Positions 1 through 64,000 of a stretch of DNA of 64,000 nucleotides are shown here, piece by piece. This stretch comes from Pseudarthrobacter siccitolerans. Its GTDB lineage: Bacteria > Actinomycetota > Actinomycetes > Actinomycetales > Micrococcaceae. A program made the translations under genes and the position numbers. Position 1 is the stretch's first letter; each line of letters begins with the position of its first letter. Location of the stretch: assembly GCF_001046895.1 (NCBI RefSeq), contig NZ_CAQI01000048.1:124001-188000 (forward strand), written 5' to 3'. The notes beneath the pieces were generated by a model, which saw only the letters and a program-made list of their open reading frames with translations, was not told where the DNA came from and made no database searches.

Positions 1-622
1 ACCACAGGCCGGTGCTAATGAAGCGGCCCTTGTTGGCGGGGTCGGCCTTGAACCGGGTCTTCTGGACATCCGCCACCGTCTCCACCGTGATACCCAGCGC
101 CCACACCAGCAGGCCCACCCAGAAGAACCCGTCCAGGCCCACTTGCTTATCCGAGGTGATGGCCACCCACGCCAGGGCGGCGGTGAGCACCACCCACAGC
201 CCTTGCAGGGTCCAGGTGTTCAGGAAGCGGGCGAAGTCCGTTTTGAGCTCATCGAAGCGGTCGTCCTTGCCGTGCTTCATCACCCGCCGGAACAGGTAGC
301 TGCCAAGCCGGACTGCCCACAGCACCACCATGGCCGCCAGCAGCAGTCCGCGTGCATCCACCCCGGGACTCGCCAGCACCAGGAACACTGTAATGGCGAT
401 GTAGGTCAGGGCGCCGGCGAGGTCGTAGAACTTTTCCGTCTGCGCCTTGTAGGACGGGACGAACACCAGCCACTGGATGACAAACGCGGCAGCCACCCCC
501 AGCGCAAACACCGGCACCCCGCCAATCGCGGAGCCGCCCTGGCTTCCGGCAAGGGCAATAAGCAACCCCGCCACCACGGCGATGGGGATGCTGATGAGTG
601 CCTTCCGGCTCTTCTCGTTCAT
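1..622 (-). CDS. DUF1295 / steroid-5-alpha-reductase-like membrane protein, C-terminus off the left edge
   Basis: An integral membrane protein of the DUF1295 family, whose relatives resemble 3-oxo-5-alpha-steroid 4-dehydrogenases and isoprenylcysteine methyltransferases; its substrate is unknown. The 207 visible codons start MNEKSRKALISIPIAV and give about six hydrophobic segments. Family marks are RLGSYLFRR and GKDDRFDEL (residues 105-126) and a VETVADVQKTRFK stretch (180-192). The frame is cut at FISTGLW, just before the family's usual conserved Arg/His/Pro cofactor motif, so the gene is truncated only by the window. An AAAGGA sits upstream of the ATG at 622. The next gene is divergent. Confidence 0.85.
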   Translation of the reverse strand, partial: MNEKSRKALISIPIAVVAGLLIALAGSQGGSAIGGVPVFALGVAAAFVIQWLVFVPSYKAQTEKFYDLAGALTYIAITVFLVLASPGVDARGLLLAAMVVLWAVRLGSYLFRRVMKHGKDDRFDELKTDFARFLNTWTLQGLWVVLTAALAWVAITSDKQVGLDGFFWVGLLVWALGITVETVADVQKTRFKADPANKGRFISTGLW

Positions 623-726
623 TCGGTTGGGTCCTTTCCGGGCGATTGGCCTCGCTCGCTTAGTCTTCGGAGCCGGGACGGTGTTGTATGGGTATCGTCC
701 ACCCCCGTCCGACCAAAGGACCAGGC

Positions 727-1146
727 ATGAACACCCGCACCAAGAATTGGCTGCTCTCCTATGCCGTCACCGCCGTGATTTTCGCGGTCCTGGACCTGGT
801 CTGGATCACCTTCGTGGCAAGCACCCTGTACCAGAGCCAGATCGGACATTTGATTGCGCCCCGCCCCAACGCGGCCGGCGCCGTGGCCTTCTACCTGGTC
901 TTCGTGGCAGGGATGGTGCACTACGGCGTACGGCCCCTGGACGCCGACGCGTCGGTGCGGCAGCGGGTCACCGGGGCAGGCCTGTTCGGCTTCTTCGCCT
1001 ACGCCACCTGGGCCCTGACGGCGTTCGCCGTACTCAAGGACTTCACTCTGCTGGTGGCCGTGACGGACATCCTCTGGGGAGCCGGGGCCTGCACCTTGGT
1101 CACCTGGCTGACCGTCACCATCCTGCGGCGTGTCCTCGCTCAGTAG
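727..1146 (+). CDS. DUF2177 family membrane protein
   Basis: A 139-residue protein matching DUF2177: an N-terminal membrane helix with the family-typical FAVLDLVWI, followed by three more hydrophobic segments and the GFFAYATWALTAFAVLKDF region. Function is unknown for the family. I chose the ATG at 727 over an in-frame ATG at 688 because AAAGGA (715-720) lies six bases before it and the protein then has the usual family length. It stands alone, divergent from the DUF1295 gene and 52 bases before the CNNM/CBS gene. Confidence 0.85.
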   Translation: MNTRTKNWLLSYAVTAVIFAVLDLVWITFVASTLYQSQIGHLIAPRPNAAGAVAFYLVFVAGMVHYGVRPLDADASVRQRVTGAGLFGFFAYATWALTAFAVLKDFTLLVAVTDILWGAGACTLVTWLTVTILRRVLAQ

Positions 1147-1198
1147 GGACGTTCCGCCCGCAAGCCACACCCGCAGAGCCATTCGGTAGTGTCTGATC

Positions 1199-2491
1199 AT
1201 GGACAGCGACACCCTGCTCAACTTCCTGTTGGTCCTCTTCTTTGTGCTGCTGGGCGGCGTCTTCGCCGGCACGGAAATGGCGCTGGTCTCCCTCCGCGAG
1301 AGCCAGGTGCGCCGGATGGAGAAATCAGGAAAACGCGGCGCCCGGATCGCAGCACTGGCCGGCAACCCCAACCGGTTCCTTTCAACGGTGCAGATCGGCG
1401 TAACCCTCTCCGGCTTCTTCTCGGCGGCCTATGGCGCCTCCACCATCGCGCCCGACGTCGAACCCCTCCTGCGGGGCATCGGGTTCGGTGCCGCGGCCGA
1501 GTCCGTCTCCTTCATCGGCATGACGCTGCTTGTGGCCTACCTCTCCCTTGTGCTCGGCGAGCTGGTGCCCAAGCGGCTTGCCATGCAAAGCGCCGTGGGC
1601 TTCAGCAAAATCCTTGGCCCGCCCCTGCATGTCCTCTCCGAGATCATGCGGCCCGCCGTCTGGCTGCTGTCCGTGTCCACCGACGCCGTCGTGAGGATCT
1701 TCGGCGGTGACCCGAACGCCAAGCAGGAAAGCGTCACTTCGGAGGAACTGTGGGACATGGTGGCCGAGAGTGAGTCGCTCGAAGAGCACAGCCGGAGCAT
1801 CCTGAACGACGTGTTCGGAGCCGGAGACCGCTTATTGCAGGAGGTGATGCGGCCACGCACGGAGGTGACCTTCATCAAGGGCGACCTCACCATCGCAGCA
1901 GCGCGCAGCATGCTCCGGGACGGCCCGTACTCGCGCTATCCCGTGATGGACAGGACGCCCGACGACGTCCTCGGCTTCATCCACATTCGTGACCTCATGC
2001 CCCGCGACGGAGAGTACGACGCTAGCCTGGTGCGGGACATCGTCCGCGAGATCCTCCCGCTGCCGGGAACCAACAAGGTGGTCCCGTCGCTGTCCCGGAT
2101 GCGGAGGCAGGGCCAGCAGATCGCACTGGTGGTGGATGAATACGGCGGCACGGACGGCATCGTCACGCTGGAGGACCTCGTGGAGGAGTTGGTGGGCGAG
2201 ATCTACGACGAGTACGACGCCGGCGCGGATCCCGAGGACCGGGTCACCAGGGCCGGCGGTTCAGTGGACGTCGACGGCGGGCTGATCCTGCAGGAATTCG
2301 CTTCGGCGTCCGGCTTCGAGTTGCCCGAGGGCCACTACGAGACGGTGGCCGGCTACGTCATCGACCGGCTGGGCCGGCTCCCCCGGACAGGTGACCAGGT
2401 GGAGGTGGAAGGCCACGTGCTGACCGTGACGGCGATGGACCGGCTGCGCATCGCCCGCATCCGGGTCACCCCCGTTGACGGCCAAGCGTAG
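1199..2491 (+). CDS. CNNM/CBS-domain membrane protein (hemolysin-C/CorC family)
   Basis: A 430-residue protein with the full architecture of the HlyC/CorC family: a DUF21/CNNM membrane domain (about 1-195, with FAGTEMALVS and the LVLGELVPKRLA motif), a CBS pair (about 215-340, including VVDEYGGTDGIVTLEDLVEELVGEI), and a C-terminal CorC_HlyC domain (about 355-428). Members are linked to divalent metal (Mg or Co) transport or efflux; the name hemolysin is historical. Length is normal. No strong Shine-Dalgarno is seen before the ATG. Confidence 0.92.
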   Translation: MDSDTLLNFLLVLFFVLLGGVFAGTEMALVSLRESQVRRMEKSGKRGARIAALAGNPNRFLSTVQIGVTLSGFFSAAYGASTIAPDVEPLLRGIGFGAAAESVSFIGMTLLVAYLSLVLGELVPKRLAMQSAVGFSKILGPPLHVLSEIMRPAVWLLSVSTDAVVRIFGGDPNAKQESVTSEELWDMVAESESLEEHSRSILNDVFGAGDRLLQEVMRPRTEVTFIKGDLTIAAARSMLRDGPYSRYPVMDRTPDDVLGFIHIRDLMPRDGEYDASLVRDIVREILPLPGTNKVVPSLSRMRRQGQQIALVVDEYGGTDGIVTLEDLVEELVGEIYDEYDAGADPEDRVTRAGGSVDVDGGLILQEFASASGFELPEGHYETVAGYVIDRLGRLPRTGDQVEVEGHVLTVTAMDRLRIARIRVTPVDGQA

Positions 2492-2527
2492 ACTGAGCCC
2501 ACCCACCCACGGCGGAGGCAGGCAGCC

Positions 2528-3262
2528 ATGAACAGCATCCGGAAACAGGTCCTCGAAGCCGAACAGCACGCCGAGCTGGGGCCCGGGGACGATGAGCGGT
2601 TTTCCGGGTACGGCGTGATGGGACTGACCTTCAGTTCCGGCCATGTGCTGGCGATGCGCCGCTTCCCTGTCACCAGCGTTGGCCCCGGCTACACCTCCAT
2701 CTGGCTGCGCCGGCCCTCCGGTTCCTGGAGCATCTACGCCGACGCCCCGCCCGAGGTTTCCTGCGCCCGCTACTTCGGTGCAGCCCTGGAGCGGACAGTG
2801 CAATGCCCCGTCGCCGTCGACTGGAACGCCGACAACGGCTTCCGGGTGGAAGTCCGCGGGGAAGTGGACCTGGTGTGGGACATCGAACTGGAGGCAACGC
2901 CCATAACGCGGGCCATGACGGCGGCCCTCAGCGCGATGCCCGGCTCCCTCCTGGCGAGCAAGTCATTCCTCAAAGCCATGGGCGCCGCGGCAAGGCCGGC
3001 GCTGCGGGCCGGCCGGCTGGGGCTGACAGGCACTGTGCCCAACCGGCAGGGCTTCCGCGCCAACCCCCGGCGCATGTGGTTCATCTCCCGGACCACCGCC
3101 ACCCTCGACGGCGAGGACCTGGGGAGCAGGCAACCCCTGCGCGTCCAGACCCGGCTGGGCGATTTCTGGATCCCACAGCGTGGCATCTTCCTGATCGGCT
3201 CATCGTCCTTCGACCGGTTCGATCCCGCCCGCCATCTTGCAGCCAGCACACGGTCAACGTGA
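2528..3262 (+). CDS. hypothetical protein, 244 aa
   Basis: I do not recognise this family. The protein is soluble, with no signal peptide or clear membrane helix, and appears to be mostly beta-rich. Distinctive parts are SIWLRRPSGSWSIYADAPPE in the first third and LGDFWIPQRGIFLIGSSSFDRFD at the end, which look like edge strands of a beta-barrel or lipocalin-like fold; that is inference. A GGAGG at 2514-2518 supports the ATG at 2528. It follows the CNNM/CBS gene by 36 bases, so the two could be co-transcribed, and it ends 11 bases from the convergent RpiR gene. Confidence 0.75.
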   Translation: MNSIRKQVLEAEQHAELGPGDDERFSGYGVMGLTFSSGHVLAMRRFPVTSVGPGYTSIWLRRPSGSWSIYADAPPEVSCARYFGAALERTVQCPVAVDWNADNGFRVEVRGEVDLVWDIELEATPITRAMTAALSAMPGSLLASKSFLKAMGAAARPALRAGRLGLTGTVPNRQGFRANPRRMWFISRTTATLDGEDLGSRQPLRVQTRLGDFWIPQRGIFLIGSSSFDRFDPARHLAASTRST

Positions 3263-3273
3263 AAGGGCCCGTC

Positions 3274-4155
3274 CTAGGAGCTTGAACGGTGATGCATGAT
3301 CCGCATCTGGTCCCAGGTCCGTTCAGAAGCGGCGATGTTCTTATTGGACCGCTCACGGTCCAGTGAAGCGAGTTCGACGGCGATGGCCTGCACCGCCGCG
3401 ACGGCGCCGGTCAGCGACGGGAAAAAGCCTGCGCCTTCGGTGGGGACAACGATGCGCTGCTCGGCGTGCTTCGCCACGGGAGACCCCGCGCTGTCCGTGA
3501 TCGACGCGATGGCGGCGCCCGCATTGTGGGCGATGTCCATGGCCCGCACAGTGCTGTCGTAAACCCGCCACAGGCTGATCGCGATCACCAGATCCTCCGA
3601 GGTCACCCGGGCGAGGGTGTTCGTGAGTGCCGCGACGTCGGCGTCGAGCAAACGGACGTTGTAGCCGGCAATGACCGCATTGTGCTCCAGGGCCTTGCCC
3701 GGGATGGCGTAACTGCCCGCCGCGACGATCAGGGTCTGCCGCGCTCCCGCGATCGCTTCCGCAATGGAACGGACGGTAGCTGGATCGAGCGTGCGCTCCA
3801 GATGGGCGAGGTTTGCCCGGTCCGTGGAGACGGCGGCCTGGGCAGGGCTGCTGACGTGGCCGTTGTGCTCGGCCGCGACTTCGAGGGCGCTCAGGGACGC
3901 AAGGAACCGTGAGCGGAGTTCGAACTGGAAGTCGGCCCAGCCTTTGAATTCCAGCGCCTGCGCCGTCCTGGTCACCGTGGAAGCGTTCGACGACGCCGCT
4001 GCCGCAATGTCGCTGACTGACCCGTAGGAGGCAAGCCGGGGCTGCGAGCGCAGGACGCCGATGACCTGCATCTGCCGGGCAGCCAGTTTCCTCCCCTGCA
4101 CCCGGCTGTCCAGCCACTCGGTGACCGACGAAGAGTCGTTTTCCTGTTGCACCAC
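3274..4155 (-). CDS. RpiR/MurR-type transcriptional regulator (HTH plus SIS domain)
   Basis: A 293-residue regulator. The N-terminal HTH_6 domain (about 20-95) contains YGSVSDIAAAASSNASTVTRTAQALEFKGW; the C-terminal SIS domain (about 125-265) contains the sugar-phosphate-binding-like stretch ALIVAAGSYAIPG-type segment and LVIAISLWRVY. RpiR proteins sense phosphosugars or related metabolites. It is divergent from the MFS/GAF/amidohydrolase operon, which is its likely target. The serine-rich SIS loop has SLWR in place of the usual SxSGxT, so the ligand may not be an ordinary phosphosugar (inference). Confidence 0.9.
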   Translation of the reverse strand: MVQQENDSSSVTEWLDSRVQGRKLAARQMQVIGVLRSQPRLASYGSVSDIAAAASSNASTVTRTAQALEFKGWADFQFELRSRFLASLSALEVAAEHNGHVSSPAQAAVSTDRANLAHLERTLDPATVRSIAEAIAGARQTLIVAAGSYAIPGKALEHNAVIAGYNVRLLDADVAALTNTLARVTSEDLVIAISLWRVYDSTVRAMDIAHNAGAAIASITDSAGSPVAKHAEQRIVVPTEGAGFFPSLTGAVAAVQAIAVELASLDRERSNKNIAASERTWDQMRIMHHRSSS

Positions 4156-4158
4156 CTA

Positions 4159-4187
4159 TTGACCTACCTCACACTCTGGCGTAATTT
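4159..4187 (+). promoter_or_regulatory. predicted promoter of the MFS-GAF-amidohydrolase operon
   Basis: TTGACC at 4159-4164 and TAATTT at 4182-4187 are separated by 17 bases and lie in the space between the divergent regulator and permease. This predicts transcription starting near 4195 and a leader of about 70 bases. The -10 runs into the palindrome TTCGAA, a possible regulator contact. Sequence match only. Confidence 0.5.
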
Positions 4188-4264
4188 CGAATACGTCACA
4201 TCTGCACAGATCCGTGCATATTCCTCAAAATGTACAACTTGGCCCACTTTGGCAGGAACCCCCA

Positions 4265-5659
4265 ATGTCACTTACAGCACGCTTGGATCGCCTGGCTCTC
4301 AGTCGCCCACACTACAAGCTTCTCCTCATCGGAGGCCTCGGTTACTCGTTCGACGGAATGGACGGGGCAGTGGTCGCCTTCCTGCTCCCGCGCATCCAGG
4401 AACTCTGGGGCCTCAGCAACGCCAGCCTGGGCCTGGTGGGGTCCGCCGCCCCGCTCGGCTTCTTCTTCGGTGCCATCCTCTCCGGATGGATGGGCGACCG
4501 CTTCGGCCGCAAGAAGGTCATGCTGTGGGCGCTGGCCTTCTACTGCGTCATGTCCGTGGTAGCGGCCATGGCTCCCAACTTCGAAGTGTTCCTGATTGCA
4601 CGGATCTTTGCAGGATTGGGTGCGGGCGCGGAGAGCGTGATCATTGCGCCGTTCCTGTCTGAGTTCATCCCGCCCAAGCGCCGCGGCTGGTTCATTGGAA
4701 CGCTCGCCGGCTTCTTCTCCTTCGGCTTCGTGGGTGCAGCACTGATCGGCCGCTTCATCGTCCCGCTGGGCGAGGACGGCTGGCGCTGGGCCCAGGTGAT
4801 CACCGCCGTCCCCATCCTCCTCCTGCTGTGGTGGCGCCGCAGCCTGCCGGAATCCCCGCGCTTCCTCATCAGCCGCGGCCGCATCGCCGAAGCAACCGAA
4901 GTGGTGGAGCGCTTTGAGCAGAGTGTGGTGAAGGCAACCGGCAAGGACCTCGCCACGCTCCCGCCGGCCACCGAAGAGATCACCAAGCACGAGCAGAAGA
5001 TCAGCATCTGGAACGCCCTGAAGTTCATGTGGTCCAGGGCCATGCGCCGGCGGACCGCCGTGATCTGGCTGATCTGGTTCGTGATCACGTTCTCCTACTA
5101 CGGCTTCTTCTCCTGGATCCCCACCCTGCTGGTGGGCCGCGGCATCACCGTCACCAAGAGCTTCGAGTACTCGATCATCATTTACCTCGCCCAGATCCCC
5201 GGCTACTTCTCCGCCGCCTGGCTTAACGACCGGATCGACAGGAAGAACACCATCGCCCTGTACCTGACCGGATCGGCGCTCAGCGCCTTCTGGCTGAGCC
5301 AGTCCAACGATTCGGGCATGATCCTGGTGGCAGCGGCAACCCTGTCCTTCTTCCTGAACGGCACCTATGCCGGCGTCTACGCCTACACGCCCGAGCTGTT
5401 CCCCACGTGGATGCGGGCCACCGGCGTGGGCCTGGCCAGTGCCGTGGGACGCATCGGCAGCATCCTGGCCCCGTCCATCATCGGCATCTTCTCCGTGGCC
5501 CTCGGCTTCGGCGGGGTGTTCGTGATGACAACCGTGGTCCTGACCATCGGCGTCCTGGGCGTGGTCATCTTCGGCGCCTCCACCGCCGGCAAATCCCTCG
5601 AGGACATCAACGCCCGCGCCGAGCATGACCCGGCGCCGGCGGGAACGGGACAGAAATGA
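4265..5659 (+). CDS. MFS transporter, sugar/organic-acid porter type
   Basis: A 464-residue 12-helix permease of the major facilitator superfamily. It has the loop 2-3 signature GDRFGRKKV (about residue 77-85) and the sugar-porter mark LPESPRFLI after helix 6, as in the metabolite:H+ symporters for aromatic acids, niacin or sialic acid. The substrate cannot be read from sequence; the partner amidohydrolase suggests an amide or cyclic compound. The ATG at 4265 follows AGGAA and is preferred to an in-frame ATG at 4214. Its stop overlaps the next start (ATGA), so translation is probably coupled. Confidence 0.9.
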   Translation: MSLTARLDRLALSRPHYKLLLIGGLGYSFDGMDGAVVAFLLPRIQELWGLSNASLGLVGSAAPLGFFFGAILSGWMGDRFGRKKVMLWALAFYCVMSVVAAMAPNFEVFLIARIFAGLGAGAESVIIAPFLSEFIPPKRRGWFIGTLAGFFSFGFVGAALIGRFIVPLGEDGWRWAQVITAVPILLLLWWRRSLPESPRFLISRGRIAEATEVVERFEQSVVKATGKDLATLPPATEEITKHEQKISIWNALKFMWSRAMRRRTAVIWLIWFVITFSYYGFFSWIPTLLVGRGITVTKSFEYSIIIYLAQIPGYFSAAWLNDRIDRKNTIALYLTGSALSAFWLSQSNDSGMILVAAATLSFFLNGTYAGVYAYTPELFPTWMRATGVGLASAVGRIGSILAPSIIGIFSVALGFGGVFVMTTVVLTIGVLGVVIFGASTAGKSLEDINARAEHDPAPAGTGQK

Positions 5660-6147
5660 CAGGAACATCAATGAAACCGGACGTCGTCTTCCAGCAGGTC
5701 TTCGACGCCATGCGGCAGGACCCCGGCGTCATCCTCTTCACCGTCCTGCAATGGATCCCGGAGCGGTCCAGCCTGCGGCGGCTCTTCACCAGCCATCCGG
5801 CTGAATACCCGGTGGGCGGTGAGAAGACAGTGGAAATCTCTCCCGGCTGGCTGGGAACGGTCATCGAAGACAAAAAGCCGTTCCTTGCCCCGGACCTGGA
5901 CGCGCTCCGCAAGGTCTTCGCCGATTCCGAACTCATCCAGCGGCTCGGCTGCGGCGCCGTCATCAACGTTCCCGTCCTCGACGACGGCGGCAACGTGGCC
6001 GGAGTCCTCGCCCTCCTTGACGCGGAAGGCAGCTACACGCAGCACAGCGTGGAAGCCGCCGTCGCCGTCGTCAAAGCGAACCTGACCGACCTCATCGACG
6101 CCTTTGCAGCCCATCCCCACGAAGTCCCAGGGAAGGACACCCCCTAA
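5656..6147 (+). CDS. GAF-domain protein
   Basis: A 163-residue protein that is essentially one GAF domain (about 10-145), with GWLGTVIEDKKPFLAPDLDALRK-like and GAVINVPVLDDGGNVAGVLALLDAEG segments typical of small-molecule-binding GAF folds. It has no attached output domain. It overlaps the MFS gene by four bases and abuts the amidohydrolase. A stand-alone GAF protein in a catabolic operon could be a ligand sensor or a small enzyme; neither can be decided from sequence. Confidence 0.85.
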   Translation: MTGTSMKPDVVFQQVFDAMRQDPGVILFTVLQWIPERSSLRRLFTSHPAEYPVGGEKTVEISPGWLGTVIEDKKPFLAPDLDALRKVFADSELIQRLGCGAVINVPVLDDGGNVAGVLALLDAEGSYTQHSVEAAVAVVKANLTDLIDAFAAHPHEVPGKDTP

Positions 6148-7413
6148 ATGAGCACCACCCCGAATACCCAGTCCCCGGCAGAAGAAGCGGGCGGCAGCGC
6201 CGCCCTGGTGATCCGCAACGCCAGCGTGCTGGACGTGGACGCAGGCACCTACTCCATTGCCGACGTCGTGAGCATCGACGGGAAAGTAAGCCACGTAGGT
6301 CCGGACGCCGAAGCACCCTCCGGCGCCCGGGTCATCGACGGCACCGGAAAATTCGTCCTTCCGGGGCTGATCGACTGCCACGTCCACGTGGTCGCCTCCA
6401 GCGCCGACTTCCGCTCACTGACCTACACGCCGGCGTCGTACGTCTATGCACAGACCGCCCGGATTATGGGCGGGATGCTGCGCCGCGGCTTCACCACCGT
6501 CCGCGACCTCTCCGGCGCGGACTTCGGACTGGCCATGGCCCAGCAGGAAGGCCTGCTGGAAGGCCCGAAGCTCCACTTCTGCGGGCACGCGCTAAGCCAG
6601 ACCGGCGGCCACGGCGACATGCGCCTGCCCGGTGAAGACCACGATCCGAACGGGCGGGGATGCTGCGGAATTGGCCGCGTGGCCGACGGTGTTGACGCTG
6701 TCCGGGCCGCCGCCCGCGATGAGATCCGCAAGGGCGCCCACCACATCAAGATCATGGCCTCCGGCGGCGTTTCATCCCCCACGGACCGGATCGACTCCAC
6801 GCAGTACTCCATGGAGGAGATGCGGGCAGCGGTGGAGGAGGCCGAGGCAGCGAACCGCTACGTCGCCGCGCACGCTTACACGGCCCGTGCCATCAACCGG
6901 GCGCTGGAGGCGGGCGTCCGTTCCATCGAGCACGGCAACCTGCTCGACGACGAAAGCCTCCGCCTGTTCCTCGAGAAGGATGCCTTCCTGGTGCCAACCC
7001 TGGTAACGTACTGGGCGCTCAAGGAGGAAGGCCGGAACTTCGGCCTCACAGAAGAGATGTGGGCCAAGGTGGACTCCGTTCTCAACAGTGGCCTCGAAGC
7101 GATCGGCCGCGCCCATGAAGCCGGGGTCAAAATGGCGTTCGGAAGCGACCTGCTCGGCGGCATGCACCGCCACCAGAACGAACAGTTCCGGCTGCTGGGC
7201 AAGGTCCAGCCGGCCATCGATGCCATCCGTTCGGCCACCACGACGGCGGCCCGGCTGCTGGAGCGCGAAGGCCAGCTCGGCGTGGTGGCTCCGGGGGCGG
7301 ACGCCGACATGCTGGTGCTGTCCGCGGACCCGCTCGAGGACATCTCGGTGCTGGCTGACATTGCCGACTACCTGGACGTACTGGTCCAGAACGGGAAGGT
7401 GGTCAGTCCCTGA
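6148..7413 (+). CDS. metal-dependent amidohydrolase (imidazolonepropionase/prolidase-like), cytosolic
   Basis: A 421-residue amidohydrolase-superfamily enzyme. The metal ligands of the family are all present: HVH in DCHVHVV (about 77-79), Lys in HHIKIMASGG (about 200), His in AAHAYT (about 241), His in SIEHGN (about 261) and Asp in FGSDLLGG (about 333). No export signal is present, so it acts in the cytosol on a C-N bond of an imported compound, probably the MFS substrate. GGAAGGA precedes the ATG, which abuts the GAF stop. Close relatives act on Xaa-Pro dipeptides, carboxylated cyclic amides or N-acyl compounds; the real substrate is open. Confidence 0.9.
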   Translation: MSTTPNTQSPAEEAGGSAALVIRNASVLDVDAGTYSIADVVSIDGKVSHVGPDAEAPSGARVIDGTGKFVLPGLIDCHVHVVASSADFRSLTYTPASYVYAQTARIMGGMLRRGFTTVRDLSGADFGLAMAQQEGLLEGPKLHFCGHALSQTGGHGDMRLPGEDHDPNGRGCCGIGRVADGVDAVRAAARDEIRKGAHHIKIMASGGVSSPTDRIDSTQYSMEEMRAAVEEAEAANRYVAAHAYTARAINRALEAGVRSIEHGNLLDDESLRLFLEKDAFLVPTLVTYWALKEEGRNFGLTEEMWAKVDSVLNSGLEAIGRAHEAGVKMAFGSDLLGGMHRHQNEQFRLLGKVQPAIDAIRSATTTAARLLEREGQLGVVAPGADADMLVLSADPLEDISVLADIADYLDVLVQNGKVVSP

Positions 7414-7507
7414 CGTGAAGGCCGCAAGCTGTTGGCTTTGCCGGGACGCGCGGCCTGAACCGTAGCACGGCTCGTTGACAGCCATCAGGGGCGGGCGTGG
7501 AATGTAA

Positions 7508-7568
7508 TTGGCTCCGGCAAGCAGCCGAAGCCAAACCCTCGAAGCGGCCTCCGCTTCCGTGAGGCCGC
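7508..7568 (+). other. two hairpins in the leader of the ester-cyclase-fold gene
   Basis: Arms 7508-7518 and 7524-7534 form an 11-bp stem with one mismatch, and arms 7544-7551 and 7561-7568 form an 8-bp stem just before the ribosome-binding site (GGAGG, 7577-7581). The first may terminate the upstream operon, although no T-run follows; the second lies in the leader. No known RNA class was recognised. Confidence 0.4.
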
Positions 7569-7587
7569 CCAAAATTGGAGGTCCGCA

Positions 7588-8022
7588 ATGGGACAAGCAC
7601 GCGAAGTCATGGATCGCTTAAACCGGGCCATGGAATCAAAAGACAAAGACACACTCGCCAGCAGCTACGCCGCCGACGCCGTGGCCTACACCCCCGACCA
7701 GGGGGAGATCCGCGGGCGGGACGCGATCACCAGCTATCTCTTCGACCTTTGGGACGCAATGCCGGACGTCCGGTACAACCAGACGGGACGGCACGAGTCC
7801 GGGAACGTGGCGATCGACGAGGGCATCATCATCGGAACCAACACCGGGCCGCTGCGGATGCCCAACGGCGAAACCATGCAGCCCACCGGCAAGGAACTCA
7901 GGATCCGCAGTTGCGACGTGGCCACAGTGGAGAACGGCGAGATCAAATCTCACCACTTCTACTTCGACCAGGTGGAGTTCCTGTCGCAGCTCGGACTGAT
8001 GCGCGAAATGACCTCGCACTGA
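7588..8022 (+). CDS. SnoaL-like / NTF2-fold ester-cyclase-type protein
   Basis: A 144-residue single-domain protein of the SnoaL-like ester cyclase family: a first helix with VMDRLNRAMESKDKDTL, the YTPDQGEIRGRDAITSYL segment and a terminal beta-sheet ending HHFYFDQVEFLSQLGLM. Family members bind small hydrophobic ligands or catalyse cyclisations and isomerisations; many in genomes like this one have no assigned reaction. GGAGG stands six bases before the ATG. It is monocistronic, with a terminator just downstream. Confidence 0.88.
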   Translation: MGQAREVMDRLNRAMESKDKDTLASSYAADAVAYTPDQGEIRGRDAITSYLFDLWDAMPDVRYNQTGRHESGNVAIDEGIIIGTNTGPLRMPNGETMQPTGKELRIRSCDVATVENGEIKSHHFYFDQVEFLSQLGLMREMTSH

Positions 8023-8047
8023 GGGGTTTGAGTCATAAACAAACGAC

Positions 8048-8083
8048 GATGCCGTGGACACCCGTCAGGGCGTCCACGGCATC
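8048..8083. terminator. terminator between convergent genes
   Basis: A perfect 12-bp inverted repeat (GATGCCGTGGAC at 8048-8059, complement at 8072-8083) lies between the ends of the ester-cyclase-fold gene and the convergent Excalibur gene. TTGTCT follows on the plus strand. It can serve both directions. Confidence 0.7.
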
Positions 8084-8131
8084 TTGTCTAGTAGGCACTC
8101 ATGCGACCATGAGCCAGTTCGTCAGTGCTTC

Positions 8132-9028
8132 CTACTTTTCGCACCCGATGCCGTCGCCATCCCTGTCGAGGTGCGTGCCGTAGCCCGGCATTCCGGCACG
8201 CACCGGTGCGGCACCTGCCGCCTTGGCGGCGGCACAGTTGGCGTAGTAGACCGACGCCGGTGCCGGCGCAGCGGGAGCAGGAACAGCGGGAGCAGGAACA
8301 GCAGGAGCGGGTGCTGCGGGAGCCGGTGCAGGCTTCGCTGCCTGCTGGGCAGCTGCTTGCTGTGCGGCGGCCGCGTCAGCTGCAGCCTTGTCGGCGGCAG
8401 CCTTTTCCGCGGCAGCCTGCTCTGCTGCAGCTTTCTCCGCAGCTGCCTGCTCTGCCGCAGCCTTCTCCGCGGCTGCTTTTTCTGCCGCTGCCTTCTCCGC
8501 AGCAGCCTTCGCAGCGAGGACGCGCTTTGAATCGGATTCGGTCATCCAGACCAAGCGCTCATCGCTTCCCGTGGTGCAGACATAGGTCTGGCTGTTGTAC
8601 TTCTGCGTTGCAGCAGCGGTGGTGCACTTCGAGTTCGCGGGGTTCGTGGCGGTGGGTGTGGGTGTTGGTGTAGCAGTGGCCGACTTCTGCACCGGGCTGA
8701 CGAGGGTTGCCTTGTCGGTGTCTTCGCGCGGAGCCGCCGTCGCGCCAACTATGCCCGAGCCGAGGGCAAACACCACGAAGCCTGCCACAGCTACCAGTCC
8801 TCCTGATTTCCGGTGGGGCAGCCCAACCCAGGACCGGCGCTTGAACAGCAGCGCATAAAGTCCGGTCAGCAAGGCAACCAGGCCAAGGAGGAACAGCACA
8901 ATCCCCAGGCCACCCACTATGGCGAAGGGGATCAGTACCAGCAGCAGGACTGCGGCCACGATCCAGAAGAGCACGGTCGGCTTCCAGCGGCCCTGTTGGC
9001 GGCCTGGAATATATGGATTGTTTGTCAC
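8132..9028 (-). CDS. membrane-anchored Ala-rich stalk protein with C-terminal Excalibur domain
   Basis: A 298-residue surface protein. The N-terminus has three hydrophobic helices (about 17-36, 38-58 and 74-94), then a Thr/Pro-rich spacer, a DUF-like Cys-containing segment (CTTAAATQKYNSQTYVCTTG), a KAAAE coiled stalk (about 165-215), a Pro-Ala linker, and an Excalibur calcium-binding motif at the end (YANCAAAKAAG and LDRDGDGIGCEK). Excalibur domains occur on extracellular actinobacterial proteins. The start is GTG at 9028, preceded by GGGGGA. It lies downstream of a second Excalibur gene with a near-identical ribosome-binding region (GGGGGAAA-CA-start), suggesting related control or duplication. 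Confidence 0.85.
   Translation of the reverse strand: MTNNPYIPGRQQGRWKPTVLFWIVAAVLLLVLIPFAIVGGLGIVLFLLGLVALLTGLYALLFKRRSWVGLPHRKSGGLVAVAGFVVFALGSGIVGATAAPREDTDKATLVSPVQKSATATPTPTPTATNPANSKCTTAAATQKYNSQTYVCTTGSDERLVWMTESDSKRVLAAKAAAEKAAAEKAAAEKAAAEQAAAEKAAAEQAAAEKAAADKAAADAAAAQQAAAQQAAKPAPAPAAPAPAVPAPAVPAPAAPAPASVYYANCAAAKAAGAAPVRAGMPGYGTHLDRDGDGIGCEK
8257..8519 (-). repeat. Pro-Ala and KAAAE tandem codon repeats inside the Excalibur stalk gene
   Basis: About 260 bases encode first a KAAAE/QAAAE heptad-like repeat and then repeated PAPA units. The DNA is correspondingly repetitive (GCAGCC-type units of 12-15 bases), so copy number may vary between strains by slippage. Confidence 0.75.
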
Positions 9029-9093
9029 TGTTTCCCCCTAGGAATGTTTGTGATGGTGATACAGATGGGGTTTGGACGCCCCAAGACTTTGGG

Positions 9094-10248
9094 TCAGCTT
9101 TCGCAGGCGACGCCGTCCAGGTCGCGGTCCAGCCCCGCCCGGTAACCGGCCTGGCCTTCAAGAATCGGTGCGACGCCAGCGGCTTTGGCCGCCGCGCAGT
9201 TTGCGTAGAAGACGGCGGCAGGTGCGGGCGCAGCCGGGGCAGGGACAACCGGCGCGGGCGCCACAGCAGCCGGAGCAGGTGCGGCAGGTGCAGCAATGGC
9301 CGGCGCAGGTACAGAGGAGGCTGCAGGTGCCGGCGCACCAGCGGCGGCACCCTGGTTCCTCGGTGCCGGCTGGCCCGTGCAGCCGGCAAGGATGTTTGCC
9401 ATCGCGTCGTGCTCGGCCTGGGTAACCCACAGGCTGTACGCCGCCTTCACGGAAATCTGCCGTGCGACGTACTCGCACCGGAAACCCTTGTTGGGCGGCA
9501 GCCAGGTGGCGGCGTCGCCGTCGCCCTTTTTCTGGTTGGTGGGGCCATCCGTCGCCTGCAGGTTCAGCGGGTCGTTGGCGAAGGCCGTCAGCTGCTCGGC
9601 GGTCAGCTGCTGTGCGCCCTTCTGCCAGGCATCGCTGAGGGCAACCACGTGGTCGATCTGGACGGCGGTGCTGGTCCCGCTCCCCCGCTGGAAGCTGATG
9701 CTGGTGCCCGTGTACGGGTCCGCCAGCGTTCCGGTCTGCACTTTGCAGGGAACACTGTTGGTGAAGGTGATGCCCGTCAGGTCGCGCTGGAGGATGTCGT
9801 TCCGGGTGTCGCAGCCGTTGCGGTCAACGTCCGCCCACGCCTGCCCGAACAGGCCCCGGTCGTAATCCGTTTTGGGTGCCCGGCCCTTGATGGGCAGCGT
9901 GGCCAGCAGGTCGACCGCCTTGCTGGCGAAGTCCGGCTGCGGGTTCGGCGCGAGGGCCGCCTGCGCCACCGCGTCGGCAGTTTCGCGGTCAGGCGGTTCC
10001 GCAGTTTCCGGGACGGCGGGAGCGGACGACGGCGCGGCGGCAGCTTCTGCAACTGCGCTCGCCTGGGCCGGGGCGGCCGTAGCCGTGCTCGCCGAAGCGG
10101 CAACTTCCAGGTCCGCAGACAGGACACGCGGCAGGGCGACAGCACCGGCGATAAAGAGTGCGAAAGAAACGCCCAGGGCGATTGTCCCTGACTTCCGTGC
10201 CCGTCCGGGTCTCCGTGCTGCCCCCTGCGCCTTCCCAAACTTTGACAA
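9094..10248 (-). CDS. secreted or anchored HNH nuclease (DUF1524) with C-terminal Excalibur domain
   Basis: A 384-residue protein with an N-terminal hydrophobic anchor or signal (about 22-42), an Ala/Pro-rich spacer, a DUF1524/HNH endonuclease domain (about 100-270) with the core VQIDHVVALSDAWQKGAQ and the later DPLNLQATDGPTNQKKGD, then a Pro-Ala linker and an Excalibur motif ending LDRDLDGVACES. Such proteins are extracellular nucleases, perhaps for nutrient scavenging or competition. The start is TTG at 10248 with GGGGGA seven bases upstream; an ATG at 10261 lies in another frame. An intrinsic terminator-like hairpin abuts the ribosome-binding site (see leader). Confidence 0.87.
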   Translation of the reverse strand: MSKFGKAQGAARRPGRARKSGTIALGVSFALFIAGAVALPRVLSADLEVAASASTATAAPAQASAVAEAAAAPSSAPAVPETAEPPDRETADAVAQAALAPNPQPDFASKAVDLLATLPIKGRAPKTDYDRGLFGQAWADVDRNGCDTRNDILQRDLTGITFTNSVPCKVQTGTLADPYTGTSISFQRGSGTSTAVQIDHVVALSDAWQKGAQQLTAEQLTAFANDPLNLQATDGPTNQKKGDGDAATWLPPNKGFRCEYVARQISVKAAYSLWVTQAEHDAMANILAGCTGQPAPRNQGAAAGAPAPAASSVPAPAIAAPAAPAPAAVAPAPVVPAPAAPAPAAVFYANCAAAKAAGVAPILEGQAGYRAGLDRDLDGVACES

Positions 10249-10373
10249 TGTTTTCCCCCATAAAAAAGGCCCGGCAATGAGCCGGGCCTTTTGCCTAAGC
10301 CGCGTTGGTTACAGCTGGGAGCCTATGTGCCGGGAAGCGGGTAAAAGCCGAAATTCATCCAAACCTGAGGCAA
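10249..10373 (-). promoter_or_regulatory. structured leader resembling a riboswitch or attenuator upstream of the HNH-Excalibur gene
   Basis: Read on the minus strand, a 6-bp outer stem (TTGCCT at 10373-10368 with AGGCAA at 10296-10291) encloses about 70 bases rich in short conserved-looking strings (GGATGAAT, CCCGCTTCCCGG, AGCTGTAACC). It is followed directly by a 12-bp GC-rich hairpin and six Ts (10292-10262), then the ribosome-binding site. The outer stem and the terminator share two bases. I do not recognise the RNA class. Confidence 0.5.
10262..10292 (-). terminator. intrinsic terminator placed before the HNH-Excalibur start codon
   Basis: AAAAGGCCCGGC and its complement form a 12-bp stem with a 5-base loop and a T6 tail on the minus strand, ending 14 bases before the TTG start. 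The upstream VOC gene already has its own terminator at 10452-10492, so this one is better read as an attenuator. It is symmetric enough to act on the plus strand too, but nothing is transcribed towards it there. Confidence 0.75.
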
Positions 10374-10451
10374 CTTTGACGTTCTCTTGATCCAACCTTG
10401 ATGATGCTTGTCGCACAGCAATATTCGCGCTTCACAATTGCGGGCCCACAA

Positions 10452-10492
10452 GATAAAGCCCGCGCGGGCAGGCTGCCCGCGCGGGCTTTATC
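10452..10492 (-). terminator. terminator of the VOC gene: perfect 20-bp inverted repeat
   Basis: Two exactly complementary 20-base arms with a single central base, rich in GC and flanked by ATAAAG/CTTTAT, start six bases beyond the VOC stop codon. On the minus strand the descending arm ends in TTTAT. Confidence 0.8.
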
Positions 10493-10497
10493 AAGCG

Positions 10498-10878
10498 CTA
10501 GGCGCGCTGGGTGATGTTGAGGATGTTGCCCTCGCTGTCCAGGAACCAGGCCGACTTTCCCCAGTCGCTGCTCGCAACGCCGTTTTCCGTCTTCAGGCCG
10601 GGAAAATCGTAGTCTTCGAACGTGACGCCGCGGCCTCGCAGTTCTTCCATTTCGCGGTCGAGGTTGTCCACTTCCCAACCCATCTGGGTGTTCTTGGCCG
10701 AGCCCGCATTGTCTGTCTGGTAAACGAGGAAACTCGTCCCCTTGCCACAGGTGTACATCAGGCTGTCCTCTTCCATGGAACCGCCGGGTTCAATGCCCAA
10801 CTTGTCCCGGTAAAAGTCCCTTGCCCTGTTGATGTCCTTGGCCGGAAGGACAGCCATGATTGCTGAATCCTTGAGCAT
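10498..10878 (-). CDS. VOC (glyoxalase/bleomycin-resistance fold) family protein
   Basis: A 126-residue protein with the paired beta-alpha-beta-beta-beta units of the vicinal-oxygen-chelate fold: MAVLPAKDINRARDFYRDKLG, the SLMYTCGKGTSFLVYQTDNA strand pair, and a closing GKSAWFLDSEGNILNITQ. This subgroup lacks some of the usual His metal ligands, so the reaction is unknown. The ATG at 10878 follows AAGGA; the longer open frame to 11214 has no such signal and is not used. It is monocistronic, with a strong terminator. Confidence 0.9.
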   Translation of the reverse strand: MLKDSAIMAVLPAKDINRARDFYRDKLGIEPGGSMEEDSLMYTCGKGTSFLVYQTDNAGSAKNTQMGWEVDNLDREMEELRGRGVTFEDYDFPGLKTENGVASSDWGKSAWFLDSEGNILNITQRA

Positions 10879-11099
10879 AATGAATTCCTTTTGTGCATTC
10901 TTATCGCGATGATGGCGATGCTCTCCCCCGGATGCAGTCCTGGAACGTCTATGTCCACGACCGCGTGGCCGTCCACTCCGCCTGCTGTGGGCGGCTACCT
11001 GGGACTCTGCAACGCCCCGCCAGCCATACCCGGCGCGAGGGTCCCCGAAGCCTATGTGGCCATTATGGGACTGAATTGCCGCTTCGGAAATAGGGAGCC

Positions 11100-11612
11100 C
11101 TAATCTCCCCGCTTCTGTTGCAGGCCCTTCGCATACGCGGCCTGCCCTGCATGCTGGAGGCAGTCCGCGATTGTGCTGACCAGCCGCACGCCCAAGGTGA
11201 CCGGCGGGTCCCACCGCGTATCAACCACACGGTCCAGGTCCTCGTCGCTGAGTGTCCGCACATATTCAACCGTCTGCCGGTGAACCGCGCCGTAATACTC
11301 CTGCAGCAGCTCCGCCGGGGCCCGGACGGCATCCACCTGGTCACTGGTGTGCCCGTAGCCGGTATCCCGGGGCCGGAGCGGGAGGCCGAAGCGGCCCACG
11401 AAGTCCTGACTGAACCAAACCTGTTCCAGCCCTGCCGCATCTGCGACCTGGACATCCTCCACCCGCGCCAGGTGCCAAACCAGCCACGCGATGGAGTTGC
11501 CGGTGGCGGCCGGCCGCATGGCGAGGGAGCCGCCGTCGAGCCCTTCCAGCGTTGCTTCCACCGTTTCCCGGATCCTGCCGAACGCATCCAGCAGCAGTTC
11601 GTTGGATTTCAT
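11100..11612 (-). CDS. DinB-like (DUF664/mycothiol-dependent transferase family) protein
   Basis: A 170-residue DinB-fold four-helix bundle with metal-binding-type histidines in WLVWHLARVED (about 45-55) and CLQHAGQAAYAKG near the end. Actinobacterial members of this family use mycothiol in detoxification or conjugation; the cosubstrate here is inferred from family and lineage. Its start overlaps the stop of the small upstream gene (ATGA at 11609-11612), so the pair is probably translationally coupled. Confidence 0.88.
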   Translation of the reverse strand: MKSNELLLDAFGRIRETVEATLEGLDGGSLAMRPAATGNSIAWLVWHLARVEDVQVADAAGLEQVWFSQDFVGRFGLPLRPRDTGYGHTSDQVDAVRAPAELLQEYYGAVHRQTVEYVRTLSDEDLDRVVDTRWDPPVTLGVRLVSTIADCLQHAGQAAYAKGLQQKRGD

Positions 11613-11812
11613 TTCGGCTCTTCGTTTTCCGGTTCCGGCTTGTCGCGGGCCTCCCGCAGGCGCTGCTCCAGTTTGGCCTCGGCATCCCTCCGCCGGTACC
11701 CGATGGATCGGGCTTGTTCAGCCGTGGGATGGCGGTGTTCCCGCTCCCATGCATGGTCATTCACCCCGGTGGAGGGCGCTGCACCGTCCACCGGTTCGCT
11801 GTTTTCACCCAT
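11609..11812 (-). CDS. small charged hypothetical protein, 67 aa
   Basis: A short hydrophilic protein, unrecognised. The central segment NDHAWEREHRHPTAEQARSI is followed by a helical charged region EAKLEQRLREARDKPEPENEEP. The ATG at 11812 has no good ribosome-binding site and is chosen mainly because the frame ends in a four-base overlap with the DinB start. The open frame continues upstream across the bpa stop, but the extension is arginine-rich and looks non-coding. Confidence 0.5.
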   Translation of the reverse strand: MGENSEPVDGAAPSTGVNDHAWEREHRHPTAEQARSIGYRRRDAEAKLEQRLREARDKPEPENEEPK

Positions 11813-11883
11813 ACCGGATGGTCTCACAGGCGGTGAGGGGGTTCCAGAAGGAACAGCCCGGGCGAGCCGCCAGGTCATGCTCG

Positions 11884-12408
11884 TCAGAGGTACTGGCCGG
11901 GAGGTTCGACGTCGTGGGCTGGTTTGGCTTCGCCATGTCCCAGGGGGCCCGCATCCATCCCGGCTGCCGGAATAACGCCTGGCGGAAACGGACCAGGCTG
12001 CAGCGGCCCCAGCATTTGGCGTGTTGCCACCTGCTTGGCAGCTATGGCGGTCTGGATGTCCTGCACCAGCCCGCCGATCCATCCGGACAGCTGCGCCTGG
12101 CCAATCCGCAGTTCCTCCTCCGAGCCCGGCGATCCGCTGGTCAACGGCTGCCACAGCCGCTCGAGTTCCTCGGCCGGACCGGGCGCGAGGCTGTCCTGGA
12201 GTTCTTCGACGGACCGCTGGTGGATTTCCGCCAAACGTGCCCTCGCCTGCTCATCGAGCGGGCCTTTGTGTACTTCGTCCAGCAGGCGGAGGAGGCTGGT
12301 TCCGATGCGCATCACCTTGACCGGGTCTTCCACCAGCCGGGCGAGCGGGCCGCTGCCGGCCGCTTCACCGCTGGAATCGGTGGGCTGGCTTTCAGGTCCA
12401 ATGGTCAT
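11884..12408 (-). CDS. bpa: bacterial proteasome activator Bpa/PafE (DUF2587)
   Basis: A 174-residue helical protein of the Bpa/PafE family, a ring-forming, ATP-independent activator that docks on the 20S proteasome of actinobacteria and feeds it unfolded substrates. The four-helix core runs from about 30 to 145 (PVKVMRIGTSLLRLLDEVHKG, LARLAEIHQRSVEELQ, QLSGWIGGLVQDIQTAIA). The C-terminus ends PGQYL, the HbYX-like docking motif. GGAGGAA stands six bases before the ATG at 12408. A perfect 16-bp palindrome lies at the likely promoter. No other proteasome genes are in the window. Confidence 0.93.
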   Translation of the reverse strand: MTIGPESQPTDSSGEAAGSGPLARLVEDPVKVMRIGTSLLRLLDEVHKGPLDEQARARLAEIHQRSVEELQDSLAPGPAEELERLWQPLTSGSPGSEEELRIGQAQLSGWIGGLVQDIQTAIAAKQVATRQMLGPLQPGPFPPGVIPAAGMDAGPLGHGEAKPAHDVEPPGQYL

Positions 12409-12460
12409 GGCTATTCCTCCCAGCTGCTGCAATGCGGGTCGCCGATCAGGGACAAACTAA

Positions 12461-12476
12461 GGTAAGTATACTTACC
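12461..12476. promoter_or_regulatory. 16-bp perfect palindrome GGTAAGTATACTTACC upstream of bpa
   Basis: The palindrome contains TATACT, which reads as a good -10 element for bpa on the minus strand, 57 bases before the start codon. It looks like a regulator-binding site overlapping the promoter. A degenerate relative (GGTAAG-CATG-CTTTCG) precedes the TerC gene at 48436-48451. Confidence 0.6.
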
Positions 12477-12531
12477 ATTTCCCGCAATGAGCAGCCGGCG
12501 AGGAAAACCCAGGATCAGGTCAGTCCCTGGC

Positions 12532-12876
12532 TTACTTCCGGATCTCCGCCATCCGCAGCCGGACCATCTCCTCCACCACGTCATCGGGAACGGGCTGGTC
12601 CGGGGTGAACCGGACAGTGCCTTTGGAGAGCGAATAGCCGACGAGTTTGGGGGCCACGGCGTCCACCACAGCGGGCGAGAACGGGAAGATGGAGAGGTGC
12701 TTGGCCGCCGCCACCACTCCGATCAACGGTTTGCCATCCAGCTTCAACGCGGGCATGCCGTAGCTCATTCCTTCGACGGCCTCAGGCGCGAGGCCGCGCG
12801 CAAGCCCAACGATGTGCTCCAGGCACTCGCGGTCAGGCTCGGACATTGCGGCGAGGGATTCGTCAACGGCACCCAT
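12532..12876 (-). CDS. DUF1801/YdhG-like small protein
   Basis: A 114-residue protein of the YdhG/DUF1801 fold (iron-chaperone-like in fungi, unknown in bacteria). Family marks are EGMSYGMPALKLDGKPLIGVVAAAKHLSIFPFSP and the ending LSKGTVRFTPDQPVPDDVVEEMV. It is soluble and monocistronic. A second DUF1801-type gene lies divergently 130 bases away, so the two may be related in origin though they are clearly different in sequence. Confidence 0.85.
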   Translation of the reverse strand: MGAVDESLAAMSEPDRECLEHIVGLARGLAPEAVEGMSYGMPALKLDGKPLIGVVAAAKHLSIFPFSPAVVDAVAPKLVGYSLSKGTVRFTPDQPVPDDVVEEMVRLRMAEIRK

Positions 12877-13006
12877 GCGGTCATCTTAGCCCTGCAGAGT
12901 CGCACGACGGCGGGACACAGCTTCCAGCGCCGGCCACCCCTTCCCCTTGCAGTAAGAACGGTGAACCATGGGCCGTGAGGCCGCCGACGTTTGAAGGACT
13001 GCATCA

Positions 13007-13408
13007 ATGAGCTATGAGAAGGACCCCCGCGTTGACCAATACATCGATCCCCTTCCGCCATGGCAGCAGGCCATTTGCCGGCAGGTGCGGGACCTGGTCC
13101 ACGCGGCCGATCCCGCCGTCGAGGAAACCATCAAACGCACTGTCCAGCCCTACTTCGTCCTGCAGGGCAACATCTGTGCCCTGCTGGCGGCAAAGGACCA
13201 CGTCAACATCTTCCTTTACGACGGCGGACTCACCCCGGACCCGAACCACATCATCACCGGCGGCCACGGGAACAAAACGGGCCGGATGATTTCCTACTAT
13301 GAGGGCGACCCCATCCAGGAAGAAGCCCTGCTCGAGATGTTCCGGGCGATCATCAAGGTCAACCGAGCCGGAGGCTGGCGGAAGGCCAAGGCGGGTTCCG
13401 GCGATTGA
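13007..13408 (+). CDS. DUF1801 domain protein
   Basis: A 133-residue protein with DUF1801 features: the opening DPRVDQYIDPLPPWQQAICR, the VEETIKRTVQPYFVLQGNICALLAAKDHVNIFLYDGG core, and a helical end with the charged GGWRKAKAGSGD. Function is unknown. It is divergent from the other DUF1801-type gene. No strong Shine-Dalgarno is seen, but the start matches the family. Confidence 0.85.
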   Translation: MSYEKDPRVDQYIDPLPPWQQAICRQVRDLVHAADPAVEETIKRTVQPYFVLQGNICALLAAKDHVNIFLYDGGLTPDPNHIITGGHGNKTGRMISYYEGDPIQEEALLEMFRAIIKVNRAGGWRKAKAGSGD

Positions 13409-13427
13409 GCCCGGCGCTCCGTCCGCC

Positions 13428-13555
13428 GGTGGTTGAGCTCGTCGAAACCCGATCGTTGAGCACATTGGAACCCAGTGGTTGAGCCCGCCGTAGTCAGGCG
13501 CGGGTTGGTCCAGCCGCCAGCGCCAAGGCAGCCGCGGGTTGAGCATGTCTGACCG
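13428..13555. repeat. cluster of degenerate GGTTGAGC-N2-GTCGAAA intergenic repeats
   Basis: The best copy is at 13428-13450 (GGTGGTTGAGCTCGTCGAAA, then CCC). Degenerate copies follow at 13451-13473, 13474-13495 and about 13534-13555, roughly head to tail. The same unit recurs at 44044-44133. Such dispersed elements are common between genes in Micrococcales. Confidence 0.65.
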
Positions 13556-13599
13556 CGGGAGGTTAGGGGGCGGCTGGGGGCGCGAAACCCGGCGACGAG

Positions 13600-15171
13600 T
13601 CAGGCGGGTGGGGCGTGCAGGAACCACTCGAGTGCTTGTTCTCCTGGGGAGAGCCCAAGGTAGATAAAGTCCGGCGGATCACCCGAGGCTTCGTGTAGTT
13701 GTTGGGGCCAGTGTGGTGGTTCCCAGTCGTGGTGTTCGGCTTTGTAGTGCCGGCCGGTGGGTGAGGTCCAGCCGGGTGGTTCGTTCCGTGTTGCCGGTGT
13801 TGGTGTCCAACTGGTGGCATGTTTGAGGCGGTGGTGTTTTGGGCAGAGTTGGGCCAGGTTGCTGATCCCGGTGTTGCCGCCGTGCTGCCAGGCTTGAAGG
13901 TGGTCTGCTTCGTTGTCAAGGGAGGGGTTGTTGCAGCCGGGGAAGGTGCATTTTCCGTCCCGGAGTTGCAGTGCTTTTTTCATTGCTTTGGTGAGCCGGT
14001 AGCTGGTGCGGCCGATTTCCAGCGGCGCGCCGTCCCTGGGGTCCACCAGTACCCGGTAGAACGAAGTGGCGCCGCCTTCGACGAGTTTGCGGGCCATGGA
14101 CGCGGGGATCGGGCCGTAGCCATCCAGTATTGCTGGCTCATCGGTCGTGCCCATCAGGGAGAGGGCCGGCACGGTGACGAGGACATCCGCTCTGGGTGCC
14201 GGGACGTTGCCTAAGGCGGCACCCGCGTAGGTTTCACCCGGCTTGCCTGCAGCCGCGCCGCTTTGTCCCAGGCTGCTTTGTCCTGTGCCGGCCTGTCCCG
14301 CGCTGCTTTGTCCTGTGCTGCTTTGTTCTGTGCTGGTTTCAGGGCTGGCGTGAAGTGCCGTTCCGGCGCCGAGCAGGAGGCTGGCGGCGATGTCGGGGCG
14401 GAGTTGTGTCATGGTTCGGGGTTCGTCCGGGCCTTGGAGGCCGCGGGCGAGGGCGGTGGTGCGGTTCCAGATCGCTGAGGCCTGGTCCGCGGGAACGTAG
14501 AGGGAAACCCGGGCCATGCCGTCGCGGTCCGGGGTGTATTCCATCCGCCGGTCCGCGGCGCATTTGGCGTGGCGCTTCTCCAGGCTCTCCGGGTGGTGGC
14601 GTTCCCGCCAGGTCCTGGCCTTGGCACGGAACCTGTACGCGGGTATCTCCCCGATCGGGGCGGCCGTAGGCGGCCTGGGCACCTCCGGGTCCAGGAACTG
14701 CGCCTCCAGTGCCGCCGCACCGGCGGGGTCAAGGCCGGCGGTTTCCTCCACCATGACCAGGGCGTGCGGCCAGCTGATCGTCCCGGCCTGCAACGCCGAG
14801 AACGTCAGCGGCAACTCGTTGGCCACGGTGTGGGACGCGGCCAGGAACGCACCCGCTGCCCGGGGACCGAGGGCCAGGAGGGCGCCGATTTCCGCCGCGA
14901 CAGCCATCTCCAGCGCCTGCACCGGCATGTCCGGCCCGGCGATGGCCTGGGCAGTGTCCGCGTACGTCACAGCAGCCCGGGCCTTCACAGCGGCGAACCC
15001 GGCCTCAGCGGTGCGCGCCCCGGCAAGGATGTCCAGGCACCCATCACCCAGGCCGGCCAACGGATCAGCAGCCGAGAACGGCTCCAACCCACAGCCCTCC
15101 GCCTCGGCATTGAGCACGGCAAGGGCAGCATTGATGTCCTCAAACGCCTTCATCACCGCCGCTTTCCCCAT
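13600..15171 (-). CDS. DUF222 / 13E12-repeat family protein with C-terminal HNH endonuclease domain
   Basis: A 523-residue member of the multicopy actinobacterial 13E12/DUF222 family. The DUF222 domain fills about 40-400. A C-terminal HNH nuclease follows, with LRDGKCTFPGCNNPSLDNEADHLQAW and CPKHHRLKH, which carries the CxxC and His metal ligands. Between them is a Gln/Ser/Gly-rich repeat (QSSTGQSSAGQAGTGQSS). These genes are often seen as mobile or recombining copies, but their role is not established. The ATG at 15171 is the first that starts with family-like sequence; one 18 bases further in is an alternative. A second copy runs off the right edge. Confidence 0.88.
   Translation of the reverse strand: MGKAAVMKAFEDINAALAVLNAEAEGCGLEPFSAADPLAGLGDGCLDILAGARTAEAGFAAVKARAAVTYADTAQAIAGPDMPVQALEMAVAAEIGALLALGPRAAGAFLAASHTVANELPLTFSALQAGTISWPHALVMVEETAGLDPAGAAALEAQFLDPEVPRPPTAAPIGEIPAYRFRAKARTWRERHHPESLEKRHAKCAADRRMEYTPDRDGMARVSLYVPADQASAIWNRTTALARGLQGPDEPRTMTQLRPDIAASLLLGAGTALHASPETSTEQSSTGQSSAGQAGTGQSSLGQSGAAAGKPGETYAGAALGNVPAPRADVLVTVPALSLMGTTDEPAILDGYGPIPASMARKLVEGGATSFYRVLVDPRDGAPLEIGRTSYRLTKAMKKALQLRDGKCTFPGCNNPSLDNEADHLQAWQHGGNTGISNLAQLCPKHHRLKHATSWTPTPATRNEPPGWTSPTGRHYKAEHHDWEPPHWPQQLHEASGDPPDFIYLGLSPGEQALEWFLHAPPA
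14260..14345 (-). repeat. 15-base-type tandem repeat coding for QSS(T/A/L)GQ in the DUF222 gene
   Basis: Repeated CTGCTTTGTCCTGTG-like units (plus-strand reading) encode the Gln/Ser/Gly-rich linker between the DUF222 and HNH domains. The units are imperfect and in frame. Confidence 0.65.
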
Positions 15172-15281
15172 AACCCCATCATCACAGGGGGTCTGACAAT
15201 TCCCTCGGCACCGTGAAGCCAGAGGGAGCCAAAGCGAAAAGCCAGGTCGCGCAAGGCTACATTGGTCCCTGCCCCGTGACC

Positions 15282-16145
15282 CTACTCCCGCACCCAGCCG
15301 ACCTTCCCCAACCACGCGCGCAGGATCGGCAGGACCACCGAACTGTGCATCGCGCTGAGGTGGTCCAACCCGGGCAGGACCTGCACATCCCAGCCGGCGG
15401 CGGCCAGCGAGTCGCGGTGCCTGGCAAGTGGCTCACCGATACTGACGCGGACGCCGCCCCACTGCCCGCTGTAGTCGATCTGGTCGTTGGCCCCGGCAAA
15501 CGCGAGGCGGGACAGGCCTGCCGGGACTGGAGCACCGACGTCGTCGAAATCCTGCAGCGCCTCATAGAGGGTGACGAACTGGCGGGTCTGGGCCTCAGTG
15601 GTCTGCACTGTCACTGAGTCCCAGTCCCCTGGCTCCGCGTCGGCAAGCGGAACGGCAGACGGATCAGGTGCCTGGGTGGACGCGGCATGCGCGGCCCGCG
15701 TCACCGCCAGCATGCTCCGGTAGGGACCATCCCACGGCGGGAAGCCACCCATGGCGAGCGCCCCCAGGCGGTCCGTGCGGAGGGCCAGCTGAAGCCCGGC
15801 GAGCGCGAGCCAGGAGTAACCGTAGTAGCCAAAATCGTGAGCACCGCCGGCATCAGCGATCGCGAGCAGGTCCACGGCAAGGTTGTCCGGCGTGAGGGTC
15901 TCCGCTGCGGGGTGGGCCATCCGATGCCCCTCGTAGTCCGCCACAATCAGCCGGTTCGATCCGGAAAGCCCGTCAACCAGGGCCGGCCCCAGGTCCGGGT
16001 CCCCGCCCCACTTCCGCATGGTCTCCGCCTGCTCCGGCGGATACGGTTCAAGCCGGACAGGCAGCAGCAGGGCGGGGCCAGCACCGTGGACGGCGACCCG
16101 GATGACAGACCCGTCATGGAGGACAGCGTCAGCAGTTGCAGCCAT
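15282..16145 (-). CDS. alpha/beta-hydrolase family protein
   Basis: A 287-residue alpha/beta-hydrolase fold protein. The nucleophile elbow is GYYGYSWLALAG, so the second glycine of the usual GxSxG is missing. The acid is probably the Asp in FAGANDQIDY (about 228), and the His is in LPGLDHLSAM (about 265). The substrate is unknown. The ATG at 16145 (MAATADAVLHDG) follows AAAGGGG; the longer upstream frame overlaps the divergent amidohydrolase and is rejected. The two divergent hydrolases share the 165-base promoter region. Confidence 0.85.
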   Translation of the reverse strand: MAATADAVLHDGSVIRVAVHGAGPALLLPVRLEPYPPEQAETMRKWGGDPDLGPALVDGLSGSNRLIVADYEGHRMAHPAAETLTPDNLAVDLLAIADAGGAHDFGYYGYSWLALAGLQLALRTDRLGALAMGGFPPWDGPYRSMLAVTRAAHAASTQAPDPSAVPLADAEPGDWDSVTVQTTEAQTRQFVTLYEALQDFDDVGAPVPAGLSRLAFAGANDQIDYSGQWGGVRVSIGEPLARHRDSLAAAGWDVQVLPGLDHLSAMHSSVVLPILRAWLGKVGWVRE

Positions 16146-16310
16146 AACCAACCCCTTTCCCTGGACTTTGCAAACAGTTTCAGAATGGCATCGAAAACCG
16201 GCCATGTCCTGGCCGGGATCCCAGAAGGGCCATTCAGTTCGGGCGGGTACGCGCGTAGCATCGTCGGAGCCCGCGTCCGGATCGGGCGATCCCACAGCAA
16301 GGAGACAATG

Positions 16311-17645
16311 ATGTGCCTTCATGACCACACCTCCGCCCCCACACCCCACACCAAGCTTCCCCGGCGCGGAATCCTCGCCGGCGCCGCAGCCCTCGCCGGA
16401 ATCTCCGTTGCCTCCGTCGCCGCACAGCTCGGCGGCGCCCCCGCCGCACACGCCACGGGCAAACCCTCCGGCCCCAGCTACCCCGGCAACCCCATCGCCC
16501 ATCCCCCGCTGATCATCGAAGGCGGCACCATCGTCGACCCCGAGACCGGAGACGCAGTCGAAGACGGTGTGCTGGTGCTCGACGGCGGCAAAGTCACCGC
16601 TGTGGGCACGCGCGACGAGACGCGAAAGGCGGTGGCCGCCGTCGCCGGCCGTGCGCAGGTCCTGAACGCCGCAGGCCGCTGGGTGCTGCCCGGCCTGGTG
16701 GACGTGCACGTGCATGCGAACGCACTTGCCGACGCCCGCGCCATCCTGCAGGGCGGGGCCACCAGCGTCCGCAGCGGCTCGAGCAGTTTCTACCAGGACG
16801 TGGCACTCGCAGCCCTCCCGGAGTGGGCGCCCGGGGTCTCACCGCGGATGACGCCGGCCGGCCTGTTTATCTCCCCGGACCTGGGCGACTCGCTCCTGGC
16901 GGATCCCGATCTTGCACCGCTCGCCACTCTCCCGGGCGGCGTCAAGGAACCCTCGGACCTGGCCTACCTCACGCGCGTGAACCTGCAGCGTGGAGCCAAG
17001 GTCATCAAGACCCGCGCCAACCCCCGCGCCGGGCTGCCCGAGCAGGATCCGCGCGAGCTGGTCTACAACCAGGAGCAGCTGTCCGCCGTGGTCAAAGCCG
17101 CCAAGGGGGCCGGCGTCCTGTGCCACGCCTACAGCGCGGAAGGGATCGACGGCGCAGTCCGGGCCGGGGTGCAGAGCATCGAACACGGCGTTTTTGTCAC
17201 GGAAAGCACCATCACGGAGATGGCACGGCGCGGAACCTACTTCACGCCCACCATGGACGCCATCACCAGCATGGCAACATCGACGAACCCCATCCTGGCC
17301 GCGCGCGGCAAGGAGTACACACCCATCCTGCAGGCCGCGGTGCGGGCCGCGAAGGAGGCGGGCGTGACCATCGTGGCAGGCACCGACTCGTTCGGCACGG
17401 ACGTCACACCCATCGGCACGGAAGCGCGCCTGCTCGCCGAAGCCGGCCTGTCGCCGCTCGAGGCGCTGCAGTCCGCCACCGTGCATGCCGCCCGCCTGCT
17501 CGGGCAGGACGACGTCGGGCGGCTGGTCCGCGGGTCCCTCGCCGACGTGGTGGTGGTCGACGCCGATCCGCTGGCAGATGCATCCGCCCTCGAGAAGGTG
17601 CGCGTTGTAGTGGCGCAGGGCGCCCTGGTGCGGAACGGGCTCTAG
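16311..17645 (+). CDS. Tat-exported metal-dependent amidohydrolase
   Basis: A 444-residue amidohydrolase-superfamily protein with an N-terminal twin-arginine signal (LPRRGILAGAAALAGISVAS, cleavage likely after AHA). Metal ligands are present: HVH (about 131), Lys in KVIKTRAN (about 230), His in LCHAYS (about 271), His in SIEHGV (about 290) and Asp in AGTDSFG (about 358). It therefore acts outside the membrane, unlike the homologous cytosolic enzyme at 6148. AAGGAG (16299-16304) is six bases before the second of two adjacent ATGs, which I take as the start. The substrate is unknown. Confidence 0.88.
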   Translation: MCLHDHTSAPTPHTKLPRRGILAGAAALAGISVASVAAQLGGAPAAHATGKPSGPSYPGNPIAHPPLIIEGGTIVDPETGDAVEDGVLVLDGGKVTAVGTRDETRKAVAAVAGRAQVLNAAGRWVLPGLVDVHVHANALADARAILQGGATSVRSGSSSFYQDVALAALPEWAPGVSPRMTPAGLFISPDLGDSLLADPDLAPLATLPGGVKEPSDLAYLTRVNLQRGAKVIKTRANPRAGLPEQDPRELVYNQEQLSAVVKAAKGAGVLCHAYSAEGIDGAVRAGVQSIEHGVFVTESTITEMARRGTYFTPTMDAITSMATSTNPILAARGKEYTPILQAAVRAAKEAGVTIVAGTDSFGTDVTPIGTEARLLAEAGLSPLEALQSATVHAARLLGQDDVGRLVRGSLADVVVVDADPLADASALEKVRVVVAQGALVRNGL

Positions 17646-17702
17646 CTCACGTTGGGCGGCCGGGCGGGCGGGCAGCCGGCCAGCGCCCGCGACAACCAGG
17701 GA

Positions 17703-18224
17703 TCAGTTACTGCGCAACTGGTCCACCAGCCGCCCGCCCCGGACCATCCGCATTTCCGGCAGGGCTTCCCACTCGGGCGGGAGCAGGCCGCGCTTGCCGT
17801 CCGGCTGGAAGCCATGCCTGCGGTAGAAAGCCTGTGCCCTGAGGTTGTCCTCCAGCACCCACAGGTACGCCGGCGACTCCCCGATCGCGGCACCCACCAG
17901 GGCCGAGCCCAGGCCGATGCCCTGTGCCCGTGCCCGGATGTAGATGGAATATAACTCCAGCGGAACGGGACCGTCCTCGTCCCGTCCGGGGCCGGCGTCG
18001 GCAAATCCCACCACGTCATTGTTGGCGTCCACGGCGATCACGCGCGGGTCCTCCACGTCCAGGTGATTCCGACGGCGGGCCACCCGTTCCGGAATCGCCT
18101 TCCGGCGGGCGGCGAAAAAGGCCGGGGACAGCAGGTGTGGATAGCACTCCTCGTGCGCCAGCGTATGCATCAGCACGATTGCTTCGGCATCGTCAGGAGT
18201 GGCCTGGCGAAGTACGTAGTCCAT
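17703..18224 (-). CDS. GNAT family N-acetyltransferase
   Basis: A 173-residue GNAT-fold enzyme that would transfer an acyl group from acyl-CoA. The acetyl-CoA-binding motif A region is RAQGIGLGSALVGAAI (about 108-123), followed by LWVLEDNLRAQAFYRRHGF, typical of motif B. The substrate is unknown. The ATG at 18224 (MDYVLRQATPDDAEAI) matches usual GNAT starts; an in-frame ATG at 18248 has no better signal. It is divergent from the MarR gene. Confidence 0.88.
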   Translation of the reverse strand: MDYVLRQATPDDAEAIVLMHTLAHEECYPHLLSPAFFAARRKAIPERVARRRNHLDVEDPRVIAVDANNDVVGFADAGPGRDEDGPVPLELYSIYIRARAQGIGLGSALVGAAIGESPAYLWVLEDNLRAQAFYRRHGFQPDGKRGLLPPEWEALPEMRMVRGGRLVDQLRSN

Positions 18225-18296
18225 GCCCCAGCGTAACCAGTGACGCACATCAACCCCTTCAACCCTTGCCCCCGGCGAAGTGCAGCAGCATACTTA

Positions 18297-18322
18297 TTAG
18301 CAGGACTAATTAGCATTGCTAA
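18297..18322. promoter_or_regulatory. tandem 13-bp inverted repeats upstream of marR
   Basis: TTAG-CAGGA-CTAA (18297-18309) and TTAGCA-T-TGCTAA (18310-18322) sit end to end just before the MarR gene. The second is a perfect 6+1+6 palindrome. Adjacent dyads of this size are typical autoregulatory MarR operators. Confidence 0.65.
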
Positions 18323-18348
18323 GCATTTTCGGGAGGCGCAAAGCCACA

Positions 18349-18804
18349 GTGACCAGCACCGCGAACGTCAAAACCAAAGAACCGATCACCGCCGATAACC
18401 TCGCCATCGAGCTCCGCACCGCCGTGATGCGCACATCCCGCAGGCTCCGCGTTGAAGCGACCGGTGATGTCATCACGCCGGGCCAGTACACAGTGCTGGC
18501 CCAACTCCACGGAAGCGGCGCCGCCACGCTGCGCGAACTCGCGGAGCGGGAGCACGTGCAGGCCCCGTCGATGACCCGCATCGTCAATGCCCTCGCCGAC
18601 CAGGGCTTTGTGTCCAGGGCGGCCAATCCCGACGACGGCCGCCAGGTCCGCGTGGACATCACCGACGCGGGCCGCGCCGTCCTGGCCGAAGCCCGGAACC
18701 AGCGCACCGCCTGGCTGGCACAGCGAGTCGCGGGACTCAGCGAGGAGGACAGGCTGGTCCTGAGCCGCGCAGCCCACATCATGCAGGAGATGAGCGGCAA
18801 ATGA
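18349..18804 (+). CDS. MarR family transcriptional regulator
   Basis: A 151-residue MarR protein with a winged helix at about 45-110: ITPGQYTVLAQLHG, TLRELAEREHVQAPSMTRIVNALADQGFVSRAANPDDGRQ, and flanking dimerisation helices. It probably represses the MFS exporter gene with which it overlaps by four bases (ATGA). The GTG at 18349 follows GGGAGG and is preferred to a TTG at 18316, which lies inside the putative operator. Confidence 0.9.
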   Translation: MTSTANVKTKEPITADNLAIELRTAVMRTSRRLRVEATGDVITPGQYTVLAQLHGSGAATLRELAEREHVQAPSMTRIVNALADQGFVSRAANPDDGRQVRVDITDAGRAVLAEARNQRTAWLAQRVAGLSEEDRLVLSRAAHIMQEMSGK

Positions 18805-20060
18805 GCGCCATGTTCCGGGCTTTGGAAAACCGCAACTACCGCATTTGGGCCGGCGGGGCCATCGTGTCCAACATCGGCACATGGATGCAGCGGGTGGCGC
18901 AGGACTGGCTGGTGCTGACCGTCCTCACCAACCATTCCGGCGCCGCCCTGGGCATCACCACCGGCCTGCAGTTCCTGCCCATGCTGCTGCTGGGCCCGTA
19001 CGGCGGAGTGCTGGCGGACCGTTACCGCAAGCGCGTCATCCTGCTGTGGACGCAGGTGGCCATGGGCATCACGGGGCTGGTGCTGGGACTCCTGGTGGTC
19101 ACAGGCACGGCCCAGCTCTGGCACGCCTACCTGGCCGCGCTCTGCCTTGGAATCGCCGGTGCCATCGACGCGCCGGCGCGCCAGGCATTCGTCTCCGAGC
19201 TCGTGGGACAGGACAACATCTCCAACGCGGTGGCACTGAACTCCGCGTCCTTCAACACCGCACGGCTCACCGGCCCGGCCATCGCCGGCGTGCTGATCGC
19301 CTGGGTAGGCACCGGACCGGTGTTCCTTCTCAACGCTGCCAGCTTTGCCGCCGTGATCATTTCGCTGTTCCGGATCCGGACTTCGGAACTGGTCCCTGCC
19401 GTCCGGCCGTCCCGCAGCAAACACCAGGTGGCCGAAGGCGTACGCTACGTCCGCCAGAGGCCGGATTTGGTGCTGATCCTCTTTATGGTGGGCATCCTGG
19501 GCGCCTTCGGCATGAACTTCCCCATCACCAACGCCCTGATGACAACCACCGAGTTTGGGGTGGGGCCGGGCGAATTCGGGCTCCTCGGCTCCATCATGGC
19601 GGTGGGCACACTGGCCGGAGCACTGCTCGCGGCCCGCAGGGCCGGCCCGCGGCTGCGGTATCTCCTGGGCGGGGCCCTGGGCCTGGGTGCCTTCACGCTC
19701 CTGGGCAGCGTATCGCCGTCGTTCTGGCTCTATGCGGCCGTCCTGATCCCCGTGGGCCTGGCGTCCATCACGTTCCTGAACAGCTGCAACACCACTATCC
19801 AGCTTTCGGTGGAACCGCAGTTCCGCGGACGGGTGCTGGCCCTTTACCTGGCAATCCTGCAAGGCGGAACTGCCGTAGGCGCACCCTTGATGGGATGGAT
19901 CGGTTCCGAGTTCGGTGCGCGCTGGTCTGTTGCCGCCGGCGGTGCCGTGGTCCTGGCCACCGCGCTGTTCGCCATCATCGTGGTGAGCCGCCGGAACAGC
20001 CTGAGCCTCCGGGACAACCTGCGGATAGTGTTCCGCAGGAGGCGCGAGCCGGCCCTGTAA
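18801..20060 (+). CDS. MFS transporter (EntS/multidrug-exporter type)
   Basis: A 419-residue, 12-helix MFS protein of the MFS_3/EntS-like group: NYRIWAGGAIVSNIGTWMQRVAQDWLVL at the N-terminus, GVLADRYRKRVILLWTQ as the A-motif loop, and DAPARQAFVSELVG in the centre. Such proteins export drugs or siderophores. The MarR gene directly upstream, overlapping by four bases, implies drug- or ligand-induced expression. The true substrate is unknown. Confidence 0.9.
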   Translation: MSAMFRALENRNYRIWAGGAIVSNIGTWMQRVAQDWLVLTVLTNHSGAALGITTGLQFLPMLLLGPYGGVLADRYRKRVILLWTQVAMGITGLVLGLLVVTGTAQLWHAYLAALCLGIAGAIDAPARQAFVSELVGQDNISNAVALNSASFNTARLTGPAIAGVLIAWVGTGPVFLLNAASFAAVIISLFRIRTSELVPAVRPSRSKHQVAEGVRYVRQRPDLVLILFMVGILGAFGMNFPITNALMTTTEFGVGPGEFGLLGSIMAVGTLAGALLAARRAGPRLRYLLGGALGLGAFTLLGSVSPSFWLYAAVLIPVGLASITFLNSCNTTIQLSVEPQFRGRVLALYLAILQGGTAVGAPLMGWIGSEFGARWSVAAGGAVVLATALFAIIVVSRRNSLSLRDNLRIVFRRRREPAL

Positions 20061-20078
20061 CGGGCCGGCCGCCGAAAG

Positions 20079-20546
20079 TCAGCCCTTCCTGGCCGCGACT
20101 GCCTCGGACAATGATTTCAGGCCGCGTTCGAAGTCCGACCCCACCAGCTTGTCCATGTTCATAAAGAGCGCGAACAGCTTGGCCGCGCCCTTGTTTTCCC
20201 CGGTCATCACCCAGCTGACCTCGGTGCCGCCCGGTGCGGGGGTGAACGTGAAGGCGGTGGGGTTCAGGGCCTTGAACGGCTTGGTGAACTGCAGCCGGAC
20301 CTTGATTTCACGGGACGGCACGGATTCGACGATCTCCATGGTTCCGCTGCCCGCTTTGCGGTTGCCGCTCCACTCATAGCCCGCGCCCACACCTGATTCG
20401 CTGCCGAAGTAGCGCCGGCTCATACCCGGATCCACGGCCTCCCACGGGGACCATTTCGTCCACTCGTGGAAGCTGTTGACCAGCGGAAAGATGTCTTCGG
20501 CAGGGGCAGGAATGACCGCGCTGCGGCGGACTTCATAGGTGGACAT
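20079..20546 (-). CDS. SRPBCC family protein (polyketide-cyclase/START-like)
   Basis: A 155-residue protein with the helix-grip fold of the SRPBCC superfamily: AVIPAPAEDIFPLVNSFHEW, then TKWSPWEAVDPG, and a long C-terminal helix (KLVGSDFERGLKSLSEAV). It would bind a hydrophobic ligand in a cavity; no catalytic role can be assigned. The start MSTYEVRRS at 20546 is favoured over an upstream ATG. It converges on the MFS gene with 18 bases between stops. Confidence 0.88.
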   Translation of the reverse strand: MSTYEVRRSAVIPAPAEDIFPLVNSFHEWTKWSPWEAVDPGMSRRYFGSESGVGAGYEWSGNRKAGSGTMEIVESVPSREIKVRLQFTKPFKALNPTAFTFTPAPGGTEVSWVMTGENKGAAKLFALFMNMDKLVGSDFERGLKSLSEAVAARKG

Positions 20547-20588
20547 GGCCCTAAGCATAGGAGCCGCGCCAGGTTCTGAGTAGACCGC

Positions 20589-21518
20589 CTAGTCCGGCGC
20601 GCCGCCCAGCACCACGTTCACCGGCTCCTTGCCCGCCAGCATCAGTCCGATCTGCTGCTTGACCAGGCGGACCATGCGCGGGAACATCGCCGAACTCGCC
20701 CCGCCCACATGCGGTGTAATCAGCACGCCGGGCGTGGTCCACAGCGGATGATCAGCCGGCAACGGCTCCGGGTCTGTCACATCCAGGGCTGCCCTTAGCC
20801 GGCCGGACGACGTCTCCGCCAGGAGCGCATTGGTGTCCGCCACCGGTCCGCGTGCCACGTTCACCAGCAGAGCGCCGTCCGGCATTGCCGCCAGGAACTT
20901 CGCGTCCACCAGCTGCCGGGTCTGCTCACTCAAGGGCACGCTCACCACCACAATCTCGTGCAGCGGCAGCTGTTCATACAGCGAGTCAATCCCAAAAATC
21001 TTTCCGCCGGTGTCCTCGCGTTCGCGGCTGGCCATCCGGGTCACTTCGGTTTCGAACGGCAGCAGCCGGGCCTCGATGGCCTTTCCCACTCCCCCGTAAC
21101 CCACCAGCAGCACCCGCCGGTCGGCAAGGCTGGGCCGTTGGCTGTTGTCCCAGGTCCCGGTGGCCTGGTTCCGGGCAAAATCGGCCATGCCTCGCTGGTT
21201 GGCGATCATCATGCCCAAGGCGAGTTCCGCCGTCGACGTCTCATGCACCCCCGCCGCGTTGGCGAAAACGCACCCTTCGGGCAGCACGTCCGCTACGCCG
21301 TCGTACCCGATCGACTGGCTTTGGACCAGCCCAACGTCCACGCCCTCCAAAGCCGCCAGCGCACCGGGCTTGCCCATGTAGGGCGGCACCAGCAGGTCAA
21401 TCCGGCCTTCCGGAGCAGGGCCCGTGAGGTCCCACCGGAGAAGTTCGACGCCGGCACTCCCCTGGAGCGCATCCAGAAGTTTCTGATCGGGCAGGGCCAC
21501 CCGCAGCGGCGCGCTCAC
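20589..21518 (-). CDS. D-isomer-specific 2-hydroxyacid dehydrogenase
   Basis: A 309-residue NAD(P)-dependent dehydrogenase of the 2-hydroxyacid family. The Rossmann motif is VGYGGVGKAIEARL (about 138-151). The catalytic Arg is in NVARGPVADT (about 221), the Glu/Asp region in ALDVTDPEPLPADHPLW, and the His in ITPHVGG (about 267). Its start overlaps the stop of the DeoR regulator by four bases, so it is co-expressed with it. A role in the SQ locus, for example on sulfolactate or glycerate-type hydroxyacids, is possible but not shown; it could also be an unrelated rider. Confidence 0.88.
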   Translation of the reverse strand: MSAPLRVALPDQKLLDALQGSAGVELLRWDLTGPAPEGRIDLLVPPYMGKPGALAALEGVDVGLVQSQSIGYDGVADVLPEGCVFANAAGVHETSTAELALGMMIANQRGMADFARNQATGTWDNSQRPSLADRRVLLVGYGGVGKAIEARLLPFETEVTRMASREREDTGGKIFGIDSLYEQLPLHEIVVVSVPLSEQTRQLVDAKFLAAMPDGALLVNVARGPVADTNALLAETSSGRLRAALDVTDPEPLPADHPLWTTPGVLITPHVGGASSAMFPRMVRLVKQQIGLMLAGKEPVNVVLGGAPD

Positions 21519-22297
21519 GCGGCAACCACGAGTTTCACGTTGGCTGCGCCGAGTGCGTCCTCGATCTCCGGCGGCGGTGGTGCGTCGGTCACCAGCACGT
21601 CCGCGGCGTCGAATGCGGCCAGCCGGGCCAGTGCGTACCGGAGCATCTTCTGGTGCGTGGCCACTACGACCACCTGTTCCGCAGAGTTCATGAGGGCGAT
21701 CTTAGTGGCGCGCTCCACGTCCCGCTCAATGTAAAACGCCTCGTCGTGGATCCCGCTGACGCCGATAAAGGCCGTTTTGGCACGAAGGCCGGCGGCGGCG
21801 CTGACCGTCATGGGGCCGTTGAACGCCTGGCTGTCCAGGAGCAGTTCACCGCCCAGGCAGATGGTTCGCGCCGCCGTCAGCTGCAGGCACCGCTGGATGG
21901 CGGGCGCCGAGTGCGTGATGATGGTGCCCGTGAAGGAAGCGGGGAGCTCCTGCGCGATCTGGTACGTGGTGGTGCCGGCATCCAGGATGATGGCGTCCCG
22001 CTCCCCGATCATTGCAACGCAGGCCAGTGCCACCCGCTGCTTGGCGTCCGCATCCTCCCGGACCCGGGCCGCGAAGTCGGCGTTCTGGCCGCCGGTGTGG
22101 AGGGCGCTGACGCCGCCGTGGACCACCCGGACCAGGCCAAGCTTGGACAGCACCCGGGTGTCCCGGCGCACCGTCATGTCAGAAACAGCAAACGTCTCGG
22201 CCAGGTCGGTAGTGGAAATGAAGCCCCGCCGGCCCAGCTCGTCCAAAATAGTGCGCTGGCGGGGCGTCAGCGGGCCCTCTTCACGTGCGGTGCTCAT
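21515..22297 (-). CDS. DeoR/GlpR family regulator, probable repressor of the sulfoquinovose genes
   Basis: A 260-residue DeoR-family protein: an N-terminal helix-turn-helix (about 12-70) with GFISTTDLAETFAVSDMTVRRDTRVLSKLGLVRVVHGG, then a DeoRC sensor domain with the DAGTTTYQIAQEL and ITHSAPAIQ signatures that bind phosphosugars. By analogy with E. coli YihW/CsqR, the effector could be SQ or a phosphorylated intermediate. The ATG at 22297 follows AAGGGG. A TGTTG-N6-CAACA dyad lies 46 bases upstream, and the same dyad is in the kinase/Gfo divergent promoter, so autoregulation and control of the cluster are likely. Confidence 0.9.
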   Translation of the reverse strand: MSTAREEGPLTPRQRTILDELGRRGFISTTDLAETFAVSDMTVRRDTRVLSKLGLVRVVHGGVSALHTGGQNADFAARVREDADAKQRVALACVAMIGERDAIILDAGTTTYQIAQELPASFTGTIITHSAPAIQRCLQLTAARTICLGGELLLDSQAFNGPMTVSAAAGLRAKTAFIGVSGIHDEAFYIERDVERATKIALMNSAEQVVVVATHQKMLRYALARLAAFDAADVLVTDAPPPPEIEDALGAANVKLVVAA

Positions 22298-22342
22298 TTC
22301 CCCTTCTTCCTGCTCCACGTGCCGGAAATCGGCCCGGCGCAA

Positions 22343-22358
22343 TGTTGCTATTCCAACA
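22343..22358. promoter_or_regulatory. operator-like dyad TGTTG-CTATTC-CAACA before the DeoR gene
   Basis: A 16-bp inverted repeat located between the Gfo/Idh/MocA stop and the DeoR start. It shares 14 of 16 bases with the dyad at 23579-23594. It probably mediates autoregulation. Confidence 0.7.
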
Positions 22359-22367
22359 CCAATCTAC

Positions 22368-23612
<1,245 letters not shown>

Positions 23613-23645
23613 TCAATACCAGCCGAAACTACAACGAGGTGGAAC

Positions 23646-24560
23646 GTGCCCCAACCGTCAACCGGAACCCTGCTCTTCGTAGGCTGCGCCACCCTTGACT
23701 CCATCGCCCTGGTCCAGGATTACCCCGCCGAGGACAGCCGTACCGTGGCGTCAGACTTCGCGACGGCGGGCGGCGGCCCGGCTGCCACCGCAGCCGTTGC
23801 GGCAGCGAGGGCCGGTGCCAGCACAGCCTTCGCCGGTGTCCTCGGAACGGACGAGGAAGGCGAACGCATTATCCTGGGCCTGCAGGCGGAAGGCGTGGAC
23901 ACCTCCGCCGTGATCCGTGATTCGTCCGTCAAGACCGGCGCCAGCGTCATCGTGGTCAGCCAGGCCACCGAAAGCCGCGCCATCGTCACCCGCCCCGTGC
24001 CGCCGGTCAGTTTCCCCGCCGGCAGCCGCTTCCACGAATTGCTCGCATCCGCAGCCTGGGTCCACGTGGACCACCTGGGCTGGAACGCTGTCGCTTCCGC
24101 GCCTGGATTCACCCCGGGCCGGCTGAACATCAGCGTGGACGCCGGCAACCCCATCCCGTCCTTCAGTCCGCAGGACGTGGCCCTCTACGTCCCCACCATC
24201 GAGCGGCTCCGTGCAGACTACGGCGGGGACCACTCCGCCGGGGACCTGCTCCGGAAAGCTATCGACGACGGCGCCTCCGCCGTCGTCGCCACCGCCGGCT
24301 CTGACGGTGCGTGGGTCCTTGAACGGGACCGCGAACTTGTCCACGTTCCGGCCACGCCGGCCACTATCGTGTCCACCCTGGGCGCCGGCGATGTGTACCA
24401 CGGCGCTCTGCTCGCCGCCGTCGCCGCCGGCCTCCCGTTGGTCGAAGCCGCCGCTTTCGCGGGCCGCACCGCCTCCGCATCCTGCGCAGGCCTCGACGGC
24501 CGGTCCGCCATCCCCCGCCAAACCATCAAACCCGTCCTAGCCTCCAACCTGCCTAGCTGA
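23646..24560 (+). CDS. PfkB-family sugar kinase, probable sulfofructose kinase
   Basis: A 304-residue ribokinase-fold kinase. It has an N-terminal beta-lid (LFVGCATLDSIALVQDYP), the GGGPAATAAVAAARAG signature, and the catalytic anion hole STLGAGDVYHGALLAAVAAG with the base Asp near residue 248. In this cluster it should phosphorylate 6-deoxy-6-sulfofructose at C1 with ATP, giving the substrate of the aldolase 12 bases downstream. The start is GTG at 23646 with GAGGTGG four to five bases upstream. The role rests on context; PfkB kinases as a family accept many sugars. Confidence 0.85.
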   Translation: MPQPSTGTLLFVGCATLDSIALVQDYPAEDSRTVASDFATAGGGPAATAAVAAARAGASTAFAGVLGTDEEGERIILGLQAEGVDTSAVIRDSSVKTGASVIVVSQATESRAIVTRPVPPVSFPAGSRFHELLASAAWVHVDHLGWNAVASAPGFTPGRLNISVDAGNPIPSFSPQDVALYVPTIERLRADYGGDHSAGDLLRKAIDDGASAVVATAGSDGAWVLERDRELVHVPATPATIVSTLGAGDVYHGALLAAVAAGLPLVEAAAFAGRTASASCAGLDGRSAIPRQTIKPVLASNLPS

Positions 24561-24572
24561 AAGAAGCAGCAC

Positions 24573-25457
24573 ATGACCGCCACAGACCTTTCCCCATTGC
24601 AACGCCCGTCCGGCGCCTTCGCAATGCTCGCCGTGGACCAGCGCGAGGCGATGCGCAACATGATCGCCGAACACCAGGAAGCCCCCGTCACGGACCAGGA
24701 CCTGCAGGACTTCAAGCTGCAGGCCGCCAGAATCCTCACGCCCTACGCCTCAGGCGTCCTGATCGACCGCCAGTTCGCGCTGGATCAGGCCATCGCAGAC
24801 AACGTGGTGGACCCCGGCTGCGGACTCATCGCCTCCGCTGACCACTTCGAACCGGCGCACGGCGAACTGGTGGGCGAGGTAACCATCGACCGCCTGGTGG
24901 ACCCGCACAAATACAAGGCCCTCGGAGTGAAGGCCCTCAAGCTCCTGGTGCTGTACCGCCCGGACGAGCCCGCAGACGGCCGCGTGGCCATGGTCCGCGA
25001 ATTTGTGGACAGCTGCCGGTCCGCCGGACTCATCAGCATCATCGAACCGGTCTCGCGTAAACCCCTGGCCGGCGGTGACTTCGACTGGAACGCCGGCATC
25101 CTCGCCGCTGCCAAGGAACTCGGAAGCCTGGGCGCCGACCTCTACAAGGCCGAGGTCCCCTTCCACGGCAAGGCACCCGAAACCGATGTCAGGGCAGCCT
25201 GCGCCGAACTGACCAACGCCATTGACGGCCCCTGGGTGGTCCTGTCCTCAGGCGTCCCCGAGGACGTCTTCCCTGACGCCGTCCGGTGGGCCTGCCTGGA
25301 AGGCGCCAGCGGCTTCCTCTCCGGACGCGCCGTCTGGGCGTCCTGCATCGGTGCGCCCGACGTCGTCGAATCCCTGTCCACTGACGCCGTCCGCCGGCTG
25401 CAGCGCCTCTGCGCCGTGGTTGACGACGTCGTCTCGTCGCAGAGGTCCAACGCCTAG
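24573..25457 (+). CDS. yihT: 6-deoxy-6-sulfofructose-1-phosphate aldolase (YihT-like class I aldolase)
   Basis: A 294-residue class I aldolase that closely resembles E. coli YihT along its length: SGAFAMLAVDQREAMRNM at the start, ALKLLVLYRPDE, SIIEPVSRKP, AAKELGSLGADLYKAEVPFHGK with the Schiff-base Lys near 192, WVVLSSGVPEDVFPDAVRWA and GASGFLSGRAVWAS. It cleaves sulfofructose 1-phosphate to DHAP and 3-sulfolactaldehyde in the cytosol. The match to YihT rather than to tagatose-bisphosphate aldolases, plus the YihS homologue at 30907, identifies the pathway. Confidence 0.93.
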   Translation: MTATDLSPLQRPSGAFAMLAVDQREAMRNMIAEHQEAPVTDQDLQDFKLQAARILTPYASGVLIDRQFALDQAIADNVVDPGCGLIASADHFEPAHGELVGEVTIDRLVDPHKYKALGVKALKLLVLYRPDEPADGRVAMVREFVDSCRSAGLISIIEPVSRKPLAGGDFDWNAGILAAAKELGSLGADLYKAEVPFHGKAPETDVRAACAELTNAIDGPWVVLSSGVPEDVFPDAVRWACLEGASGFLSGRAVWASCIGAPDVVESLSTDAVRRLQRLCAVVDDVVSSQRSNA

Positions 25458-25548
25458 CGCTTCGGGACCACCACAGCGTCCCGGCAGTGCCCACCCGCTT
25501 TTCCGCAGTCATGTAACAAGGCATAGCAAACTCAACGAGGAGATTATT

Positions 25549-26835
25549 GTGAGTCAGATTTCACGCAGGCAGGCCATGGCCATTCTCGGGGCGCTGGGCT
25601 TCGGCGCCACCGCGGCAGCATGCGCCGGACCCGGAGGATCCACTGCGCCCGGTGGCGCCACCGGACCGGCCGCGCCCGCTACCGGCAACGTCACCGGCAG
25701 GGTGTCCTTCGCGCACTGGCGCGGCGAGGACAAAGCGGTATTTGACGAACTCATCAAGCGCTTCGCGGCAATGCACGACGGCGTGGAGGTGGCCCAGGAC
25801 ATCTCCACCTCCAACGACTACAACGCCCAGGGCCTGCAGAAGGTGCGGGGAGCAGCCATCGGCGACGCCTTTGCCACTTTCCGCGGTGCCCAGTTCACGA
25901 ACTTCACCGAAGCCGGGATCTACACCGAACTCAAGAACAGCAAGGCTGTTTCCAACTACCAGGACGGCCTGCTGTCCGCCGGGAAGTCCGGTGAGAGCCA
26001 GCTGGGACTGCCGTACCAGGTGGTGTTCCCCATGCCGATGGCCAACGTGGACCTGTTCGACAAGGCCGGTGCCGACATCGCGCCCAAGGACTGGGACGCG
26101 TTCCTGGGCATGTGCGAAAAGCTCGCTTCCTCCGGCGTGGTTCCCATCTCCTGGCCGGGCGGTGATGTGGGAAACGGCGGCCAGCTGTTCAACTGCATGA
26201 TCGCCAACAACGCACCGGTCGATGACATGTGCGCCCAGATCGAGCAGGGCAAGCTCAAGTGCACCGACGACTGGTTCATCAAGATGCTGAACCAGTACAA
26301 GCAGCTGGTCCCGTACCTGCAGCCCAACGCCACCGGCACGGCGGTGGAACCGGCGCAGAACCTGTTCTCGCAGGGCAAGGCCGCCATGCTGGCCACCGGT
26401 TCGTACCATATCGCCGCAGTCCGCGGGTTGGGCGCCACCTTCCCCATCGAACTGGTGTTCCCCAACACTTCGGACGGCAACGGCAAGTATGAGGGCGCCT
26501 ATAACGCCACGTTCATCCTGGGCGTCAACGCCGCCAGCAAGAACCAGGCGGCCGCCGCGGCGTGGATCGACTTCCTGTCCGAGCCGGAAAACGCCGGCTA
26601 CTACGCCAACCAGACGGCCCAGCACGTGTCCGTCAAGGACGTCGAATACACCAACCCGGACCTCAAGCGCCTGAGCCCGTGGCTGGACAAGAAGACGGCC
26701 CTGGCCGCCCGGTTCCAATTCCAGAACCTGGACGTCCGCAACGCCGTGGAGGCCAGCGCGACGGCGGTCATCTCCGGCACCAGCCCGGAGCAGGCAGCCG
26801 AAGCCGCCCAGAAGATTGTTGATGAGCGGCTATGA
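25549..26835 (+). CDS. ABC sugar-type substrate-binding lipoprotein, probable SQ/sulfoquinovoside binder
   Basis: A 428-residue extracellular binding protein of the bacterial family 1 solute-binding type. The N-terminus SRRQAMAILGALGFGATAAACAG combines a Tat-like RR start with a lipobox at AAAC, predicting a lipoprotein. The body has the two-lobe pattern (VSFAHWRGEDKAVFDELIKRF; ISTSNDYNAQGLQKVRGA). GAGGAGA five bases before the GTG at 25549 fixes the start. It is followed by two permeases; no ATPase gene is present. Binding of SQ or sulfoquinovosyl glycerol is inferred from context. Confidence 0.88.
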   Translation: MSQISRRQAMAILGALGFGATAAACAGPGGSTAPGGATGPAAPATGNVTGRVSFAHWRGEDKAVFDELIKRFAAMHDGVEVAQDISTSNDYNAQGLQKVRGAAIGDAFATFRGAQFTNFTEAGIYTELKNSKAVSNYQDGLLSAGKSGESQLGLPYQVVFPMPMANVDLFDKAGADIAPKDWDAFLGMCEKLASSGVVPISWPGGDVGNGGQLFNCMIANNAPVDDMCAQIEQGKLKCTDDWFIKMLNQYKQLVPYLQPNATGTAVEPAQNLFSQGKAAMLATGSYHIAAVRGLGATFPIELVFPNTSDGNGKYEGAYNATFILGVNAASKNQAAAAAWIDFLSEPENAGYYANQTAQHVSVKDVEYTNPDLKRLSPWLDKKTALAARFQFQNLDVRNAVEASATAVISGTSPEQAAEAAQKIVDERL

Positions 26836-27791
26836 GCATCCATCCCGGCACGGCGTCGGAGCGAAGGGCGCCGGACACACACACCGAAACCGGCGCGAAG
26901 AAGCGCCGCCGCTCCCCCACCAGGGTGAATCCGGCGCTGTACCTCTTCCCGCTTCCCGCCGTCGCCATCATCGCGTTCTTCCTGGTGATGCCCACCCTGC
27001 AGGCCTTCCAGTACGCCATCACGGACTGGAACGGCTTCTCGGCGGCCTTCAACTACGTGGGGCTGGACAACTTCATCCGGGCCTTCACCAAGGACTCGCT
27101 GTTCACGAACGCGCTGACCAACAACCTGAAGTTCGTGCTGCTGGTGGTGATCGCTCAGACGCTGTTCTCACTCATCCTGGCGCTGCTGCTGACCAAGAAC
27201 TCCCGGGGCAGCATCCTGCTCCGTGCCCTGTTCTTCTTCCCCACCATCCTGTCTTCCGTGTCCGTGGCCTTCATCTGGAAGTTCATCTACGACCCCAACT
27301 TCGGCCTGGCCAACGCGGTCCTTGGCACTGTTGGCCTGGACGCACTGCAGGGCTCCTACCTCGGCAACAACGCCCAGGCCCTTTATTGGGTGGCCGTCAC
27401 CCAGGTGTGGTTCCACGCCGGCCAGATGATGGTGGTGTACATCGCCGGGCTGCAGTCCATTCCCCGCGAACTCTATGAGGCAGCGGAGATGGACGGCGCC
27501 GGCAGATGGCAGCAGTTCAAATCCATCACCTGGCCGTTCGTCGCCCCCGCAACCTCCATCGTGGTTGCCTACACCACCGTCCAGTCGTTCAAGGCCTTCG
27601 ACCTGATCCTTGGCATCGCCGGCAACCCGCCCAAGCAGTCCCTGGACATCCTTTCCACCCGCATCTACAGCACCTTCGCCAACTCCGAGTTCGGCTACGC
27701 CGCCGCCCAGTCGATCATCTTCATGGCGATGATCGCTCTGGTCACCTGGCTGCAGCGCCGGCTCCTCCGCCTCACCCCGAAGGGGGAATGA
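26832..27791 (+). CDS. ABC transporter permease 1 of the sulfoquinovose-type importer (MalF-like)
   Basis: A 319-residue inner-membrane permease with six or more hydrophobic segments (first at about 37-60) and the cytoplasmic EAA loop ELYEAAEMDGAGRWQQFKSITWPF (about 214-237), which docks to the ATPase. The ATG overlaps the stop of the binding-protein gene. It pairs with the next permease to form the import channel. The N-terminal 30 residues are charged and cytoplasmic. Confidence 0.92.
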   Translation: MSIHPGTASERRAPDTHTETGAKKRRRSPTRVNPALYLFPLPAVAIIAFFLVMPTLQAFQYAITDWNGFSAAFNYVGLDNFIRAFTKDSLFTNALTNNLKFVLLVVIAQTLFSLILALLLTKNSRGSILLRALFFFPTILSSVSVAFIWKFIYDPNFGLANAVLGTVGLDALQGSYLGNNAQALYWVAVTQVWFHAGQMMVVYIAGLQSIPRELYEAAEMDGAGRWQQFKSITWPFVAPATSIVVAYTTVQSFKAFDLILGIAGNPPKQSLDILSTRIYSTFANSEFGYAAAQSIIFMAMIALVTWLQRRLLRLTPKGE

Positions 27792-27795
27792 CAGC

Positions 27796-28611
27796 ATGCT
27801 CGCGTCAATAACCCGCCGCGGAATCCTCGCAATCTACGCGGTCATCATCATCGTTCCGCTCACCGTGGTGGGGTTCGGCAGCTTCAAGTCCACACAGGAA
27901 CTCTTCGCCGGGCCGTTCAGCCTGCCGCAGTCCCTTTCCCCCGGCAACTACGCGGAAGTGATCGGCGGCCAGGACCTGGGCTCGTCCTTTATGAACAGCG
28001 TGATTGTCACCGCCGTCTCCGTGCCGGCCACCCTGTTCCTCGCAAGCCTGGCCGGCTACGCCATCTCCCGGCTCAAGGGGTTCATGTCCTGGGCCATCTT
28101 CGGTTTCCTGGTCCTGGGCATGGCCATCCCGGCGCAGGCCAACATGGTGCCGCTGTACGTCCTGTTCGGCCGGTTGGGGCTGCTGGACAACCTCACTGGC
28201 CTGATCCTGGCCAACGTGGTGTCCACCCTGCCCATCGCCGTCTTTATCCTGGGCGGGTTCATGCGGACCCTGCCCCGCGAACTGTACGAAGCATCCTCCA
28301 TTGACGGAACCGGCCCGTGGCGGACCTACGTCTCGATCGCGCTGCCGCTGTCCGCTCCGTCCATCGCCGCCGCTGCAATATTCCTGTTCGTCATCCACTG
28401 GAACGAACTGCTGTATCCGCTGCTGTTCATCCAGTCCCCCGGCAACCGCACACTGCCGCTGGCACTGCTCAGCTTCCAGGGCGAGTTCCAGACCGACTAC
28501 CCGCTCCTGTTCGCCGGTGTCATCCTGGCCTCCCTGCCCGTAGTGGTGGCGTACATCTTCCTGCAGCGGTACTTCGTGGCCGGCATCACGGCCGGCGCAA
28601 GCAAAGGATGA
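27796..28611 (+). CDS. ABC transporter permease 2 of the sulfoquinovose-type importer (MalG-like)
   Basis: A 271-residue permease with six predicted membrane helices and an EAA loop ELYEASSIDGTGPWRTYVSIALPL (about 161-184). It belongs to the MalG/UgpE group of carbohydrate permeases. It starts four bases after the MalF-like gene and needs an ATPase encoded elsewhere, as usual where one shared MsiK/MsmX-type ATPase serves several sugar importers. Confidence 0.92.
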   Translation: MLASITRRGILAIYAVIIIVPLTVVGFGSFKSTQELFAGPFSLPQSLSPGNYAEVIGGQDLGSSFMNSVIVTAVSVPATLFLASLAGYAISRLKGFMSWAIFGFLVLGMAIPAQANMVPLYVLFGRLGLLDNLTGLILANVVSTLPIAVFILGGFMRTLPRELYEASSIDGTGPWRTYVSIALPLSAPSIAAAAIFLFVIHWNELLYPLLFIQSPGNRTLPLALLSFQGEFQTDYPLLFAGVILASLPVVVAYIFLQRYFVAGITAGASKG

Positions 28612-28663
28612 GGCGCCGGCAAGAGTTGACCGGACCCCGCCTGGCCCAACGAAAGGCACATCA

Positions 28664-30103
28664 GTGAACCTCAAATCAGCCCGTCACCTGGTGAACGGCA
28701 CCTGGCATACGGCCGGAACGTCGAAGGACGTCACGGATCCCGGAAACGGCAGCACCGTGGGTGAGGTCGCCTGGGGCACAGCCCAGGACGCCACCCTGGC
28801 TGCCGATGCGGCCGCCGAGGCCTTCGCCTCCTGGTCCCGCACCACGGTCCGCAACCGTGCGGACCTGCTCCGCAACGCCGCCGACCTCCTGGCCGAACGC
28901 CGGGACGAACTGGCCCACACCCTGGCGCTGGAAGCCGGCAAACGGCTCCCGGAGGCGCAGGGCGAAGTGGACTTCTCCGTGGAATACTTCCGCTGGTTCG
29001 CCGAGCAGGTCCGCCGCTCCACCGGCACTGTCAGCCCGCCTGAGCTGCACGGCCGCCGCCACCTCAGCCTCCGCAAGCCGATCGGCGTCGCCCTCAGCCT
29101 CACGCCCTGGAACTTTCCCGTGTCCATCCAGGCCCGGAAACTGGCAGCCATGCTCGCCGCCGGCTGCACGGTGGTAGGCCGGGTTTCGGAGAAAGCACCG
29201 CTCGCGGCCACCGGGTTGTTCGAGGTACTGCACGACGCCGGCTTCCCCGCAGGGGTGGTCAACCTGGTCCACGGCCCGTCCAGGGACGTTACCGCCGCGC
29301 TGCTCCAGCACCGGGCCGTGCGGGCCGTCAGCTTCACGGGCTCCACCGGCGTGGGCCGCCAGATCATGGCCTCAGCGTCCGAGCGGGTGGTCCGGCCGCT
29401 GCTGGAACTCGGCGGCAACGCGCCCTTCATTGTGTTCGAGGATGCGGACCTGGACGCCGCCGTCGAGGGTGCTGTGCTGGGCCGGCTCCGCAACACCGGC
29501 CAGTCCTGCGTGGCGGCCAACCGCTTCCTGGTACAGGACAGCATCGCCGAAGAGTTCGCCCGGAAGCTGGGCGCCCGCTTCGATGCAATGAGCATCGGGC
29601 ACGGCGTTCCCGACGGCGGAACACCCGTCCCGGACCTTGGCCCGATGATCGACGCCGACCGGGTCTCGGCCGTCCAGGCCCTCGTTGACGATGCCTTGGA
29701 GCGTGGCGCCCGCCGCCTCACGCAACGGACATCGGTCCCTGGGCAAGGCGCGTTTATGGCGCCCACTCTGTTGATGGACGTCCCCGGGGACGCACCCCTG
29801 GTGGGTGAAGAAGTCTTCGGCCCGGCGGCCGGCGTCGTCACCTTCTCCTCGGAGGAGGACGCGATCCGCAAGGCAAACGCCACCGAAATGGGACTCGCCG
29901 CCTACGTGTGGAGCGGTAATGCCAGGCGCGCCTGGGATGTTCCGGAGCGGCTGGAAGCGGGCATTGTGGGGGTCAACGATCCCCTGCCGTCCGTGGCGTT
30001 TGCCCCGATGGGCGGCGTCAAACAGTCCGGCCTGGGCCGCGAAGGATCGGACCTCGGCCTGGAAGAGTTCGAGGAGGTCCAGTACGTGGCCTGGCGGCCG
30101 TAA
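28664..30103 (+). CDS. aldehyde dehydrogenase, probable 3-sulfolactaldehyde dehydrogenase
   Basis: A 479-residue NAD(P)+-dependent aldehyde dehydrogenase of succinate-semialdehyde-dehydrogenase type. The catalytic Glu is in LELGGNAPF (about 248), the catalytic Cys in NTGQSCVAANRF (about 282), and the cofactor loop is SFTGSTGVGRQ. In the SQ cluster it should oxidise sulfolactaldehyde to sulfolactate, instead of the reduction to dihydroxypropanesulfonate done by YihU in E. coli; no YihU-like reductase is seen here. The GTG at 28664 follows GAAAGG. Confidence 0.87.
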   Translation: MNLKSARHLVNGTWHTAGTSKDVTDPGNGSTVGEVAWGTAQDATLAADAAAEAFASWSRTTVRNRADLLRNAADLLAERRDELAHTLALEAGKRLPEAQGEVDFSVEYFRWFAEQVRRSTGTVSPPELHGRRHLSLRKPIGVALSLTPWNFPVSIQARKLAAMLAAGCTVVGRVSEKAPLAATGLFEVLHDAGFPAGVVNLVHGPSRDVTAALLQHRAVRAVSFTGSTGVGRQIMASASERVVRPLLELGGNAPFIVFEDADLDAAVEGAVLGRLRNTGQSCVAANRFLVQDSIAEEFARKLGARFDAMSIGHGVPDGGTPVPDLGPMIDADRVSAVQALVDDALERGARRLTQRTSVPGQGAFMAPTLLMDVPGDAPLVGEEVFGPAAGVVTFSSEEDAIRKANATEMGLAAYVWSGNARRAWDVPERLEAGIVGVNDPLPSVAFAPMGGVKQSGLGREGSDLGLEEFEEVQYVAWRP

Positions 30104-30847
30104 GTGCTGACCACAGGACTGGTGCTGGCCGCCGTTGTGATGGGCGCGGGGATGCAGCGCATCACGGGGATGGGCTTCGCGCTGGTCGCGGCTCCCTTCC
30201 TGGTCCTGCTGCTGGGACCGGTGGAGGGAGTGGTCCTGGTCAACCTCTGCGGAGCCGTAACGGCGGGAGCCATCATCTTCCGGGTGGTGCGGGACATCGA
30301 CTGGAAGCGGTACGCGGCGCTGGCGGCGTCGGCACTGCTGGGGATTGTCCCCGCCGCTTTCCTGATCCGGCTGATCCCGGCGGCGGTCCTGGAAATCTCC
30401 ATCGGCGTGATCCTGGCCGTGGGGCTGACGGTGCTGCTGGTCCTGAAATCCGCGGTGCTGCCGCCCCGCCGGCGCTACCTGTTGACCGCCGGTGGGCTGA
30501 GCGGTTTTATGAACACGGCGGCAGGGGTAGGCGGGCCGGCGGTCAGCATGTACTCCATCGCAACCCGCTGGCAGCACAAGTCCTTCGCCGCCACCATGCA
30601 GCCCTACTTCTTCACCATCGGCACCTTCTCCCTGGTGTCCAAAGCCCTGACGGCACCTGCCTCGTTTCCGGCCCTCCCGTTTGCCATGTGGGCAGCTGTT
30701 GCTGCGGCCTGCCTCGCCGGCCTGGTACTGGGAGATGTCGCCTCGAAGTTCGTTCCCGCCCGCGCCGCTCAGCTCCTGCTGATCGTTCTGGCCTACCTGG
30801 GAGCGGCCGCCACCATCATCCGGGGCGTACTGGACGCCGCCGGCTGA
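30104..30847 (+). CDS. TauE/SafE family membrane transporter, probable sulfolactate/organosulfonate exporter
   Basis: A 247-residue membrane protein of the TauE/SafE (DUF81) family with about eight hydrophobic segments and the two half-repeats GMGFALVAAPFLVLLLGP and SGFMNTAAGVGGPAVSMYS. Members export sulfite, sulfoacetate or other sulfonates. The GTG directly abuts the stop of the aldehyde dehydrogenase, so the two are tightly coupled; export of the end product sulfolactate is the natural reading. Confidence 0.88.
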   Translation: MLTTGLVLAAVVMGAGMQRITGMGFALVAAPFLVLLLGPVEGVVLVNLCGAVTAGAIIFRVVRDIDWKRYAALAASALLGIVPAAFLIRLIPAAVLEISIGVILAVGLTVLLVLKSAVLPPRRRYLLTAGGLSGFMNTAAGVGGPAVSMYSIATRWQHKSFAATMQPYFFTIGTFSLVSKALTAPASFPALPFAMWAAVAAACLAGLVLGDVASKFVPARAAQLLLIVLAYLGAAATIIRGVLDAAG

Positions 30848-30906
30848 CCTGATTTTCACTTGCACCAGCAACTTTGCACCAGCACCAGCACCAGAGAGGA
30901 AATAAC

Positions 30907-32166
30907 ATGACGTGGCTGAACAGTGCCGCTCACGCACGATGGCTCGAGGCAGAAACCGATCGGCTGATCAATTTCGCCGCGGCTTCAAAGGTCCCCACGG
31001 GATTTGGCTGGCTCGACAACAACGGCGTGGTATTTCCAGACAAGCCCACCCATCTCTGGATCACCGCCCGGATGGTACACAGTTTCGCTGTCGCCGCTTT
31101 GATGGGACGGCCGGGTGCCGCGAAATTCGTCGACCACGGCATTGCCGCCCTCAACGGAGCCCTCCACGATGACGAGTTCGGCGGTTGGTATGCCGAGGTG
31201 GACCAAAACGGTCCTGTGAACGACACCAAGTCCGGCTACCAGCACTCTTTTGTGCTCCTCGCCGCTGCCAGCGCCGTTGCGGCGGGACGCCCGGGAGCCC
31301 GGGAACTGCTCGACGAGGCGCTGCGGATAGCCGACAAAAAGTTCTGGGACCATGAGGCCAACATGTGCTTCGACTCGTGGAACCGGGACTTCACCGAAAC
31401 CGAGGCATATCGTGGCGGGAACGCGAGCATGCACTCAGTCGAGGCCTACCTGATCGTCGCTGATGTGACCGGGGAAGACCGGTGGCTGGAACGGGCCCTC
31501 CACATCGCCGAGGTGCTCATCCACAAATTCGCGCGCAACAACAACTACCGGGTCTTTGAGCACTTCGACCCGGAGTGGAACCCCATGCCGGAATACAACA
31601 CCGATGACAGGGCCAGCCAGTTCCGAGCGTACGGTGGAACCCCCGGCCACTGGGTTGAGTGGGCGCGCCTGCTCCTCCACCTGCGCGCCGGGCTTGAAGC
31701 CCGCAGCCTGGAGGTCCCCGCCTGGCTCTTGGAAGACGCGCGGGGCCTGTTCGACGCCGCCATCCGCGACGCCTGGGAGCCGGACGGCAATCCGGGATTC
31801 GTTTACACCGTCGACTGGGAGGGCAAGCCGGTTGTCACCACCCGGATTCGCTGGGTTCCGGCGGAGGCCATCGGCGGTGCTGCTGCCCTCTACATCGCCA
31901 CCGGCGAGAAGGAGTACGCGGACTGGTACGAGCGTATCTGGGACCACGCCCGCGACTGGTTCATCGACTACGAGCACGGCTCCTGGAAGCAGGAACTCGA
32001 CGAGAACGGCAACGTCACCTCAACCGTGTGGTCCGGCAAGGCGGACATCTACCACCTCTGGCACTGCCTCGTGGTCCCGCGCCTTCCGCTGGCGCCCGGA
32101 CTTGCTCCGGCTGTCGCGGCAGGCCTGCTGGACGCACGGCTTGGCGCACCAGGGCAAGGCCAGTAA
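30907..32166 (+). CDS. yihS: sulfoquinovose isomerase (YihS-like, AGE family)
   Basis: A 419-residue (alpha/alpha)6-barrel isomerase of the N-acylglucosamine 2-epimerase family, very similar to E. coli YihS across its length: [69 protein letters not shown] and [19 protein letters not shown]. The active-site histidines fall near residues 176, 249 and 385, as in YihS. It converts SQ to 6-deoxy-6-sulfofructose. GAGAGGA stands six bases before the ATG. Here it is placed after the downstream steps. Confidence 0.94.
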
Positions 32167-32215
32167 GCAGTTTCAACCAGGCATCAATCGTAAATCCCCT
32201 TATGAAAGGACAGCC

Positions 32216-32407
32216 ATGTCTGCCACTTCCTCCGAAGAAACCGTGGTCCGCGTCTCCACCGTCAACCACGAGCCCATCAATCTGAGCCTTGAAGCCGGGC
32301 GGCCGGTGATGGTGCGGATTGAAGTCGAAAGCAATTGCAGCTGCCACAGCGGATACCGCAGCCGGCCCGGCTCCTACACTGACATCGATTTGGGCACCGG
32401 CAGATAG
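32216..32407 (+). CDS. 63-residue small protein ending the sulfoquinovose operon
   Basis: I do not recognise it. The protein starts MSATSSEETVVRVSTVNHEP, has a short beta-rich middle (INLSLEAGRPVMVRIEVE), then a Cys-x-Cys pair with a neighbouring His in SNCSCHSGYRSRPGSYTDI. AAAGGA stands five bases before the ATG at 32216, and codon use matches its neighbours, so it is very likely translated. It follows the SQ isomerase by 49 bases with no terminator between. The CxC-H could bind metal or form a disulfide; any role in sulfoglycolysis is unproven. Confidence 0.75.
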   Translation: MSATSSEETVVRVSTVNHEPINLSLEAGRPVMVRIEVESNCSCHSGYRSRPGSYTDIDLGTGR

Positions 32408-32434
32408 CGGGCCGCAAGCCCGAGGCACAGGCTG

Positions 32435-33442
32435 TCACGGGTTCCGGGTGAGTACTTGCGCCGTTGCCAGGATGATGTTGCGTTCCTCGGCGTAGTGGCC
32501 GGCCAAGGAGCTGTTCAGCTCCGTGAGCCAGCCACCCTCGGATTCGGGGACAGTAGCGTCCAGATCCAGGACTGCGGAGGCCTCGAGGATTTGCCGTGCT
32601 GCGAGCGCCGCCCGGCGAAGGTGCAGGTCCTCAAGGCTCACGGCCAGCCCGGCCCTCCGCTCGTAGCCCGACAGGAACGCTTCCAGGAGTTCAGGGTGTT
32701 CCGGCGCGCCGGGACTTTTGCCGAGGAGGTCCCGGACCGCCGACGCCACATCGGCGGCGGCGGGCATCACGCCGCTTTCGTCGAGGTCGAAGCAGGTTGC
32801 ATGTCCTTGTGACCACCGGAGGTTGTCGAGCTCAAAGTCACCGTGCCCGATCAGGCGCGGCCCCGGTTCCCGGCTTTCGAGCAGCACGCTCAGGGCGTGG
32901 GCAGCGTGCGCAAGGTCCTGGTCTGGATGTGAAACCAGGCCGGCAAACACATCCGCCGGCTCGTTACCATCTGCGGATTCCACCCGCCCGGCGGCGAGAT
33001 GGAAGCGCGCCAAGGCTGTTCCCCAGGCGGCGGCAGCATCGGCGTCCAGCTCTTCCACGTCCAGCTCGTCGCCGTCGACCCTTCGCACTACGCACGCGGC
33101 CATCTCCCCGAGCAACGTCGGAATCAGTTCCACCGCCCGGCCCGCGCTGGACCGCACGAGTTCCGCCACCGGCGCTCCCGAGTCGCTGAGCCGCGCATGC
33201 AAGCGGGCTCCTCGATGAAGGCGGGCTCCCGCCGTCGAACTGGCCGGGGCGAAGCGCGCGTACAGAACCCCGCGCCCGTCACCACCCGGCGGGATGACGA
33301 AGACATGCGCCGCCGAGGATCGCCAGTAGCGGAGGACTCCGGCCGGGATATCCCAGTGCCGGCCAACAGCGTCTGCCACCGGAGAGCGCCAGTCGCCGTC
33401 GACGGTGGAACGCATTTCTGCGATCTGGCTCAAAGGCAGCAT
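32435..33442 (-). CDS. aminoglycoside-phosphotransferase-like kinase of unknown substrate
   Basis: A 335-residue protein with the bilobal APH fold. The catalytic loop is LIGHGDFELDNLRW (about 230), with the base Asp, followed by the metal-binding ATCFDLDESGV. The substrate is unknown; family members phosphorylate small molecules such as homoserine, choline, methylthioribose or drugs. Several in-frame starts exist; I chose ATG 33442 (MLPLSQIAEM). It converges on the SQ operon and is divergent from the ArsR-AHSA1 gene, with the shared dyad at 33507-33522. Confidence 0.78.
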   Translation of the reverse strand: MLPLSQIAEMRSTVDGDWRSPVADAVGRHWDIPAGVLRYWRSSAAHVFVIPPGGDGRGVLYARFAPASSTAGARLHRGARLHARLSDSGAPVAELVRSSAGRAVELIPTLLGEMAACVVRRVDGDELDVEELDADAAAAWGTALARFHLAAGRVESADGNEPADVFAGLVSHPDQDLAHAAHALSVLLESREPGPRLIGHGDFELDNLRWSQGHATCFDLDESGVMPAAADVASAVRDLLGKSPGAPEHPELLEAFLSGYERRAGLAVSLEDLHLRRAALAARQILEASAVLDLDATVPESEGGWLTELNSSLAGHYAEERNIILATAQVLTRNP

Positions 33443-33499
33443 AAGGACCATCCTGACATGCAGGTATCCCCACTCGCACATGGCGGGGAGCCCCAACCC

Positions 33500-33529
33500 T
33501 TGATATGTGACCAATTAGTCACCTATCAT
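33500..33529 (+). promoter_or_regulatory. promoter and operator of the ArsR-AHSA1 gene
   Basis: TTGATA (33500-33505) and TATCAT (33524-33529) are spaced by 18 bases. The spacer contains the dyad GTGAC-CAATTA-GTCAC (33507-33522), a typical ArsR-family site. The predicted start of transcription, about 33536, coincides with the ATG at 33537, so the message may be leaderless. Confidence 0.6.
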
Positions 33530-33536
33530 GATTCCT

Positions 33537-34289
33537 ATGGATGCCGTATTCAAGGCACTTGCAGACGCCACCCGCAGGGACCTCCTAGACGAGCTCTTCC
33601 GCGAGGACGGCCAGACCCTTGGCGCCCTCGAAGGCCGGTTCGACATGACCCGTTTCGGGATCGCCAAGCACCTCAGGATCCTGGAAGAAGCAGGGCTGGT
33701 GGTGACCCGCCGTCGGGGGCGTGAAAAGCTGCATTTCCTGAACCCGGTGCCCATCCGGCTCGTCCACGACCGCTGGGTGAGCAAGTACGCCGAACCATGG
33801 GCCGCTGGCCTCAGCGACCTCAAATCAAGATTGGAAAGTCCCATGGAAAAAATCTTCGAGATCTACATCAAGACCACGCCCGAGCGGCTCTGGGAAGCCA
33901 TCACGGACAGCGGCATCCGCAGCAAGTACCAGTTCGGGAACACCATCGAAACGGACTGGACCCCGGGCAGCAGCTTCACCATGAACAACGTCAAAGCCGG
34001 CGCACCCCTGGGCGAAGGCGAGAACCTGGAGGTGGACCCGCCGCGCCGGCTCGTCCAGACGATGCGCGCGCTCTGGGGCGAGGACGTCAAGGCCGAGGGA
34101 ACCTCGAAGGTCATCTGGGACATCGAGCCCGTGGGTGATTCCTGCCGCCTCACCGTCACCCACAACAACCTCCGCGAAGGCGCCAACGAACAGCTCTACG
34201 GCGGCTGGCCCATGATCCTCTCCGGTCTGAAGACCTGGCTGGAAACCGGCGAGAAGCTCACCACGCCGGGTTCGCTGATGTACACCTGA
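33537..34289 (+). CDS. ArsR-family regulator fused to an AHSA1/SRPBCC domain
   Basis: A 250-residue fusion. Residues 1-95 are an ArsR winged helix (MDAVFKALADATRRDLLDEL; RFGIAKHLRILEEAGLVVTRRRGREKLHFLN). Residues 100-250 are an AHSA1 domain (PMEKIFEIYIKTTPERLWEAITDSG; LTVTHNNLREGANEQLYGGWPMILSGLKTWLETGE). The AHSA1 part probably senses a hydrophobic ligand that relieves DNA binding; such fusions are common in actinobacteria. An ATG nine bases upstream is possible, but MDAVFKALAD is the family's usual start and fits a leaderless message. Confidence 0.9.
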   Translation: MDAVFKALADATRRDLLDELFREDGQTLGALEGRFDMTRFGIAKHLRILEEAGLVVTRRRGREKLHFLNPVPIRLVHDRWVSKYAEPWAAGLSDLKSRLESPMEKIFEIYIKTTPERLWEAITDSGIRSKYQFGNTIETDWTPGSSFTMNNVKAGAPLGEGENLEVDPPRRLVQTMRALWGEDVKAEGTSKVIWDIEPVGDSCRLTVTHNNLREGANEQLYGGWPMILSGLKTWLETGEKLTTPGSLMYT

Positions 34290-34319
34290 GTCCTGTTGAA
34301 CAGCTAAGGAACGGACGAC

Positions 34320-34351
34320 GGCGGGAGGCGGGCTGGGTGCCGCCTCCCGCC
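34320..34351 (+). terminator. terminator after the ArsR-AHSA1 gene
   Basis: A perfect 12-bp GC-rich stem (GGCGGGAGGCGG at 34320-34331, complement 34340-34351) with an 8-base loop lies 30 bases past the stop codon. GCTGTTTCC follows, a weak T-run. Confidence 0.7.
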
Positions 34352-34411
34352 GCTGTTTCCGAAACAGGCACGCCTCCGGTGTCTCCCCCCTTAGTGTTGT
34401 TGAGGCACATC

Positions 34412-34440
34412 ACGTAACCGTTTACGTAAACCGTTTGCGT
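34412..34440. promoter_or_regulatory. overlapping LacI-type operators before the alpha-glucoside regulator
   Basis: ACGTAA-CCGT-TTACGT (34412-34427) is a perfect dyad with the central CG typical of LacI-family sites. ACGTAAACCGTTTGCGT (34424-34440) is a second, nearly perfect one sharing its first four bases. They lie 40-68 bases before the regulator's start, suggesting autoregulation. Confidence 0.7.
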
Positions 34441-34479
34441 ACTGCCGGCCCAGCAGCAGTAAAGCCCCAAGGAGAACCA

Positions 34480-35478
34480 GTGGTCACCATCAGGGACGTC
34501 GCCATGCACGCCGGCGTATCTCCCGCCACCGTCTCCCGGGTGGTGAACGGGCTGGTGGGCTACTCGGAAGAGACCCGCGAGCGTGTGGAAGAAGCTGTCC
34601 GAAAGCTCAGCTATGAAACCGACTCGCTGGCCCGCGGCCTGAAAACCCGGCAGACCTCGGTGATCGGCCTGCTGGCGCCAATGGTGTCCGATGCCCTCGC
34701 CTCGCAGGTGATGCAGGGTGTAGAGGAGGAGGCGCAGGAACGCGGCTACGCCGTGATGCTGGGCCGCACCGGTGCGAAATCCGCCTACATCGCCAGCTAC
34801 CTGCGGACCCTTCGCACGTACCGGGCGGCCGGCGTCATCCTGGTGTCCGCGGTGATCAAGCCCGAGATCCGCCAACTGCTGGGACCCACCATCCCGGTGA
34901 TCTCGGTTGCCATCAGCGACAAGTCCGGCTCACCCAGCGTGGCCATCGACGACGAAAAAGCAGCCTACGACGCAACCCGCCACCTGCTGAAGCTGGGCCA
35001 CCGACGCATCGGACTGCTCGCGGGCAACCCGGAGTCCGTTTTTGTGGCGCAACCCCGGCAGCGCGGCTACCTCCGCGCGATGGCCGAGGCCAAGTGTGAG
35101 CCGGTCACTGCTTCCGGAACGTTCTTTTATGAAAGCGGCGCCCCCGGCCTGGACCTCCTGCTTCAGCAGGACCCCGGACTCACCGCCATCTTTGCCGTCA
35201 GCGATGAGATGGCGGCCGCCGTGGTGAACGAACTGCAGAAGCGCGGCCGCCGCGTCCCCGAGGACGTGTCCGTCCTGGGCTTCGACAACACTTCCACGGC
35301 CCTCCATGTCCACCCGCCGCTGAGCACCATGGCCCAGCCGCTTGAGGAAATGGGCCGGATGGCCGTCAAGAAACTCCTCCGCTCCCGCGACCTCGGGCCG
35401 CGGATCATGCCGCACAAACTCATCGAGCGGGGCTCCACTGCTCCGCCCGGAGCACAGCCGCCTTACCCGCACACCTAA
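34480..35478 (+). CDS. LacI family transcriptional regulator of the alpha-glucoside operon
   Basis: A 332-residue LacI/GalR regulator: an N-terminal helix-turn-helix (TIRDVAMHAGVSPATVSRVVNG), hinge helix region (SYETDSLARGLKTRQTSVIGLL), and a periplasmic-binding-like sensor domain (about 62-330). The GTG at 34480 has AAGGAG five bases upstream. Overlapping operators lie just upstream. It should control the binding protein, permeases and GH13 enzyme that follow on the same strand; the gap of 116 bases before the binding protein leaves room for a second promoter. Confidence 0.92.
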   Translation: MVTIRDVAMHAGVSPATVSRVVNGLVGYSEETRERVEEAVRKLSYETDSLARGLKTRQTSVIGLLAPMVSDALASQVMQGVEEEAQERGYAVMLGRTGAKSAYIASYLRTLRTYRAAGVILVSAVIKPEIRQLLGPTIPVISVAISDKSGSPSVAIDDEKAAYDATRHLLKLGHRRIGLLAGNPESVFVAQPRQRGYLRAMAEAKCEPVTASGTFFYESGAPGLDLLLQQDPGLTAIFAVSDEMAAAVVNELQKRGRRVPEDVSVLGFDNTSTALHVHPPLSTMAQPLEEMGRMAVKKLLRSRDLGPRIMPHKLIERGSTAPPGAQPPYPHT

Positions 35479-35594
35479 CCCTCTCAACCCCGCCAAAGGC
35501 GACAGCCGGCACCTCCGCGTGCGGCCGTCGTCGTGATCCCCTGCGCCCCAAAACACCCCAAAACAGGCAAGAACCCCCACTGAAGGAGCAACAC

Positions 35595-36911
35595 ATGAGG
35601 CAGCGTCGCCACACCTGGCAGACACTCATCACCACCACCGCGCTGATAACGGCCGCAGCCGTCGGCCTGACAGCATGCGGAGGGTCCTCCGCGGAGCCGA
35701 AGGCCGCCCAGAGCGCACCCGCCTTCGAAGGCAAAGGCCCCATCAACTACGTGTCCTCCCGCGATGCCTCCGGCGCCGCCAACAAGAGCATCGAGGAGTG
35801 GAACGCCTCGCACCCGGACGAGAAGGTCACCTTCATCGAACTGCCGGATTCCGCCGACCAGCAGCGCCAGCAGCTCATCCAGAACGCACAGATCAAGTCG
35901 GACACGTTCAGCGTGCTGAACCTGGACGTGGTGTGGAACTCCGAGTTCGCCGCAAACAAGTGGATCCTGCCGCTGCCCGAGGACGCCGTCCCTACGGACA
36001 AGATGATCCCGGCAACCGTCAACGCCGCCACGTACCGCGACACACTCTTCGCGGCCCCGTACTACACCGACGGCGCACTCTTCTACTTCCGCCAGGACCT
36101 GCTGGCAGCGGCCGGGATCGCCGCCCCGCCCAAGACCTGGGACGAGATGAAGTCCGCCTGCGAAAAGATCCTGGCCCTTCCGGAAGCGGCCGGCATGTCC
36201 TGCTACACCGGCCAGTTCGACAAAAACGAAGCCCTCACCGTGAACTTCTCCGAGGCCGTGGCTTCCGCGGGCGGCTCGGTGGTGGACGCCGAAGGAAAGC
36301 CCACCGTTGACAGCCCCGAAGCCAAAGAAGGCTTGAACCTGCTGGTGGACGGCTTCAAGGAAGGGCTCTTCCCCTCGGACGCCATCACCTACCTCGAGGA
36401 GCAGGGCCGGCGCGCCTTCCAGGACGGCAAAGTGGTGTTCCTGCGCAACTGGCCGTTCCTCTACTCCTCGCTGAGCGCCACGGACGGCTCCAGCAAGGTG
36501 GCCGGCAAGTTCGGCATCACCTCCATCCCGGGAACCGACGGCACCGGCGTCTCCACCTTGGGCGGCCGCAACCTCGCCGTTTCGCCGTTCACGCCCAACA
36601 AGGCCACTGCCCTGGAATTCATCAAGTTCTTCACCGGCGAGGAGCAGTCCCGCAAGCGCCTGGAACTCAGCTCCCGCGCCCCGGCCTACGCCGGCCTCTA
36701 CGAGGACCCGGCCGTGGTGGCCAAGCGCCCCTTCTTCCCCACCCTGCTTGAGTCCCTCGAAAACGCCCAGCCCCGCCCCAAGGTGGTCCAGTACGGCGCC
36801 ACCACCAAGGCCATCCAGGAGGAGGCTTATGCCGCGCTGACCGGTGAAAAGGACACGGACATGGCATTGAAGGACATGCAGGCCAAGCTCGAGGAGCTCT
36901 CCGCCAAATGA
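35595..36911 (+). CDS. ABC alpha-glucoside/maltose-type substrate-binding lipoprotein
   Basis: A 438-residue family 1 solute-binding protein with a lipoprotein signal (TTTALITAAAVGLTACGGSS, lipobox LTAC, Cys near 32). The body resembles trehalose/maltose and alpha-glucoside binders: INYVSSRDASGAANKSIEEW, NAATYRDTLFAAPYYTDGALFYFR and GRRAFQDGKVVFLRNWPFLY. It delivers sugar to the two permeases. GAAGGAG stands upstream of the ATG. Its stop overlaps the next start. Confidence 0.92.
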   Translation: MRQRRHTWQTLITTTALITAAAVGLTACGGSSAEPKAAQSAPAFEGKGPINYVSSRDASGAANKSIEEWNASHPDEKVTFIELPDSADQQRQQLIQNAQIKSDTFSVLNLDVVWNSEFAANKWILPLPEDAVPTDKMIPATVNAATYRDTLFAAPYYTDGALFYFRQDLLAAAGIAAPPKTWDEMKSACEKILALPEAAGMSCYTGQFDKNEALTVNFSEAVASAGGSVVDAEGKPTVDSPEAKEGLNLLVDGFKEGLFPSDAITYLEEQGRRAFQDGKVVFLRNWPFLYSSLSATDGSSKVAGKFGITSIPGTDGTGVSTLGGRNLAVSPFTPNKATALEFIKFFTGEEQSRKRLELSSRAPAYAGLYEDPAVVAKRPFFPTLLESLENAQPRPKVVQYGATTKAIQEEAYAALTGEKDTDMALKDMQAKLEELSAK

Positions 36912-37939
36912 CCACTGCTTCCATCGACCGCCGGCGCTCCGGCCCACCCCGCACCCCGGATCCGGGACTGAATGCCGGCCGGACCACCGGACGCGCACCC
37001 GGCGAAGGCAGGATGGCAGCCCTGCTGCTCTCCCCCACCCTGCTGGTCCTGGCCCTGGTGATCGCCTACCCGCTCATCTCCGCCATCCACCAGTCCCTGT
37101 ACCGGGCAGAATCGGGCCTGGACGCGGACGGCTTCGTGACGGAGGGCGAGGCGTTTGTGGGCCTGGCCAACTACCTGGACCTGTTCGCCGGTGAATCCGG
37201 ACAGCGGTTCCTGAACGCGTTCGGCAACACCACGTTCTTCACTGTCACTACGGTGCTGCTGGAGACAGTGCTGGGCCTGGCCCTTGCGCTGGCCATGAAC
37301 AGGGCGTTCAAGGGCCGGTCCTTCCTTCGCGCCAGCATCCTGGTCCCCTGGGCCGTCCCCACCGCGGTCTCCGGCCTGCTGTGGCGCTGGATCTTCCAGT
37401 CGGACGGCATTGCCAACACCCTGCTGGGCAGCGAAATCCTCTGGACTGCCGAAGGTACGGCATCCAAGCTGGCCGTCATTATTGCCGAGGTGTGGAAGAC
37501 CGCTCCGTTCATTGGCCTGCTGGTCCTGGCCGGAATGCAGATCATCCCCGAGGAGGTCTACGAGGCAGCGAAAATCGACGGCGCGGGCTGGTGGCGGCAG
37601 CTCGGCTCCATCACCCTGCCGCTGGTGAAACCCACACTGCTGGTGGCCGTCCTGTTCCGCATGCTCGACGCCCTGCGGATGTTCGACCTCCCGTTCGTCC
37701 TCATCGGCCCGGGCAAGGAATCCGTGGAAACCCTGTCCATGCTCGCCTGGGACGAATCCAACCAGCTCCGGTACGGCTCGGCGTCGGCCTTTGCCGTGGT
37801 CCTGTTCCTCTACGTCGCCGCCGTCGCCATCGTGTTTGTGAAGGTGCTCGGCGCGGACGTGACCGGAGCCAGGCAGTTGGGCGCCAGACGCCGGGAACGC
37901 AAAGTACACCGCATCCAGAAGGCAGAGGCCACCCGATGA
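36908..37939 (+). CDS. ABC sugar permease 1 (MalF-like) of the alpha-glucoside importer
   Basis: A 343-residue permease with six membrane helices after a 35-residue charged N-terminus, and an EAA loop EVYEAAKIDGAGWWRQLGSITLPL (about 217-240). It overlaps both neighbouring genes by four bases (ATGA), giving one tightly coupled operon. It forms the channel with the next permease. Confidence 0.93.
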   Translation: MTTASIDRRRSGPPRTPDPGLNAGRTTGRAPGEGRMAALLLSPTLLVLALVIAYPLISAIHQSLYRAESGLDADGFVTEGEAFVGLANYLDLFAGESGQRFLNAFGNTTFFTVTTVLLETVLGLALALAMNRAFKGRSFLRASILVPWAVPTAVSGLLWRWIFQSDGIANTLLGSEILWTAEGTASKLAVIIAEVWKTAPFIGLLVLAGMQIIPEEVYEAAKIDGAGWWRQLGSITLPLVKPTLLVAVLFRMLDALRMFDLPFVLIGPGKESVETLSMLAWDESNQLRYGSASAFAVVLFLYVAAVAIVFVKVLGADVTGARQLGARRRERKVHRIQKAEATR

Positions 37940-38847
37940 CCATCTCCGACCTGCGCGGCCTCGCCGCCAACCCTGCCAGCGGCACCGGCAACCTGCCGTC
38001 GAACCCGCTGAATCCGAAGCAGAAGCGCACATGGCGCTCCTACTCCGTGTATGCGGGCCTGGCACTGATCTTCGTTTACTGCCTGGCGCCCTTCTACTGG
38101 ATGATCGTCTCCAGCCTGCGCCGCACCGCCGACATTTTCGACAACACCCTGCTCCCGGCCCCGTTCTCCCTCGAGAACTACGCCAAGGTGTTCGACGGCT
38201 CCACCATGTTCGGCCAGGCACTGCTGAACAGCCTGATCGTGGCGGGCGTGACCACAGTGGCCGCCCTGGTCCTGGGCATCTTCGCTGCGTACGCCATCTC
38301 GCGGCTGAACTTCCGGTTCAAGTCCGTGATCCTCGGCGTTATTATTGCGACGTCGATGTTCCCGGGGATCTCCGTGGTGGTGCCCCTGCTGAGGTTCTTC
38401 ACGGATCTTGGCTGGATCAACACCTATCAGGCCATGATCATCCCCAACCTGTCCTTCGCCATTCCGCTCGCCGTCTGGAACCTGACCACGTTTATGAAAC
38501 AGCTGCCGTTCGACCTCGAAGAGGCCGCGATGATCGACGGCTGCACCAAGTGGCAGGCCTTCCGGAAAGTGCTGCTCCCGCTGGCGGCGCCGGGCGTGTT
38601 CACCACCGCGATCCTGACCTTCATCCACAGCTGGAATGAGTTCATCATCGCGCTGTCCATGATCAACGACCCCAAGATCCAGACCGCCACCGTGGCCATC
38701 TCCAAATTCACCGGCGCCACCGAGTTCCAGGCGCCGTTCGGTGAGCAGATGGCTGCCGGCGTGATCGTGACGGTCCCGCTGGTGATCATGGTGCTGGTCT
38801 TCCAGCGCCGGATCGTGGAAGGCCTCACCGCGGGGGCCGGCAAATGA
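37936..38847 (+). CDS. ABC sugar permease 2 (MalG-like) of the alpha-glucoside importer
   Basis: A 303-residue permease, six helices, EAA loop DLEEAAMIDGCTKWQAFRKVLLPL (about 194-217). The ATG at 37936 overlaps the upstream stop; a long in-frame extension upstream inside the previous gene is not used. The final residues overlap the GH13 start. As with the SQ importer, no ATPase gene accompanies it. Confidence 0.93.
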   Translation: MTISDLRGLAANPASGTGNLPSNPLNPKQKRTWRSYSVYAGLALIFVYCLAPFYWMIVSSLRRTADIFDNTLLPAPFSLENYAKVFDGSTMFGQALLNSLIVAGVTTVAALVLGIFAAYAISRLNFRFKSVILGVIIATSMFPGISVVVPLLRFFTDLGWINTYQAMIIPNLSFAIPLAVWNLTTFMKQLPFDLEEAAMIDGCTKWQAFRKVLLPLAAPGVFTTAILTFIHSWNEFIIALSMINDPKIQTATVAISKFTGATEFQAPFGEQMAAGVIVTVPLVIMVLVFQRRIVEGLTAGAGK

Positions 38848-40490
38848 TGCACGACGGCGGCACCCGCCCGGCAGGTCCGGTCACCCATGCCTGGTGGGAC
38901 TCCGCCGTGATTTACCAGGTATATCCCCGCTCCTTCGCGGACGGCGACGGGGACGGCGTGGGCGACCTCGCGGGGCTGACCGCCCGGCTGCCCTACATCG
39001 CATCACTGGGTGTGGACGGGATCTGGATGACCCCGTTCCAGCCCTCACCGCAGGTGGATCAGGGCTACGACGTCAGCGACTACTGCGGCGTTGACCCGTT
39101 GTTCGGCACCATGGCGGACTTCGACCAGTTCCTGGACCTGGCCCACTCGCTGGGGCTGCGCGTCCTGCTCGATGTGGTTCCCAACCACTGCTCGTCCGCG
39201 CACCCGCTGTTCCAGCAGGCCCTGGCCGCCGGGCCGGGCTCGAAGGAGCGGGAGCTGTTCCATTTCGTGGAGGGCCGCTCCTCGGCACCCGGACCGGACG
39301 GGACCGCCCTCAGTGACCTGCCGCCCAACAACTGGCAGAGCGTCTTCGGTGGCCGGGCCTGGTCCCGTGCCACCCCGGGTTCGGACACTGATACCGAGTG
39401 GTACCTGCACCTGTTTTCCGCCGGCCAGCCGGACTGGAACTGGCGGAACCCCGCGGTGGGCGGCTACTTCGAAAACGTCCTCCGCTTCTGGTTCGACAAG
39501 GGCGTGGACGGCCTCCGGATCGACGTCGCCCACGCGCTGTTCAAGGCTGACGGGCTGCCAGACGCCCCCTCCGCCAGCCCCGTCGTTGACGGCCTGCGCT
39601 CCAACCCGCTGGTCTCGGACCAGGAGGAAGTCCACGAGGTTTACCGCCGCTGGCGCCGGCTCGCAGAGAAGTACCAGCCGCACCGGCTGCTGGTGGGCGA
39701 GGTGAACCTGGAGCCCGCCCGCGCCGCGCGCTACACCCGCGGCGACGAGATGCACCAGGCCTTCGCGTTCGCCTTCGTCCGGCTGGGCTGGGACGCTGCT
39801 GCCTGGGCGGCCGTGGGATCGGAGTTGGAAACTGCCCGGAAACTGCACGGCGCGGCCCCCACCTGGGCGCTGGAGAACCACGACATTGTCCGCTCCACCA
39901 CCCGCTTCGGCGGCGGTGAAACGGGCAGCCGGCGGGCCCGGGCGGCCCTGGTTGCACTCCTCGGCCTGCCCGGCTCCGCCTACATCTACCAGGGCCAGGA
40001 ACTGGGGCTCCCCGAAGTTGACGTCCCCGTGGAGGCCCGCGTGGATCCCATGTGGGCTCGCGGCGGCGTCACCCGCGACGGTGCCCGGGTCCCCCTCCCC
40101 TGGACGGAGGACCCCGCACTGACTCACGGTTTTTCGCTGCAGGAGCCGTCCACCGGCCCGTGGCTGCCGGTGCCCGCGGGCTGGGGCAGCCACGCCATCG
40201 ACCTGCAGCAGGCGGACCCGGACTCGGTGCTCCGGCTGGCAACCCAGGCGATCGGCCTGCGCCGCCGGCTGTGGGACGAGGGCGTGTTCACCGCGGACGA
40301 CGGCGGCACCTGGCGTGTGGAGGAAGGGAACCTGCTGCTCTGCGAGCGCAGCGGCGGGTTCCTGGTGGCGGTCGCGATGGGGACCGAAGCGGTGAAGCTG
40401 CCCGCCGGCGTCGTACTTTTCAGCGCCTTCCCGCTGAAGGAGGACGGCTGGCTCCAGCCCGACAACGCGGTGTGGCTCCGCCGGGGCTGA
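38844..40490 (+). CDS. GH13 alpha-glucosidase / oligo-1,6-glucosidase-type enzyme
   Basis: A 548-residue (beta/alpha)8-barrel glycoside hydrolase of family 13. The conserved regions are DVVPNHCSSAHP (region I), GLRIDVAHAL with the nucleophile Asp near 227 (II), LLVGEVNL with the acid Glu near 286 (III) and ENHDIVRST with the third Asp near 347 (IV). No signal peptide, so it acts in the cytosol on imported alpha-glucosides (maltose, isomaltose, trehalose or sucrose types). Two adjacent ATGs at 38844 and 38847 overlap the permease stop. Confidence 0.92.
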   Translation: MMHDGGTRPAGPVTHAWWDSAVIYQVYPRSFADGDGDGVGDLAGLTARLPYIASLGVDGIWMTPFQPSPQVDQGYDVSDYCGVDPLFGTMADFDQFLDLAHSLGLRVLLDVVPNHCSSAHPLFQQALAAGPGSKERELFHFVEGRSSAPGPDGTALSDLPPNNWQSVFGGRAWSRATPGSDTDTEWYLHLFSAGQPDWNWRNPAVGGYFENVLRFWFDKGVDGLRIDVAHALFKADGLPDAPSASPVVDGLRSNPLVSDQEEVHEVYRRWRRLAEKYQPHRLLVGEVNLEPARAARYTRGDEMHQAFAFAFVRLGWDAAAWAAVGSELETARKLHGAAPTWALENHDIVRSTTRFGGGETGSRRARAALVALLGLPGSAYIYQGQELGLPEVDVPVEARVDPMWARGGVTRDGARVPLPWTEDPALTHGFSLQEPSTGPWLPVPAGWGSHAIDLQQADPDSVLRLATQAIGLRRRLWDEGVFTADDGGTWRVEEGNLLLCERSGGFLVAVAMGTEAVKLPAGVVLFSAFPLKEDGWLQPDNAVWLRRG

Positions 40491-40499
40491 CCCCCACCA

Positions 40500-40551
40500 G
40501 GGACGGCACGTTGCTCAGTTGACGGGCATCATGTCCGGCTCGTGCCGTCCC
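40500..40551. terminator. inverted repeat between the convergent GH13 and small membrane genes
   Basis: An 11-bp perfect inverted repeat (GGGACGGCACG at 40500-40510, complement 40541-40551) with a 30-base loop. The right arm lies inside the last codons of the minus-strand gene. It probably ends transcription of the sugar operon, but lacks a T-run. Confidence 0.45.
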
Positions 40552-40735
40552 ACCTGCGCCTGCGGAGCTTACTCGTGGCCATCAGCGATCCGCCGATGAA
40601 CAACACTCCGAGGACCACGGTGGCCACACCCACGTAGAACCATGCACCCCGGCCGAAGATCATCAACGCCGCGCCCAGGATGCAGAGGCCTTTTGCGGTG
40701 ATATCGAGGTACAGCTGCGCCTTTGGAGAAGCCAT
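40529..40735 (-). CDS. small two-helix membrane protein, 68 aa
   Basis: An unrecognised small protein with two membrane helices (about 13-31 and 33-52: LCILGAALMIFGRGAWF and VGVATVVLGVLFIGGSLM) and a basic C-terminal tail (SKLRRRRWDG) that predicts a cytoplasmic end. GGAGG sits only a base or two from the ATG at 40735, tighter than usual. It lies 34 bases downstream of the MFS gene on the same strand and may be co-transcribed. Confidence 0.7.
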   Translation of the reverse strand: MASPKAQLYLDITAKGLCILGAALMIFGRGAWFYVGVATVVLGVLFIGGSLMATSKLRRRRWDGTSRT

Positions 40736-40769
40736 ACCTCCACGATAAACCCGGCTTCCAACAGGACGC

Positions 40770-42149
40770 TTAGTCCGTCCGCTGCCTCCACAGCAGGAAC
40801 ACACCGAACGTCACTACGCACAGGACCAGCATGGCCATGACCATCCGCGCCCAGTTTTCCTGGTGCACGCCATCCGCCGCGAACACACCGATCATCACCG
40901 TGGCGGTGATGGCGCCGACGTACCGGCAGGTCTGGTAAATGCCCGCCGCCACGCCACGCTCCTGCGGCCGGGTGGAAACGAACATGCCCTGGTTGGTGGC
41001 GATGCCCACCGTTCCGTACGGGACGCCCATCATTGCCGTCAGCACCACCACCAGCGGGATCACCAGGGTGCCGGTCAGCAGCCACATCAGCGCGGCCACC
41101 GCTGTCAGGAGGACGACGCCGGCAAGCAGCACGCGGCGCACGCCGAACCTTCCGATGGCCCTGACCGCCCACGGGGTTGCTACAACAGACATGGCAGCCA
41201 GCGGCAACATCAGCAGGCCGACGACGCCGGGATCGTAGCCGCCGGCCTCCTGCAGCAGCTGGGGCAGTCCGAAGAAAACGAAGTAGTACACGCTGCTGAA
41301 CACCGCGAAGCCCAGATACACCAGCAGCAGCGGGCGGTTGCGGCCCAGCAGCCGAAGGTCCAGGAACGGCCTGTTGAAGCGCAGCTCGCGCCAGGCGAAC
41401 AGCGCTGCGATCAGGGTGCCGGCCGCGAGCATCCACCAGCGGTATCCCGGCGCCACATTCAGCGCCGCCATCATCACCAGCAGCAGGGCGGAGACGAATG
41501 CCAGGATGCCCGGGATGTCCGAGTCCCTGACGAGCTCGGCCACGCTGCCGCGCTCCCGCGCTTCGTCCTTCGGGGCTGCCTGCCGCACCATCAGCAACGC
41601 GGCGAGCGCCAGCGGGACGTTGACCAGGAACAACGCTTCCCAGCCCACCAGGCTCACCAGCAGGCCGCCGACTACCGGGCCGACGGCCGCCGCGGAGGTG
41701 TTGGCCATCTGCAGCCGGCCCAGCGGCCGGGCGGAGTCGACATTGGCGCGGTGGGCTATCGCTCCCACCATCACCACCGCACTGGGATAGGCCGTTGCAG
41801 TGCCCAGCGCCATGACCGCCCGGGCCACGCAGAGGAGGGCGAAGTTCGGCGCGAGCGGTGCCAGCGCGCAGGTGACGGCGACCAATGCCATGCCCAGCAT
41901 AAACATCCGCCGTGGCCCGAACCGGTCCGCCAGCCGGCCCATCACGGGTTGACCGGCGGCCGAGGCCAGGTAGAAGGAGGTGACCACCCACGTGACGGCC
42001 GCGACGTCCAGCCCGAAGTCGGCGCGAAGCACCACCAGGGCCACCGCGATCATCGACGAGTTGAGGGGGTTCAGTGCCGTGCCCAGGCTGAGGCCGGCCA
42101 CGGCCAGGGCAGTCCGGCGATTGTTGCTCACGGAAACAGTCTTACCCAC
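40770..42149 (-). CDS. MFS transporter, DHA2/EmrB-QacA type drug exporter
   Basis: A 459-residue MFS permease of the 14-helix drug:H+ antiporter kind: LNPLNSSMIAVALVVLRADFGL (a variant of motif D1), GRLADRFGPRRMFMLG (motif A), AVMALGTATAYPSAVVMVGAI and TSAAAVGPVVGGLLVSLVGWEALFLVNVP (motif C area). Starts GTG at 42149 or GTG at 42131 (MSNNRRTAL) are both plausible; neither has a clear ribosome site. It lies 30 bases after a beta-lactamase-like gene. Confidence 0.9.
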   Translation of the reverse strand: MGKTVSVSNNRRTALAVAGLSLGTALNPLNSSMIAVALVVLRADFGLDVAAVTWVVTSFYLASAAGQPVMGRLADRFGPRRMFMLGMALVAVTCALAPLAPNFALLCVARAVMALGTATAYPSAVVMVGAIAHRANVDSARPLGRLQMANTSAAAVGPVVGGLLVSLVGWEALFLVNVPLALAALLMVRQAAPKDEARERGSVAELVRDSDIPGILAFVSALLLVMMAALNVAPGYRWWMLAAGTLIAALFAWRELRFNRPFLDLRLLGRNRPLLLVYLGFAVFSSVYYFVFFGLPQLLQEAGGYDPGVVGLLMLPLAAMSVVATPWAVRAIGRFGVRRVLLAGVVLLTAVAALMWLLTGTLVIPLVVVLTAMMGVPYGTVGIATNQGMFVSTRPQERGVAAGIYQTCRYVGAITATVMIGVFAADGVHQENWARMVMAMLVLCVVTFGVFLLWRQRTD

Positions 42150-42179
42150 CCACCCGGACGTTAACGACTTTTGATGACC

Positions 42180-43094
42180 CTACGGTGCCTTGTTGCCCGC
42201 CTGGACCGGAGGAAAGAGCGTTTTTTCAACCACACCGGTGAGCTCCCTGATGACCTCCGCCTGCCCGGCGTCTTCGGTGCCATCCGCGTTCTCGGTGTAA
42301 ATCACCAGCACAAAAGTGGAGCCGCGGTAGGCCAGCACGGCGGCGTCGTGGAGTTCGCCGCCGATTTCACCGAATTTGTGGAACACCTCCACTCCGTCCT
42401 GGGAGCCGGCGGGGATGAGTTCCTCGTTGTTGGTGTCCTGCATGTAGCCCAGCAGCTGCGCGGTGTTTTCCGGGTTCAGCAGGTCTCCGGCGTACAACTG
42501 CTTCAGGACCAGGGCCATCTCGGCCGGAGTCAGCAGGTTCTCCTCCGGGTCATAGGCGACGCCGATGGAGGCCGCGTATTCAGTCAGCTGCGGATAGCCC
42601 ACGGCATCCATCAGCAGCAGCCAGGAATCGTTGTTGCTCTGGTTGACCATGGCTTCCAGCTGGAAGGCGGCGTCGTAGTCCCCCAGCGGGTCATCCAGGC
42701 TCGCCTCGCCGTTCTCCACGAGGTGGTAGAAGGCGGCGGCCGTGATGATCTTCGCGGTACTGGCGGCGGTGAAGGCCTCCTGGTCCCCGAAGGTGAGTGC
42801 GGCGTCGCCCGAAATGTCTGCCATGGCCAGCCCGATCCGGTAATCCGGATTTTTGTCCAGGACGGACTCGATGCTGTCTTGGAGGGAATCCGGGGCCACG
42901 GCCACAGGTGCCTCGGGAAGGGCTGCCGGAACGGAGTCCGTTGTGCCATTGAGCGGCCCCGACTTCATCACGGCGAACACAACAATGGCCACTATCACCA
43001 GCGCAACGGCGGTGAACAGCAGTGCCAGCCTCGTCCGGGCACGCCGGGTTTCCGGGACATTCCGCCCGGCCGCAGGCATCTCTTGGTCCGACAT
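42180..43094 (-). CDS. class A beta-lactamase-like serine hydrolase, membrane-anchored
   Basis: A 304-residue protein with an N-terminal membrane anchor (about 19-40) and an extracellular domain of the beta-lactamase2/serine hydrolase type. The SxxK is in AASTAKIITAA (Ser near 112), SxN is NQSNNDSW, and the third motif is HKFGE in place of KTG. It could be a penicillin-interacting enzyme or an inactive-on-drug hydrolase; resistance cannot be concluded. AGGAG stands before the ATG at 43094, which is preferred to an upstream in-frame ATG. Confidence 0.85.
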   Translation of the reverse strand: MSDQEMPAAGRNVPETRRARTRLALLFTAVALVIVAIVVFAVMKSGPLNGTTDSVPAALPEAPVAVAPDSLQDSIESVLDKNPDYRIGLAMADISGDAALTFGDQEAFTAASTAKIITAAAFYHLVENGEASLDDPLGDYDAAFQLEAMVNQSNNDSWLLLMDAVGYPQLTEYAASIGVAYDPEENLLTPAEMALVLKQLYAGDLLNPENTAQLLGYMQDTNNEELIPAGSQDGVEVFHKFGEIGGELHDAAVLAYRGSTFVLVIYTENADGTEDAGQAEVIRELTGVVEKTLFPPVQAGNKAP

Positions 43095-43193
43095 AGGGCT
43101 CCTGTTCCAACTCAACAATCTGATCCGCATCCAGCGGGCCCCAGCGCACGCGATGCGGTGTCGATTAGATCATCGAAGTTTGGGAACTGCCTG

Positions 43194-43544
43194 TTAGCGG
43201 GTGCGGGCAGCCAGTGCGGAGTCCAGGAACTCCAGGTGGGCCGGCGCTACGCGGACAGTGCTGCCTTCGTATTCGGGATGTTTGGTGAGGAACTTCTTGA
43301 TGAACGGGCACACCGGAACGATGCCCGTCCCGGCGCTGACCGTCTCGTCCAGGGCCACCGTGGCGAGCTGGCCTGCCAGGCCCTGGCCGCCGTATTCCTC
43401 GTTGATCACCGTGTGGTAGAAAATCCGCTGCGGTGAGCCGCCGCCGTCGTACTCCTTGTACGCTGCCTTGCCGATCACGTTTCCTGCGTCCAGGATTTCG
43501 AAACGCTCGCGGCCGGCGTTGTGGCGGACGGTGATCTCACTCAA
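43194..43544 (-). CDS. GNAT (YjdJ/GCN5-related) small N-acetyltransferase-like protein
   Basis: A 116-residue protein of the small GNAT type (Gcn5-related, YjdJ-like): FYHTVINEEYGGQGLAGQLATVALDE carries the CoA-binding loop, followed by VPVCPFIKKFLTKHPEY, typical of this subgroup. The acceptor is unknown. The start is TTG at 43544 with AAGGAG five bases upstream, a clear ribosome-binding site. It is the first gene of a minus-strand run of GNAT, serine hydrolase, MFS and small membrane protein. Confidence 0.88.
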   Translation of the reverse strand: MSEITVRHNAGRERFEILDAGNVIGKAAYKEYDGGGSPQRIFYHTVINEEYGGQGLAGQLATVALDETVSAGTGIVPVCPFIKKFLTKHPEYEGSTVRVAPAHLEFLDSALAARTR

Positions 43545-43708
43545 GGGGACTCCTTCGATGCGGTTGCGTTGCTGCCCTTGCCAAGCCTAACCCGGCGCGG
43601 GCCGCCCTTATTTCCGCTCCAGGGACCCGATGACTTCCATGCTGAAGCCTTGTAGTGTCAGCACCGGAAGCAGCCAGCCGCAGGGCAACGTTGATGAAGG
43701 AGCAGACC

Positions 43709-44038
43709 ATGGCAGTCAGTGACGAGGAAGCACAGGTGCTGGAGCAGTGGAGCAACAGGCTTGCCCAGGCGCTCCAGATCCTCGACCTCAAAGTGGACAA
43801 CGAACTGCTCCTTGATCTGGCCCGGCGGTCCGCCGATTCGATCATCCACCCCGCAGCGCCGGTCACCACGTTCCTGGTGGGCTACGCCGCGGGCCTGGAG
43901 GCCGGAACCGGCAGTGCAGGGTCCAGGGAAGCATCCAGCGCGGCGGTACAACGCGCGGCGAGCGTCGCATTCGGCCTGTGCGAGGACGGGCACGACGGCG
44001 GCCCCGCCAGCCAGGGCTGGGCGGACACGGCCCAGTAG
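43709..44038 (+). CDS. DUF6457 protein, associated with molybdenum cofactor genes
   Basis: A 109-residue helical protein matching DUF6457, a domain that in actinobacteria is often next to or fused with molybdenum-cofactor guanylyltransferase (MobA). Visible are VLEQWSNRLAQALQIL, NELLLDLARRSADSIIHPAAPVTTFLVGYAAGLEAG. AAGGAG stands six bases before the ATG at 43709, so an earlier ATG at 43655 is not used. It converges on an FdhF/YdeP molybdoenzyme gene, which supports a molybdenum-related role. The biochemical function is unknown. Confidence 0.8.
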   Translation: MAVSDEEAQVLEQWSNRLAQALQILDLKVDNELLLDLARRSADSIIHPAAPVTTFLVGYAAGLEAGTGSAGSREASSAAVQRAASVAFGLCEDGHDGGPASQGWADTAQ

Positions 44039-44043
44039 GCCCC

Positions 44044-44133
44044 GGTGATTGAGCCCGTCGAAATCTGCAGGCCTGGTGATTGAGCCTGTCGAAATCTGGC
44101 TGATGACTGCAGCTTCGGCGAGCTCAACCGCCG
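44044..44133. repeat. GGTGATTGAGCC-(C/T)-GTCGAAATCTG repeats, two direct and one inverted
   Basis: Direct copies at 44044-44067 and 44075-44098 differ at one base. A diverged inverted copy follows at about 44113-44133 (GCTTCGGCGAGCTCAACCGCC read forward), so a hairpin can form between the convergent genes. It is the same element as at 13428-13555. Confidence 0.7.
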
Positions 44134-44134
44134 G

Positions 44135-46462
44135 CTACCCCGCCGCCGTCGGCTCCTCTTCGAGGACCAGAACCGGCTCGAGCTTCACGATCACGGCCTT
44201 GGACACGGGCGTCTGGCTGCCCTCGGCCACGCTTTCCAGAGGCACCAGGACGTTGGCCTCCGGATAGTAGGCGGCGGCGCATCCCCGGGCCGTGGGGTAG
44301 GACACCACCCGGTAGTTCCGCAGGACCCGCTCGGCGTTGTCCGGGTAGACACCCCAGATGTCCACGTGCTGCCCGTCCTCGAACCCCAGTTCGGTGAGGT
44401 CTGCCGGGTTCACGAACACTACCTCGCGGCCCTTCTTGATGCCCCGGTACCGGTCGTTGTGGCCGTAGATGGTGGTGTTGAACTGGTCGTGCGAGCGCAT
44501 GCTCTGCAGGATCAGGGTGCCCGGCGGGCGTTCCACGAGTTCGAGTTCGTTCACCGTGAGCACGGCCTTGCCCGTGGGGGTGTGGAAGGTGCGCGAGTCC
44601 CGGGGCCCGTTGGGCAGGATGAAGCCGCCCTCCTGCCGGATCTTCCGGTTGTAGTCCTCACAGCCCACCACCACGTGGGAAATGTGCTCCCGGATGAGGT
44701 CGTAGTTTTTTTCGAAGCCCGCCCAGTCCGCAGCGATCCGGTCCCCCAGCACACGCCGCGCCAACCGGCTGACGATCGCCACTTCAGAGAGCAGCCCCGG
44801 CGCCACCGGCTCAACCGTTCCGTGGGAGGCGTGGACAGCGCAGACGGTGTCCTCCACCGAAACGAACTGCGGCCCGGATTCCTGCCGGTCAATCTCGGTG
44901 CGCCCCAGCGTGGGCAGGATCAACGCCTCGGCGCCGGTCACGGCGTGGGAGTGGTTGAGCTTGGTGGAGATCTGGACCGACAGCTCGGTGCGCTCCATCG
45001 CGGCCTCGGCCGCGTGGGTGTCCGACATGGCGCCCACGAAATTTCCGCCCAGGCCCACAAAGACCTTGATGCCGCCGTCGCGCATCTGCCGGATGGTTTC
45101 CACCGCGTCCGCGCCGTGCTCCCGCGGCGGATCGAAGCTGAATTCCTTGCCCAGGGCGTCAAGGAAGGCCGGCGGCATCTGCTCCCAGATACCCATGGTG
45201 CGGTCGCCCTGGACATTGCTGTGTCCGCGGATAGGTGAGGCGCCGGCGCCGGGTTTGCCGATGTTGCCGCGCAGCAGCAACAGATTGATGATCTCCTTGA
45301 TGGTGGCCACGGCCTTTTTGTGCTGGGTGATGCCCATGGCCCAGGTGATGATCACCTTGTCCGCCCGCAAGTACCGGTCCGCGAGTTCGTCGATCTCCTC
45401 GGAGCGCAGGCCCGTCGCCTCAAGGACACTGGCTTCGTCCAGGGTGGCAAGGTGTGCCTTCAGTTCCTCAAGGCCCTGGCAATGTTCCTCAAGGAATTGA
45501 TGGTCAAGCACCGTCCCCGGCGCTGCGGCCTCGGCCTCCAGGACGCGCTTGGAAACTGCCTGCAGCAACGCCATGTCACCGCCGAGCCGGATCTGCAGGA
45601 ACTGGTCGGCCAGCTCGGTGCCGTGCCCAACGATGCCTTTCACCCGCTGCGGATTCTTGTAGCGCATCAGGCCCGCCTCCGGCAGCGGGTTGACTGCAAC
45701 GATCTGCGCGCCGGCGTCCTTGGCTTCCTCCAGCGCGGTGAGCATCCGCGGGTGGTTGGTGCCGGGGTTCTGGCCCAGGATGATGATCAGGTCCGCTTTT
45801 TCGAAGTCGTTGTAGGAGACCGTGGCCTTGCCCACGCCGATGGTCTGGCCCATCGCCCAGCCGGAGGACTCGTGGCACATGTTGGAGCAGTCCGGCAGGT
45901 TGTTGGTGCCGTATGCGCGGATGAACAGCTGGTACAGGAACGCTGCTTCGTTGGAGGTGCGGCCGCTGGTGTAGAAGGCTGCCTGGTCAGGGCTCGGCAA
46001 CGAGTTGAGCTTGTCCGCGATGATCCCGAACGCCTCGTCCCAACCCACGGGCCGGTAATGGTCCGCACCGGCCCGCTTGTAGACCGGCTGTGTGAGGCGT
46101 CCCTGCATCCCCAGCCAGTATTCTGATCTCTCCCGGAGCCCGCTGACCGGATGCTCAGCCCAGAACTCCGGGCCAATCACCACCGGCGCGGCCTCCCAGG
46201 TGACTGCCTTGGCACCGTTCTCGCAGAATTCGAACGTCTTGCGGTGGCCCGGGTCCGGCCAGGCGCAACTCATGCAGTCGAACCCGTCCTTCTGGTTCAG
46301 CGCCAGCAGGGTTTTCCGCGACCGCTCCAGGCCCATGTGCTCCAGCGCGGGCTTCATGGAGTGGTAGACCCCGGGGACGCCGGCGGCCCAGGTTTTGGGG
46401 TGTCCGCTCACCTCAAGCTCGGATTCGTCCGCCTCTTCGACCTTCGGATTTTTGCGCACCAC
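44135..46462 (-). CDS. FdhF/YdeP family molybdopterin oxidoreductase
   Basis: A 775-residue molybdopterin-dependent oxidoreductase of the FdhF/YdeP type. The N-terminal pair GFDCMSCAWPDPG (Cys near 62 and 65), the substrate-channel NMCHESSGWAMGQTIGVGK, the guanine-dinucleotide-binding LIIILGQNPGTNHPRM, and the C-terminal MopB domain with SMRSHDQFNTTIYGHNDRYRG are present. Activity (formate or another small substrate) is not certain for this subfamily. The start is GTG at 46462 with AGGAGGA six bases upstream; longer frames ignore this site. It is divergent from recQ. Confidence 0.88.
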   Translation of the reverse strand: MVRKNPKVEEADESELEVSGHPKTWAAGVPGVYHSMKPALEHMGLERSRKTLLALNQKDGFDCMSCAWPDPGHRKTFEFCENGAKAVTWEAAPVVIGPEFWAEHPVSGLRERSEYWLGMQGRLTQPVYKRAGADHYRPVGWDEAFGIIADKLNSLPSPDQAAFYTSGRTSNEAAFLYQLFIRAYGTNNLPDCSNMCHESSGWAMGQTIGVGKATVSYNDFEKADLIIILGQNPGTNHPRMLTALEEAKDAGAQIVAVNPLPEAGLMRYKNPQRVKGIVGHGTELADQFLQIRLGGDMALLQAVSKRVLEAEAAAPGTVLDHQFLEEHCQGLEELKAHLATLDEASVLEATGLRSEEIDELADRYLRADKVIITWAMGITQHKKAVATIKEIINLLLLRGNIGKPGAGASPIRGHSNVQGDRTMGIWEQMPPAFLDALGKEFSFDPPREHGADAVETIRQMRDGGIKVFVGLGGNFVGAMSDTHAAEAAMERTELSVQISTKLNHSHAVTGAEALILPTLGRTEIDRQESGPQFVSVEDTVCAVHASHGTVEPVAPGLLSEVAIVSRLARRVLGDRIAADWAGFEKNYDLIREHISHVVVGCEDYNRKIRQEGGFILPNGPRDSRTFHTPTGKAVLTVNELELVERPPGTLILQSMRSHDQFNTTIYGHNDRYRGIKKGREVVFVNPADLTELGFEDGQHVDIWGVYPDNAERVLRNYRVVSYPTARGCAAAYYPEANVLVPLESVAEGSQTPVSKAVIVKLEPVLVLEEEPTAAG

Positions 46463-46532
46463 GCTGCATCCTCCTCGCTTTGCCGGCCCCGAAAATACAG
46501 TGCAAGTGCTCTGGGTCCAGTTGCTTCCACAG

Positions 46533-46603
46533 TTGTTCACAGATGGCCGGGAAGTCAAGGACAGCGGCGGGGTGTGCATAAGAAGACCGCCGGTTTGTCC
46601 ACA
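46533..46603 (+). promoter_or_regulatory. two DnaA-box-like sequences between fdhF and recQ
   Basis: TTGTTCACA (46533-46541) and TTGTCCACA (46595-46603) lie 62 bases apart in the 240-base divergent gap. TTGTCCACA matches the high-GC actinobacterial DnaA-box form. This may be chance or a DnaA-linked promoter; it is not an origin by itself. Confidence 0.35.
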
Positions 46604-46702
46604 TAGCCCCGGACACCGACGACGGCGTGTCCCGGCCGCGCTAGGCTGTTTACCTCGGCTGAAGCAACCGGCCGCAGGATCCACTGTGCGGAGCCGCTGT
46701 TT

Positions 46703-48436
46703 ATGTCCGACGATCATGCCCTCGCCGCCCTGGCGGCGTCTTCTTTCTCCCTTCCCCACCTCCGTGACGGCCAACTGGCTGGCATGGCTGCCCTTGCCGG
46801 CGGCCGCGACGTCCTGGCGGTGATGCCCACCGGCTATGGGAAATCCGCTATCTATCAGGTCGCTGCCCTGCACCTGAAGAACACCACGGGACGGCCCGCC
46901 GTCGTGGTTTCACCGCTGATTGCCCTGCAGGAGGACCAACTGGACGGGCTGTCCGCCGAACTGGGTGACGGGGCCGCCGTCGCCATCAACTCCTCCCACA
47001 GCGATTCGGAGCTGGAGGCCGCGTGGCATGCCGCGGAGACCGGCAAGGCGGCCTTCCTGTTCCTCGCCCCCGAACAGCTCGCCAAGCAGGAAACCGTGGA
47101 CCGGATCGGCAAGCTGGACATGGCCGTTTTCGTGGTGGACGAGGCCCACTGCGTTTCCTCATGGGGCCACGATTTCCGCCCCGATTACCTCAACCTGGGC
47201 AACGTCCGCGAACACCTGGGCAATCCGCCGGTGGCGGCACTGACTGCCACCGCGTCGCCTCCCGTGCGCGATGAGATCGTGGAGCGGCTGGGCATGAGGG
47301 ACCCGCTGGTCCTGGTCCGCGGCTTCGACCGGCCCAACATCACCCTCGATGTGGTCCGGCACCAGGAGGACAAAGGCAAACGCAAGGCCGTGCTGGAACA
47401 GGTCACGGCGCTGGCCCGTGAACAGGGGCAGGGCCTGCTCTACGCCGCTACCCGCAAGGACACCGAGAAGTACGCAGCCAAGCTGGCCAAGGAAGGACTC
47501 CGGACCGAGGCGTACCACGCCGGCCGGTCCGCCGCCGACCGGGAGCGCATCCACGAACTGTTCCTCGACGACCAGCTGGACGTGGTGGCCGCCACCACCG
47601 CTTTTGGAATGGGCATCGACAAACCGAATGTGCGTTTTGTGGTGCACGCGGACATTCCCGAGTCGTTGGACGCGTACTACCAGGAGATCGGCCGGGCGGG
47701 CCGCGACGGGGACCCCGCCTCCGCCGTGCTGCACTACCGCGCTGAGGACCTTGGCCTGCGGAAGTTCTTCGGTACCCACTCCCCCGATCCGGACCGGCTG
47801 CTGGCCGTCTTGAAGGTCCTCAAAGCCGCTGGTGCACCGGCTCCCAAAACGTCCCTTGCTGAATTGACGGGGTTCCCCGCGCGCCGGGTCACCGGAATTG
47901 TGAACCAGCTGGAGGAGGCGGGCGCGGTCACAACCGGCAAGCGCGGCATCCGGCTGGCCTCCAAAGCCAAACTGCCCGCACTGGTGCAGCGCGCCGTCGA
48001 GCTGGCCGAGGCCCGGCAGCGAGTGGACCAGTCCAGGCTCACCATGATGCGTGCCTACGCCGAGACTGACGGCTGCCGGCGGCAGTTCCTGCTGGGGTAC
48101 TTCGGCGAGGAACTGCCGGAGCCGTGCGGCAACTGCGACGCCTGCGCCGAGGCCGCGAACCAAACAGCTGGGCTGCCTGCGGCAAAGGAAACGTCCGACG
48201 CCGGCGGGCCGGGATCGGTAGGGAAGGTTCCGGCCGGGAAGGTTGCCGCTGGGCAGTCCGCCTCCAGTGGCGGCGAACCATTCCCGCTGCAGTCCGCCGT
48301 GATCCACAAGGAGTGGGGTCCGGGGCTGGTGATGCGGCACGAGGACGACGTCATTACCGTCCTGTTTGAACAGGAAGGGTACAAGACGCTGTCCCGTACC
48401 GCCGTCGTCGAGCATGAACTCCTGCGGCCTGCTTAG
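46703..48436 (+). CDS. recQ: RecQ family ATP-dependent DNA helicase
   Basis: A 577-residue 3'-5' DNA helicase. Walker A is AVMPTGYGKSAIYQ (about 40), the DEAH box is VVDEAHCVSSWGHDFRPDY (about 145), and helicase motifs V-VI are AFGMGIDKPNVRFV and YYQEIGRAGRDG. A RecQ zinc-binding region follows with CRRQFLLGYFGEELPEPCGNCDAC (about 456-480). There is no HRDC domain; instead the C-terminus has a small beta domain (IHKEWGPGLVMRHEDDVITVLF). The ATG lacks a clear ribosome site but is placed just after a TAGGCT -10-like element. Confidence 0.93.
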   Translation: MSDDHALAALAASSFSLPHLRDGQLAGMAALAGGRDVLAVMPTGYGKSAIYQVAALHLKNTTGRPAVVVSPLIALQEDQLDGLSAELGDGAAVAINSSHSDSELEAAWHAAETGKAAFLFLAPEQLAKQETVDRIGKLDMAVFVVDEAHCVSSWGHDFRPDYLNLGNVREHLGNPPVAALTATASPPVRDEIVERLGMRDPLVLVRGFDRPNITLDVVRHQEDKGKRKAVLEQVTALAREQGQGLLYAATRKDTEKYAAKLAKEGLRTEAYHAGRSAADRERIHELFLDDQLDVVAATTAFGMGIDKPNVRFVVHADIPESLDAYYQEIGRAGRDGDPASAVLHYRAEDLGLRKFFGTHSPDPDRLLAVLKVLKAAGAPAPKTSLAELTGFPARRVTGIVNQLEEAGAVTTGKRGIRLASKAKLPALVQRAVELAEARQRVDQSRLTMMRAYAETDGCRRQFLLGYFGEELPEPCGNCDACAEAANQTAGLPAAKETSDAGGPGSVGKVPAGKVAAGQSASSGGEPFPLQSAVIHKEWGPGLVMRHEDDVITVLFEQEGYKTLSRTAVVEHELLRPA

Positions 48437-48451
48437 GTAAGCATGCTTTCG
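48436..48451. promoter_or_regulatory. imperfect palindrome GGTAAG-CATG-CTTTCG before the TerC gene
   Basis: A close relative of the perfect palindrome upstream of bpa, with an internal AAGCATGCTT core. It lies directly before TAGGCT (48453-48458), a likely -10 of the TerC gene, so it falls in the promoter spacer. Confidence 0.45.
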
Positions 48452-48489
48452 GTAGGCTGGGAAGACATTGACGACGAAAGGCCCGGCGC

Positions 48490-49689
48490 GTGGAAGTACC
48501 TTCTTATGTCTGGACGTTGACCATTGCAGGGATTGTTGGCCTGCTGGCTTTCGATTTCTTTTTCCATGTGCGGAAGGCACACACGCCGTCACTGAAGGAA
48601 TCCGCCACCTGGTCCGCCATCTACGTGGGCATCGCGTTGCTCTTCGGGCTGGGTGTGCTGGTGTTCGGCGGGCCGACGATGGGCACAGAATACTTCGCCG
48701 GCTACGTCACGGAGAAGGCGCTCTCCGTGGACAACCTCTTTGTGTTCCTCATCATCATGGCGAGTTTCCGCGTCCCCCGGGCGGACCAGCAGAAGGTGCT
48801 GCTGTTCGGGATCGTTTTCTCGCTCATCGCCCGCACGGCATTTATCTTCCTGGGCGCCGCGCTGATCAACAGCTTTGCCTGGGTGTTCTACATCTTCGGG
48901 CTGATCCTGCTTATCACCGCCGGCAACCTGCTGCGCCCCAACAGCCACGACGACGACTCCGAAGGATTGGTGGTCCGGCTCGCCAAAAAGTTCCTGCCGG
49001 CGTCGGAACACTACGACGGCGACAAGCTCTTCACCATGGAGAACGGCAAGCGCGTCCTCACTCCGATGCTGCTGGTGATGGTAGCCATCGGCGGTACGGA
49101 CATCCTCTTTGCGCTGGATTCCATTCCGGCCATCTTCGGCCTGACGCAGAACGTCTTTATCGTCTTTACCGCCACCGCGTTCTCCCTGATGGGCCTGCGG
49201 CAGCTGTTCTTCCTGATCGACGGACTCCTGGACCGGCTCATCTTCCTTTCGTACGGCCTGGCCGTCATCCTGGGTTTCATCGGCGTGAAGCTCATCCTGC
49301 ACGCACTGCACGAAAACACGCTGCCGTTCATCAACGACGGCGAACACGTGAACGTGGTGGAAGTCAGCACCGGGGTGTCCCTGAGCGTGATCCTCGGCGT
49401 CCTGGTGGTCACGGTGCTGGCATCTATTTTCAGCCCCAAGGGCAAGGCCAAGAACGCTGTCTCCGGTGCCAAGCGGCACGCCACCGAGTACCTGGACCTC
49501 AACTACGAGACGGACATGGTGGAGCGGGACAAGCTCTTCGCGAAGATGTGCCGCGAAGAGGACCAGATCCGCAAGCTGCCGGAGAAGTACAAGCGGCTCA
49601 TCCGCAACGAGACCGAGTTCCTGGACCTGCTGCGGAAGGCTCACATCGAGCATGACAAAGCCCAAGTGCGCGCGGACGCGAAGGGCTGA
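48490..49689 (+). CDS. TerC family integral membrane protein
   Basis: A 399-residue membrane protein of the TerC/Alx family with about eight helices: FAGYVTEKALSVDNLFVFLIIMASF and GTDILFALDSIPAIFGL carry the conserved acidic residues thought to bind metal. Relatives are linked to tellurium resistance, manganese export or pH-responsive membrane biology. A C-terminal hydrophilic tail (about 330-399) is longer than average. The start is GTG at 48490 with GAAAGG upstream. It lies 53 bases after recQ. Confidence 0.92.
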   Translation: MEVPSYVWTLTIAGIVGLLAFDFFFHVRKAHTPSLKESATWSAIYVGIALLFGLGVLVFGGPTMGTEYFAGYVTEKALSVDNLFVFLIIMASFRVPRADQQKVLLFGIVFSLIARTAFIFLGAALINSFAWVFYIFGLILLITAGNLLRPNSHDDDSEGLVVRLAKKFLPASEHYDGDKLFTMENGKRVLTPMLLVMVAIGGTDILFALDSIPAIFGLTQNVFIVFTATAFSLMGLRQLFFLIDGLLDRLIFLSYGLAVILGFIGVKLILHALHENTLPFINDGEHVNVVEVSTGVSLSVILGVLVVTVLASIFSPKGKAKNAVSGAKRHATEYLDLNYETDMVERDKLFAKMCREEDQIRKLPEKYKRLIRNETEFLDLLRKAHIEHDKAQVRADAKG

Positions 49690-49729
49690 CCGGCCGATTG
49701 TCGGTGCCCCTTGCTAGGTTGGTTCTAAG

Positions 49730-49751
49730 GCCAAAGGAAGCGTCCTTTGGC
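49730..49751 (+). terminator. hairpin after the TerC gene
   Basis: A perfect 9-bp stem (GCCAAAGGA, complement at 49743-49751) with a 4-base loop, 40 bases past the TerC stop and 37 bases before the next start. There is no T-run, so it could also be an operator of the following gene. Confidence 0.45.
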
Positions 49752-49787
49752 TAAGGATCACAGCCCGGCTGTCGATGGGGAGGCCCT

Positions 49788-52700
49788 GTGTTTTTGCTCG
49801 AAGCTGCAGCTGCCGGCGCGCCGCCGGAGCTGGTGTTTTCTGCCAGCGATCTGGTGGCGGCCAGCGAGTGTGAATACCGCACGCTCCGGGTCCTGGACGA
49901 AAAACTGGGCCGGTCCCCCAAAGCCGACTTCGCAGCGGACGAGATGCAGGTCCGCGCCGGCGAACTGGGCGACAAGCACGAACAGACCGTCCTTGCCAGC
50001 CTGATCGCCAAGTACGGCGAGTGGGATGCCAGCCGCGGTGCGGGTGTGTACTCGCTTGAACGCGGGCAGAACCTGCGCGGGGAGCTCCAGGCCAAGCACG
50101 CGGAAACTGAGCTCGCGCTGCGCTCCGGTGCCGACGTCGTTTTCCAGGCCACCTTCTTCGACGGCGAATTCCTGGGTTACGCAGACTTCCTCGTCAATGA
50201 GGCCGCCGGTACCGGCAGCCCCGGGCGTTACGAAGTCTGGGATACGAAGCTGGCCAGGCATGCCAAAGTAGGTGCCCTGCTGCAACTCGCGGCATACGGG
50301 GACCAGCTCCTCGGGATGGGCCTGGAGCCCTCCCCCACCGTGACCCTCGTGCTGGGAACCCGGGTGGGTGATGACTGGTTGCGCAGCAGCCACTCCCTTC
50401 CGGACCTGTTGCCTGTTTTCCGCGAACGACGCCGGCGCTTCCGCCAGCTCACAGCGGAGCACCGCGCCGCTGATGCCACCGTGCAATGGCAGCAGGCCGG
50501 AATCGTCCACTGCGGCCGCTGCGACTATTGCGCCGAACAGGTACAGGAGCATCGGGACCTGCTGATGGTGGCCGGGATGTCGGTGGTGCAGCGCCGGAAG
50601 CTGCATGCCGCCGGAATCACCACCATCGACCAGCTCGCAGCCATGCCTGCTGAGGAGGCGCGGAACTCCATGGTCCGGCTCAGGGCGCAGGCGCGGATGC
50701 AGCTGGGCCTGGATGCACCCGCCGGATCCAGGACATTCACCAAAGACGGCCAGCCCCACACCGTTTCCTTCACGGTCCTGCCGGAGAACAGCATTGGGGC
50801 GCTCCCGGCGCCGAGCCCGGGCGACATCTTCTTCGACTTCGAAGGCGATCCGCTCTGGCAGGACCCGGCCACTGGCGTATGGGGTATCGAGTACCTCTTC
50901 GGGGTGATCGAAGCACCGGTTGCCGGGCATTCCGGTGATCCTGTTTTCCGTCCGTTCTGGGCGCACTCCCGGTCAGAAGAGCGCCGGGCCTTCCTCGACT
51001 TCCTGGGCTACGTGGAGAAGCGCCGGGCCCGCTATCCGGACATGCATGTGTACCACTATGCCGCCTACGAAAAGACTGCCCTGCGGAACCTTTCCCTGGC
51101 GCACCAGGCCGGTGAGGACACCGTGGACACCTGGCTTCGGGAAGGCCTTCTCGTGAACCTCTACGCCACTGTGCGGCAATCCCTGCGCATTTCCGAAGCA
51201 TCGTACTCCATCAAGAAGCTCGAACCGCTGTACATGGGAGACAACCTCCGCTCCGGGGACGTCAAGGACGCCGGTGCCTCCGTGGTCGCCTACGCCGCAT
51301 ACTGCGCGGCCCGTGATGCGGGTAACGAGGCGGAAGCGGCGGCAATCCTGGCGTCCATCTCCGACTACAACCGGTACGACTGCCTGTCCACGCTTCGTTT
51401 GCGCGACTGGCTGCTGGAGATCGCCGGGCCAGCCGGGACGTCGCCCGCCGAAGCGGTTGTTCCGGGAGCACGGGCCGGTTCATCAGTGGCTGAACCGGGT
51501 GAACGCCCGGCAGCACCGGACCAGATTGCCGGGGCTGCTGAAACTCCCGAAGAGCGCCGGCTGCGCGAATACTTGGCCGGGCTGCCGGACACCCGCCCCT
51601 GGACCGATGATGAACGCGCCATCGCCATGGTTGCCGCGGCTACCGGCTACCACCGCCGCGAACGCAAGCAGTTCTGGTGGCAGCACTTCGACCGGGTGGA
51701 AGCACCTATCGAGAACTGGTCTGACCAGCGGAACGTTTTTGTGGTGTCTTCGGCGGAAGTTACCTCGGAATGGGCGGTGGCCAAGCCGCGGGAACGCATG
51801 CGGACAAGGGTCCTTCGGCTGCGCGGCACCATGACGGAGGGCTCGGACTTCAAAGCTGGCTCGAAGTGGTGCCGGCTCTACGATTCCCCTCCCCCTGAGG
51901 GGATGGCCGCTCCTGACGCCGCTCCCGGTTCGCGGGCGTATACCTTCGCGACCAAGATCAGTGAGGTCGCGCCTGCTCCGGACAATCCGGAGCACACTTT
52001 CATCACCATCACCGAGCGGGAGACCGGCAAGGTTGCCGCCTACCCGCATCTGCCGGTGGCGCTCACAGAAGACAAGCCGATCCCTACGGACAGCATCGAA
52101 GCTGCCATCGCCGAAATTGCCGCCAGCGTCGGAGCGTCAGTGCCTTCGCTGCCGGCCCATCCGGGACTCGACATCCTGCGCAAGCGATCCCCGCGCTTCC
52201 GGACACTGCAGCAACCCGTGGACGTCCCGCACGCCCCTGACGGTTCTGCCGATTACGCCGCGGCGATCACCGAATCCGTCCGCGACCTCGACCGCTCCTA
52301 CCTCGCCGTCCAGGGCCCTCCGGGGACGGGAAAGACCTATGTCGGTGCCCACGTCATCGGCAGGCTGGTAAGTGAAGGCTGGAAAATCGGCGTTGTGGGC
52401 CAGTCGCACAATGTGATCGAAAACCTGCTCTGCTGTGCCATCGCCCAGGGCGGGGTGGATCCGTCCAATGTGGCCAAGAAGCTGATGTCCCCGCACGATG
52501 TTCCGTGGCAGGCCACCGCCGAAGGCGATGTTGCACGGCTCCTGTCCTCCCCCGGCGGCTGCCTGGTGGGCGGTACCAGCTGGATCATGACAGGCAAGGA
52601 GGTGCCGGCCGGCTCACTGGACCTGCTGGTTATCGACGAGGCCGGGCAGTTCTCACTGGCCAACACCCTGGCTGTTTCCCGCGCGGCGAAGCGGCTCCTG

Positions 52701-53429
52701 CTGCTGGGTGATCCCCAGCAGCTGCCGCAGGTCACGCAGGGGGCACACCCGGAACCCGTGGACGAATCGGCGCTGGGGTGGCTGGCTGCGGGGCACGCCA
52801 CGCTGCCGGCCAGCCTTGGCTACTTCCTGGCGGACAGTTGGCGGATGCATCCTGAGCTGTGCCGCGCCGTCTCGCAGCTGAGCTATGAGGGAAAGCTCCA
52901 GGCTGCACCGGCGGCCTCGCTGCGCCAGCTCGAACAGCTGCCGCCCGGGGTGGAAACGGTCTTCGTCAACCACAGCGGCAACGCCACCGCGTCCAAGGAG
53001 GAAGCGGCTGAAGTGGTCCGCCAGGCGCGCCGGCACCTGGGGCTGAAGTGGACGCCCGGCCAGGACAGTGAGTCCCGTCCGCTAGGCCAGGAAGACCTGC
53101 TGGTAGTTGCCGCCTACAACGCCCAGGTCCACCTCATCCGGAAGGCCCTTGAGGAGGACGGCCTGGCGGACGTCCGGGTAGGGACCGTGGACAAGTTCCA
53201 GGGCCAGGAGGCGCCGGTAGTGCTTGTCTCGATGGCCTGCTCTGCCGTCAGCGAGGCACCCCGCGGCGCCGAGTTCCTGCTGAACAGGAACCGCATCAAC
53301 GTGGCGGTCTCCCGTGGCCAGTGGCGGGCCGTGATCATCCGCTCCCCCGAGCTCACCAGCTACATGCCGCACCGGCCCGCAGCCCTGGAGGAGCTGGGCG
53401 CGTTCATCGGGCTGAGCCCAAGGGAATGA
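49788..53429 (+). CDS. TM0106-family RecB-like nuclease fused to RNase H-like and superfamily 1 helicase domains
   Basis: A 1213-residue DNA-processing enzyme. The N-terminal RecB/Cas4-type nuclease (about 1-270) contains GEYEVWDTKLARHA-like catalytic region (YEVWDTKL) and a Cys cluster HCGRCDYCAEQ near 242, suggesting an Fe-S site. An RNase H-like domain follows (IFFDFEGDPLWQDP near 345). The C-terminal DNA2-like SF1 helicase has GPPGTGKTYVGA (about 843), VIDEAGQFSLAN (about 947), LLGDPQQLPQV, and RINVAVSRGQWRAV (about 1169). The start is GTG at 49788 with GGGGAGG upstream. The biological role is not established; repair or plasmid/phage defence are both possible. Confidence 0.9.
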   Translation: MFLLEAAAAGAPPELVFSASDLVAASECEYRTLRVLDEKLGRSPKADFAADEMQVRAGELGDKHEQTVLASLIAKYGEWDASRGAGVYSLERGQNLRGELQAKHAETELALRSGADVVFQATFFDGEFLGYADFLVNEAAGTGSPGRYEVWDTKLARHAKVGALLQLAAYGDQLLGMGLEPSPTVTLVLGTRVGDDWLRSSHSLPDLLPVFRERRRRFRQLTAEHRAADATVQWQQAGIVHCGRCDYCAEQVQEHRDLLMVAGMSVVQRRKLHAAGITTIDQLAAMPAEEARNSMVRLRAQARMQLGLDAPAGSRTFTKDGQPHTVSFTVLPENSIGALPAPSPGDIFFDFEGDPLWQDPATGVWGIEYLFGVIEAPVAGHSGDPVFRPFWAHSRSEERRAFLDFLGYVEKRRARYPDMHVYHYAAYEKTALRNLSLAHQAGEDTVDTWLREGLLVNLYATVRQSLRISEASYSIKKLEPLYMGDNLRSGDVKDAGASVVAYAAYCAARDAGNEAEAAAILASISDYNRYDCLSTLRLRDWLLEIAGPAGTSPAEAVVPGARAGSSVAEPGERPAAPDQIAGAAETPEERRLREYLAGLPDTRPWTDDERAIAMVAAATGYHRRERKQFWWQHFDRVEAPIENWSDQRNVFVVSSAEVTSEWAVAKPRERMRTRVLRLRGTMTEGSDFKAGSKWCRLYDSPPPEGMAAPDAAPGSRAYTFATKISEVAPAPDNPEHTFITITERETGKVAAYPHLPVALTEDKPIPTDSIEAAIAEIAASVGASVPSLPAHPGLDILRKRSPRFRTLQQPVDVPHAPDGSADYAAAITESVRDLDRSYLAVQGPPGTGKTYVGAHVIGRLVSEGWKIGVVGQSHNVIENLLCCAIAQGGVDPSNVAKKLMSPHDVPWQATAEGDVARLLSSPGGCLVGGTSWIMTGKEVPAGSLDLLVIDEAGQFSLANTLAVSRAAKRLLLLGDPQQLPQVTQGAHPEPVDESALGWLAAGHATLPASLGYFLADSWRMHPELCRAVSQLSYEGKLQAAPAASLRQLEQLPPGVETVFVNHSGNATASKEEAAEVVRQARRHLGLKWTPGQDSESRPLGQEDLLVVAAYNAQVHLIRKALEEDGLADVRVGTVDKFQGQEAPVVLVSMACSAVSEAPRGAEFLLNRNRINVAVSRGQWRAVIIRSPELTSYMPHRPAALEELGAFIGLSPRE

Positions 53430-53465
53430 GGCCCGCCGGGACGAAGCTCATCCTGTGTGGCGGTG

Positions 53466-53795
53466 TCAGCGGGCATTAAAGCCGCGAAAAGTTCCCTCAG
53501 CTTCGGAGATGGAGTCCTCCACCCGTTCCACCCGCCCGGGGGTCCGGTTCGAGTTCAACCATTCCCGGAGTTCATGGACTTTCCACTGCGGCCCCTCAGC
53601 AACTACGGCGACCGAACCGTCGTCGAGGTTCTTCACCTCGCCGCTGAGGCCGAGCTCTTCTGCCTTGCCCATGGTCCAGTAGCGGAACCCGACACCCTGC
53701 ACCACGCCAAAAACGCGGGCGGTCAGCCGCACAGCCCCGGCATCCGCGTCTGACGGATCAGGCTCTTCGGACGGTGAACCTGCGTGCCTCGCCAT
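53466..53795 (-). CDS. acyP: acylphosphatase
   Basis: A 109-residue acylphosphatase, which hydrolyses acyl phosphates such as 1,3-bisphosphoglycerate. The active-site loop is [13 protein letters not shown] with the catalytic Arg (about 38), and the Asn is in [11 protein letters not shown] (about 56). The protein has about 20 extra acidic residues at its N-terminus compared with the usual 90-95. It is convergent with the large nuclease-helicase gene. Confidence 0.93.
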
Positions 53796-53861
53796 AGTGC
53801 CTGCCCCTCTTTCGCCCGCTTACTGCCCAGGAATTCTCGAGGGCACTGTCCAACAACCAAG

Positions 53862-53934
53862 CCTCCCAACTGAGCCGCAGTTAACGCTTCGAAAAACGGG
53901 TTTTCGCGACGTTAACTGTCAGCCAGTTGGGAGG
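53862..53934 (-). terminator. 73-base nested hairpin between the X25 fusion gene and acyP
   Basis: Three stems nest within each other: CCTCCCAACTG (53862-53872) with 53924-53934, CAGTTAACG (53878-53886) with 53910-53918, and CGAAAA (53890-53895) with TTTTCG (53901-53906). It follows the stop of the X25 fusion gene by about 10 bases and so ends that transcript before acyP. The long, three-part shape is unusual for a simple terminator. Confidence 0.65.
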
Positions 53935-53943
53935 GCGGAACGG

Positions 53944-54861
53944 TTAGTTGATGGTGATGTCGCGGGTGCTGTGGTTGTAGCGGATGGTGACCGTGCCGCC
54001 GTCGTGGTACAGCTCGTGGTTCGGGCCATCGAAGGTGCCGAAGGCGCCGTAGTTTTCGCTCCAGGACCGGTTCAGGGCGATCTTGAAGGTGTAGTGGCCG
54101 GCCGGCAGTTCAGCGGTCTTCTTCCAGAGCTGATCCAGGAAGTCGAACTCCATCTGCGCTTCGTCGTACTGCGGAGCCCAGTTTTCGGGCGCACCAAGGA
54201 TGGTGTTGAAGTCGCCTGCAACAGCCACTGCCTCAGGCTGCGGAAGCGTCTCAACATCCGGGCCCTCAAACGGTTCGGCTGCAGCGGCAGCCTCATCAGC
54301 CTTGGCCGGAGCCTTGCCCTTACGAACTGCCTTCACCACGGGCTCAACGGCGTCTTCGATGACCTTGGCAGCCTTGCCCACAGCCGCGGCGGCCTTCTTG
54401 GCAGGAGTCTTCCGGGCGGTCTTCTTGGTTTCCGTCTTGGCGGCCGGCGCCGGAACTTCAGCAACAGCGGTGGTCTTACGGACGAACCCTGCGGGAGCCG
54501 CAGGAACCGGAATGTCGGCAGGAACAGGAGTGCCGGCGTCGAGCGCGGTAGCGAAGGACACAGCGTCCGGGTAGGCCACCGTGGCACGCATGCCGTCCTC
54601 GGTGATTGTCCAGCCGGAGCGGCCCTTGACCAGCCAGCCCGCCTTGACGAGCTTGGCGGTGGCGGAAGTCAGCGTCTTGTGCCCGCGGGGAATCCCGCCG
54701 CTGAGCAGTTCGGCTTCGTGCTCGTTGAACGGCACGCGTGCCGTAGCCTCCGCGAGGACCTGCCCCGCGTTCAGTGCATCACCGGACCACACACCTTCGG
54801 TCAGGACATCCAAAACGGTCTTGAGTCGAAGGAAGGTGTTTTCTGCGGTGGACTTGGCCAT
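53944..54861 (-). CDS. winged-helix-like domain / Lys-Ala-rich linker / X25 starch-binding domain fusion
   Basis: A 305-residue protein of unusual make-up. Residues 1-100 look like a winged helix of Mrr-N type (GHKTLTSATAKLVKAGWLVKG then RSGWTITEDGM). A basic linker at about 130-195 (KTETKKTARKTPAKKAAAA and similar) is like histone H1 tails. Residues about 215-305 match the X25 domain of pullulanases (AVAGDFNTILGAPENWAPQY; LPAGHYTFKIALNRSWSENYG; VTIRYNHSTRDITI), which binds alpha-glucans. No signal peptide, so it is cytosolic. GGGGAA precedes the ATG. A DNA- and glycogen-binding role is inference. Confidence 0.78.
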   Translation of the reverse strand: MAKSTAENTFLRLKTVLDVLTEGVWSGDALNAGQVLAEATARVPFNEHEAELLSGGIPRGHKTLTSATAKLVKAGWLVKGRSGWTITEDGMRATVAYPDAVSFATALDAGTPVPADIPVPAAPAGFVRKTTAVAEVPAPAAKTETKKTARKTPAKKAAAAVGKAAKVIEDAVEPVVKAVRKGKAPAKADEAAAAAEPFEGPDVETLPQPEAVAVAGDFNTILGAPENWAPQYDEAQMEFDFLDQLWKKTAELPAGHYTFKIALNRSWSENYGAFGTFDGPNHELYHDGGTVTIRYNHSTRDITIN

Positions 54862-55124
54862 GATTCCCCTTTTATAAAAGCGATCGGTCTTAGGCATCTT
54901 GCCAACTGCCCGTTACATCGCGCGACTTGAATTGGTTAACTCTGCGTGTCGTGACCGACTATGAAGCGGAAATTCCGACAAGTGAGCCTGGAGTATCGGG
55001 TGTAGGGCTGGCTGCACAACCCCGGAGTGATTCCACAGGTTCCGCCCTGCACCCCTCCGGACACGCCTGCGGCACCAAGTTTAGCGGCAAGTCGGCGCGG
55101 TTGTTGTCTGGGACACAGCGGGCG

Positions 55125-56186
55125 TCACTGCGGCGCTTCAAGTCCGTTCAGCTCGGCCAGCAGTTCAGACTTCCGTTCCTCTGAGGCAAACGACGAGTGG
55201 ATGGAATTTGCCGCGAGCCTGGCTTTGTCGAAATCGGAGAGTTCGAACACCGCGTCCAGCTGGCTGAAGTTGTCATCCACGTAGCCGCCGAAGTAGGCGG
55301 GGTCATCGGAATTGACGGAGACGTTCAGGCCCGCGGCGAGCATGGCGGGCAGCGGGTGGTCAGCCAGGGTGTCCACCGCACGGAGCCGCACGTTCGACAA
55401 CGGGCAGACGGTTAGCGGGATCCGCGCGTCCACGAGCCGCTCCACCAGGTCGGGATCTTCCATGCAACGGATGCCATGGTCGATCCGCTCTACGCCCAGG
55501 ATGTCCAGCGCCTCAACGATGTACGACGGCGGCCCCTCCTCGCCCGCGTGCGCGGTGAGCCGCAGGCCGGCTTCCCGGGCTTTGGCATAGAGCCGCTCGA
55601 ATTTCGACGGCGGATTGCCCACCTCAGCTGAGTCCAGCCCCACAGCGGCGATGGGGGCGTTCATCGCCATCAGGCCGTCGAATACTTCAAGCGCAGACTC
55701 TTCGGAAAGATCGCGCAGGAAGGCTGCAATCAGCAGGGTGGAGATCCCGAACTCTTCCTGCGATGTGGCCAGGACGGAGGCGACGCCGTTGACGCAGGTC
55801 TCCAGCGGAATGCCCCGCGATGTGTGGGCCTGCGGGTCCATCATGATCTCGGCGTGCCGCACACCGGCAGCAGCTGCGCGCTCCAGGTAGGCGCGGGTCA
55901 TGTCCGCGAAGTCCTGTTCGGTCTGGAGCACGGCCATGTTGGCGTAGTAAAGGTCGAGGAACGACTGCAGGTCGGTGAACTCATACCGCGCCCGCAGCTC
56001 GTCCAATCCTGAATAAGGAAGCGTGATGCCGTTCCGCTCCGCCAGCGCGAAGATCAGTTCCGGCTGGAGGGTCCCCTCGATATGAAGGTGCAATTCGGCC
56101 ACCGGGAGGGGCTTGGAGGACACCTCCGGCTCAGCTGCATCGGGTTCGGTTTCAGGCACGGCAGTACCGCCTGCAAAGTTATCCAT
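55125..56186 (-). CDS. adenosine/adenine deaminase family purine deaminase
   Basis: A 353-residue zinc-dependent TIM-barrel deaminase. The metal-binding HxH is in [13 protein letters not shown] (about 33-45), the catalytic Glu region is [11 protein letters not shown] (about 205), [10 protein letters not shown] carries another ligand, and [12 protein letters not shown] the Asp pair (about 300). The HIEGTLxPE form is more typical of the adenine deaminase/Aah1-like branch than of E. coli Add, so adenine may be the substrate. It serves purine salvage. The ATG at 56186 starts 48 bases from a divergent UvrA paralogue. Confidence 0.9.
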
Positions 56187-56234
56187 CCGGTCAGGATAAT
56201 GCCCTGTCCGGTAAACGCCACTAGAGTCGAACCA

Positions 56235-58811
56235 ATGCAGAACGCCAAGCACGCTGATGACCTGCAGTATCCAGTTCCTGCCCACGCAGCCGATGGCTTT
56301 GTCCGGGTGCGCGGAGCCCGCGAAAACAATCTCCGCAACGTGGACGTGGATGTTCCGAGGGACGCGATTGTGGCCTTCACGGGAGTTTCCGGCTCCGGGA
56401 AGTCATCCCTGGCCTTCGGCACGATTTACGCCGAGGCCCAGCGCCGTTACTTCGAATCGGTCGCCCCTTATGCACGCCGTCTCATCCAACAGGGGCACAA
56501 TCCCAAGGTGGAGCTGATCAGCGGCCTGCCGCCCGCCGTCGCGCTTCAACAGCGGCGTGGCGCCCCCAGCAGCCGGTCCACGGTGGGAACGGTCACCACG
56601 CTCTCCAATTCCCTGCGCATGCTCTTTTCCCGGGCCGGCACCTACCCGGCAGGCAGCACCCAGCTGGACTCGGATGCCTTCTCCCCCAATACAGCCGCCG
56701 GGGCCTGCCCCGAATGCCACGGCCTGGGAACCGCGCATACCGTCACGGAGTCATCGCTCGTCCCCGACCCGTCCTTGAGCATCCGCGACGGTGCCGTCGC
56801 TGCCTGGCCCGGGGCATGGCAGGGAAAGAACCTGCGGGACATCCTCACCCACTTGGGATACGACGTCGACATCCCGTGGCGCAAACTGCCCAGGAAGCAC
56901 CGGGAGTGGATACTCTTCACCGAGGAACAGCCCGTGGTTGAGGTGACCCCGCAGCGCGACCGGGTTGCCAAGCCCTATAAGGGGCGGTTCTGGAGCGCCA
57001 GGAGCTACGTGCTCCACACGCTGGCAGACTCGCAGAGTGCAGCGATGCGTGGACGGGTGCTTGCCTACATGGAGTCGGGGCCGTGCCCGCGCTGTTCGGG
57101 CACCGGGCTGACGCCGCAGGCCCTGGCCGTCACGTTCGCGGGCAGGACCATCGCGGAACTCAACCGCCTTCCCATGGCGGACCTTGCCGAGGTTGTCCGT
57201 CCCACCTCGGAGTTGCACGACGCCGGTACGGCCTCGCGCAGGCAGCTCACCGGTGAGTCGAATGAGGTTGCAGTGGCGATCACCCGGGACCTGCTCCAGC
57301 GCCTCACTGTCCTGCTGGATCTCGGGCTGGGCTACCTGGCCCTGGGCCGGGCCACTCCCACGTTGTCGCCGGGCGAGATGCAGCGGCTAAGGATCGCCAC
57401 ACAGCTGCGGTCCGGCCTCTTCGGCGTGATCTATGTGCTGGACGAACCTTCGGCTGGACTCCACCCGGCGGACGCCGAGCCTCTCCTGGACGTGCTGGAA
57501 CAACTGAAGTCGTCAGGCAACTCGGTGTTCGTAGTGGAGCACAACATGGATGTGGTGCGCCGGGCCGATTGGCTTGTGGACGTGGGCCCCCGTGCCGGCG
57601 AAGGCGGCGGCGAGGTGCTCTACAGCGGACCCGTTCCGGGGCTCGCTGACATCGACGCTTCAGTCACCAGGCCCTTCCTGTTCGGCGACGCATTGCCGCA
57701 GGTCCCAGGCGCCGCCCCAACAAGGCAGGCCCGGGAGCCCGGCGGATGGCTGGAGCTGAAGGACGTCCGCCGGCACAACCTGCGCGGACTCGATGCGCGC
57801 TTTCCCCTTGGCGTCCTGACTGCAGTCACCGGTGTATCCGGCTCGGGGAAGTCCACTCTGGTGAGCCGGGTGCTCGGTGAGGTGGTGGGTTCAGGACTCA
57901 AGTCCCCCGTTGAGGCAGGGGAAGCCGACGACCCCTTGGCCTTAGCAACCGTTACCGGGAACCACTGCATCGACCGCCTGGTGACAGTGGACCAGAAACC
58001 CATCGGACGGACACCGCGTTCGAACCTGGCCACCTACACAGGACTCTTTGACGCGGTCCGCAAGGAGTTTGCCGCAACTCAACAAGCCAAGGACCGGGGC
58101 TTCGGTGCCGGCAGGTTCTCCTTCAACGTTGCCGGCGGCCGCTGCGAGGTCTGCCAGGGCGAGGGCTTTGTGGCGGTGGAACTGCTTTTCCTGCCCGGCA
58201 GCTACGGCCCGTGCCCGGAATGTGCCGGGTCCCGCTTCAATCAGGAAACGCTTGAGGTGGAGTACCGGGGCAAGACTGTGGCCGAAGTGCTGGCCCTGAC
58301 GGTGGATGCTGCTGCGGAGTTCCTGGCCCGGGTCCCTGCCGCGGCGCGGAGCCTCAAAAGCCTCCAGGATGTGGGGCTCGGCTATCTCCGCCTCGGGCAG
58401 CCCGCCACGGAGCTCTCCGGCGGAGAAGCGCAACGCATCAAGCTGGCCACGGAACTTCAGCGGGCGCAACGGGGGCACACCCTGTACCTGTTGGATGAAC
58501 CCACCACCGGGCTGCACCCGGCGGACGTGGAATTGTTGATGGCGCAGCTCCACGGTTTGGTGGATGCCGGAAACTCGGTGGTGGTTGTCGAGCACGAGAT
58601 GGCGGTGGTGGCCGGCGCTGACTGGGTTATCGACCTTGGCCCGTCAGGCGGGGACAAAGGCGGGCAGATCATGGCCACCGGCACTCCCGCCGTTGTGGCG
58701 CAGTCCCGTGAAAGCCGCACAGCACCTTACCTGGCTGCCGCGCTTGGTCAGGGAACTACCAGAGAACGCCCAGAAAAATCTCGATTTGATAACGCCACTG
58801 CTATGTCCTAG
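56235..58811 (+). CDS. UvrA-like ABC ATPase (short UvrA paralogue)
   Basis: An 858-residue UvrA-family ABC protein, about 100 residues shorter than housekeeping UvrA, matching the paralogues associated with drug resistance or DNA binding. Two Walker A motifs ([13 protein letters not shown] near 49, [13 protein letters not shown] near 533), two ABC signatures ([11 protein letters not shown] near 377, [12 protein letters not shown] near 727) and zinc-finger Cys pairs ([33 protein letters not shown]) are all present. The first signature is LSPGE, not LSGGE. The ATG at 56235 is used; a longer frame overlaps the divergent deaminase. Confidence 0.9.
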
Positions 58812-58933
58812 CGTGAAATACATGCCCGGCCAGCGGGCGACATGAATGCCAGGTGCTGCCTCCACCAGAACTGCCCAGCAGGCAGCCACCGAAATTGACC
58901 TCTATTCGTCAGGGGCGGGCAGTGGCGCGATGA

Positions 58934-59653
<720 letters not shown>

Positions 59654-59739
59654 TCACTGCCCGCAACATGGCGGCAGTGACCGAGGCCGGCACGGCCTCT
59701 CCAGACAGGTCGGCGATAGACAAATTCCGTTGACCAAAA

Positions 59740-59780
59740 ACGACGCCGGCGTGCCCCCAGAAGGGGCGCGCCGGCGTCGT
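59740..59780. terminator. bidirectional terminator after the Rpf-LysM gene
   Basis: A 12-bp perfect stem (ACGACGCCGGCG at 59740-59751, complement 59769-59780) with A5 on the left and T5 on the right of the pair lies between two convergent genes, so it can stop transcription both ways. Confidence 0.85.
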
Positions 59781-59803
59781 ACTTTTTAAGCTGTTGAGAA
59801 TCC

Positions 59804-60394
59804 CTAGCTGCTGGCAGGAATCTCGCGGACGATCCGCACCTTCCAGGCAGACTCGTCGCTGGTGTCCAGGAGGGCAACGGTGCCGTGGGCCAGGTTGAGG
59901 GCGACGCGCTTGACCGCCAGGAGCTCCAGGTACAGGTGCTCGTTCATGCGGCTGGGGGTGTCAATCATGTACTTCACGGCGTCGCGGACCTTGCGGTAGT
60001 TTGCGCTCTTCTCCCGGTGCATGTGCAACTCCAGCGCCGACTGCTGCTTGAGGCGCGGCTCATGCCGGTTCAGCAAAGTGACGGCGGTGTGCACCGCGAC
60101 GACCAGGGCGAGCGAAACGCCGTAAATCCACCACCCGCTGGAGAGCAGGAACAGTGGAAGATTGCCGATGGCCACGATCGCGATGATCACACGCAGGGCT
60201 GCGATCCGGCGGACCGTCCGGGCGACGGCGGCGATGCCATCGCGGAAACGGTGCTGGTCTTTCCGCGCAATCTCGGGGTCCAGGGTAAATTCGTCAAGGA
60301 CGAGGATGCCCTTTGCTTCCGGACTCAGCATCTGCCCGTAGCGGGGCGCGAAGGAGTGGGGAATTCCGGCGGTTTTTTCAGGTGTTGATGTCAT
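59804..60394 (-). CDS. hypothetical membrane protein, 196 aa
   Basis: Unrecognised. Two adjacent membrane helices (about 62-80 and 84-103: LRVIIAIVAIGNLPLFLLSS and IYGVSLALVVAVHTAVTL) separate hydrophilic N- and C-terminal parts. The C-terminal half is helical and basic (MHREKSANYRKVRDAVKYM; MNEHLYLELLAVKRVALNLA). The ATG at 60394 (MTSTPEKTAG) follows GGAAG; an in-frame extension to 60529 is not supported. It is convergent with the Rpf gene and divergent from the next. Confidence 0.75.
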   Translation of the reverse strand: MTSTPEKTAGIPHSFAPRYGQMLSPEAKGILVLDEFTLDPEIARKDQHRFRDGIAAVARTVRRIAALRVIIAIVAIGNLPLFLLSSGWWIYGVSLALVVAVHTAVTLLNRHEPRLKQQSALELHMHREKSANYRKVRDAVKYMIDTPSRMNEHLYLELLAVKRVALNLAHGTVALLDTSDESAWKVRIVREIPASS

Positions 60395-60549
60395 GAGTGG
60401 GCTTCCAAAACGGTGGGGTGTTGCGGAGATCTTAGTGGTTTTAACTACCCGGCGTATGCATAGGTCCACTATGTGAACACTTCGGCGCTGCCTGTGTGGC
60501 GCCCGGCACTGTAATTGGCACATCCGCAAGCTGCCGTCAGACTGAAGGG

Positions 60550-61473
60550 ATGCAAACCTTCCTCCCGTACCCCGATTTCCGGCAGAGCGCCGCTGCCCTG
60601 GATACCGCCCGTCTCGGCAAGCAGCGTGTCGAAGCGCTCCAGACGCTGCGCGCCCTGGTGATTCCCGGATATGGCTGGCAGACCCACCCGGCGATCCGGA
60701 TGTGGATGGGCTATGTGCCGGCCCTGACGATGTACGGGCTGGCGATGGTGGACGAATGGACCAAGCGCGGACACCCGGATAAGACGCGTGAGAACATCAC
60801 CGAATTCGCGCCGCAGGCAGCCCACCCGGACTACGCCGCGAAGATTCCGATGCCGCCGTGGCTCGGCGATCCCGATTTCCACCTCAGCCACCGCTCCAGG
60901 CTGGTGCGCAAGGAACCCAAGTTCTACACCTCCGTATTCGAGGATGCAGTACCGGACATGGACTACATCTGGCCGGAGCCGAAGCACGAGTTCCTGCCGC
61001 AGGAACCCGAGGGGGACATTTTGTGGATCCTCCGCTCCCCGCATCACGACGTCGATCCCCAGACCCTGGACACGGTGGCGCTTCCGCCGGTGCACGGTTT
61101 CCCCGCTGCCGCGGCCGCCGGCTCGGACGAGCCCGATGACGGGTACTCCCCTGTCTACATTGACGACGGGTCCCGCCGGCCGTCGAAGCAGCCGCGGAAG
61201 GCGCCGCCCAAGCCGCAGATGAAGAAGCCCACGCGCAAGCGCCTGGCGCAGGAGGAGGCGTTCGCCACGCTTCCCGGGAAAACGCCGGTCGCCGTCCCCT
61301 TCGAACACGGCCACAAGTTTGCCGTGGGGCAGGTGGTGGGCCGGCCGATCACGCTGGACGACGGCAGGTTCGGCAGGAACTTCACGGTTACCGAGATCAT
61401 TGACCGCTCGGCCTTCACGTACCCGGCGCTGCTGCAGGATCCGCGCGTGTTCTTCCCGGTGGAGGCACCGTAG
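60550..61473 (+). CDS. MSMEG_6728-family protein of unknown function
   Basis: A 307-residue actinobacterial protein with an N-terminal domain recognised by MQTFLPYPDFRQSAAALDTARLGKQR, QTHPAIRMWMGYVPALTMYGLAMV and GHPDKTRENITEF. This is the pattern of the DNA/pyrimidine-dimer-binding-like MSMEG_6728 family; the activity is not established. A Lys/Pro-rich linker (PRKAPPKPQMKKPTRKR, about 212-230) connects to a small C-terminal domain. The ATG at 60550 fits the family start. The next gene begins three bases after its stop. Confidence 0.8.
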   Translation: MQTFLPYPDFRQSAAALDTARLGKQRVEALQTLRALVIPGYGWQTHPAIRMWMGYVPALTMYGLAMVDEWTKRGHPDKTRENITEFAPQAAHPDYAAKIPMPPWLGDPDFHLSHRSRLVRKEPKFYTSVFEDAVPDMDYIWPEPKHEFLPQEPEGDILWILRSPHHDVDPQTLDTVALPPVHGFPAAAAAGSDEPDDGYSPVYIDDGSRRPSKQPRKAPPKPQMKKPTRKRLAQEEAFATLPGKTPVAVPFEHGHKFAVGQVVGRPITLDDGRFGRNFTVTEIIDRSAFTYPALLQDPRVFFPVEAP

Positions 61474-61476
61474 GCC

Positions 61477-62337
61477 ATGACAATCCTCCTGGCCGGCTGC
61501 GGCGACCTCGGCACGGAAGCGGGCTTGCGGTTCGCGGCCCAGGGTCAGCGCGTGGTGGGGTGGCGCCGGTCCCCTGCGAAACTGCCAGCGGGCATCGAAG
61601 GTGTGGCGGCTGACCTTAGCGCTCTCGACCTGCCACCGGTTCCGGCGGACACCACCGCCGTCGTTATTGCCGTAGCTGCCGATTCCCCGTCAGAGGACGC
61701 TTACCGGGCCGCGTACGTGCGGGGCGTCAGCAACGTCCTGGACGCTTTGGAGCGCGACGGCGTGACGCCGGGCCGTGTGCTTTTTGTTTCCTCCACGGCC
61801 GTTTACGGCGACGCTCGCGGCGGCTGGGTTGATGAGGGCACGACGCCGGCTCCTGGCGGATTCTCCGGCCGGATCCTGGTGGAAGCCGAGGAACTCCTGC
61901 AGGCGCGGTTCCATGGGACGGGCACCACCAGCATCGCCCTCCGCCTGGGCGGCATCTACGGCCCGGGCCGGACCCGGCTGATAGACCAGGTCCGCAGCGG
62001 TTCGGCCGTGATTCCGGACGCACCCCGTTACACGAACCGCATCCACCGGGACGACGCTGCCGCTGCGATTGTCCATCTGGCCACCATGAGTACCGCTCCG
62101 GCGCCCGTCTATGTTGGTGTGGATGACGATCCAGCCGATCTCGCAGCTGTGCTGCGGTACCTCGCCGATGAACTCGGCCTGGCAGAGCCGCCCGCGGGCG
62201 ACGCCGGACCTGCCCGCGGTGGAAACAAGCGCTGCAGCAACGGGCTTCTCCGAAGCACCGGTTTCAACTTCACGTTTCCGTCCTTCCGGGAGGGCTACCG
62301 GGACATTCTGGCCGGGAACGGCGTCCGCCACCCGTAG
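61477..62337 (+). CDS. NAD(P)-dependent epimerase/dehydratase (YeeZ-like extended SDR)
   Basis: A 286-residue extended short-chain dehydrogenase-like protein. The N-terminus LLAGCGDLGTEAGLRFAAQG is the GxGDxG nucleotide-binding loop typical of the YeeZ subgroup; VLFVSSTAVYG and GGIYGPGRTRL follow. The classical YxxxK is not evident. The substrate is unknown. It starts three bases after the MSMEG_6728-type gene and is probably in the same transcript. Confidence 0.85.
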   Translation: MTILLAGCGDLGTEAGLRFAAQGQRVVGWRRSPAKLPAGIEGVAADLSALDLPPVPADTTAVVIAVAADSPSEDAYRAAYVRGVSNVLDALERDGVTPGRVLFVSSTAVYGDARGGWVDEGTTPAPGGFSGRILVEAEELLQARFHGTGTTSIALRLGGIYGPGRTRLIDQVRSGSAVIPDAPRYTNRIHRDDAAAAIVHLATMSTAPAPVYVGVDDDPADLAAVLRYLADELGLAEPPAGDAGPARGGNKRCSNGLLRSTGFNFTFPSFREGYRDILAGNGVRHP

Positions 62338-62389
62338 GCTGGCCTTTGAATGTCAGCTACCGTGACGCGGCGCAGATGAGGCAGGGTAC

Positions 62390-62782
62390 GTGGATTTTCG
62401 GCACATCATTGAGACGGTCGGCCAGTTCGTGGACTTTGCGGGCGTGGCCGTTATGGTCATCGGGGCGCTGATTTCCATCCCGTTGGCCGTCCGGGGCCAC
62501 CAGCCCCGCAGGCTTCCTGCCGGCGCCGAAAAACTGACCGTGTACCGTTCGTACCGGCAGTTACTGGGGCGGTCCATCCTGCTCGGACTCGAACTCCTGG
62601 TGGCGGCCGACATCATCCGCACCGTGGCCGTCACCCCCACCTTTGAAAGTGTGGGTGTCCTGGCCATCATCGTGTTGATCCGGACATTCCTCAGCTTTTC
62701 ACTGGAGCTGGAAATTACCGGGCGTTGGCCATGGGAGAAGGAGCCCAAGCCCGCCGATTCTGCTGAAGCTGCCGCGCGCTAA
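62390..62782 (+). CDS. DUF1622 family membrane protein
   Basis: A 130-residue protein of DUF1622 with three hydrophobic segments (about 13-31, 62-78 and 88-106: DFAGVAVMVIGALISIPLAV; LGLELLVAADIIRTVAV; LAIIVLIRTFLSFSLELEI). The function is unknown. The start is GTG at 62390, with a GAGGCAGGG region upstream. It lies 52 bases after the epimerase gene. Confidence 0.85.
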   Translation: MDFRHIIETVGQFVDFAGVAVMVIGALISIPLAVRGHQPRRLPAGAEKLTVYRSYRQLLGRSILLGLELLVAADIIRTVAVTPTFESVGVLAIIVLIRTFLSFSLELEITGRWPWEKEPKPADSAEAAAR

Positions 62783-62880
62783 TCCCTCTGTTTGTCTGCC
62801 GTTGCCGTTGGCACTTCAGGGTTTTCCACATAGCTTCTGTTCCAGCCAGTTTTGTCAGTGCCCTCTGGCAGAGTTGACCT

Positions 62881-64000
62881 ATGGAAGCCATCGGGGAACG
62901 GCCTGAGCAGTACGGCAGCAACGTCGTGGTGCTGGGGCGGGCCGGGGTTACTACCCCTGCTGTCCCTTCGGGCTTTGACGATCCGGTGTCAGGCAGTTCC
63001 GGTGCTTTTGCCGCTGCCGACCCTTCCGTGTTCAACGACTATGACGACGGCAGCCGGCTGAGTCCCGGCTGGCGCCTTCATGCTGTGCCCGCCGAGCCCA
63101 CGCGGGCTGCCGGGACCGATTCCGAACCCGCGGGGTCCCTAACAGGCCCCGGGGCGGCAGATTCCCTCCGTGCCGCGGAGCCGCTGGGTCTGGCGGAGCT
63201 CGGCAGGCTGGTAGCCCAGGCTGCTGTCGCCGCGCCGTCGATACTTGCGGGGGCCAGCTATGTTGAAGCCGCTAAATACGCCGCTGGAGTGGAGGACCTC
63301 TCCCGGACTGTGGAGTACCTGCAGGTCCTGTCGGCCGGGACCGTGGACCGGACCCGGACCCAGGCCATCGCCGCCGCGGACGCGGCACGCGCCAACCGGT
63401 CCCGCACCGGCAAGGGCTGGGTCACCGGCTGGGACAACGGCGTCGAAACCCTCAACGAAACAGACACCAACTGGCCTGGCCAAGCAACAGCACGGGACGC
63501 CGGGAGCGATGCTGCAACAGGGACCGGCGGGCGGGGCCGGGACCGGGTGATTACTTCACCGGCTGATGACGGCTGCGCCAACACCGGCGAGTCCCTCCGG
63601 CTCCTGCTGCGGATCGGTAAAAGCGAAGCCAACCGCCGCCTGGCCCTGGCAAAAGACATCCTGCCCGCCAGCACCCTTACCGGCGACGTCATCCCCGCAC
63701 CCCGCGAACACCTCGCCGCCGCCTTCACCCCCAGCACCAGCACCAGCACGGGCACTCCCAACACCGAAGACTCCATCGGGCCGGAAGACGGCACTGGCAC
63801 CGGGGACAGCACCGGCAGCGAAGAGCCCTTGGGCGCCGACAACCGAGTGCAGGGCACAGCCGCTGCCTGCCCGGCGGTCTCGTCCCGGGCCGGGACCATC
63901 ATCGCCCTGACCCTGAACCGGCTCCAGCACCTCACCACACCCGAAAAACTGGCCCTGATCGAAGAAAACCTCACCGCCACCGCGGCCACATCAGACCCCG
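62881..64000 (+). CDS. DUF222/13E12 family protein, C-terminus off the right edge
   Basis: An open frame from the ATG at 62881 to the window end (373 codons). After a variable N-terminus it shows DUF222 features: AAGVEDLSRTVEYLQVLSAGTVDRTRTQAIA and LRLLLRIGKSEANRRLALAKDILP, then a Ser/Thr/Gly-rich low-complexity insert and TLNRLQHLTTPEKLALIEEN. An HNH domain would be expected beyond the edge. It is a second member of the family found at 13600-15171, on the opposite strand. No strong ribosome-binding site is seen. Confidence 0.82.
   Translation, partial: MEAIGERPEQYGSNVVVLGRAGVTTPAVPSGFDDPVSGSSGAFAAADPSVFNDYDDGSRLSPGWRLHAVPAEPTRAAGTDSEPAGSLTGPGAADSLRAAEPLGLAELGRLVAQAAVAAPSILAGASYVEAAKYAAGVEDLSRTVEYLQVLSAGTVDRTRTQAIAAADAARANRSRTGKGWVTGWDNGVETLNETDTNWPGQATARDAGSDAATGTGGRGRDRVITSPADDGCANTGESLRLLLRIGKSEANRRLALAKDILPASTLTGDVIPAPREHLAAAFTPSTSTSTGTPNTEDSIGPEDGTGTGDSTGSEEPLGADNRVQGTAAACPAVSSRAGTIIALTLNRLQHLTTPEKLALIEENLTATAATSDP

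Follow-up and report, generated by a model that had tools for sequence, protein, structure and literature searches.

A winged-helix/X25 fusion protein conserved in Pseudarthrobacter and related genera, a candidate adaptor between DNA and alpha-glucan

A gene of Pseudarthrobacter siccitolerans encodes a protein in which a winged-helix domain, of the Mrr_N restriction type by homology, is joined through a highly variable linker to an X25 alpha-glucan module. The sequences place this architecture far beyond chance, given its presence at 55 named loci and in 36 of 37 same-genus genomes. We tentatively read the product, with somewhat less than even confidence, as an adaptor between DNA and alpha-glucan inside the cell, and most likely as a DNA-binding protein that responds to glycogen. 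What carries this reading is the identity of the two domains by sequence, their predicted folds, the conservation of a candidate binding surface on each, the lack of any export or membrane signal, and the broad spread of the fusion in the family. The parts are known, while their combination appears not to have been described: no account of such a protein turned up in the open full-text literature that was searched.

The gene and its product

The open reading frame lies on the minus strand of the window, by which we mean the whole 64,000-nucleotide stretch of DNA that was analysed, and runs from an ATG at 54861 to a stop codon at 53944-53946 (Table 1). The choice of start is supported by the Shine-Dalgarno-like AAGGGGA just 5' of the frame. 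In the AF2 model, built with 38 genus sequences, two folded domains are separated by a stretch with pLDDT <50 at residues 133-203. A preliminary description of this DNA had pictured the gene as a winged helix and an X25 starch-binding domain in one cytosolic protein without any catalytic domain, a system of which no description was known. The two-domain fusion is real, though it is read from the minus strand, and it is conserved in the family. Neither the Pfam nor the NCBIfam scan detected a catalytic domain in the 305-residue protein (NCBIfam gave zero matches of any kind), and a nuclease or McrB-type NTPase domain was likewise absent from both. A cytosolic location agrees with the absence of a signal- or transmembrane-type hydrophobic segment, the top Kyte-Doolittle mean over 19 residues being 0.87. 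Our literature searches, too, found no described system of this kind.

Table 1. Features of the fusion gene and its product, in window positions
Feature	Residues	Position	Strand	Basis
ORF, 305 aa, winged helix - linker - X25		53944..54861	minus	ORF reading, profiles and relatives
Mrr_N-type winged-helix domain (by homology)	1-98	54568..54861	minus	Mrr_N matches, Mrr identity, AF2
Putative recognition helix	57-73	54643..54693	minus	DSSP on AF2 model; role inferred
Beta-hairpin wing (predicted)	77-86	54604..54633	minus	AF2 model and conservation
Linker, variable in length and charge, second half disordered	99-207	54241..54567	minus	pLDDT, charge
Lys/Ala-rich patch, net +9	138-183	54313..54450	minus	Not conserved outside the genus
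X25 alpha-glucan module (binding predicted)	208-305	53947..54240	minus	PF22058, VIA
W228, aligned with Sca5 W620	228	54178..54180	minus	HMMER alignment and conservation
K260, aligned with Sca5 K654	260	54082..54084	minus	HMMER alignment and conservation
W267, aligned with Sca5 W661	267	54061..54063	minus	HMMER alignment and conservation
Shine-Dalgarno-like AAGGGGA		54864..54871	minus	Similar across genus alignment
Upstream element GTCACGACACGCAGAGTTAACC, 22 bp		54934..54955	minus	Conservation within genus

The N-terminal domain

The Mrr_N profile (PF14338) matches residues 15-93 of the window protein with 17.5-20.4 bits and an E-value of 5.7e-4, short of the Pfam cut-off of 29.5, and it is picked up at E <=0.1 in 27 of 27 family members including the window protein, with a best E-value of 8.6e-9. 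A PF14338 search of the organism's own genome returned nothing at E 0.001 or better, which, like the score below the cut-off, counts against the adaptor reading. Homology to the Mrr endonuclease, which combines Mrr_N with a catalytic Mrr_cat domain (PF04471), is seen most directly in a protein annotated as Mrr on an Ideonella plasmid. This protein matches residues 1-103 (tblastn E 7e-6 in the plasmid collection), with an E-value of 4e-13 and 43 of 106 columns identical (41%) when the single pair is compared by BLASTP; it carries Mrr_N at E 4.7e-11 and Mrr_cat at E 2.2e-25. According to a review, Mrr-N is the presumed DNA-binding part of the enzyme, with a winged helix proposed from modelling (PMC3874153). 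The window protein differs from Mrr in having an X25 module instead of Mrr_cat, in its near-universal spread, and in having no known restriction activity.

Structure prediction of both ends of the protein, proposed in the preliminary description, was carried out, and for the N-terminus it yielded the winged-helix fold that had been anticipated. The best AF2 model of residues 1-112 reached a pLDDT of 86.3 and a pTM of 0.83 (the other four models fell from 67 to 54), and its elements come in the order long helix, helix, short helix, helix, two-strand wing, helix, helix. The structural neighbours found by VIA-align are mostly winged-helix proteins, with MarR, PadR, DtxR/IdeR, NsrR and putative DNA-binding proteins high among them and CggR also present, at Z <=8.3. 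Foldseek alone gave zero matches at E 0.001 or better, and the sequence profile of the domain had no match in the PDB. Since the structural matches are mixed and do not exceed Z 8.3, they are taken as support for the fold and not for the function; the sequence relationships are the better guide.

The candidate DNA-facing surface is well conserved. Residues 57-67 and 69-73 are helical by DSSP on the AF2 model, and R59, K62 and K73 within them are conserved. In an alignment of 104 rows, at least eight of which repeat a place, R59, G60, K79 and W84 are invariant (104/104), residue 73 is always Lys or Arg (104/104), and R81 is Arg in 102. This conservation bears on a different reading of the domain, namely that it is a dimerisation or protein-protein module by which a soluble factor brings an enzyme or another partner to glycogen, much as eukaryotic non-catalytic adaptors do. 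The structural matches also include methyltransferase dimerisation domains, MukE, the Hel308/Brr2 helicases and cullin winged helices, and the winged helices of cullin WHB and of O-methyltransferase N-terminal domains serve as protein interfaces. The near-neutral charge of the domain, a net of only +1, fits an interface as well and counts against the adaptor reading. We nevertheless consider an interface module unlikely, in view of the basic residues of helix and wing, which are invariant or nearly so, and of the nearest sequence relatives outside the family, which are restriction-system proteins.

The X25 module

The starch-binding-type domain expected at the C-terminus is well supported. The X25_BaPul_like profile (PF22058) matches residues 212-300 with an E-value of 7e-19 and 68.2 bits, against a cut-off of 27, and it matches 26 of 26 family members, the window protein included; Pullulanase_Ins (PF18494), which is not the X25 accession, gave no match even in controls. 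The model is an X25 beta-sandwich, with two short parts of pLDDT <50 (AF2). By VIA it superposes on the Bacillus acidopullulyticus pullulanase 2wan with Z 9.8 (rmsd 2.4, 88 aligned), on SusF 4fe9 with Z 8.8 (rmsd 3.0, 90 aligned), on Sca5 X25-2 7rpy with Z 8.3 (rmsd 2.5, 84 aligned), on Amy703 with Z 9.4 and 9.1, and on SusE with Z 7.5. The X25 domains of the pullulanase, of Ruminococcus bromii Sca5/Sas20 and of SusE/SusF are thus of the same fold (Z 7.4-9.8). These proteins, however, are secreted or sit on the cell surface, and several of them carry X25 in tandem, whereas the window protein has a single X25 and no export signal.

The W/K/W contacts of Sca5 X25 are common to the window protein. 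W228, K260 and W267 are invariant in 104 of 104 rows from ten genera (at least eight rows repeat a place), and they align with Sca5 residues that contact maltotriose, W620, K654 and W661, the equivalent of W661 in Sas20 being essential for binding according to the paper on them (PMC9112005). The HMMER alignment behind this correspondence is weak, with an E-value of 0.021 for the chain; the Sca5 numbering was computed from chain positions, one offset fitting all three residues, and for the Sca5 Asn contacts the same alignment shows no clear conservation. Would such a module bind glucan at all? It could have been captured to stabilise or space the protein and bind no glucan, which would leave a DNA-binding protein only. 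Two reports offer some precedent: removal of X25 hardly altered a Bacillus pullulanase (PMC4712565), and no binding of maltooligosaccharides was seen for the X25 lobes of Sca5 taken singly (PMC9112005). That the three residues never vary across ten genera, in which the linker drifts freely, speaks against a mere spacer, and we hold this reading to be improbable.

The module also invites comparison with the AMPK-type glycogen-binding domain (PF16561), which gave weak matches in 17 of the 26 family members at E <=0.1 (best 1.6e-5) and was not listed in the Pfam scan of the window protein itself. We propose the CBM48-like glycogen-binding domain of AMPK beta as a likeness, being a non-catalytic glycogen sensor, and claim no membership. 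It differs from the X25 here in its setting, as it is part of a kinase complex while the X25 is fused to a domain of DNA-binding type.

The linker

The preliminary description had likened the Lys/Ala-rich linker to histone H1 and counted it among the working parts of the protein. The basic patch is there in the window protein (Table 1), but the linker as a whole, which includes 14 acidic residues, has a net charge of only +2, and outside the genus, where linkers are mostly acidic, its basic character is not conserved. Within the genus (69 rows) the linker takes up 54-122 residues and has a median net charge of +2 (range -5 to +12); in other genera (35 rows from 28 places) it takes up 0-141 residues, with a median of -5 (range -23 to +6). 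Counted by place, it is net negative in 20 of the 28, zero in five and positive in three, and it is practically absent in three. Going by the sequences, the histone-like look belongs to some lineages only and is not a defining part, so a histone-H1-like linker is not supported as a part of the mechanism. The three practically linker-free fusions, L130, L131 and L132, have frames of 230-249 aa and make up three of the five zero-charge places.

Spread of the fusion

The phylogenetic spread of the architecture, which the preliminary description had marked for checking, takes in ten genera of the family, the own genus with 36 of 37 genomes among them. Named records of Arthrobacter, Pseudarthrobacter and Paenarthrobacter yielded 55 loci in a search with short patterns, which reaches near relatives only, with 58-96% identity in the best segment (L054 is cut by a contig end). 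Among the 37 same-genus genomes, the own one included, the protein is in one stretch in 30 and in two pieces in six, and G033 is without it. A separate sample of the family, counted by hand, gave the N-domain protein in 24/24 genomes of the own genus, in 15/15 of g28, 10/10 of g29, 21/22 of g45, 5/5 of g49, 18/21 of g52 and 23/23 of g53, and in 1/3 of g38, 1/1 of g39 and 1/1 of g51; in G248 the N-domain appears in two frames. The X25 was confirmed in fetched loci, with at least one for each of the ten genera and not in all 119 genomes. Nearly all genomes of the own genus have the protein, and so do nearly all of six other genera for which the sample held at least five genomes. A chance or frameshift fusion is rejected on the strength of conservation over ten genera.

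Some genomes hold a second copy. At L120:1033-1800, on the minus strand, a divergent winged-helix/X25 protein with a 256-aa frame occurs beside the standard one in the genome; its N-domain matches at E 5e-4 and its X25 at E 3e-10, Mrr_N was not detected, and it is not an enzyme. In a tree of X25 domains L120 had been grouped wrongly, and no conclusion on the origin of the domain was drawn from that tree. Another genome, G075, has two copies of the fusion (L122 and L114) with different linkers.

Relatives of the N-domain outside the fusion

The N-domain was matched in 123 of 295 family genomes, and in 119 of them in frames of 207-463 aa. The others (G169, G222, G236 and G256) showed only frames of 709-728 aa and were dropped before the glgC count given below; all of these but G256 were read and look McrB-like, and the similar L116 was Pfam-scanned. 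In the order, 17 of 297 genomes had a match, 14 within the family and three in other families, two of the latter being McrB-like AAA+ proteins. The third, L160, has from position 1185 onward, on the plus strand, a 217-aa frame in which N-domain-like sequence follows another stretch, adjoining a frame that resembles an ABC-type ATPase by eye. In the class there were matches in 18 of 345 genomes, four of these inside the family. Ten of the 13 new loci were Pfam-scanned at E 1e-5 (L210, L211 and L213 were left out). Five of the ten gave AAA_5, while Mrr_cat, DNA_binding_1 and AMP-binding came up once each, the last probably by chance, and two had no match; X25 was seen in none of the ten at that threshold. 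Short X25 proteins may occur elsewhere in the order. The phage collection gave two matches, both X25-only; in the plasmid collection, most of the protein was matched on an Arthrobacter replicon of megabase size, and two records matched by X25 only, besides the Ideonella Mrr. By sequence comparison, then, the relatives of the N-domain examined outside the family are mostly Mrr nucleases or McrB-like ATPases, and none carries X25. The N-terminal Mrr_N of the McrB-like AAA+ proteins is homologous to that of the window protein, which lacks their AAA+ motor.

This kinship raises the thought that the protein serves in defence, as a factor or decoy that arose from a Type IV restriction system when X25 took the nuclease's place, and that it perhaps reads sugar-decorated phage DNA. 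Apart from the Mrr_cat and McrB-like relatives just described, the evidence runs the other way. Nuclease and NTPase domains were not found in the Pfam and NCBIfam scans, and the gene is near-universal in several genera and mostly syntenic within the genus, whereas defence genes tend to be patchy in spread. Going by PMC9112005, X25 is known for alpha-1,4-glucan chains and is not known for single glucose units linked to a base. We consider a role in defence very improbable.

Neighbouring genes, the upstream element and glycogen genes

The position of the gene is mostly conserved inside the genus. Its neighbours encode, by Pfam, an acylphosphatase, adenosine deaminase and a protein of the RNase_H_2/helicase kind; then comes a gene that we take by eye to be UvrA-like. 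In the fetched flanks of the 55 named loci an eye count found add in 50 and acyP in 49, sometimes several kb away. The two stand beside the gene in few other-genus loci, a count in which shared neighbours may be missed, as the frame picker often chose antisense frames; with so little sharing, no functional link was drawn from the notion of an operon. The RNase_H_2/helicase neighbour (49788-53429 of the window, plus strand) is a 1213-aa protein with RNase_H_2 and helicase-type AAA domains by Pfam, and relatives of it lie near the fusion gene in another genus (L190, L191 and L199).

Within the genus, no part of the 150 bp ahead of the start codon is better conserved than the element GTCACGACACGCAGAGTTAACC, whose mean column identity is 0.93 against 0.75 elsewhere, and it has one perfect copy in the own genome. 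It may act as an operator for autoregulation, belong to a promoter or mark where a leader begins. As evidence for a regulon sharing this operator it was rejected: a search of the whole own genome allowing up to 3 mismatches gave 20 sites, and the reversed control gave 36. Of 21 loci from other genera, 20 lack the element upstream of the gene, and L124 has a loose match. Around the gene Rfam gave no RNA family, a promoter scan found none, and a terminator scan found no more than in shuffles.

There are no glycogen genes among the window neighbours. The own genome does have glgC, and an alpha-amylase with two C-terminal X25s (its N-terminus lies outside the fetched stretch). A strong glgC match (E 1.9e-113 or better) was found in 119 of 119 genomes carrying the N-domain protein, against 99 of 176 non-carriers (better than about 1e-50), absence of glgC standing for 57 weak matches and 20 blanks in a reading by hand. 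A naive Fisher test gives 8e-22 but takes no account of phylogeny; the association is confounded by it, and at the genus level it is weak, with few independent events.

The presence of that amylase adds some weight to another possibility: a maltodextrin-sensing one-component regulator, whose X25 would sense free maltooligosaccharides, taken up or released, and not polymeric glycogen. The anatomy would be the same, the near-linkerless members are compact like one-component regulators, and the tandem X25 Sas20d2 binds maltoheptaose at 0.61 µM. Yet other affinities are poor, with 912 µM for maltotriose (Sas20d2) and about 300 µM for maltooligosaccharides in SusF modules (PMC9112005), and there is a single X25 here; the directly adjoining genes in the window are not maltose genes. 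We find a sensor of free maltodextrins rather unlikely.

Discussion

How might a DNA/alpha-glucan adaptor of this kind work? The Mrr_N-type winged helix would dock on DNA, probably as a dimer, while the X25 would grip an alpha-1,4-glucan chain through W228, K260 and W267, residues whose conservation is plain and whose role in binding is here presumed. In the cytosol the ligand would most likely be glycogen, since a strong glgC match was seen in all sampled carriers of the N-domain protein. Because binding by one X25 alone may be weak, it may take both X25 arms of a dimer to clamp a chain. The most likely use would be regulatory: growing glycogen particles would collect the protein, its occupancy on DNA would change, and through this change one or more promoters would be informed of how large the carbon store is. 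The same adaptor might instead serve as a structural tether of glycogen to the nucleoid. We prefer the glycogen-responsive DNA binder to a passive tether, since both surfaces are kept even where hardly any linker is left; with practically no linker, as in L130-L132, a compact regulator fits better than a long tether.

CggR-type one-component sugar regulators likewise have a winged helix and a ligand domain in one chain. The ligand domain of the window protein differs in that it would be a polysaccharide-binding beta-sandwich, a kind of ligand domain that is not known from one-component sugar regulators. Literature searches found no bacterial protein that links glycogen to DNA. In E. coli, glycogen condensates are reported to push the nucleoid aside by mutual exclusion, and a shift of the division site by the condensates has been proposed by the authors (PMC12706056).

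The lineage may have adopted the reader domain of a Type IV restriction enzyme, replaced the nuclease by an X25 module like those of its amylases, and so made a housekeeping coupler of chromosome and glycogen, through which the size or place of the store controls expression or nucleoid position; we offer this as a speculative extension, less likely than not. If the Mrr_N-type domain still reads methylated DNA, such coupling could also depend on DNA methylation. The adaptor would, besides, be a case of a reader domain of restriction recruited for metabolism. A conserved, single-gene candidate in Arthrobacter would make the reading of a carbon store by a protein that holds both polymers directly testable. 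For the soil bacteria of the Arthrobacter group, the fusion suggests that sugar store and chromosome may be linked in the cell.
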